The notes under the pieces are model-generated. The model was not told the DNA's origin. It made no database searches and worked only from the letters and a program-made list of their open reading frames with translations. A stretch of DNA of 26,273 nt, taken from positions 1 to 26,273 of the IMG/VR virus record IMGVR_UViG_3300043410_000160; one strand, written 5' to 3'. This document shows, piece by piece, positions 1-26,273 of the stretch (the stretch's first letter is position 1; each line of letters opens with the position of its first letter). Origin of the DNA: a virus. Both the position numbers and the translations under genes were made by a program.

Positions 1-5
1 CTTGT

Positions 6-302
6 ATGGCTCCTGAATGCTATATTGCTGACAGTGCAGAGTTTATGCTTCACACTGCTCATTATGGTAGTATCGGGACTGTTCCCAATGTCAAAGGACA
101 AACAGACTTCGCAACAAGACAAATCAATAAACTCTTAGACATCTGCTATGCAGGTTTCTTGACACCTAAAGAGCTTGATGAGCTGAAGAATGGTAGGGAG
201 TTCTGGTTTGATGCTGAAGAATCTCGTGAGAGGATGCTGAAGCGTCAGATTCATCTGCTTAAAGGCATGAAGAAGGCTGCTAGGAAGCCTAAGAAAGTAT
301 AG
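6..302 (+). CDS. Unknown phage protein, possibly the C-terminal part of a longer gene
   Basis: This frame encodes 98 residues from an ATG at 6 to TAG at 300-302. It is also open from base 3 to the window edge, so the ATG may be internal and the gene may begin outside the window; too little upstream sequence is present to look for a ribosome binding site. I do not recognise the family. The C-terminal third is strongly basic (KRQIHLLKGMKKAARKPKKV), which would suit nucleic-acid contact, and the middle is predicted helical. It is the only plus-strand gene at this end, converges on the leftward lysis genes and stops 9 bp before a bidirectional terminator. It is therefore probably the last gene of a rightward transcription unit. 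Confidence 0.6.
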   Translation: MAPECYIADSAEFMLHTAHYGSIGTVPNVKGQTDFATRQINKLLDICYAGFLTPKELDELKNGREFWFDAEESRERMLKRQIHLLKGMKKAARKPKKV

Positions 303-310
303 ACGTAAAA

Positions 311-342
311 AAGCCCCTTCAGAGGTGACTCTGTTGGGGCTT
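311..342. terminator. Bidirectional rho-independent terminator between convergent genes
   Basis: The arms AAGCCCC (311-317) and GGGGCTT (336-342) pair. Inside them CAGAG (320-324) pairs with CTCTG (329-333) around a GTGA loop, with a TT/TT internal mismatch. On the plus strand the hairpin is followed by CTTTGTTTT. On the minus strand it is followed by a run of U from the A-run at 307-312. It sits exactly between the stop of the rightward gene (302) and the stop of the last leftward gene (351), so it can end both transcripts. Confidence 0.9.
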
Positions 343-350
343 CTTTGTTT

Positions 351-590
351 TCAATGCTGCTTATAATCTTGAAATAGAGCTAGAATAGCTGCTATAGATC
401 CAACAGTCCACAGAATAGGTTTAGCTAGTTTAGCAATCCACTCTAAGACTGTAAATGCTCCAGAGGCAGCATTGAAAGCACTTACCATACCTTCTGTGTC
501 TTGAGCTACTTTATCAACTTTAGCTTCTACTTTACATAGTCTTTCATATATTTCAGCATGTGAAACTTCTTTGTTAATATCGTCACTCAT
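351..590 (-). CDS. Small holin-like membrane protein (XhlA-type layout), last gene of the late operon
   Basis: This 79-aa protein has a charged, coiled-coil-like N-terminus (about residues 8-35, with IYERLCKVEAKVDKVAQ). A single hydrophobic segment lies near the C-terminus (about 57-74, KPILWTVGSIAAILALF), followed by a short polar tail. This layout resembles XhlA/haemolysin-type phage proteins and some class III holins. Its ATG overlaps the stop of the endolysin gene (ATGA at 587-590), which implies translational coupling and supports a role in lysis. The upstream 160-aa protein is the stronger holin candidate, so this one may be an accessory holin or an antiholin. Function is inferred from topology and position, not from a recognised signature. 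Confidence 0.7.
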   Translation of the reverse strand: MSDDINKEVSHAEIYERLCKVEAKVDKVAQDTEGMVSAFNAASGAFTVLEWIAKLAKPILWTVGSIAAILALFQDYKQH

Positions 591-1072
591 TTAGACCTCA
601 TGAATAATGCTTGTTCATCTTTTCTACGTTTAACCAATCCTGGTAACTCTCTACCTCCTGCTTTAGTCCACTTCATGAACTCTTGAGCAGCCCCTTCAAA
701 GTCACCTCTATTGATCTTCATCCTAATGCTTGATCTCTGGAAATTACCTAAGCCTACATTGAAGGCAAAGCTTACACAAGCATCGAAAGCACTTTGCTTA
801 TTAACAAGAGCAGGAGCAAGTCTAAGTACACCATTCTCAAATGATTCAAGATCTTTAGACAAAATAGCATCAACTTCCTCCTTGCTTAGAGTTCTGTCCC
901 ATCCAGCAGGAATAGGTAATTCTTTACGCTGCTCAATAGGAACTCTAATGTGACTCTGGTCAATAACATGTCCTACACCAACTGTCCAGAGCAGTGCAGG
1001 ACACCTATAAGGCTTATATCGAACACCTTCATGGTGTTTAATCATCTCAATGCACTGCTCTGATACCTTCAT
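587..1072 (-). CDS. Endolysin, GH24 T4/P22/P21-type lysozyme (muramidase)
   Basis: The enzyme should cleave the beta-1,4 bond between N-acetylmuramic acid and N-acetylglucosamine in peptidoglycan, releasing progeny phage. From the chosen ATG it has 161 residues. It carries the GH24 active-site arrangement E15-x8-C24-x5-T30 within HHEGVRYKPY...WTVGVGH; T4 has Asp where this protein has Cys, and Cys is a known variant. The conserved region AFDACVSFAFNVGLGNF follows, and then GLVKRRKDEQALF near the C-terminus. No signal-anchor segment is visible, so export should depend on a holin. The frame extends upstream to a TTG at 1114, but that start overlaps the preceding gene by about 38 bp. The ATG at 1072 lies four bases after the upstream stop, behind AAGAAG, and is preferred. 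Confidence 0.93.
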   Translation of the reverse strand: MKVSEQCIEMIKHHEGVRYKPYRCPALLWTVGVGHVIDQSHIRVPIEQRKELPIPAGWDRTLSKEEVDAILSKDLESFENGVLRLAPALVNKQSAFDACVSFAFNVGLGNFQRSSIRMKINRGDFEGAAQEFMKWTKAGGRELPGLVKRRKDEQALFMRSK

Positions 1073-1076
1073 ACTG

Positions 1077-1559
1077 TCACTTCTTAAAAGATTGAGTACC
1101 GAACCAGAAGGCAATAATGCTGGAGAAGATCAGAGCAGTTTCCTCATCCCATAGGACATCTAATGCCTCATGGAAGGGAACACCAGTGTAGTAAGCATAC
1201 CAACATCCATAGATATTGATGAACATGAGCATAGCAAACATACCATAGGTAATGACAGGACGCACACTAGCCCTTAAGTTAATCACCCATGTACTAGCAC
1301 CTTTACCAATCTCAATGTCATGGTTATACAAGGCTTCACGTTCCTGCACAGCAGTCTGCATCTGTACCTGATCTGTACGAATCTCCTCCACCCGTACCTG
1401 AGCAGCTAATCCCTTCTCAGCCAATGTAAGTTCTCTCTCGATCTGCATACGAGATAATTCAATCTCATGAGACTTATCAGCCCTATCTTGAAAGAAATCA
1501 AGTAGTTTAGGTAAGCCTCCCATCAAGAAAGATACAATAGTTGATAATAGAGTTAACAT
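1077..1559 (-). CDS. Probable holin, three-transmembrane GTA-holin-like membrane protein
   Basis: This 160-aa protein has a hydrophobic N-terminal segment (about residues 2-23). A long charged helical section follows (about 25-85, rich in E/R/Q). Two further membrane segments lie at about 101-124 (PVITYGMFAMLMFINIYGCW) and 141-157 (TALIFSSIIAFWFGTQSF). The overall plan matches the GTA_holin_3TM-like proteins found beside endolysins in many phages and gene transfer agents. It lies immediately upstream of the endolysin with four bases between them, as expected for the pore-forming partner. An alternative is a membrane-associated structural protein. Assignment rests on topology and neighbourhood. 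Confidence 0.8.
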   Translation of the reverse strand: MLTLLSTIVSFLMGGLPKLLDFFQDRADKSHEIELSRMQIERELTLAEKGLAAQVRVEEIRTDQVQMQTAVQEREALYNHDIEIGKGASTWVINLRASVRPVITYGMFAMLMFINIYGCWYAYYTGVPFHEALDVLWDEETALIFSSIIAFWFGTQSFKK

Positions 1560-1560
1560 T

Positions 1561-2040
1561 TTAATTCCTATTTTGTACTAATTCTACTGTCACTAATCCT
1601 AACCATGCAGCAATACCTAATGATATAGTCAGTATGATTCCATAGAAGACATTCTCAACGAACTTCCTCCTACGTTTCAACTGAGCTTTAATCATTTCAG
1701 AACGTTCTTCCCTGATCTTCCTGCGTAGGTATATAAGCTCTTTCCAAGCATCTAAACCATACACAAGAGTAATCATCTCCCTGAGTTGATTGTTCTGTTT
1801 CTGTATTGCTTTCTCCTGAGCGAAGATGTCCATAGCTTCCTGCTCAACAGACTTACTGTGTAGAATCTTTTTGAATAGAGGAGGGTTCTTGGATCTCTCA
1901 GCAGAAGCAGTGAAGTCTGCCACTGCTGTATACCATTTACCCATCTGTCCTACGACATCCTCTATTTCTCGTCCAGCTTCTACCAGTGCTTTTACACCCT
2001 TGAATGCTACTGAGGCTGCTGTAAAAGCTTCTAAGATCAT
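1561..2040 (-). CDS. Unknown C-tail-anchored membrane protein between ejection and lysis genes
   Basis: This 159-aa protein has an N-terminal helical, fairly hydrophobic region (about 1-45). A charged coiled-coil-like middle follows (about 64-125, with EKAIQKQNNQLREM and YLRRKIREERSEMIKAQLKRRRK). It ends in a single predicted membrane helix at about 131-151 (VFYGIILTISLGIAAWLGLV) with a very short outside tail. The basic stretch just before the helix fits an orientation with the bulk in the cytoplasm. It starts two bases before the stop of the 781-aa gene and is followed directly by the holin-like gene. It could be a lysis accessory such as a spanin-like protein or a membrane-docking virion protein. 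I do not recognise the family. Confidence 0.75.
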   Translation of the reverse strand: MILEAFTAASVAFKGVKALVEAGREIEDVVGQMGKWYTAVADFTASAERSKNPPLFKKILHSKSVEQEAMDIFAQEKAIQKQNNQLREMITLVYGLDAWKELIYLRRKIREERSEMIKAQLKRRRKFVENVFYGIILTISLGIAAWLGLVTVELVQNRN

Positions 2041-2042
2041 GA

Positions 2043-4388
2043 TTACCTGCCAGTGTTAAATCGTTGAATTTCTCTTGTTAGGGCTTCAACGTCCCTTTCA
2101 AGCCTACCTCTAACTACTGGATCTGTAGTATTCTGAAGATTTTCCTGTGTCTTAGCTAATTCAGTGTTCAAAATCAATCCACGATCTTTCATTCTAGAAT
2201 CTTCAGTTTTCTGGTTAAACTCAGCAGGAATAATAAAATCTTCTGTTGCTGGTAAATTAGTAGGCTGCATCTGCTGTGTTTGATCCTGAGGAACTTTAAA
2301 TTCTTCAGGAATATTGAACTCTTCAGGAACATTCATCTGAGCTTCAGGAGATTGTCCTTGTGCTGTTTCAGTAACATTAGAAGCAGCTGTTCCAACAGCC
2401 ATCCAAGAAGGAAGTTTAGGAGAAGTATTAGCTGTTTGAGTCAATGCTTCAAGTGTTTTCCTACTTCCTGGACTAAGCTTGGCTGTTTTAAGGAATTCTG
2501 CACCTTGAGGGGTTAGTAAGGTTTTCATGGCTAAATCATTAGACACTACACCTTTCCTAAACGCTCCAAATGCATCGCCAACAAGCTGAGTAATCTTAGC
2601 CCCTTGGTAGCCTGCCGGAGTAGCGCCTACAACAGCAGAAGCTTCCCTAGTAAGTCCTGTAATATCTGCACCATCTACAGGCTGACCAGTACGAACCCTA
2701 CGAGTAAAGACTAAAGCATCTTCCATTCGTTTGGTAAAATCAGATGTTTTTTGCCCTAAAGCAGCAGCTACAGCATCCTTTTCTACAGTAGACATCTTAG
2801 CCCAGTCCTGAGACATGCGGGCTAAGTTAAGCCCAGGTAAACCATCAGGAAGAACATCTTGGTACTTCGTAGTGAACTCAGACCACACACGACTATCAAG
2901 ATTCTTCAATGCCTCAGGTTCTGTATTTTCAATATAAGACCTGAATGTTGCTCTCTGTGTAGGAGTAGCTGTCTTATACTGAGCGTACAGATCTTCAAAG
3001 TTAATCTCAGATAATCTCTTATCCTTTAACCATGCAGGAAGACCTTGAGAAATAGCATCCGCATACGCATTCGAAGCATCTGAAATTTCCTTGCGGGCTT
3101 TTATAAGCATACCAAGAGCTACTTTATCATTACCTGTTGCAGCTTTCAAAGCATTAGCTAAATCATCCTTCATACCTCCAAAAATAGCTGAACTGATAAT
3201 CTTTTCATCAGAGATAGCTAAATCTTTAATTAAACTATCGCCTTGAGAAGCTTTCTTACCAAACTCAGATAATACGCTTTGGACTTGCTCAGGAGTAAGT
3301 AACTCAGGAGCTGTCTTATAGTTTACTGTTGTTCCTGCTGTACGAGGAAGTTGATAAGTTCCTTCTGTGGAGACAGGGCGCAGCATACCTGTAGCATCTC
3401 GTTCCATTGTCACTGCTGTACGAGTAGCAGTTCCTCCAACAGCTCCTGGAATAGTGGCTGTTTTAGTGGGTTGTAAAGACTCACGGATACTTTGCAGAAC
3501 CTCAGTTGCCCTGACAGCATTAGGTGTTTTCTGAGCAGAGTAGCGACCAATCAGCTCATCGATCTTGGTTAATGTCTGCTTAGGATCAACAAGTTGTCGT
3601 CCTTCACCATAACCAAAAGCTTTAGTGAAAGCAGAATCACCAGCAACTTTACGTGCTTCAGACAACCCAGCTAACTTATTTTGAACTCCTAAAGCAGAAC
3701 CAACTGCTGCTTGTTCTTCGGTAATCTTAGATGCTGCTGGAGTTAATCCAGAAACACCTCTAACAGAAGCTTCACGCTGTAAGGTATTGAACAGTTCAGC
3801 ATACTTAGGATCACGCTCTAATTTAGCAATCTGAGCAGCAATCTCAGCATTAGGACTTCCCTGTCCTTTGAGCATTAAAGTGCTAAAGAAGTTTTGCTCT
3901 TGTTCGGGTAGCTTGCTAAGAAGTTCTTTTGTTTGTCTATTCTTTAACCAATCACGAACACCTGTAACACCTAACTTAGTTAATTGAGCAAGACCAGTAA
4001 CACCAACAGCAACATCAGGAGCATTGTAAGCTAAACTAGCTTCTTGAGAAGTTGCTTCAGTAGGAATACCCGCTGCTGTCAGTATACGTTCTCTTAAAGT
4101 AGGTACTGGGTTTAAAGGATTAGCTACTGCGTTATAACCTGAAATAACAATATCAGGCAATCCTGTTAAAAGACCAACAGCCGTAGAAGCAATACCTGCT
4201 CCAATCTCTCCAATACCTCCTGTAGCCCTTAACTGAGCCGTAAGACGTTCATCCTGAGTAGAATAACGATCAATGGCTGCTTTGTCATTATCAGCATAAG
4301 CTTTACGAAGCTTTCTAGCATTATCTTGTAATGCAGTGATAAGTTTCTGTCTAGCTTCTTCGCGGGTTGTAGGACGGTTATCAGCCAT
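2043..4388 (-). CDS. Large probable internal virion/ejection protein
   Basis: This 781-aa protein starts at an ATG next to the end of the 393-aa gene (9 bp between). A charged helical N-terminus (1-50) precedes a Gly/Ala-rich hydrophobic stretch (about 57-88, GGIGEIGAGIASTAVGLLTG), which could insert into a membrane. The remainder is mostly predicted helix. Near the C-terminus a Pro/Glu-rich segment repeats a short [VI]P-x-EF motif (VPEEFNIPEEFKVP, then IIPAEF). It is the last and largest of three consecutive helix-rich proteins behind the tail nozzle, the position T7 uses for gp14, gp15 and gp16. A role in the internal core or in DNA ejection is therefore inferred. No lytic transglycosylase signature was seen. 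Confidence 0.8.
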   Translation of the reverse strand: MADNRPTTREEARQKLITALQDNARKLRKAYADNDKAAIDRYSTQDERLTAQLRATGGIGEIGAGIASTAVGLLTGLPDIVISGYNAVANPLNPVPTLRERILTAAGIPTEATSQEASLAYNAPDVAVGVTGLAQLTKLGVTGVRDWLKNRQTKELLSKLPEQEQNFFSTLMLKGQGSPNAEIAAQIAKLERDPKYAELFNTLQREASVRGVSGLTPAASKITEEQAAVGSALGVQNKLAGLSEARKVAGDSAFTKAFGYGEGRQLVDPKQTLTKIDELIGRYSAQKTPNAVRATEVLQSIRESLQPTKTATIPGAVGGTATRTAVTMERDATGMLRPVSTEGTYQLPRTAGTTVNYKTAPELLTPEQVQSVLSEFGKKASQGDSLIKDLAISDEKIISSAIFGGMKDDLANALKAATGNDKVALGMLIKARKEISDASNAYADAISQGLPAWLKDKRLSEINFEDLYAQYKTATPTQRATFRSYIENTEPEALKNLDSRVWSEFTTKYQDVLPDGLPGLNLARMSQDWAKMSTVEKDAVAAALGQKTSDFTKRMEDALVFTRRVRTGQPVDGADITGLTREASAVVGATPAGYQGAKITQLVGDAFGAFRKGVVSNDLAMKTLLTPQGAEFLKTAKLSPGSRKTLEALTQTANTSPKLPSWMAVGTAASNVTETAQGQSPEAQMNVPEEFNIPEEFKVPQDQTQQMQPTNLPATEDFIIPAEFNQKTEDSRMKDRGLILNTELAKTQENLQNTTDPVVRGRLERDVEALTREIQRFNTGR

Positions 4389-4397
4389 TTGTATTCC

Positions 4398-5579
4398 TTA
4401 CTTTAAATAACCTTTTGTTTTCATAAAATTCATAACAGCTTCTCGTGATTTACCGGGGTTGGCTGCCATAAACTTCTGGATCATTGCTTCGTTTCCTGCT
4501 GGAGGCGTAGGAGCAGGAGCAGTAGGTTGTTGTTTTACTTTAGACGTAGGGGTAGAACCATAAGAAATTAAAGTATCTTTTTGATTCTGTAATGCTTTTC
4601 TGGTGTCTTCGTGTGCTTTCTTAAGATCAGTAAATGCAGCTTGAAGAGCTTCTTTATTCTTCCAAGTATTGTCATCTGCAATCTGATCCCTTGCACGTTG
4701 AGCGTCACCCTCAGTTTGAGTACCTTTAGCAAGCAATAACAAGTTGTTAGCTTCATTCAAAGCTGTACGTCTTGTTGCGTCAAAAGCTACACGATCTTTA
4801 GTATTAATACCAGCCCAAGCAGCAGCACCACGAGCGTAGTTTTGAATTAATCCAAGATCTAAATTACCGATAAGTGTACCAACTTCATCGATTTTAGATA
4901 CAGAGCTTTCAAGTTTAGTTAGATCACGAGTAATCAAACCAACGTCCTTGACTAAGGACGCAGGTAAAGGCTTCTCTTCAACTTTAACACGCTCCAGTAA
5001 ATCATAATTAGGAGAGCCTGTTTGAACACTGTCAAGGAACTTTTGAATAGACTCTGCAGTGAAATCTTTAGGAGAAATACGACCAATAGGCCCAGTAGTG
5101 GTCCCTGCTCGTCCCGGCTTATCTTTAAGATCGTTTAAATCCCCTGATTCAGCATATTTAGCCCAAGATTCCGCAGTATAGTTCTGAGGATTGAGTTTAC
5201 CGACGCCAGCGGAAAGACTTTTGATTCTAGCCTGCTCTAACCCAAGTTTAGAAGCCTGCGCTTTCATATCCTGAGCCTTCTGAGCCACCTGCATAGCCAT
5301 CTGAGGATCAGTCTGTTGTAAGTCAGCAGCAATTTTGTCTAAAGCTTCAGCAGTAGTAGTACCATACTTAGCGCCTAACTCACGGAGTTTAGAAGCCCTA
5401 GCCATAGCAGGGTCTTGAACATCTACACCAAAGAGAGTACCAAGACCTTGACCAACTGCTTGACCTGTCTTAGCGCCCATCATGTATAGACGCTGATTAG
5501 GTGTTAATTGAGCTTCCTGAAGGATACGAGCACGTTGAATGTCCTCAGGAGCAGCGAATAAACCTGCGATATCAGCCAT
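4398..5579 (-). CDS. Probable internal virion/ejection protein
   Basis: This 393-aa protein is predicted largely helical, with Ala/Gln/Lys-rich segments in its first 120 residues (for example QQTDPQMAMQVAQKAQDMKAQASK). A Pro-rich linker (PTAPAPTPPAG) precedes a short C-terminal helical unit ending FMKTKGYLK. No enzymatic motif or membrane segment stands out. It sits between the 303-aa and 781-aa proteins with 8-9 bp gaps, all in one operon. Together the three occupy the position of internal core proteins in T7-like phages, so a capsid-internal, DNA-ejection role is inferred. The family is not recognised by sequence. Confidence 0.75.
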   Translation of the reverse strand: MADIAGLFAAPEDIQRARILQEAQLTPNQRLYMMGAKTGQAVGQGLGTLFGVDVQDPAMARASKLRELGAKYGTTTAEALDKIAADLQQTDPQMAMQVAQKAQDMKAQASKLGLEQARIKSLSAGVGKLNPQNYTAESWAKYAESGDLNDLKDKPGRAGTTTGPIGRISPKDFTAESIQKFLDSVQTGSPNYDLLERVKVEEKPLPASLVKDVGLITRDLTKLESSVSKIDEVGTLIGNLDLGLIQNYARGAAAWAGINTKDRVAFDATRRTALNEANNLLLLAKGTQTEGDAQRARDQIADDNTWKNKEALQAAFTDLKKAHEDTRKALQNQKDTLISYGSTPTSKVKQQPTAPAPTPPAGNEAMIQKFMAANPGKSREAVMNFMKTKGYLK

Positions 5580-5588
5580 AAATACTCC

Positions 5589-6500
5589 TTAGAGAAGACC
5601 TTTGATTAATTGGGCAATAGGATCAGACAGTGTAGATAAAGTACCTTGCAAGGCTGCCTGCTGTGCTTGCTGGCCTTGTAAGTACTGCTGTGCTGCCGCT
5701 TGTTGACTAGACGCAGCAGCGGAACCCAATGCTTGCCCTTGTGTAAGAGCACCCTGGCCCAGATTCTCAAGTGTTTGAGCATTCTGAACATACTGCTGAT
5801 ATGGAGACAAGGCAGCAGTCTGGAGACCATAACCAGCCTTAGACAAGTCAATAGCCCCTGTAAGTAAGCCCTGACCGAACTGAGTCTGAGCCATGCCTTG
5901 CTGTTGAGCCTGAGCAGCTAAATTAGCATCTTGCTGAGCCAGAGCATTATAGTAAGCAGCCATCTGAGGGTTAGTAGCTGCTAAACCAGGAGAACCAGCT
6001 CCAGTGTATCCTGTTGAAGTTGCACCGGTAGCTAAACCTGTACGGCCTTGCTGGAACTGTTGATTCTGAAGCTGAGCTAACTGCTGTTCACGGCCAGGGG
6101 CAAGTAAGTTCTGCTGTTGAGTCATCCAAGTCTGAGCAGCTTCTTGAGGAGTCTTAGCCAAATATTGTTGACCTAGCTGAAACAGACCTGCACCGGCTTG
6201 GTTGATAATTGGTTGATTACCCATAGCCTGTTGAGCCTGACCAAGACCTGTACCAGCCATGCCAAGCAAGCCTTCACGCATAGCTGCAACATCAGGAGCA
6301 ACTTGGTAGCCAGCACCAGTCAACTGACCAGTAGAAGGATCATAGGTGAAGCCTGACTTACCGAATCGAGTAGTGACACCTACAGGACGGAACTGAGACA
6401 TCTGAGCAGCAGTATTGGCTGCATTGGTTGCTTGGTTAGCTGCTGCCATAGTACCCGCAGCAGATACGCCCGCATTTAATAAATCTGTCCAATCAGCCAT
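5589..6500 (-). CDS. Ala/Gln-rich probable virion protein (internal core candidate)
   Basis: This 303-aa protein has a composition dominated by Ala, Gln and Gly. The N-terminus (MADWTDLLNAGVSAAGTMAAANQATNAANTAA, given here only as composition evidence over residues 1-32) is alanine-rich and mildly hydrophobic. It is followed by a short beta-like section (RFGKSGFTYDPSTGQLTG). Long Gln-rich helical stretches then run to the C-terminus, which ends hydrophobically (DPIAQLIKGLL). It follows the short fibre-like gene directly and precedes the 393-aa gene. Size and order recall T7 gp14-like internal proteins, but no diagnostic motif was found, so the role is inferred from context. Confidence 0.72.
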   Translation of the reverse strand: MADWTDLLNAGVSAAGTMAAANQATNAANTAAQMSQFRPVGVTTRFGKSGFTYDPSTGQLTGAGYQVAPDVAAMREGLLGMAGTGLGQAQQAMGNQPIINQAGAGLFQLGQQYLAKTPQEAAQTWMTQQQNLLAPGREQQLAQLQNQQFQQGRTGLATGATSTGYTGAGSPGLAATNPQMAAYYNALAQQDANLAAQAQQQGMAQTQFGQGLLTGAIDLSKAGYGLQTAALSPYQQYVQNAQTLENLGQGALTQGQALGSAAASSQQAAAQQYLQGQQAQQAALQGTLSTLSDPIAQLIKGLL

Positions 6501-6501
6501 A

Positions 6502-6732
6502 TTAGTATGTGCCTCCGTCCACGGTTGCTGTAAATGTTCCTGAAACTGTCAAGTTAGCTGCAGTAGCTGTTCCTGTTAGAGCAGTGTTATTTGAATCGGC
6601 TTTAGAAGAGATAGCAGAAGCAATGTTATCATATTCTGTGTTAATCTCAGTACCTTTGATAATCTTGGCAGGATTACCTGTTGTAAGCCCGTCCTTAACC
6701 GCAAAGTTGGTACTCTTGGTATAGTTACTCAT
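6502..6732 (-). CDS. Short fibre-like virion protein
   Basis: This 76-aa protein begins with MSNYTKSTNFAVKDGLTTGN, then PAKIIKGTEINTEYDNIASA, a pattern familiar from the N-termini of tail-fibre or head-fibre proteins of aquatic podoviruses. It ends in a Thr/Ala-rich beta-type segment (TALTGTATAANLTVSGTFTATVDGGTY). No long distal domain follows, so the protein is either a stand-alone short fibre or a relic of a fibre whose receptor-binding part was lost. Its ATG overlaps the stop of the nozzle gene (6729-6732), implying coupled translation and near-stoichiometric expression with tail components. Confidence 0.8.
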   Translation of the reverse strand: MSNYTKSTNFAVKDGLTTGNPAKIIKGTEINTEYDNIASAISSKADSNNTALTGTATAANLTVSGTFTATVDGGTY

Positions 6733-8267
6733 CGTGTCTTCCCTGTTTTAACGTATACATCTAATTTCTGGATACTTAAAGGCTTAGCATTAATATCAGT
6801 CTCGAAACCTAACTGAATAACTTTACCTGTACCACCAATGTTAATAATCTTGTTATCAAACACTGTTCCGCCGTATTCAGCTAAGGCATATTCAGCAATG
6901 TTATATTCAGCCACTGAAGCATTAGACAATCCAAACTGTCTACTATTAAGAATGTCGCTATAATCGAATCCAAACTTCAATGAGACATTATAACCACCGC
7001 CACCTGTAACTGTTATGCCTACCTTCTTCATAATCTTAGTCACAGTAGCTTGACCAAAATCAAAATAATTAGTATAGTAACGCATACGGTAAGTATCGGT
7101 GTTGTCTTTGTATGTATCATACTTAGCGACATAACCTGCTTTACCAACATAAAGGTCTTTAGCTCGTGTGTAGCAGAATGCTTGAGGAACTAAACCATCC
7201 CATGTAGTAACTCGATTAGCACCATTTTGAAGCGTAGTTCGCATATCAAAACAGTACACAAGTTGACGACCAGGGAAAGATAATAGATAGAAAGCTTCTT
7301 TATCAGAATATACTGCTCTAATTCCTAAAGGATCTTCACCAACAGCTTCAGCAACTAAATCATCGCGCACATTGGCACTGATGTCTCGCATAGGAGCAGA
7401 TTTCTCTTGAATAGTTCTCATGATAGATCGTACACCACTATCAGATAAGAACAATACATCTCCTCCTGTAACCACCACTGAATCTCTAGCAAGACATCCA
7501 ACACCTGAAATAGCATCAGATAGTTTCATACTGTTAGGATCAGTAGCTCCAGAGTAGATTAGAATCTGCCTACGACCAAAGATAATCAAGAAGTTGTTAT
7601 GAGCAGCTAAGGCCATAATCTCATCTGCACCATCAGGCCAAATCTGAGCTACATCTAAAGTACCTGATGTTCCTGTACTGAGAACATGTCCAGCTAACAA
7701 ATCAGAGAACTGAACTGTGCTCTTCAACGTAGTATTATTAGCACTCCATGTACGACCATAAGCACTGATAACACAATTATTACTAGATACTGTACCCACA
7801 TAACCGGTCTTCTCCGAGATACGCTTATAAGTGGTAGAGCTTGTAGCAGGATCAAATACTAAGGGCTCGTGTCCTGCTTGATAAAGGTACATACAACCAT
7901 TCAGAGGAGCCATCTGCCAGTTACTACTAGTGATGGTCGGAGCAGTACCCCCACCTCCATAAGTCAACTCAGTTAATGTTGACCCTGATAATTTAAATAG
8001 TTTATTGTTGCCTGCTGCTACGATATATGAGTTACCTGATGTATCAATCAATTCTCCAATAGCTTTAACAACAGCTGTTCCTAAAGCACCAAGAGAAGAA
8101 TGAGAAGGTGTCCATCCCTTACGGGCACCGATACGACCAAACTTATCAATCACACAGTTATTAGCTACAGTAGCGAATCCATTCTCTAAAGTAACTGAAC
8201 TATCCTGTGTGTTTAACCCCATAAAGCCCGGAGCAGCAATAGATGTTGTTAGGAGCTTTGCAACCAT
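6729..8267 (-). CDS. Tail nozzle/knob protein (T7 gp12 / P22 gp10 role)
   Basis: This 512-aa protein is predicted almost entirely beta-stranded, with many short repeated strand-turn units (such as NSYIVAAGNNKLFKLSGSTL, NNFLIIFGRRQILIYSG and GDVLFLSDSGVRSI) that suggest a beta-propeller-like fold. Podovirus nozzle proteins (T7 gp12, P22 gp10) use that architecture to extend the tail below the portal-adaptor complex. The N-terminal segment (ENGFATVANNCVIDKFGRIGARKGW) has the look common to this family. The gene follows the adaptor gene by 5 bp and precedes a fibre-like gene. No signal peptide or membrane segment is present. The functional call rests on fold-like pattern and gene order. Confidence 0.82.
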   Translation of the reverse strand: MVAKLLTTSIAAPGFMGLNTQDSSVTLENGFATVANNCVIDKFGRIGARKGWTPSHSSLGALGTAVVKAIGELIDTSGNSYIVAAGNNKLFKLSGSTLTELTYGGGGTAPTITSSNWQMAPLNGCMYLYQAGHEPLVFDPATSSTTYKRISEKTGYVGTVSSNNCVISAYGRTWSANNTTLKSTVQFSDLLAGHVLSTGTSGTLDVAQIWPDGADEIMALAAHNNFLIIFGRRQILIYSGATDPNSMKLSDAISGVGCLARDSVVVTGGDVLFLSDSGVRSIMRTIQEKSAPMRDISANVRDDLVAEAVGEDPLGIRAVYSDKEAFYLLSFPGRQLVYCFDMRTTLQNGANRVTTWDGLVPQAFCYTRAKDLYVGKAGYVAKYDTYKDNTDTYRMRYYTNYFDFGQATVTKIMKKVGITVTGGGGYNVSLKFGFDYSDILNSRQFGLSNASVAEYNIAEYALAEYGGTVFDNKIINIGGTGKVIQLGFETDINAKPLSIQKLDVYVKTGKTR

Positions 8268-8272
8268 GTCTA

Positions 8273-8926
8273 TTAAACACTTTCCCAGACAACATCTTCA
8301 GCATAGCGATTACGCTCAATAGCGATTTCATCAGCCAAGGCTAAACGATATTGTTGATAGATTTCATTAAAGGTTGTTCCACCGTCTTCACCTCGTTCAC
8401 CAATGGCTTTAGCATAAGCTAAAAGTTGAACTAAGTAATCAGGAACAATGAGAACATCGCCATTAGCAGACAAAGTAGCTTGAGGGATATTCAAATCAAA
8501 ACGTAAGTTGTATACTTTATCAGGCTGAGGGAACACATCAACCTTAGTATCTCCATTAGAATCTACGCCATTAAAGTTGTAGTAGCTTGGAGAAGCATTC
8601 TGAACTGTTCCTAAATAATACTGTTTGTCTATCCAGTTAGCATCAGCTTGGCGAACTTCAAAGTTATCAGTATCGTTTAAGACTTGATGCAACCGGAAAC
8701 GCTGTCCAGATCCTGTAATAGAGTAATTACGTTGACCAGCCACTGTAGAAACCACAATGGTTTGATTCAGAGCTTGCCACATAGTAGCATTCTCTACCTC
8801 TCTCTTAGCATCGTTGACAAATACACCGATTAAAGAACTATAAGGTGTATCATTAACTGAAGATACCTCATTCTCACGTAAACGTACAAGGACGTTATTA
8901 ACAAGTTGTAAATAGGTTGAAGCCAT
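8273..8926 (-). CDS. Head-to-tail adaptor (T7 gp11 tail tubular protein A-like)
   Basis: This 217-aa protein has the characteristic helical N-terminus TYLQLVNNVLVRLRENEV followed by SVNDTPYSSLIGVFVNDAKREVE. A beta-rich middle (VVSTVAGQRNYSITGSGQRFRLHQVL) and a helical C-terminus follow. This matches the gp11/gatekeeper-type proteins that form the dodecameric ring under the portal in short-tailed phages. Two ribosome-binding-like stretches (AAGGAA and AAGG) lie upstream of the ATG. It is the first gene after the internal consensus promoter, so it begins a transcript covering the tail, ejection and lysis genes. Confidence 0.87.
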   Translation of the reverse strand: MASTYLQLVNNVLVRLRENEVSSVNDTPYSSLIGVFVNDAKREVENATMWQALNQTIVVSTVAGQRNYSITGSGQRFRLHQVLNDTDNFEVRQADANWIDKQYYLGTVQNASPSYYNFNGVDSNGDTKVDVFPQPDKVYNLRFDLNIPQATLSANGDVLIVPDYLVQLLAYAKAIGERGEDGGTTFNEIYQQYRLALADEIAIERNRYAEDVVWESV

Positions 8927-8952
8927 CCTTATAATTCCTTAATCATATATAC

Positions 8953-8981
8953 ATTATAACAGATTTTTCTCTGTTTGTCAA
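8953..8981 (-). promoter_or_regulatory. Consensus sigma-70 promoter with extended -10 for the tail/lysis genes
   Basis: On the minus strand the sequence reads TTGACA (8976-8981), a 17-bp spacer (8959-8975) and TATAAT (8953-8958). TG is placed one base before the -10 (extended -10 motif). Both hexamers match the bacterial consensus exactly. The spacer contains an inverted repeat, AACAGA and TCTGTT, separated by GAAAAA, which could be an operator or a short hairpin. The ATG of the adaptor gene lies 26 bp downstream of the -10. Confidence 0.9.
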
Positions 8982-8990
8982 CACATCCTA

Positions 8991-9161
8991 TTACTTTTTC
9001 TTAGATTTCTTTTTAGACTTACCAGCCTCTGATAAGGCAATAGCGATAGCCTGTTTACGATCAGTCACTACAGGACCGCCTTTACCAGAATGAAGAGTAC
9101 CTTCTTTGAACTCTCCCATCACTTTTTCTTCTTTAGTCTTATGCTTCTTTTTAGTTGCCAT
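8991..9161 (-). CDS. DUF6496-like small basic protein
   Basis: The ORF encodes 56 residues from an ATG at 9159-9161 to TAA at 8991-8993. Both termini are strongly Lys-rich. The core EFKEGTLHSGKGGPVVTDRK followed by QAIAIALSEAGK matches the DUF6496 pattern found as tiny stand-alone proteins in many phages and bacteria. Its function is unknown; the charge suggests nucleic-acid binding. An AGGAG site lies 8 bases before the ATG, inside the end of the preceding chaperone gene, whose stop is only 1 bp away. It is the last gene before the internal promoter. Confidence 0.88.
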   Translation of the reverse strand: MATKKKHKTKEEKVMGEFKEGTLHSGKGGPVVTDRKQAIAIALSEAGKSKKKSKKK

Positions 9162-9162
9162 T

Positions 9163-9633
9163 TTAAACTCCTAATGTAACAGGTTCAATGTAGTCAGGGG
9201 CTTTAGGAAGATTAACCATAGGAAATCCTTCTAAACTTGTAATATCACGTAAGGATTGACGATAAGTAGCCCAAGAAGTATCCAAAGAAACACCAGTTTC
9301 CATAGCTTTGATAACTCTCCAGTCTGATCGCTGAAGTTCTCTGTCACGCTCTGAGCGTAACTGGGCAGCCTTACTATTGGTATCTGCCTGCACTTCATCT
9401 TGTGTCTTATCTTCAACTTGAACAGTGAATACAGAGTTACCTTCAATGTAAGCAGCACAAGGAACAAGTTTCTGAGTATTCCTATCATGTGCTTTAAAGA
9501 CACTAATCTGTTTACAGTTATTCTCTTCTAAGAATGAACTAGAAGGTCCGTTAGCTGGGAAAGAAGTGTTAGGGAAAAGCTCACGGTAGTCGCCTACTGT
9601 GATGCTTCCATTATCAATTTTTGCAATAAGCAT
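9163..9633 (-). CDS. Tail/fibre assembly chaperone-like protein
   Basis: This 156-aa protein carries the C-terminal signature of phage tail-assembly chaperones (Phage_tail_APC type, also seen in Tfa-like proteins): RDRELQRSDWRVIKAMETG, then SWATYRQSLRDITSLEGFP, ending near LPKAPDYIEPV. The N-terminal half (about 1-75) is beta-rich and variable, as expected for a part that recognises a particular fibre. It lies directly downstream of the large LamG adhesin gene with a 9-bp gap, which suggests it folds or attaches that adhesin. Its base composition follows the AT-rich backbone and not the GC-rich adhesin. Confidence 0.85.
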   Translation of the reverse strand: MLIAKIDNGSITVGDYRELFPNTSFPANGPSSSFLEENNCKQISVFKAHDRNTQKLVPCAAYIEGNSVFTVQVEDKTQDEVQADTNSKAAQLRSERDRELQRSDWRVIKAMETGVSLDTSWATYRQSLRDITSLEGFPMVNLPKAPDYIEPVTLGV

Positions 9634-9642
9634 ATTATCTCC

Positions 9643-11592
9643 TTATTGATCTGCTAAAGCTGAAGTAGGCGGCGTGAAGTTGGCTGTGTATCGGGCGTAG
9701 CCTTTGGTGATCCGCAGATCGTCCATGTACCCGGTCAGATAGTTAGCGGAAGATCCACTCACAGATACCGATGATCCAATTACTGCGTTTCCATCAGTGA
9801 GGTTTGCGCTACTACTGTATGTCGCCACACTTGTTCCGTTCAGATACAAAGTCCAAGTGCTGCCGTTACGCACAAGCGCCACATGCGACCACGCATTCGT
9901 TGCAACGGTTCCGCCAGAAGTGATCGTTGCGGCGGTGTACAGCATCAACGTGTTGCCGGTGTACATTCCGAAGAAGAACCCTCCACTCGAAGCGTCACTC
10001 AAGCGGCAATCAAAGATGCTCTGAAGGCCCGACACGGTTGGATATACCCATGCTTCAACCGTGAAATTGCCTGTTCCAAATGCTGTTGTGTAATTGTTTG
10101 GCGCTCTGTAAAGTCCATCACCACTCCCATCAAACGCCAAACTTCCTGTTCCATACTTCTTCACGCTGGTGCTGATCTGAGCGTTGCCGACCGTTTCAAG
10201 GTCGTTCATCATCGCGTTGTCGTAGATCGCGCCGTTGGTGCAACTCAGCAAAAACTTGGTGTTGGTTACTGCTGTCAATGGAGCGCTCGGCGGCGTGAAG
10301 TTACCGGAGTAAACCATCGAGCCGACAACGATGCGAGCGTTGGTGATATATCCGGCGGCGCACTGCGTAAACTGATCAGCCGCCACGTAGAAGTTGGTGT
10401 ATCCGTAGTTGTAGGAACTTGACGCGGTGCCAATCGACACGCCATTCAGGTACATGGTCAACGTCGATCCGTTGCCTGTGACCGCGATGTGGTTCCATGC
10501 GTTAGGAACGACGCTGGCGGAACCCGTGAACACGGTCGCGTTTGCGGAGTACCAACTGATTTGCGGAAATCCACCGCCGCCTCGGATGAACAGAAGCCAT
10601 GCGTTTGAGGACGCCATGTCGTTCGTGCCCAGCAGCGTCATATTGCTTGCCGCCGATGTCACTGTCGGGTAGTACCAGCATTCGACGGTGAAACTGTTCG
10701 ACCCAATGGCGGTCCCGGTCCAAGTCAGATAATCCCCACTCCCATCAAAGTACCCACTGCCACCAATCGTTGCAGTGCTGTATGCAGCAGAGGGCGCAAA
10801 CGGGCTGAAGCGTTGGACGCTGGGAGAGCCGCCAATCGTGGCCGAATAGTTATTGGCGCTGTTATCCTTGAACCGATTTGATTGACAAGTTAGAAGCGAT
10901 GTGCCAGAAATTGCAGTCAGCGGTAAAGTTGGTGGAGTAAATGTTGACGTGTAGACAGCTGTGCCAACCACCATCCGAGCGTTCGAGATGTAGCAGTTGT
11001 TCCCCGCTGTTGAACCGCCGTACCCTTGATTGACTTGGAATGGCGAACTGTTAAATGCCTTTCCGGAATAAGAACCAGTTGCCTTTGACACGCCGTTGAC
11101 GTAGATCGTCAACGACGATGCATTCGACACCACCGCAATGTGCTGCCACGAATTTGTGATTACCGCACCGGCAGAAGATATGGCAAGGTTGCTGTTCGAG
11201 TAAAAACGGATTGTTCCGTCCGCATCAGTCCAAATCAGCCAGCAACCTGTGTTGTCAGCAGTTCCTTGTGAAAACAGTGTCCTTGCTGCACCAAGGTCCG
11301 TGAAATAGAACCAACCTTCAATCGTCCACGTACCAGTGCCTGTTGCGGGGCCGGAGAACTGCAAGTAGTCGCTAGTGGTAAAGTAATTTGACCAGTTGCT
11401 GCCATACGGCGAGAACGAACCCTGCGTCGTGTTGCCGTTGCGTGTGATGCTGAAGGCGTTGGCGGACGAGTCAAGGAACGTGTTGTTCTGACCGCCGTTC
11501 GTCCCGTCTCCGTGCAGCAGCATGGTGACGTAGTTGAACTGGGGGTCAGTAGGAGCAGCGCCGGATACAGATAAAAATTTATTACTTAACAT
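9643..11592 (-). CDS. Triple-LamG (concanavalin A-like) receptor-binding adhesin
   Basis: This 649-aa protein contains three tandem LamG/ConA-like jelly-roll units at about residues 86-218, 298-432 and 506-638. Each carries a W-x-x-E-x-W-x-Y/F strand (TIEGWFYF, TVECWYYP, TVEAWVYP). Each also has a NxW-H[IV]A strand, a L-[TW]-[IML]-Y-[VL]-NG strand and a closing R-x(5-8)-Y-x-x-x-FTPP motif. Such domains commonly bind carbohydrates, so a receptor-binding or depolymerase-accessory tail role is inferred; no catalytic residues were recognised. The coding DNA is clearly GC-richer (about half GC in sampled lines) than its neighbours, except for the first 15 or so codons. This suggests a horizontally acquired module grafted onto a resident start. 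A chaperone gene follows. Confidence 0.9.
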   Translation of the reverse strand: MLSNKFLSVSGAAPTDPQFNYVTMLLHGDGTNGGQNNTFLDSSANAFSITRNGNTTQGSFSPYGSNWSNYFTTSDYLQFSGPATGTGTWTIEGWFYFTDLGAARTLFSQGTADNTGCWLIWTDADGTIRFYSNSNLAISSAGAVITNSWQHIAVVSNASSLTIYVNGVSKATGSYSGKAFNSSPFQVNQGYGGSTAGNNCYISNARMVVGTAVYTSTFTPPTLPLTAISGTSLLTCQSNRFKDNSANNYSATIGGSPSVQRFSPFAPSAAYSTATIGGSGYFDGSGDYLTWTGTAIGSNSFTVECWYYPTVTSAASNMTLLGTNDMASSNAWLLFIRGGGGFPQISWYSANATVFTGSASVVPNAWNHIAVTGNGSTLTMYLNGVSIGTASSSYNYGYTNFYVAADQFTQCAAGYITNARIVVGSMVYSGNFTPPSAPLTAVTNTKFLLSCTNGAIYDNAMMNDLETVGNAQISTSVKKYGTGSLAFDGSGDGLYRAPNNYTTAFGTGNFTVEAWVYPTVSGLQSIFDCRLSDASSGGFFFGMYTGNTLMLYTAATITSGGTVATNAWSHVALVRNGSTWTLYLNGTSVATYSSSANLTDGNAVIGSSVSVSGSSANYLTGYMDDLRITKGYARYTANFTPPTSALADQ

Positions 11593-11595
11593 TTA

Positions 11596-13476
11596 TTAGT
11601 ATTTCCCGTAGAGAGTTGTACCAACTTTCCACAGAACAACCCAAGTATATCCAGTAGTGGCTAATGTCGGAGCAGCAGCAGACTGTGTAGCCCATGTCAT
11701 AGTAGGCCATGTCACAGAATAAGCTGTACCATCATCAATGCCTAAGATCATAGATTGACCTGCGGAGAGGCTATCGGTTAATGTTGTATTAGCTGATAAT
11801 GTTTTTACTTGAATAGTTCCATTAGCTACATCTAAAGCAGTTCCTGTTAATGTATAAACAGTTTCTGTATAAGAAGAACCAAATTTAACATCTCCAGCAA
11901 AGTAATTTGCAGCAGTTCCGCCAGCGTAGAAGTTCCAGCGACCTGTTCCAGAAGCAATATTGCTGTAGAAGCCGAAGTTGTTGGTTGCGCCTGTAAGCGA
12001 GCTGGCTACGTTAAAACCATACTGATTGGTTACAGCAGCGCCACCCGAAAAAGCCGCAGATGATGCCCTGTAATGCGTCAAGCTGCTTGCGGTAAACGTA
12101 GTCGCCTGCAAGTTGGCATACGTATCAAAATAGATTGGCGTTCCTGTTGCATCCGACTGAATTGTTTGTTGGTTCAGAACAACTTGAGGTGCTGTGCCTA
12201 AAGTCTGCGAACCTGCAATCACAAATCTTTGAGATGCACTTGGAGTACCACCAATACCAACAGTTCCAGAGTTGGTGATTCGCATCCGCTCAGTCGGACT
12301 TGCTGCGCCATCAGCAGTGGTGGAGAATACCAAGCGTCCGGGCATGTCGTTGGTGCCGGGAGTGCCGTCTACAGCAGCCTTAATTGACGCCGCTTCAATG
12401 AATGCAGTTCCGTCAGAACCAGCAAATCTCAAATCAGCAACGTTATCTCCAGATTGAACAACCGTCTGTGTGCCAATGGTTCCGCTGCGTGATTTAGCAA
12501 ACCATGTGATTTGTGAATTTGCACTGGCCTCCCAAGACGCTCCGCCGAAACCACCATCAAAAACAGATGTAGTGTGCGCTTGATATTTTGGAGTTACGCT
12601 GGATACTGAATAAGGAGCAGTCGTTCCAGCTACCACACGACCATTGGCATCCACCACAAACGGAGTCGAATCCGGGTTCGCAGAGTCCTCCACCAGCAGC
12701 GCATTGCCTGCGCCTACCTGCGTGATGCGAAGAGCATCAGTTGATGTATTAGCACTAATCGTTTGACTATTAGTAAACGTATTAGCAGAAGCTAAAGCAG
12801 CATATCCAGCACCAGATACATAAGCAGCTACCCAAGCAGAGCCTGTGTAGAGCTTCATGATTCCATCAACACTATTGAAGTATAAAGCCCCTGCAACAAG
12901 GGCATTACCATCATTATCTAGTGTGGGATCACTAGTTTTAGTACCTAAGTAACGATCATCAAAACTATCATAAGCTGCTAAAGTAGCATCACGGGCAGAC
13001 TCAGCGGCTGTCTGAGCATTAGCTGCGTTAGTTGCAGATGTGGAAGCACTGGATGCTGAAGTAGATGCGCTAGAAGCACTGGAGGCTGCTGCTTGAGCAT
13101 GATATTTAGCTGAATATTCGCCTCCAGCGACTGTTCCTGAAGTCTTAGTAGCCCAATCATTAGCTAAGGCAGCACTGGCAGCAGCTGCGGCAGCATTAGC
13201 AGCCCCTGTACTGATTAAGCCATCGACATAGCCTTTAGTGGACACATCAGACGAAGCAGAGGGAGTACCCATGCCTGTGATTGTACCGCCTGTAATGGCA
13301 ACTGCAGAAGCTTCTTGATTACCTAAAGAGCCTACAACTTTAACAATAGATCCGCCACTGTCTTTAGTGTATAATTTTTTATCTGTTACGTTAACAGCTA
13401 ACTCGCCTTTTACAAGGTCTCCAGCAGCCGGAACTGCGGAAGCTGTAGAACTATTCTTGGTAATAATAGTGCTCAT
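11596..13476 (-). CDS. Tail fibre protein
   Basis: This 626-aa fibre opens with a pattern common at fibre N-termini (VKGELAVNVTDKKLYTKDSG, about residues 23-42). A glycine-rich and TKGYVD segment comes next, then a long Ala/Ser/Thr-rich stretch (about 90-170) with coiled-coil or triple-helix character. Beta-rich distal domains include PTERMRITNSGTVGIGGTPS, which is typical of phage fibres and peptidase-tailed autotransporter-like proteins. The C-terminus (LTDSLSAGQSMILGIDDGT to the final YGKY) is a recurring end domain of aquatic phage fibres. The middle (about 11.93-12.73 kb) is GC-richer than both ends, which suggests internal mosaicism. It precedes the LamG adhesin by 3 bp. Confidence 0.87.
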   Translation of the reverse strand: MSTIITKNSSTASAVPAAGDLVKGELAVNVTDKKLYTKDSGGSIVKVVGSLGNQEASAVAITGGTITGMGTPSASSDVSTKGYVDGLISTGAANAAAAAASAALANDWATKTSGTVAGGEYSAKYHAQAAASSASSASTSASSASTSATNAANAQTAAESARDATLAAYDSFDDRYLGTKTSDPTLDNDGNALVAGALYFNSVDGIMKLYTGSAWVAAYVSGAGYAALASANTFTNSQTISANTSTDALRITQVGAGNALLVEDSANPDSTPFVVDANGRVVAGTTAPYSVSSVTPKYQAHTTSVFDGGFGGASWEASANSQITWFAKSRSGTIGTQTVVQSGDNVADLRFAGSDGTAFIEAASIKAAVDGTPGTNDMPGRLVFSTTADGAASPTERMRITNSGTVGIGGTPSASQRFVIAGSQTLGTAPQVVLNQQTIQSDATGTPIYFDTYANLQATTFTASSLTHYRASSAAFSGGAAVTNQYGFNVASSLTGATNNFGFYSNIASGTGRWNFYAGGTAANYFAGDVKFGSSYTETVYTLTGTALDVANGTIQVKTLSANTTLTDSLSAGQSMILGIDDGTAYSVTWPTMTWATQSAAAPTLATTGYTWVVLWKVGTTLYGKY

Positions 13477-13496
13477 TTACTTTGTCTTTCCATCAA

Positions 13497-14546
13497 TTAA
13501 ATAGATGCTGCTAATTGTTTTAAATAGTTCCAATCAGTATTAGTCTGAGAACCTACAGAGGCTTCAACTAAACTTCTAATCTGATCGTCACTCAATCCCT
13601 GACTAACCAATGTGTTATATTCTTGTGCTTTAACTAAAGGATCTGTAGAAGCACTTACAGTTTGTAATTGAGCAGCATTCTGAAGATACTGCCAATCTTG
13701 AGGTGTCTGCACACCCATCTGAGTTTCTACAATGTTTCTAATAGCAGGATCAGTTAAACCTGCTGTCATTAAATCATTATATGTTTTAGCTTTGTCCGCA
13801 ACAGATAAGCCTTGAACTTGCTGTGTAGCTTCAGGTGTAAAAGTTCCCATACGAAGCATTGCAGAAGCTGTTGAAGGCGTTAAAGGAGTTGCCGAAGGCT
13901 GTGTAAGACCAGCTCCATACCAATCAGCAAGATTAGATACGACATCAGCAGGTTGACCAGGTAAGTACTTATTATAGTATTGTTGCAACTGACTGTAATA
14001 GTCAGGAGTATAGCTTAAAGGCTGTGAAGTAGGTGCAGAAGTTCCTGTTGAAATTCCACTAGGAGAAACTGCATTACTAACAGCATTAGCGCCACCGAGT
14101 AAGCCAGCAACAGAGATACCTGCCTTAGCTAAGTTAGCAATCTGAGAGGCAGATAATCCAGATAAAGCACCTGTTTCTGCTGTTGTTCCAGCGGCTCCGG
14201 CAGCACCTAAACCATCACCAAAAGCACCTAAAGCCCCCATACCTGCAAGACCAGCAGCCAAGACACCTAACTGCTGTGCATTAGGCATGTTACTCATATC
14301 ATAGTATGATGCTACCCATTCACCTTTAGGATTCTTTGTAAGAGTACCCTCAGCGCCTAAGTAACCACCTAAAAGACCAATATCTGTGCCTGTCTTAGTG
14401 TTATAATACTGAGGCAGTGTGTATGTCTCATTAGTGGCTTCATTTTGCTGAGTGACATTACGTACACCAATATCAGCAGGGTTTTGGATACCCCATCGTT
14501 GAAGTAGTTCCTGTGTTAAAGGATTCTCAATATACTGGTCTGCCAT
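13497..14546 (-). CDS. Virion-associated protein with C-terminal tandem repeats
   Basis: This 349-aa protein lies between the 108-aa beta protein and the tail fibre. Residues 1-90 are polar and Tyr/Asn-rich. Residues 92-120 and 138-155 are Gly/Ala-rich and hydrophobic (VLAAGLAGMGALGAFGDGLG). Two 41-residue units with about 40-45% identity by eye follow at about 251-291 and 305-345. Each has the pattern KAx-x-YN-x-L-x-x-x-GL-[TS]-D-x-x-[IR]-x-x-[IL]-VE and then DW-x-YL. The family is not recognised. The location in the structural operon and the hydrophobic block suggest a virion component that may contact DNA or membrane during ejection. Confidence 0.75.
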   Translation of the reverse strand: MADQYIENPLTQELLQRWGIQNPADIGVRNVTQQNEATNETYTLPQYYNTKTGTDIGLLGGYLGAEGTLTKNPKGEWVASYYDMSNMPNAQQLGVLAAGLAGMGALGAFGDGLGAAGAAGTTAETGALSGLSASQIANLAKAGISVAGLLGGANAVSNAVSPSGISTGTSAPTSQPLSYTPDYYSQLQQYYNKYLPGQPADVVSNLADWYGAGLTQPSATPLTPSTASAMLRMGTFTPEATQQVQGLSVADKAKTYNDLMTAGLTDPAIRNIVETQMGVQTPQDWQYLQNAAQLQTVSASTDPLVKAQEYNTLVSQGLSDDQIRSLVEASVGSQTNTDWNYLKQLAASI

Positions 14547-14551
14547 TTTAG

Positions 14552-14878
14552 TTAGCCTTTACGAATAAGTTCAAAAGTACAAATTGTTGAAAAAGTACTT
14601 CCAGTTTCACTTTGCATCATGACTGTATCTCCTTCTTCAAGGACAACATAGGCTCCGCCATCCATCCTAACATATTCTTTGGCATTGATGGTATTGTTCC
14701 AGACATAAATATCAGTAGAAGCACTAGCATCATGCCAATAAACAGAAATAGTTTTTGTAGATCCTGTACCGTTAAAAAGATACATTAAATTCCATTTAGC
14801 ATAATATCCAGTAGGAACAGTGTATACAGTAGTCAATACTCCAGAACTAAGATTGAGACCTACTGATATTTCTCTCAT
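14552..14878 (-). CDS. Small beta-rich structural protein (possible decoration or fibre-tip protein)
   Basis: This 108-aa protein is predicted all-beta with alternating hydrophobic residues and short turns (VYTVPTGYYAKWNLMYLFNG, then TKTISVYWHDASASTDIYVW, and YVVLEEGDTVMMQSETGS). The motif of a value-setting strand followed by EEGDTV resembles small beta-sandwich virion proteins encoded near capsid genes in aquatic phages. A good AGAGGAAG ribosome binding site lies in the end of the previous 59-aa gene. No enzymatic or membrane feature is seen. A capsid decoration or tail-accessory role is inferred from fold type and location only. Confidence 0.75.
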   Translation of the reverse strand: MREISVGLNLSSGVLTTVYTVPTGYYAKWNLMYLFNGTGSTKTISVYWHDASASTDIYVWNNTINAKEYVRMDGGAYVVLEEGDTVMMQSETGSTFSTICTFELIRKG

Positions 14879-14880
14879 GT

Positions 14881-15060
14881 TTATTCTTCCTCTACGGAAC
14901 CAAGTTCCTCTACTATCTTCTTAGGACGGCCAATTTTAGGAGCTATGCTCTCTTGTTCAACTACTTCAATGTAATCAGGATGTTTACGCATTGCTTGAAT
15001 GTCGTGCTCATGCTCAAACTCATAAATATTACCAGAACTAGTACACTTAAATTTAATCAT
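14881..15060 (-). CDS. Small conserved phage protein of unknown function
   Basis: The ORF encodes 59 residues from ATG (15058-15060) to TAA (14881-14883), behind a perfect AAGGAG at a good distance. The N-terminal half (MIKFKCTSSGNIYEFEHEHD, then IQAMRKHPDYIEV) forms a compact beta-alpha pattern that I recognise as recurrent downstream of capsid genes, without a known role. The second half carries an AT-hook-like GRPKK and an acidic tail (VEEE). It is the first gene after the capsid terminator, so its dose depends on read-through. Confidence 0.82.
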   Translation of the reverse strand: MIKFKCTSSGNIYEFEHEHDIQAMRKHPDYIEVVEQESIAPKIGRPKKIVEELGSVEEE

Positions 15061-15096
15061 TATATTCTCCTTTTGAGGTACACTAAATTAATGTAT

Positions 15097-15128
15097 CTTA
15101 AAAGAAGACCCCCGGAGGGGCCCTCTTA
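15097..15128 (-). terminator. Intra-operon rho-independent terminator after the major capsid gene
   Basis: On the minus strand a very GC-rich hairpin (AAGAGGGCCCC, loop TCC, GGGGGTCTTCTT, with a G bulge and G-T pairs) is followed by a U-rich run (TTCTTTT). It begins 8 bp after the capsid stop codon. No convincing new promoter lies between it and the next gene, so it is probably partial. It would lower expression of downstream genes relative to capsid. Confidence 0.85.
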
Positions 15129-15135
15129 AGTTACA

Positions 15136-16059
15136 TTAGGCCGGAACAGCCAGAGCAACAGCAGCGCCATCACGCAGCTCACCAGCACCATACAGAACGT
15201 CAGCAGTGAACAGAGTACCGAGGTATTCTTGTTTGTACTGAGTCTGGGTACGGACACCCATCTGCTCGACCAGCACTGCGAAGTCTTTATGGCCCATCAG
15301 GCAGATACGAGTAGCGGTAGAACCGGAGGTGGTGTCGGCATTAGAGGTCACGAACACGGGGATGCCGTACACGTTACCAATTTCACCGTTACGAATCGTA
15401 TTACCAGCGCCGGACTCACCCACGAAGGCTTGCTCAGTAAAACGAGCGATGCCCATCAGAGTGTTACGAGTGCTCGGAGGAACGATCAGGAAACGACCAT
15501 CCATCGGAACATCGTTGTCATCCAGACGTTGGATAGAACGACGGATAGCAGCGTCAGTCAGAGCGCCAGTACCGGTGTTGGCAGCAGCCACATAAGCGGT
15601 AGTGCCGTCAGCACCAGACAAAGCACCAGAGTAAGCAGAAGTACCGCCGCCACCGTTAACGCCACGACCCAGTTGGATCAGGCTGGTGTCAACTTGACGA
15701 GCCAGAGCGTAGCCAGCGTCATCAGTGTAGAACTGACGCAGCGAAGCCAGAGCCTGAGCTTCAACGATGTCTTCGATCAGTCGGCTATATTCCCAGTGCT
15801 GGTCGATAGCAACAGTCTTCTCGCCTTCAGTAGCGGCGATCAGAGTCACTTGGGTGTTAGCAGACTTAGCAGAAGCAGAGCCACGGTTCGGAGCAGGAAC
15901 GTGAACAGTGTCACCTTTCTTGCCCTTGAAGCTCATCTTTTTGAACAGATTAGCTGCAACGAGGTTTTTCTTATAAGAGGCAACAATCTCATCACTCCAA
16001 ACTTCGGGAATGAACGTTGCTGCGGTGGTCACTGTGACCTGATTAGTACCTAAAGCCAT
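15136..16059 (-). CDS. Major capsid protein (HK97-fold type)
   Basis: This 307-aa protein starts MALGTNQVTVTTAATFIPEV and continues WSDEIVASYKKNLVAANLFKKM. It then has KGKKGDTVHVPAPNRGSA, a pattern typical of the N-arm and E-loop region of HK97-fold coat proteins of aquatic podoviruses. The core helix region (about 90-130) and the A-domain-like segment with MDGRFLIVPPSTRNTLMGI are also typical. An AGGAG ribosome binding site precedes the ATG. It directly follows the scaffold gene, and its codons are noticeably GC-richer and more uniform than its AT-rich neighbours, consistent with selection for very high expression. A strong terminator follows it. Confidence 0.93.
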   Translation of the reverse strand: MALGTNQVTVTTAATFIPEVWSDEIVASYKKNLVAANLFKKMSFKGKKGDTVHVPAPNRGSASAKSANTQVTLIAATEGEKTVAIDQHWEYSRLIEDIVEAQALASLRQFYTDDAGYALARQVDTSLIQLGRGVNGGGGTSAYSGALSGADGTTAYVAAANTGTGALTDAAIRRSIQRLDDNDVPMDGRFLIVPPSTRNTLMGIARFTEQAFVGESGAGNTIRNGEIGNVYGIPVFVTSNADTTSGSTATRICLMGHKDFAVLVEQMGVRTQTQYKQEYLGTLFTADVLYGAGELRDGAAVALAVPA

Positions 16060-16096
16060 TTTTAAATCTCCTGTAGATTGAAAATAAAATATTTAA

Positions 16097-16903
16097 TTAA
16101 CGAACTCGACCCTCTGCGTATGCTGCCATAATTTCATCTTGTAAAGCATCATAACGAGCAGGATCATTCATACGTAGCCGGATAAGGTCGGCACGGCGAT
16201 AAACTTTCTTAGATGATTCCCCAGTTCCACCAACATCAACAGAAGCAGCTTTTAAGTTTTGCTTAAGAGTTTGCTTACCAACTTCTTGTGTTTGTGTTGT
16301 TTTTGCTGTGCGGAGCTGCTTAAAAGTAGATAACAGTTCATCTGCTGAATTAAAATCATATTGAGCGTTAGCAACAGCAAACATATTTAAACGGATAGGC
16401 GAAGCCTTGACCCATTCAATAAATTCACCGTCCTGAACAACTTGAGCATAATCAGGATGCTTAGTAGCTAATTGCTGCTGCGTTTGCATAGCTTTTAACT
16501 GCTGTGCTGCCTGCTTTGCTGCAAGTACATCGGGATGAGCTGCTACAGCCTTTTGAACCGCTGTCTTGGGATCTTCGAAAAAGTCGATCTCTTGTGTTTC
16601 TTGTACTTCTTGTGGTTGACCTTTATTCTTGTTTCCATTGGAGAGTTGCTGTTTCAGTAGTTCATCTGCTAACTTTCGAACTTCACCTACCTCTTGTGCC
16701 TGTCTACCAATAAGCTTTTCAGCCTCTTGGTGCATCTTCACAATGTCTTCCAGGGTTTTACCTTTGTATTTCTCAGGAACCACTGAAGCTTGAGTATCTG
16801 TTACACTACCAGAATCAACTTCATTAGTTGATCCTTGATCTTGTTGTTCTAAGCTTGCAAAATCACCAGATTGATCCAGTTCTTCATTGTCAATTAAAGC
16901 CAT
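16097..16903 (-). CDS. Capsid scaffolding protein
   Basis: From the chosen ATG the protein has 268 residues. It is acidic at the N-terminus (NEELDQSGDFASLEQQDQGS) and then helical, Gln/Glu/Lys-rich and coiled-coil-like across the middle. It ends basic (KVYRRADLIRLRMNDPARYD to EGRVR), the layout of phage scaffolds, which bind coat protein through a basic C-terminal helix. It lies between portal-associated genes and the major capsid gene, the standard scaffold position. An in-frame GTG at 16924 would add seven residues. The ATG at 16901-16903 has a clear GGGAAAGG site upstream and is preferred. Confidence 0.88.
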   Translation of the reverse strand: MALIDNEELDQSGDFASLEQQDQGSTNEVDSGSVTDTQASVVPEKYKGKTLEDIVKMHQEAEKLIGRQAQEVGEVRKLADELLKQQLSNGNKNKGQPQEVQETQEIDFFEDPKTAVQKAVAAHPDVLAAKQAAQQLKAMQTQQQLATKHPDYAQVVQDGEFIEWVKASPIRLNMFAVANAQYDFNSADELLSTFKQLRTAKTTQTQEVGKQTLKQNLKAASVDVGGTGESSKKVYRRADLIRLRMNDPARYDALQDEIMAAYAEGRVR

Positions 16904-16977
16904 ACCTAACCTTTCCCTGTCCACGTAGGATTACAGGATATAAATAGAATTTAAAAATAAATTCAGATACGTTCCGT

Positions 16978-17208
16978 TTAGGAATTACGTTTCTGTTCTT
17001 GTTTGAGCTTATCAGCTCGTACCCTTGCCCACTTCTCATAAGCGTCTGGAAAAGCTCCAGTGAAGCCTTCCAGTTTTACTTGAGGAGAGGAGACAAGTTT
17101 GATAGCTTCCTTACCACACTCAGGACAAGCAATTGTCCCAACTTCGCTATCAACTAAACGCTCAGTCACATGTCCGTCAGTGCATTGGAAATCAAACATC
17201 AGTTTCAT
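16978..17208 (-). CDS. FmdB-like zinc-ribbon protein
   Basis: This 76-aa protein has a compact N-terminal zinc-ribbon pattern. The first knuckle is C9-TDG-H13 and the second is C28-PE-C31, spaced as in FmdB-family putative regulatory proteins, with a His replacing one of the usual four cysteines. The C-terminal half is helical and basic (AYEKWARVRADKLKQEQKRN). Small proteins of this type recur near portal and capsid genes of phages, but their role is not established. A GAGGAG site precedes the ATG, inside the end of the 81-aa gene it overlaps by 17 bp. Confidence 0.82.
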   Translation of the reverse strand: MKLMFDFQCTDGHVTERLVDSEVGTIACPECGKEAIKLVSSPQVKLEGFTGAFPDAYEKWARVRADKLKQEQKRNS

Positions 17209-17437
17209 CTGTGTCTAACTCCTCATAAACTTTTTCACATGTGTCTTTGCGCTTTAAAACCAAGTCCAAAATATCCAGTTGACCTTTACGGAAAAATAAA
17301 TCTTGTGTGTCCGTAGTCAATGTAATATCGTTGATACTTGCCTTTAACCTTGTAAAGTCTTCAATGATGTCAGCCCATCCTGGAGTAGCCATCATTGAAA
17401 ACTGATTATCATAATATTGTTGTAAATCAGGAGCCAT
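17192..17437 (-). CDS. Small acidic protein downstream of portal
   Basis: This 81-aa protein is predicted helical (LQQYYDNQFSMMATPGWADI, then IEDFTRLKASIN, and ILDLVLKRKDTCEKVYEEL) with an acidic C-terminus (ELDTDETDV). An AAAGGAAT site precedes the ATG. It lies 25 bp after the portal stop and overlaps the zinc-ribbon gene. I recall similar small proteins between portal and scaffold genes in aquatic podoviruses, but no function is known. A portal- or procapsid-assembly accessory role is a guess from position. Confidence 0.78.
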   Translation of the reverse strand: MAPDLQQYYDNQFSMMATPGWADIIEDFTRLKASINDITLTTDTQDLFFRKGQLDILDLVLKRKDTCEKVYEELDTDETDV

Positions 17438-17462
17438 ATAGGTTATTCCTTTCTATCAATGT

Positions 17463-19454
17463 TTATTTCAAAAGTTTTGCTCGTGTCTGTAACGAAGCAA
17501 TACGCTCATTACTACGAATATCTTCTTGTTTAAGAGCTAACTCAGTCATCTTCACTCGACGGGCAAAGTCTTTACTCTCATTATCCTCATTAAGGTTATT
17601 AGTGAGAGCAGAAATTACCTTAGCTTGAGCAAGTTGAGGTGTAACTTGAGCTTCAATGGAAGCTTTCTGAGCTTCTGCTTGTTGTTTCTGAGCCTTAGAC
17701 TGTTTATCCATCAAATCAGCCTGTGCAAGAGCCATCTGCATTTGTTGAGCCTGCATAGCTGCTTGTTGCTGCTGTGGATCAGGCATAGACATCTGCTCAA
17801 GAGCCTGCATAAGCTCACCACGATTAGACAACGAGCTATTCTGTAAGATTCCCTTGAGAATCAGAGGCAGGACAGGTGTATTTGGGCCTAAAGTTTGTAA
17901 AAGACCAATCAACTGTTGTTGTTCGAACTCCCTTGCAAGCACACCAAGAGTAGCTGTAGGGACAAAATTCATGTCAACAGAGGGATAACGCTCAGGGTCA
18001 AACTGCATATAGCGGTAAGCAACCTTCTTAATGAACGGAATCATGAAATCTTCTTGGAAATTCGTTAAAGTACGCTTGTACTTCTTGATAATTCCAGCCA
18101 TAGCCATCGACATACCACCTGCAGTAGCGTCACGAGGTACATTAGAAGGCATTCCAGCACTATCTACCGTACCTGTAGCTTGTAAGAGCATCCTTTCAAA
18201 GTTCTGAGCAGTAGCAGCGGCTGTGCCGTCTGTCTGTCCAAAGTGGAAAGGATAGAGAATTTCACTTGGAGCGCCGTTAACAAGGATTGCTTTGCCAGGT
18301 TTGATCTCAAACTTAGCACCACGAGGAAGCCTTGTAGCGTCCATAGCAACCATTGGGGCTGTAGTGAGTGCGAGAGAGTCCAAATGTGCCCGTAACTGAG
18401 CATCAATGGCCTTCTGCATGTTGTAACCCTTCTCAGCAGTACCACGACCAAAGAAACGGCCAGGGACTGTATCATCCTGATAAGCGATAACAGGACGATC
18501 CTTCATCATGTAAGGATTCTCTTCAGCCTTCAGAAGCATGTTGTCGTTAGCAATAACGATAATAGCTTCCACTAAGTTGCAGTAATCATCTGCTTCAGAG
18601 CCTTCAGGGAAGATCTCTTCGTATTCAACTTCTTCACCGTCCGTTAGGTACTCACGGGGCACTAAGCCATAATAAGTAACTAACTTGACTTTATCATCTT
18701 GATACTGAGAAACTTCTTGAGTAGGCTCTAAAGATTGATCTTCATAGGTGGAACCAATGTCAACCTTCTTGTAGATACCTTTTTCGATACCTTCAACGAT
18801 CTTGTGGATAGAGACATACTTCTCAATAGCCACGCCCATAGCATCTTCAATAGAGTCAGCATTAGGGTCAATAAGGAAGTTCTTAGGATTAACAGGCTTG
18901 AGTTTGATAGCTACCCGATCAACTTCCTCAACACCGATAGCGGCTGCATTGGCAACCCCTGGAATAGCTTGAGTAGCTGGTTTGTATTCTTTCTCAGTCT
19001 TGACAACGATCTCACCGATACCTGTACCATAGATTTCAGCCATCAGTTCAATCTGATCTACAGCTTTCTTGATCTTGTCCTTCTTGAAGTCTTCCATCAA
19101 CTGAGCACGGAGAGCTTCAATGTCTAAAGGAGTACCGTTAACATCCTTGATGTCATCTTCAATGTCAAAGAAGTCCCCTTGACCGAAGATAGCTTCCATG
19201 ATCTCAGCATGTCGAGTCTCAATAGCCTGCTGAGTGGCAGGGGAGATAATACGACTACGTTCAGATTCACGGGTCTTGTCTTGAGGGTCCCATACACCAC
19301 GGAAGATACGTTCATACTCTTGCCAGCTATCCATGAAGTTAGCATCACGCCAATCACGCCACCGCTGAATATGCTGAACGACAAAGGATGTTAATTCCTT
19401 CTCAGCTTCTGTAGGCTCCTCAAATTTGGAGTCTTTATATTCTTCTTCAGCCAT
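17463..19454 (-). CDS. Portal protein (P22 gp1-like)
   Basis: This 663-aa protein has the helical N-terminus typical of P22-type portals (SFVVQHIQRWRDWRDANFMD, then SWQEYERIFRGVWDPQDKTR with SERSRIISPATQQAIETRHA). Conserved central elements include NPKNFLIDPNADSIEDA, DDTVPGRFFGRGTAEKGYNM and DATAGGMSMAMAGIIKKYKR. A Gln/Ala-rich, coiled-coil-like C-terminus (about 555-620) resembles the barrel helices of the P22 portal. It would form the dodecameric vertex through which DNA is packaged and ejected. An AAAGGA ribosome binding site precedes the ATG. It follows the Cys-rich gene by 1 bp. Length is slightly below P22 gp1 (about 725 aa). Confidence 0.94.
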   Translation of the reverse strand: MAEEEYKDSKFEEPTEAEKELTSFVVQHIQRWRDWRDANFMDSWQEYERIFRGVWDPQDKTRESERSRIISPATQQAIETRHAEIMEAIFGQGDFFDIEDDIKDVNGTPLDIEALRAQLMEDFKKDKIKKAVDQIELMAEIYGTGIGEIVVKTEKEYKPATQAIPGVANAAAIGVEEVDRVAIKLKPVNPKNFLIDPNADSIEDAMGVAIEKYVSIHKIVEGIEKGIYKKVDIGSTYEDQSLEPTQEVSQYQDDKVKLVTYYGLVPREYLTDGEEVEYEEIFPEGSEADDYCNLVEAIIVIANDNMLLKAEENPYMMKDRPVIAYQDDTVPGRFFGRGTAEKGYNMQKAIDAQLRAHLDSLALTTAPMVAMDATRLPRGAKFEIKPGKAILVNGAPSEILYPFHFGQTDGTAAATAQNFERMLLQATGTVDSAGMPSNVPRDATAGGMSMAMAGIIKKYKRTLTNFQEDFMIPFIKKVAYRYMQFDPERYPSVDMNFVPTATLGVLAREFEQQQLIGLLQTLGPNTPVLPLILKGILQNSSLSNRGELMQALEQMSMPDPQQQQAAMQAQQMQMALAQADLMDKQSKAQKQQAEAQKASIEAQVTPQLAQAKVISALTNNLNEDNESKDFARRVKMTELALKQEDIRSNERIASLQTRAKLLK

Positions 19455-19455
19455 T

Positions 19456-19935
19456 TTATTCCTTTGTAGAATCCATTAAAGGATCATCAAACTCTTCGAA
19501 ATCAAATCCAGATTCTTTTAAAGCTTTAGCTTGTTTGATTGCTTCATATTTAACATCATCAATAGGACCACCAAGTTCCTGTGAATCGCAAGTACGTAAT
19601 GGACTGCAAGTGATCTCATATAAATTACAGTAAGCTACTGGTTTAGATTCAATATCAACGATAGAAGGATCTACCATTGAAGTTTTGAATGTTTTGGCTT
19701 GTCCTGAGTCGATACACTTCTTAATCTTGGTTGTCTCAATGTAATGTTCACAGTTAGCACAAAGCCTACCACGAGCATCTCCTTCAGCAACATCCCACTT
19801 AGAAGCTTTATCTTTCCAGAATTCATTGTTAGGCTTACGAGGATCAGCAGGCCCAAGACCGTGTTCCTTGATAGTCTTAACATGATTCTTTATATTAAGT
19901 TTATTATTTTGTAACGGTAATGGGCAATAGTCCAT
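19456..19935 (-). CDS. Cys-rich putative metal- or Fe-S-binding protein between terminase and portal
   Basis: From the ATG at 19933-19935 the protein has 159 residues; an in-frame GTG at 19947 would add four. Seven cysteines occur, at about C4, C59, C62, C74, C103, C110 and C116. The arrangement is RLCANCEHY, IKKC and YCNLYEITCSPLRTC. The C-x2-C pair plus the later cysteines suggest a zinc or iron-sulphur site. The C-terminus is acidic (EEFDDPLMDSTKE). It begins right after the large-terminase stop and ends 1 bp before the portal gene, a position that suggests a packaging or portal-assembly helper. The family is recurrent in aquatic phages as far as I recall; its function is unknown. Confidence 0.8.
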   Translation of the reverse strand: MDYCPLPLQNNKLNIKNHVKTIKEHGLGPADPRKPNNEFWKDKASKWDVAEGDARGRLCANCEHYIETTKIKKCIDSGQAKTFKTSMVDPSIVDIESKPVAYCNLYEITCSPLRTCDSQELGGPIDDVKYEAIKQAKALKESGFDFEEFDDPLMDSTKE

Positions 19936-19936
19936 A

Positions 19937-21196
19937 TTAATATCCACTTATAGGATCGAGGACTTCATATTCATCCTCTTCATAATCTTGTTGATAAGAT
20001 GTGACAGCTAATTGATCTATGTAAGACAAAGAGTCAACCAAGTCATCGTGAACACCAGCAGTAGGGAACATGATAAGTTGGTCTTTAAATTCATCCCAAT
20101 CTTCATCTTCATTAAAGCTAATGCGACCATGCTCTAAACGACCTTGTAAGCTCCAGACAATACGATCAGCTTTCTTACGATTACCGTGCGTCAGTGTATG
20201 GATATGTGCATAAATATTGTTCTTACGCATCAGATCATTCAAATAAGGTTCTACTGCATTCTTAAGAGCACCTCGTTCAATACCAACAGCAATAGGTTGA
20301 TAATCACGGATAATCTTTAGGATATTGACAGCAGTCTCTTTAATGTCCCAGCGACCGTGATAGATTTTATCTACCCACCAGTTACCATTGTCTTCTACTT
20401 TGACAACTGAGATAGCTGTTTCATCTAGACGTTTCTTTGAAGCATTGGCATTCTTAGCCACTTCTTCAAAACCAGCCAAGTCAATAGCTACCACGTATTC
20501 ACCGTACTTAGGCTCTGAAGATTTTTTAAACCATTCTTCCTTAAAGACATCAGCACCTGAAGTATCGAAGCTAGACAGATATTCCTGCTTGAATGCAAAG
20601 GAGCTTAGAGTCCTCTTAGCAGCTTCAATTTCCTTAGGATCAATAGTCTCGTTATCAGAGGTAGTGAAGTGCCAAGCTTTCCACTCCTCATCCTCTTCAG
20701 TCTGTCCTAGCTTGAACGTATCGTAGAACCAGTTACGACCTGAAGGAGTTGAGATGAATAAGGCTCTGCCTTTCTTGTCAGACAGAGCAGCACGTAAGAT
20801 CTTCTCCCATACGTCCTGCTTAATGAAGGCTACTTCGTCCATAACTAAATAGGTTAAAGACACACCTCGTAAGGAGTCAGGATTGTCAGCACCACGTACA
20901 AGGATCTTCCTACCGTTGATTAAGGTAATCTCTAGGTTGTTAACGTGGGAAGATTTGATGATAGGTCTACCTAGCTCATGCAGGAGATCCCAGATAATAG
21001 TTCTAGCTTGTCCCAATGTAGGTGCTACGTACATGACGCTAGAGCCATCAGGACAGTTAAGACCTTCAATCAGCAGTGTGACAGCAGACAATCTGGACTT
21101 ACCACAACGACGACCAGCAGCTACTACCTTAAAGCGATGGGTATCCTTGAATACCTCTTGTTGCCATTTAAGGAGTTTAAAATCAAGAGTTGTCAT
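19937..21196 (-). CDS. terL: Terminase large subunit (packaging ATPase and nuclease)
   Basis: The protein translocates DNA into the procapsid and cuts concatemers. Using the ATG at 21194-21196 it has 419 residues. The ATPase part has Walker A GRRCGKS (about 28-34), Walker B LVMDEV (about 117-122) and coupling motif STPSG (about 149-153). The RNase H-like nuclease has its acidic residues in AIDLAG (D at about 239), GIERG (E at about 307) and HDDLVDSLSY (about 383-392). A further ATG nine codons upstream (21223) is possible. The chosen start has AAGGAG ten bases before it and overlaps the small terminase gene by 14 bp. The motifs are complete, so the enzyme is probably active. Confidence 0.96.
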   Translation of the reverse strand: MTTLDFKLLKWQQEVFKDTHRFKVVAAGRRCGKSRLSAVTLLIEGLNCPDGSSVMYVAPTLGQARTIIWDLLHELGRPIIKSSHVNNLEITLINGRKILVRGADNPDSLRGVSLTYLVMDEVAFIKQDVWEKILRAALSDKKGRALFISTPSGRNWFYDTFKLGQTEEDEEWKAWHFTTSDNETIDPKEIEAAKRTLSSFAFKQEYLSSFDTSGADVFKEEWFKKSSEPKYGEYVVAIDLAGFEEVAKNANASKKRLDETAISVVKVEDNGNWWVDKIYHGRWDIKETAVNILKIIRDYQPIAVGIERGALKNAVEPYLNDLMRKNNIYAHIHTLTHGNRKKADRIVWSLQGRLEHGRISFNEDEDWDEFKDQLIMFPTAGVHDDLVDSLSYIDQLAVTSYQQDYEEDEYEVLDPISGY

Positions 21197-21587
21197 CTTC
21201 TGAGTACTCCTTGACTTCAACATCTGTTACATCGTATACCTGCTCTGTAGCCTCTACCGTAGGATTAGACAAACCAGAGATATTGATACTGATCTGTGGG
21301 GTAGATCCTGAGTTCTTAGACTGGTCAAAGGCTGATACAGGAACAATACGATCAGCTACTAACTTCCAAGCAGCAGCTTGATGAGGATGTTTATCATTTA
21401 AGGCAGCATTGAGGATAGTCTCTAAGACCTTAGCTGACTTAGGACTTGCAAGCATCCTAGCTTTGTATTCATTGATAATAGATGCATCACCCTTAGGTCT
21501 ACCTACTGCATTCCTATTACCTGCCTTGACTGTCTCAATGTCAGTCTTCTTAGGTCTACCTTTTTTGTTACCTGATGGTTTAGTCAT
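21183..21587 (-). CDS. terS: Terminase small subunit-like DNA-binding protein
   Basis: This 134-aa protein lies directly upstream of, and overlaps, the large terminase gene. Two AT-hook-like motifs (KKGRPKK and VGRPKGD) sit in a basic N-terminus. A helical middle follows (SIINEYKARMLASPKSAKVL, then ETILNAALNDKHPHQAAAWK) and ends LVADRIVP, a pattern seen in small terminases of aquatic phages. The C-terminus is acidic (DVTDVEVKEYSEDDNS) and could contact the large subunit. It would recognise the packaging site and stimulate the ATPase. It is the first gene of the late operon, preceded by a leader of roughly 230 nt. Confidence 0.85.
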   Translation of the reverse strand: MTKPSGNKKGRPKKTDIETVKAGNRNAVGRPKGDASIINEYKARMLASPKSAKVLETILNAALNDKHPHQAAAWKLVADRIVPVSAFDQSKNSGSTPQISINISGLSNPTVEATEQVYDVTDVEVKEYSEDDNS

Positions 21588-21626
21588 TACGTCTTTGTCC
21601 TTTTACGGAGACTTTAGAGTCTTTAC

Positions 21627-21642
21627 GATGCTTAGAAGCATC
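21627..21642 (-). other. Leader hairpin near the small terminase start
   Basis: GATGCTT and AAGCATC form a perfect inverted repeat separated by AG, giving a stem of at least six pairs with a four-base loop. Just downstream in the transcript AGACT (21619-21623) and AGTCT (21610-21614) could form a second small hairpin. Both lie in the untranslated leader of the late mRNA, 23-55 bp before the small terminase ATG. Neither has a U-run, so a processing, stability or translation-control role is more likely than termination. Confidence 0.55.
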
Positions 21643-21702
21643 TTAGAAACACCTAAGTACAGGAATCTAAGTTAAATATACTCTTAATGTTATACTTAAA
21701 TT

Positions 21703-21723
21703 AGTTCCCTTACCAAGGTGTAC
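21703..21723. repeat. 21-bp imperfect direct repeat, copy 1
   Basis: The unit begins AGTTCCC and ends GGTGTAC. It matches copy 2 at 21920-21940 at 17 of 21 positions. The core CCTT-ACC-AAGG is a small dyad. This copy lies downstream of the late promoter, in the leader. Confidence 0.7.
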
Positions 21724-21734
21724 GTTTTAGGTTA

Positions 21735-21760
21735 CTAAGAAGTGGGGTCAGGCTTCTTAG
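21735..21760 (-). other. Leader hairpin, 8-bp stem
   Basis: CTAAGAAG (21735-21742) and CTTCTTAG (21753-21760) are perfect inverted repeats around a ten-base loop. A second nested-type pair, GGAACT (21760-21765) and AGTTCC (21782-21787), lies closer to the predicted transcription start. On the late transcript these would form consecutive stem-loops in the first 80 nt. No U-run follows, so they are not standard terminators. Confidence 0.55.
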
Positions 21761-21789
21761 GAACTTTATAGTTTTAACTTGAGTTCCTG

Positions 21790-21816
21790 ACTAGTTACTG
21801 TCTAAATTTAACTAGT
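21790..21816. promoter_or_regulatory. Dyad at the predicted late transcription start (possible operator)
   Basis: ACTAGTTA (21790-21797) and TAACTAGT (21809-21816) form a perfect 8-bp inverted repeat with an 11-bp gap. The predicted start of the late transcript falls at about 21816, so a protein bound here could block initiation or escape. It could equally form a hairpin at the very 5' end of the mRNA. Confidence 0.55.
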
Positions 21817-21822
21817 ACATAT

Positions 21823-21851
21823 ATTATACCACATTTTTAGTCTTTTGTCAA
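21823..21851 (-). promoter_or_regulatory. Consensus extended -10 sigma-70 promoter of the late operon
   Basis: On the minus strand TTGACA (21846-21851), a 17-bp spacer and TATAAT (21823-21828) occur with TG one base before the -10. Both hexamers match consensus exactly. A-tracts lie directly upstream (21856-21886), like an UP element. The predicted start is near 21816, leaving a leader of roughly 230 nt before the small terminase gene. Confidence 0.92.
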
Positions 21852-21887
21852 GTGTTTTCTTCATCTTTTTTTATTTTTTTACTTTTA

Positions 21888-21903
21888 TGTGATCTACATC
21901 ACA
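21888..21903. promoter_or_regulatory. Near-consensus CRP/Vfr-like binding site
   Basis: The sequence TGTGATCTACATCACA carries both half-sites of the CRP consensus (TGTGA, six bases, TCACA). It differs from the ideal E. coli 16-mer core at one central base. Its centre is about 80 bp upstream of the predicted late start, near the class I activating position at -82.5. Whether the host has CRP or an equivalent such as Vfr is not known from this window. Confidence 0.75.
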
Positions 21904-21919
21904 CTTTTATGTACTTTAA

Positions 21920-21940
21920 AGTTCCCCTTTCAGGGTGTAC
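21920..21940. repeat. 21-bp imperfect direct repeat, copy 2
   Basis: This is the second copy of the unit at 21703-21723. It begins AGTTCCC and ends GGTGTAC, and its core reads CCCT-TTC-AGGG. Two of the four differences are a paired T-A to C-G change that keeps the dyad. This copy lies 16 bp upstream of the CRP-like site with respect to the late promoter. Confidence 0.7.
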
Positions 21941-22390
21941 AGATTGTCCTCCAGAGTCTATATAGTTATATTTTATAATTATCTTATCTGACAAGGACTT
22001 ACTTGTTTCCTATACAGTGCACTATCTTGGTGCTATATTTCCTTATTTTACTCTTTTGTGTGCTTTAGAGGCTCCCACAAAAGTTAAACACTAACGCCCA
22101 CCCCTCCCCCCATGACTTTGTAGGCTAAGAAGTTACTAAGCAGTCATAATTATACTATACAGTCTAGTCAGCTACTAGTCAGGTTAGATAGTAAGTGTAC
22201 TTATGAGTTGTAGTTATACTACATAGTTACATTGTAGACTCTGTAGTTATGTTACAGAATCTGCAGTGTGAAGGACAATGTAGGACCCTATAAAGTGACT
22301 AAACAGTCTATAACGACACCTTACAAGAAACTGTAATACCAAGCGAAGCGTTTATCCAGTAATACTGTATGCCATGTAAAGAATTGTAAA

Positions 22391-22406
22391 GTTGGAGTAT
22401 TCCAAC
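22391..22406. promoter_or_regulatory. Dyad upstream of the early promoter (possible operator)
   Basis: GTTGGA and TCCAAC flank GTAT, a perfect 6-bp inverted repeat that ends 10 bp before the -35 of the early promoter. It is surrounded by GTAAAG repeats (22376-22381, 22386-22391, 22407-22412) spaced 10 and 21 bp, which place them on one helix face. Confidence 0.6.
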
Positions 22407-22416
22407 GTAAAGTAAC

Positions 22417-22444
22417 TTGACAGTGCCAATGACTGTGCTATAGT
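22417..22444 (+). promoter_or_regulatory. Sigma-70 promoter of the early genes
   Basis: TTGACA (22417-22422) is followed by a 16-bp spacer and TATAGT (22439-22444), with TG one base before the -10. The predicted start near 22451 lies about 40 bp before the first early ATG. It is the best rightward promoter found in the divergent region. Confidence 0.75.
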
Positions 22445-22489
22445 ACATGCATGGCTAGCGATTGTGCTGGCCTACACAAGGAAACTATC

Positions 22490-22630
22490 ATGACAATCGA
22501 GCGAACATTCCAAGGTGCATATCGTATCAGTGCTATCGTTAACGGCTATCTTGTATCCAAGCAATACATGGGATACACTCGTAAAGAATCTGTCCAAGCA
22601 TTCAAAGAATTTATCAAGAATCAAGGGTAA
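22490..22630 (+). CDS. Small early protein (46 aa), unknown
   Basis: The ORF runs from ATG at 22490 to TAA at 22628-22630, with AAGGAA eight bases before the start. The protein (MTIERTFQGAYRISAIVNGY and on to KEFIKNQG) looks like two beta strands followed by a helix (TRKESVQAFKEFIKN), with a basic balance overall. It is the first gene behind the early promoter, a position often used for host-takeover proteins. I do not recognise a family. Two later small proteins (23248 and 23742) share a similar strand-strand-helix outline. Confidence 0.78.
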   Translation: MTIERTFQGAYRISAIVNGYLVSKQYMGYTRKESVQAFKEFIKNQG

Positions 22631-22698
22631 ACACCTATTGTTTGGCCTTTAAAGGCTCTTACAATCAACACATCAACAACTCATTGGAGATAATCATC

Positions 22699-22899
22699 AT
22701 GCAAACTCAAACTGATAATCTGACACATGTGAGTGAAGGTTTCTTGCAGGGTTGGATTAAAGAGGAAGACATTCAAGCATTAGAACAAGGAAAGCAAGTA
22801 TTTAAATGCACACCATATAATGGAACAGAGACTGGGGGTAGAGTCTTGAAGATTGTGAAAGGTGGCAAACACTATGCAACAATCCAAGTGATTCAATAA
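22699..22899 (+). CDS. Small early protein (66 aa), unknown
   Basis: The preferred start is the ATG at 22699, behind GGAG at nine bases. The frame extends upstream to a TTG at 22642, but that lacks a good site. The protein has a helical first half (SEGFLQGWIKEEDIQALEQG) and a beta-rich, Gly/Lys-containing second half (GGRVLKIVKGGKHYATIQVI). There are no membrane segments and no recognised domain. It is co-directional with its neighbours and 11 bp from the next gene. Confidence 0.78.
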   Translation: MQTQTDNLTHVSEGFLQGWIKEEDIQALEQGKQVFKCTPYNGTETGGRVLKIVKGGKHYATIQVIQ

Positions 22900-22910
22900 A
22901 AGGTGATAGT

Positions 22911-23135
22911 ATGTCAAAAATTGATATTTATCTGCAACCAGGGGCAGTTATTCCGGTCACCATAGAATCGGTACGGCAGTTGCACGCAAACGCTCAATAT
23001 TACCGTGATGAATACATGGATTTATTAGAGATAGTTCAAGCAGCAATTAAATCAAAGGACTGGATTGTAGATGGTGCTTGTGATCCTGATAGGCACCTTC
23101 AAAACTTTAGAAAACAATCTAAAGTATTATGGTAA
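22911..23135 (+). CDS. Small early protein (74 aa), unknown
   Basis: The ATG at 22911 follows AAGGTGAT. The protein has a short beta N-terminus (KIDIYLQPGAVIPVTI). A long helix follows (ESVRQLHANAQYYRDEYMDL and on to AIKSKDW), which could be a dimerising coiled coil. The C-terminus is mixed-charge. The strand-Pro-Val-Thr-then-helix arrangement is seen in several small phage proteins, but I cannot assign a family. Confidence 0.78.
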   Translation: MSKIDIYLQPGAVIPVTIESVRQLHANAQYYRDEYMDLLEIVQAAIKSKDWIVDGACDPDRHLQNFRKQSKVLW

Positions 23136-23140
23136 ACACC

Positions 23141-23230
23141 ATGTCCGAAAAAACTAAATCTGTACTGTACTTTGTCGGAACCCTGCTATGCTTTGCAGGT
23201 TGGGGTGTCTTGCTTGCTCTTGGCATGTGA
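23141..23230 (+). CDS. Micro-membrane protein (29 aa)
   Basis: The ORF runs from ATG at 23141 to TGA at 23228-23230. After a basic-polar start (MSEKTKSV) the remainder is one membrane helix (LYFVGTLLCFAGWGVLLALG). The ribosome binding site is weak, and the start lies 5 bp after the previous stop, so it may be translated by coupling. Single-helix peptides in early operons often modulate membrane or transport proteins, but no function is claimed. Confidence 0.6.
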   Translation: MSEKTKSVLYFVGTLLCFAGWGVLLALGM

Positions 23231-23247
23231 ACACTGGGGGTGTAATC

Positions 23248-23418
23248 ATGTTTAAGATTGTAGAGAAGCGTAACCATCTGGCCATTCATTGTCTTTGCGA
23301 TACTTTAGAGAGTGCTAAGAAATGGATTGCTGTCAATGCTGTTGAATATTGCCGTAAAGGTTATTTTATGGATAAGACACTGACACCGGATGATTTTAAA
23401 ATAGTGTCGCATAAGTGA
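23248..23418 (+). CDS. Small early protein (56 aa), unknown
   Basis: The preferred ATG at 23248 has a GGGGGTG stretch upstream. An in-frame extension to 23188 would overlap the membrane peptide in another frame and is less likely. The protein opens with a beta hairpin (MFKIVEKRNHLAIHCLCDTL), then a helix (ESAKKWIAVNAVEYC) and a short strand (DDFKIVSHK). This strand-hairpin-helix outline, with an A-x-x-W-[IL] motif in the helix, recalls the 65-aa protein at 23742 and loosely the 46-aa protein at 22490. Confidence 0.75.
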   Translation: MFKIVEKRNHLAIHCLCDTLESAKKWIAVNAVEYCRKGYFMDKTLTPDDFKIVSHK

Positions 23419-23430
23419 CAGCTTAGATTA

Positions 23431-23468
23431 CTACAGTGTGACAGACTGTAGTGACCTACACTGTGTAG
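23431..23468. repeat. Paired dyads CTACAGTGTG / CTACACTGTG
   Basis: CTACAGT (23431-23437) and ACTGTAG (23445-23451) form a 7-bp inverted repeat. CTACAC and GTGTAG (23456-23468) form a second dyad around one T. The two left halves are also a direct repeat of ten bases with one change, 25 bp apart. They lie in the 94-bp gap before the 75-aa gene and may be an operator or mRNA structure. Confidence 0.6.
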
Positions 23469-23512
23469 GGTAGCTTGATCGGCTGATAGATCACATTCAA
23501 GGAATCATTATC

Positions 23513-23740
23513 ATGAGCAACACTTACAATGGCTGGACTAATCGTGCCACATGGTTGGTTAGTGTCTGGTTTAATCCTGAGTCTCTTTCTGACGTTGAGG
23601 CTGCACGGTATGCTATCGAAGAAGCCGAGGATTCACTGCCTGATTTCATGAAAGATTTCTTGTGCACTGATGAGATCAACTGGGATGAGCTAGAAGAACA
23701 TTTTAACGAAGAAGAAGAAGAAGAATCAGAGGAGGCATGA
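23513..23740 (+). CDS. Small acidic protein with YNGWTN motif
   Basis: This 75-aa protein begins MSNTYNGWTNRATWLVSVWF, a motif (YNGWTN-x-x-TW) recurrent in small proteins of phages and plasmids with no settled function. The rest is acidic and helical, ending in a Glu-rich run (HFNEEEEEESEEA), so the net charge is strongly negative, as in DNA-mimic or inhibitor proteins. An AAGGAA site precedes the ATG. The next gene starts 1 bp after the stop, with AGGAGG inside this gene's end. Confidence 0.82.
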   Translation: MSNTYNGWTNRATWLVSVWFNPESLSDVEAARYAIEEAEDSLPDFMKDFLCTDEINWDELEEHFNEEEEEESEEA

Positions 23741-23741
23741 T

Positions 23742-23939
23742 ATGTATACAGTCCAATTCATATCATCAGGCATTGTTGCAGCTAGGTTCCAGGATAGAGC
23801 TTCTGCTGTATATTGGCTGGATTGTAACAATTATGGTGAGGATAAGCCCATTGTAGACCCTGACACTGGCGAAGTTACAGGGTATGATGTTGGAGATTGT
23901 CTTAATCTGTTCAAAATTGTTAAGGAGAAAACATGCTAG
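23742..23939 (+). CDS. Small early protein (65 aa), unknown
   Basis: The ATG at 23742 follows AGGAGG. The protein has a beta hairpin (MYTVQFISSGIVAARF), a helix (RASAVYWLDCNNY), an acidic loop with VDPDTGEVTGYDVGD, and a final strand (LNLFKIVKEKTC). It overlaps the next 32-aa ORF by 7 bp; that ORF's AAGGAG lies in this gene's 3' end. It shares the hairpin-then-helix outline with the 56-aa protein at 23248. No family is recognised. Confidence 0.78.
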   Translation: MYTVQFISSGIVAARFQDRASAVYWLDCNNYGEDKPIVDPDTGEVTGYDVGDCLNLFKIVKEKTC

Positions 23940-24031
23940 TATGGCCTTTCCCATCTAAACTACCGCCTGAGCCTGTCAACGGTAAGCCTATCCCTTTCAA
24001 CCCTGACAACATTGAGGATGCTTTATTGTGA
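23933..24031 (+). CDS. Proline-rich mini-protein (32 aa)
   Basis: The ORF runs from ATG at 23933 to TGA at 24029-24031 with an excellent AAGGAG seven bases upstream. The peptide (MLVWPFPSKLPPEPVNGKPI, then PFNPDNIEDALL) has seven prolines and is probably extended, apart from a short C-terminal helix. Its stop overlaps the GTG start of the next gene (GTGA at 24028-24031), a coupling arrangement that supports real translation. Function unknown; it could act as a short docking peptide. Confidence 0.65.
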   Translation: MLVWPFPSKLPPEPVNGKPIPFNPDNIEDALL

Positions 24032-24258
24032 AAAGTACAATCTACACCATTGAAGATGATGCACTAGGGATTACCCTAACTATTGAGGCTGAACTATGTG
24101 ATTTTGAGGATGGTGATCCTCCAGAGATTGTTATCAATGATATTTCACATGGTGATAAATACATCAATCATTGGCCTTTGTCTGAAAAATACTTTAGTCG
24201 CTTGAGGGACAGGATATTTCAGGAATGGTGTATTGAAGGAGTCAAACATCATGCGTGA
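24028..24258 (+). CDS. Small acidic early protein (76 aa), GTG start
   Basis: The GTG start overlaps the stop of the 32-aa ORF, so coupled initiation is likely. The protein is acidic and beta-rich in its first half (STIYTIEDDALGITLTIEAE, then FEDGDPPEIVINDI). It ends with a helix (SEKYFSRLRDRIFQEW). The layout and the D-G-D-x-P motif after an ITL strand match the protein at 25028, so the two may be diverged paralogues. No known family is recognised. Confidence 0.78.
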   Translation: MKSTIYTIEDDALGITLTIEAELCDFEDGDPPEIVINDISHGDKYINHWPLSEKYFSRLRDRIFQEWCIEGVKHHA

Positions 24259-24331
24259 ACAGTTAAAATTTACTGGTTTGCTAGGGTTTATTGTGATCTG
24301 CTACATCATTGGAGGATACATTGACTCATAG
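24251..24331 (+). CDS. Micro-membrane protein (26 aa)
   Basis: The ORF starts at ATG 24251, overlapping the end of the preceding gene by 8 bp, and ends at TAG 24329-24331. After MREQLK, one hydrophobic helix (FTGLLGFIVICYIIGGYI) fills most of the chain. There is no strong independent ribosome binding site, so expression would depend on coupling. Similar in size and plan to the 29-aa peptide at 23141. Confidence 0.55.
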   Translation: MREQLKFTGLLGFIVICYIIGGYIDS

Positions 24332-24344
24332 AAGCCTCAGGAAA

Positions 24345-24367
24345 GCCCTTAAACGGCCTTTTAAGGC
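24345..24367 (+). terminator. Weak hairpin, possible partial terminator
   Basis: GCCCTTAAA and TTTAAGGC pair (with one bulged C) around CGGCCT. The following sequence, GATATTTTC, is only moderately U-rich. It lies in the 80-bp gap before the zinc-binding gene and may attenuate the early transcript. Confidence 0.45.
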
Positions 24368-24411
24368 GATATTTTCAACAAGTAATACCTGCACTAGGGT
24401 AAAGGACTAAA

Positions 24412-24648
24412 ATGCGTTGTAGCTGCTGTAATCATAGACTGTCAGATTATGAAACAACCTTGAAACATGCCATCACAGGGGTGTATCTGGACACATGTTT
24501 GGATTGCTTGTCTGAGATTGCACATGAGGTTCCCATGCCAGTTAAGGGTAGGAAAGACCTTATTGCTAACATGGATATCCCTCAAGAACTTGACAAGGAT
24601 GAGGGCACACTATATAATAACTATAGAGATAACTTAGAAGATGACTAA
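24412..24648 (+). CDS. Small zinc-binding early protein
   Basis: This 78-aa protein has a treble-clef or ribbon-like cysteine set: C3-SC-C6 at the N-terminus and C29-LD-C32. Between them lies a conserved-looking helix and strand (LSDYETTLKHAITGVYLDT). The second half is acidic (DIPQELDKDEGTLYNNYRDN). Proteins with the same start (MRC-x-x-C-x-x-x-LSDYE) are common in T7-like and vibriophage-type early regions, with no settled role. It follows a possible weak terminator and is followed by a 142-bp AT-rich gap. Confidence 0.83.
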   Translation: MRCSCCNHRLSDYETTLKHAITGVYLDTCLDCLSEIAHEVPMPVKGRKDLIANMDIPQELDKDEGTLYNNYRDNLEDD

Positions 24649-24660
24649 GACATTAAACAT

Positions 24661-24687
24661 AGATGTTATATCTTAAAATATACATCT
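24661..24687 (+). other. AT-rich hairpin in the early intergenic gap
   Basis: AGATGTTATAT (24661-24671) and ATATACATCT (24678-24687) pair with one bulged T around a six-base loop. It begins 12 bp after the preceding stop codon. The tail is TATAGTAATAC, not a U-run, so it is more likely an mRNA-processing or stability structure than a terminator. The rest of the gap is AT-rich without a clear promoter. Confidence 0.5.
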
Positions 24688-24790
24688 TATAGTAATACAT
24701 ATATAAAGTATCTTTAAAAGACGCTTATAAACGTTAAAGTAGGCTTTATAGTATAGTAAAATTCATTAACTTTGTTTAAATGGTGACATC

Positions 24791-24961
24791 ATGACTGAAC
24801 AAGAATACTTTGTCTTTAATGAAGAATCTCATTACTATTGGGTTTTGTCTGATCTGTGTGATCTTATCCGTGAGCATGGATACACTAAGGTTATGAAAGA
24901 TATAGAAGGTATGTTGACAACTGAAGACCTTGAAGTCACAGTTATGAACACCTTGGAATAA
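24791..24961 (+). CDS. Small acidic early protein (56 aa), unknown
   Basis: The ORF runs from ATG at 24791 to TAA at 24959-24961 with GGTGA eight bases before the start. The protein is acidic and predicted mostly helical (HYYWVLSDLCDLIREHGYTK, then MKDIEGMLTTEDLEVTVM). The helical, Tyr/Trp-containing N-terminus could form a small bundle. It follows a long AT-rich leader and starts a new cluster that runs into the 18-aa and 83-aa genes. I do not recognise a family. Confidence 0.75.
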   Translation: MTEQEYFVFNEESHYYWVLSDLCDLIREHGYTKVMKDIEGMLTTEDLEVTVMNTLE

Positions 24962-24974
24962 GGGAACTCATATA

Positions 24975-25031
24975 ATGATTGTGTCTATCATTGTGTTTGT
25001 CTTAACATTGGTAAAGGTTAGTCTAAAATGA
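24975..25031 (+). CDS. Hydrophobic 18-aa peptide, possible coupling leader
   Basis: The ORF runs from ATG at 24975 to TGA at 25029-25031, with AGGGAA upstream. The peptide MIVSIIVFVLTLVKVSLK is nearly all hydrophobic with a basic end. Its stop overlaps the ATG of the next gene (ATGA at 25028-25031). It may be a real micro-membrane peptide, or mainly a device that delivers ribosomes to the downstream start. Confidence 0.5.
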   Translation: MIVSIIVFVLTLVKVSLK

Positions 25032-25279
25032 GTAATAAGATACTCTTTGATACAGTTCTGAATGACTGTAATATAACTTTAGAGTTCTATTGGGACGGAG
25101 ATGAACCTGATTGGGATTCTATGGATGTTATCGCTCTATTGCCTGGAGTATGTGAACCTGAATCTAAGTATTGGGTTAAGATCAATGATATTCTTTCAGA
25201 CAATGACTGGAATAAACTAGAATCTGAAATTTATTTCAATGAAGATGAACTTAGGAAACAAGTTAGGGAATTGGAGTGA
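25028..25279 (+). CDS. Small acidic early protein (83 aa), probable paralogue of the protein at 24028
   Basis: The ATG at 25028 overlaps the stop of the hydrophobic peptide. The protein is very acidic: a strand pair (NKILFDTVLNDCNITLEFYW), then DGDEPDWDSMDVIALL, a strand with KYWVKINDIL, and a helix (DNDWNKLESEIYFNEDELRK). The order ITL strand, D-G-D-x-P turn, long strand and closing helix repeats that of the 76-aa protein at 24028. Function unknown; the charge would allow inhibitor or DNA-mimic behaviour. It is the last gene before the GC-rich segment. Confidence 0.78.
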   Translation: MSNKILFDTVLNDCNITLEFYWDGDEPDWDSMDVIALLPGVCEPESKYWVKINDILSDNDWNKLESEIYFNEDELRKQVRELE

Positions 25280-25284
25280 CTACT

Positions 25285-26052
25285 ATGATGAGCAATAATG
25301 AACAACTTATAGCCGCAGCGCAGCAGGCGCTGGAGGCGTTGGAGTCGTTTAGCCCACACAACGGTGTGTTCTGGAGGAACTTGCATAAGGAGGATGGTGA
25401 AATTGCCAACGCCATCACCACCCTCCGCACCGCCATCGAAGCCGCTGAGAAGCAACAAGCCCTCGACAAGAAGGCAGAGAATGCACGGGAACTCGGGCTG
25501 GACTATGAGCCGGGGACTTGCAATGGAATGCCAGCTTACGAAGGCCCGTTATCCGCAGCACAGCGACCTTCACCCACAGCACCTGTGCAGGAGCCGCCTT
25601 TCAAATTTCGTAGGTTCGTTGCTGGAAGCGAACGCGCTGAAGATGTTGTCATCGAGCGCGAGACGACGATTGAGGCCGCAGCTCGCAAGGCAATGAAAAT
25701 TTGCCCGCCCGCGCCGATGACTGTGCTGGTGTACGCCCCACCCGCAGCACCTAGCGTGGCTACGCCACTGGTGCAGGAGCCTGTGGCGTGGCGGTACAAC
25801 GGAATTCTTCACGAGTTTGATCCAAGCGATTGGGCTGAAGGCCCAGTAACACCCCTCTACACCACCCCACCCGGAGGACGTCAGTCCGAGGACTGCCTTA
25901 CCGCAGCACAGCGGCCCGTGGCGGAGCCACATAAATGGGTGAATCTGACGGATGAGGAAATTGACAAAACCCATGAAACACAGGTTTGGGATACGCGGCG
26001 AAGTTATGCCCGCGCCATCGAAGCCCTCTCTCGTGAACGCAATGGGGGTTGA
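25285..26052 (+). CDS. GC-rich modular accessory protein
   Basis: The preferred ATG at 25285 lies behind TTGGAG; a GTG nine bases upstream is possible. The 255-aa protein has an N-terminal helical unit (NNEQLIAAAQQALEALESFS and ITTLRTAIEAAEKQQALD). Pro/Ala-rich linkers with repeated AAQRP and VQEP motifs follow. A PVAWRYNG...PVTPLYTTPP unit comes next, and then WVNLTDEEIDKTH near the C-terminus. These units recur in different combinations in accessory proteins of phages from GC-rich proteobacteria; their function is unknown. The coding DNA is far GC-richer than all preceding early genes, so it was probably acquired from a GC-rich phage. Confidence 0.82.
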   Translation: MMSNNEQLIAAAQQALEALESFSPHNGVFWRNLHKEDGEIANAITTLRTAIEAAEKQQALDKKAENARELGLDYEPGTCNGMPAYEGPLSAAQRPSPTAPVQEPPFKFRRFVAGSERAEDVVIERETTIEAAARKAMKICPPAPMTVLVYAPPAAPSVATPLVQEPVAWRYNGILHEFDPSDWAEGPVTPLYTTPPGGRQSEDCLTAAQRPVAEPHKWVNLTDEEIDKTHETQVWDTRRSYARAIEALSRERNGG

Positions 26053-26053
26053 T

Positions 26054-26273
26054 ATGCACAAAATTTCTTGGAACGCTTTTCTTGCGTCAATGCAAGAAGT
26101 TGGACACCGCGATTACATCGAAACCGACTTGGATAACTACGCCAATGTCATGCGGACAGTGAATACACCAAAAAGTCGCAGACCAAAGGAACTTGCTGGC
26201 AAGGAGTTCACCACACAGTTGTTCACAGCAGTTGGGTCAAAAGCTGGCGATGTCCGTTATCTTGTTTGCATTG
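26054..26273 (+). CDS. Start of an unknown gene, cut by the window edge
   Basis: An ATG at 26054, behind GGGGG, opens a frame that stays open for 73 codons to the end of the window. The visible part (MHKISWNAFLASMQEVGHRD to VRYLVCI) is mixed alpha/beta with a basic patch (TPKSRRPKELAGKEF). It starts 1 bp after the stop of the GC-rich accessory gene, so the two are probably in one unit. Its GC content is intermediate. No family can be named from this fragment. Confidence 0.7.
   Translation, partial: MHKISWNAFLASMQEVGHRDYIETDLDNYANVMRTVNTPKSRRPKELAGKEFTTQLFTAVGSKAGDVRYLVCI

Follow-up and report, generated by a model that had tools for sequence, protein, structure and literature searches.

A consensus host-type promoter, a helically phased CRP-type box and a candidate structured leader RNA at the head of the late operon in a group of uncultivated phages

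The window analysed here is an uncultivated viral contig of 26,273 bases. Its minus strand carries genes for a putative small terminase subunit (terS), the large terminase subunit (TerL), the portal, the major capsid protein and tail proteins, and its plus strand carries, from position 22642, small genes that mostly have no assigned function; no tRNA genes were found in the window. The coordinates of the features discussed in this work are collected in Table 1. IMG/VR holds plentiful relatives of the contig, and no phage isolate matching it at the DNA level was found. By protein, even the closest isolates are only distantly related: the podoviruses of Pelagibacter and Roseobacter (HTVC and CRP isolates, HMO-2011 type) resemble this group in having a T7-like DNA polymerase, with at most 47% identity to that of pelagiphages, and in their aquatic hosts, but their portal and capsid proteins are just 20-37% identical to those encoded here. 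The habitat of the window's phage is probably aquatic as well. Four long relatives (36-41 kb) are organized in two divergent arms and encode replication proteins of the T7-like kind, namely PolA, a primase-helicase, endonuclease I and a weakly matching exonuclease, together with a ribonucleotide reductase recognized by inspection, and a T7-sized, lytic-type phage group is the best explanation for the source of the window. The group appears to have no RNA polymerase of its own, a statement based on ORF sizes in the four long relatives, all of which lack an early ORF of T7-polymerase size; a Pfam search of 18 records for a single-subunit RNA polymerase returned 0 matches, with the controls of that search giving none either.

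Table 1. Coordinates and supporting observations for the features of the late-operon region and for two further promoters in the window
Feature	Position	Strand	Observation
Late promoter core	21823..21851	-	12/12 match; conserved in relatives
-35 hexamer, TTGACA	21851-21846	-	exact
Extended -10 TG	21831-21830	-	present
-10 hexamer, TATAAT	21828-21823	-	exact; 17-nt spacer from the -35
A-rich stretch at the UP-element position	21854..21885	-	sequence; A/T-rich in 80 relatives
CRP-type box TGTGA-N6-TCACA, TGTGATGTAGATCACA	21888..21903	-	exact palindrome; centre at about -79.5
Expected transcription start	21816	-	inferred, 7 nt past the -10
Late-operon 5' leader, 229 nt	21588..21816	-	start assumed; folds better than shuffles
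Structured RNA element P1-P2-P3	21659..21789	-	covariation; covariance model matches
P1	21789-21773 paired with 21676-21660	-	long-range helix
P2 hairpin, loop CCTGACCCCA	21760-21735	-	covariation
P3	21718-21708	-	small; weakly supported as aligned
Hairpin GTCTCC..GGACAAAGAC holding the terS Shine-Dalgarno	21591..21612	-	pattern unique in the window; arms covary
terS, putative small terminase subunit, first gene of the late operon	21183..21587	-	134 aa; named by position; no match in family search
terL, large terminase subunit	19937..21223	-	phrog_2, E 9e-50
Divergent promoter TTGACA-16-TATAGT with TG, rightward genes	22417..22444	+	11/12; similar divergent sites in relatives
Second exact TTGACA-17-TATAAT with TG	8953-8981	-	inside the late operon

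The earlier note had described the packaging and structural operon as headed by an exact TTGACA-17-TATAAT promoter with an extended -10 TG, preceded directly by A-tracts resembling an UP element and, beyond them, by a CRP-like site, and all of these elements are present. The promoter combines the features of the extended -10 sigma-70 class (TTGACA, a spacer of 16-18 nt, TATAAT and a TG one base before the -10 hexamer), and this extended pattern, allowing for at most one mismatch, occurs in two copies in the window versus 0.04 expected by shuffling. A promoter with at least 11 of 12 matches and the TG lies no more than 700 nt 5' of terS in 58 of 109 distinct relatives; dinucleotide shuffles give 0-1 such promoters and the opposite strand gives 0. 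Full 12/12 promoters upstream of terS number 42 among the 109 relatives versus 0 in the controls, and the region upstream of the capsid gene, taken as a further control, contains such a promoter in 0 of 51 relatives. In a second set of relatives, gathered by DNA pattern instead of protein and partly overlapping the first, 96 of 118 upstream regions present a promoter with at least 11/12 matches. The hexamers are kept under the same gene order, so that their loss in relatives, a possibility raised beforehand, is not seen, and the start of transcription previously placed near 21816 agrees with the position expected 7 nt past the -10. On sequence grounds, the host-type sigma-70 promoter at which the packaging and structural operon begins is real.

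The second exact promoter listed in Table 1 sits 26 nt 5' of a gene for a 217-aa tail protein, which would give it a very short leader, and a promoter of at least 11/12 is present there in 3 of 8 relatives. A third exact TTGACA-17-TATAAT, in this case with no TG, lies on the plus strand at 24590-24618, where a small rightward gene ends.

Strong cores of this kind suit on/off repression, and the late promoter could be held off by a phage repressor until early products remove it. The several inverted repeats of the intergenic region and the many early proteins that have no assignment would accommodate such a repressor, but the early genes scanned include none that was recognized as coding for an HTH repressor, an integrase or a lysogeny function, and a non-exhaustive look revealed no operator-like repeat conserved over the core promoter. 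We consequently regard repression as improbable; a phage repressor or activator might nonetheless be encoded among the many unassigned small early proteins, with nothing pointing to a repressor.

Upstream of the core, columns -4 to -30 from the -35 hexamer are mostly 71-100% A/T across 80 relatives, the exceptions being columns -8, -11 and -21, at 51-59%. The 16-bp CRP palindrome that follows occurs once in the window versus 0.05 expected. As in class I CRP promoters, this exact box lies upstream of the -35, and it is enriched in relatives: in 1.8 Mb of sequence from these phages, the exact TGTGA-N6-TCACA is found in 19 distinct contexts, 15 of which lie no more than 700 nt 5' of terS, and nine control palindromes of like form yield 0 instances within 700 nt upstream of terS. 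When all fetched loci are counted, 42 distinct box-promoter contexts are obtained. Relative to a start assumed to lie 7 nt past the -10, the box centres in these contexts fall at -70.5 (3 contexts), -79.5 (1), -80.5 (27), -81.5 (2), -90.5 (5), -100.5 (2), -111.5 (1) and -131.5 (1). They are hence spaced by whole helical turns (R = 0.94 at 10.25 bp, counting each distinct position once), a degree of phasing reached by 0 of 20,000 random position sets, and the boxes of the 42 contexts occupy one helix face relative to the promoter, as class I sites do. A start off by a base or two would shift all positions jointly, leaving the phasing unaffected. One locus, L050, carries a further box at -61.5, and another, L044, which falls outside the 42-context set due to its stricter matching, has its box at about -82.5 if TG-TACAAT is taken as its -10. 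Judged by this pattern, the CRP-like site is real and under selection.

The CRP of E. coli activates strongly from -61.5, -71.5/-72.5 and -81.5/-82.5 but shows no activity at -66.5 and next to none at -76.5, its activity recurring about every 10.5 bp, and class I CRP works solely through the stabilization of polymerase binding (PMC6301791). The arrangement described here resembles class I CRP promoters of the lac type (PMC6301791) in the exact TGTGA-N6-TCACA 5' of a sigma-70 promoter, in the use of phases active in E. coli and in its period; it differs from them in having a near-consensus core, in being located in a phage, in extending its boxes out to -131.5 and in being predicted from sequence. 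The simplest reading is that a host activator of the CRP family, acting in the class I manner and presumably CRP itself, would bind the box, and the phasing suggests activation. Given that class I CRP only stabilizes polymerase binding, its effect on a consensus core could be small, and we predict that the box would count chiefly under a shortage of polymerase or where the A/T-rich DNA is covered.

The box is absent from most relatives, which makes it a lineage-specific setting, and at least 8 gains or losses of it can be counted on the TerL tree, some of which recombination could explain. In one relative (L027) an exact box stands beside a degraded -35, as expected if the box compensates for a weak core. 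These gains, losses and whole-turn shifts amount to a record, left in nature, of selection favouring one helix face. Host cAMP-CRP is known to act on a phage promoter in T1, where it represses pir in the lysogeny-lysis switch (PMC6737242). Both cases would involve host cAMP-CRP on phage promoters and a coupling of phage development to the sugar state of the host, but here the phasing suggests activation, and the promoter belongs to the late operon of a phage with no recognized lysogeny genes. If functional, the phased box would couple virion production to host carbon status, a link through CRP that is known for the T1 switch and was not found for a phage late operon in the literature searched.

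The leader that the late promoter would produce is long. In most lineages the promoter is separated from terS by 160-340 nt, which makes the long leader itself a conserved feature, and leaders are 160-340 nt long in most relatives; that of the window folds better than its own shuffles, with a z of -3.28. Within this leader, P1 is a long-range helix with an invariant internal loop (ACUC/AGAU) that encloses P3 and P2, the latter with CCUGACCCCA as its commonest loop type. The consensus fold of untrimmed leaders misses P1 on account of misaligned arms, and trimming to the element recovers it; the trimmed core elements (n = 10) all have a negative z, from -1.85 to -3.93. Pairing between the two arms of P1 holds at 0.905 of positions, the highest value among shuffles being 0.79. 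An alignment that had not been adjusted to the structure contains 17 compensatory cells versus 5.9 +/- 1.7 in shuffled data, and 49 model-aligned sequences, an alignment biased towards the structure, contain 127 versus 41.8, with a covariation of 0.324 versus 0.096 that is gone once the partners are slid. P1 and P2 are well supported by these results, and P3 weakly so as aligned. A covariance model built from 16 sequences matches 44 of 100 sources, in one place each, and the placeable matches (n = 25) all lie 41-563 nt 5' of terS, all but one of them within 173 nt. Neither the window nor any of 17 relatives gave a match at the gathering score in a comparison with Rfam 15; RAGATH-7 and microRNAs scored at chance level in this comparison and were discarded. 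A regulatory role is proposed for this leader RNA.

Control of a strong promoter after initiation is a known phage strategy, as in lambda PR' with Q. Here too, as in lambda PR' and Q antitermination (PMC7171158 for Q), a strong constitutive host-type promoter is followed by a long structured leader ahead of the late genes, and the late operon might likewise use an early leader terminator that a phage antiterminator overcomes. Unlike in lambda, however, no intrinsic terminator was found in the window leader or in the leaders of 80 relatives, no Q-like protein was recognized among the proteins scanned, many of them unassigned, and the leader is a covarying RNA. Termination in this leader might instead depend on Rho, and we consider antitermination of the lambda type to be very improbable.

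The transcript just 5' of terS contains a hairpin of the form GUCUCC-loop-GGAYAAAGAC, with the Shine-Dalgarno inside it, in 89 of 106 distinct leaders. Its outer arms covary (GUCU/AGAC in 54, AUCU/AGAU in 19 and AUGU/ACAU in 10), and in the latter two types the arm mostly extends to the start codon. Across 1.8 Mb, no locus has more than one copy of the exact hairpin pattern, and a pattern scan of the collection and the fetched loci locates it directly 5' of terS/terL in 139 of 144 places among the matches listed. Some phages control translation through an operator that covers a ribosome-binding site, one example being that of the MS2 coat gene. Operators of this type share with the hairpin a conserved small structure over the Shine-Dalgarno and start region, but their sequence is unrelated, and the hairpin described here is located at the start of the late operon of a dsDNA phage.

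Packaging sites often adjoin terS, and this proximity, together with a conserved G-run block about 300 nt 5' of the promoter, could be taken to mean that the conserved pairing marks a DNA site for packaging or recombination and not an RNA. Against this, arms about 100 nt apart covary, and 5 of the 8 P1 pairs include G-U when read on the transcript strand, with U-G at a sixth, which favours RNA over a DNA site. In addition, the last hairpin contains the Shine-Dalgarno, with variants extending to the start codon, and contig starts do not cluster at the G-run block. A DNA site thus seems to us highly improbable.

The evidence computed here consists of conservation, helical phasing and covariation. 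We think it probable, with some reservation, that sigma-70 initiation at the late operon is constitutive, with host cAMP-CRP tuning it in some lineages and the leader RNA exerting control after initiation. Host RNA polymerase with its housekeeping sigma factor would initiate at the consensus extended -10 promoter, and a CRP-family protein bound near -80, or whole turns off, would contact the C-terminal domain of the alpha subunit and strengthen initiation. This help would be limited to the lineage of the window and several others, and the boost would be most likely with polymerase limiting or the A/T-rich DNA covered. The nascent leader would fold into P1-P2-P3, the final hairpin would mask the ribosome-binding site of terS, and terS would be translated once its hairpin opens. 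Late timing would then probably be set in RNA, through control of translation or elongation, or the late genes might be transcribed from the start with terS kept low.

The near-maximal promoter had earlier been read as implying either that the late genes are expressed at once or that a phage factor tightly represses them. That choice proves too narrow, since the phased CRP box and the structured leader add two layers to the system. We deem it more likely that late timing is set after initiation, by the leader RNA or by terS translation, than by a promoter repressor. A purely constitutive promoter, with late genes on from the start of infection and a leader that affects mRNA stability only, leaves the phased CRP boxes, the covarying leader and the Shine-Dalgarno hairpin unexplained. 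We therefore consider it unlikely, even if it would fit the near-maximal core, the lack of any recognized operator or repressor and the very short leader of the second exact promoter inside the operon.

The mechanism of late-gene delay is often obscure in phages that have no RNA polymerase of their own, and the combination of a phased CRP box and an Rfam-absent leader RNA at a conserved consensus promoter provides two separable features. Each type of component is already known; the combination and the RNA element were not found in Rfam or in the literature searched, which mostly excluded subscription papers. A broader proposal, which we put forward as a tentative and rather doubtful one, is that this lytic phage group may tune virion production to host carbon, with cAMP-CRP setting the late rate and the leader RNA and hairpin setting the timing, the two together taking over the role of a phage polymerase, sigma factor or repressor.

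Regarding the host, a search of GTDB genomes gave a single match, a 4.7-kb contig (L170, CAIUZV010000033.1) with a TerL 68% identical, binned in a MAG titled uncultured beta proteobacterium. Through this binning, the contig offers a weak hint of a betaproteobacterial host. No CRP-like protein was found in the MAG itself, and CRP-like proteins with a REMVSR helix are present in the same order. A 20-kb piece of the window searched against 399 genomes of that order returned only the known contig and short matches, mostly tail-gene-like. Tail-fibre-like genes of the window (9665-9732 and 12275-13026) match four loci of the same order (L180, L181, L182 and L183); these short matches are perhaps shared tail modules and, as far as seen, not CRISPR spacers.

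Several further observations concern the intergenic region. The G-run block consists, on the minus strand, of GGGGGGAGGGG at 22101-22111 and the approximately 75 nt downstream of it, arranged as GGGGGGAGGGG ... GGGAGCCTCT ... CACAAAAAAGTAAAA. It is conserved in 73 of 81 relatives, with the G-run present in L170 too, and is perhaps a replication origin or a packaging site; as a packaging end it was rejected, contig starts showing no clustering there. The sequence TGTGGATAA, which read on the other strand gives the consensus DnaA box, is found in 22 of 59 terS upstream regions of relatives, and the divergent region may be a replication origin. In some relatives (upstream regions of L031, L045 and L047) TCAGGGCT or TCAGAC comes after the G-run, and these sequences approximate the complement of CCTGACCCC, the P2 loop in other relatives.
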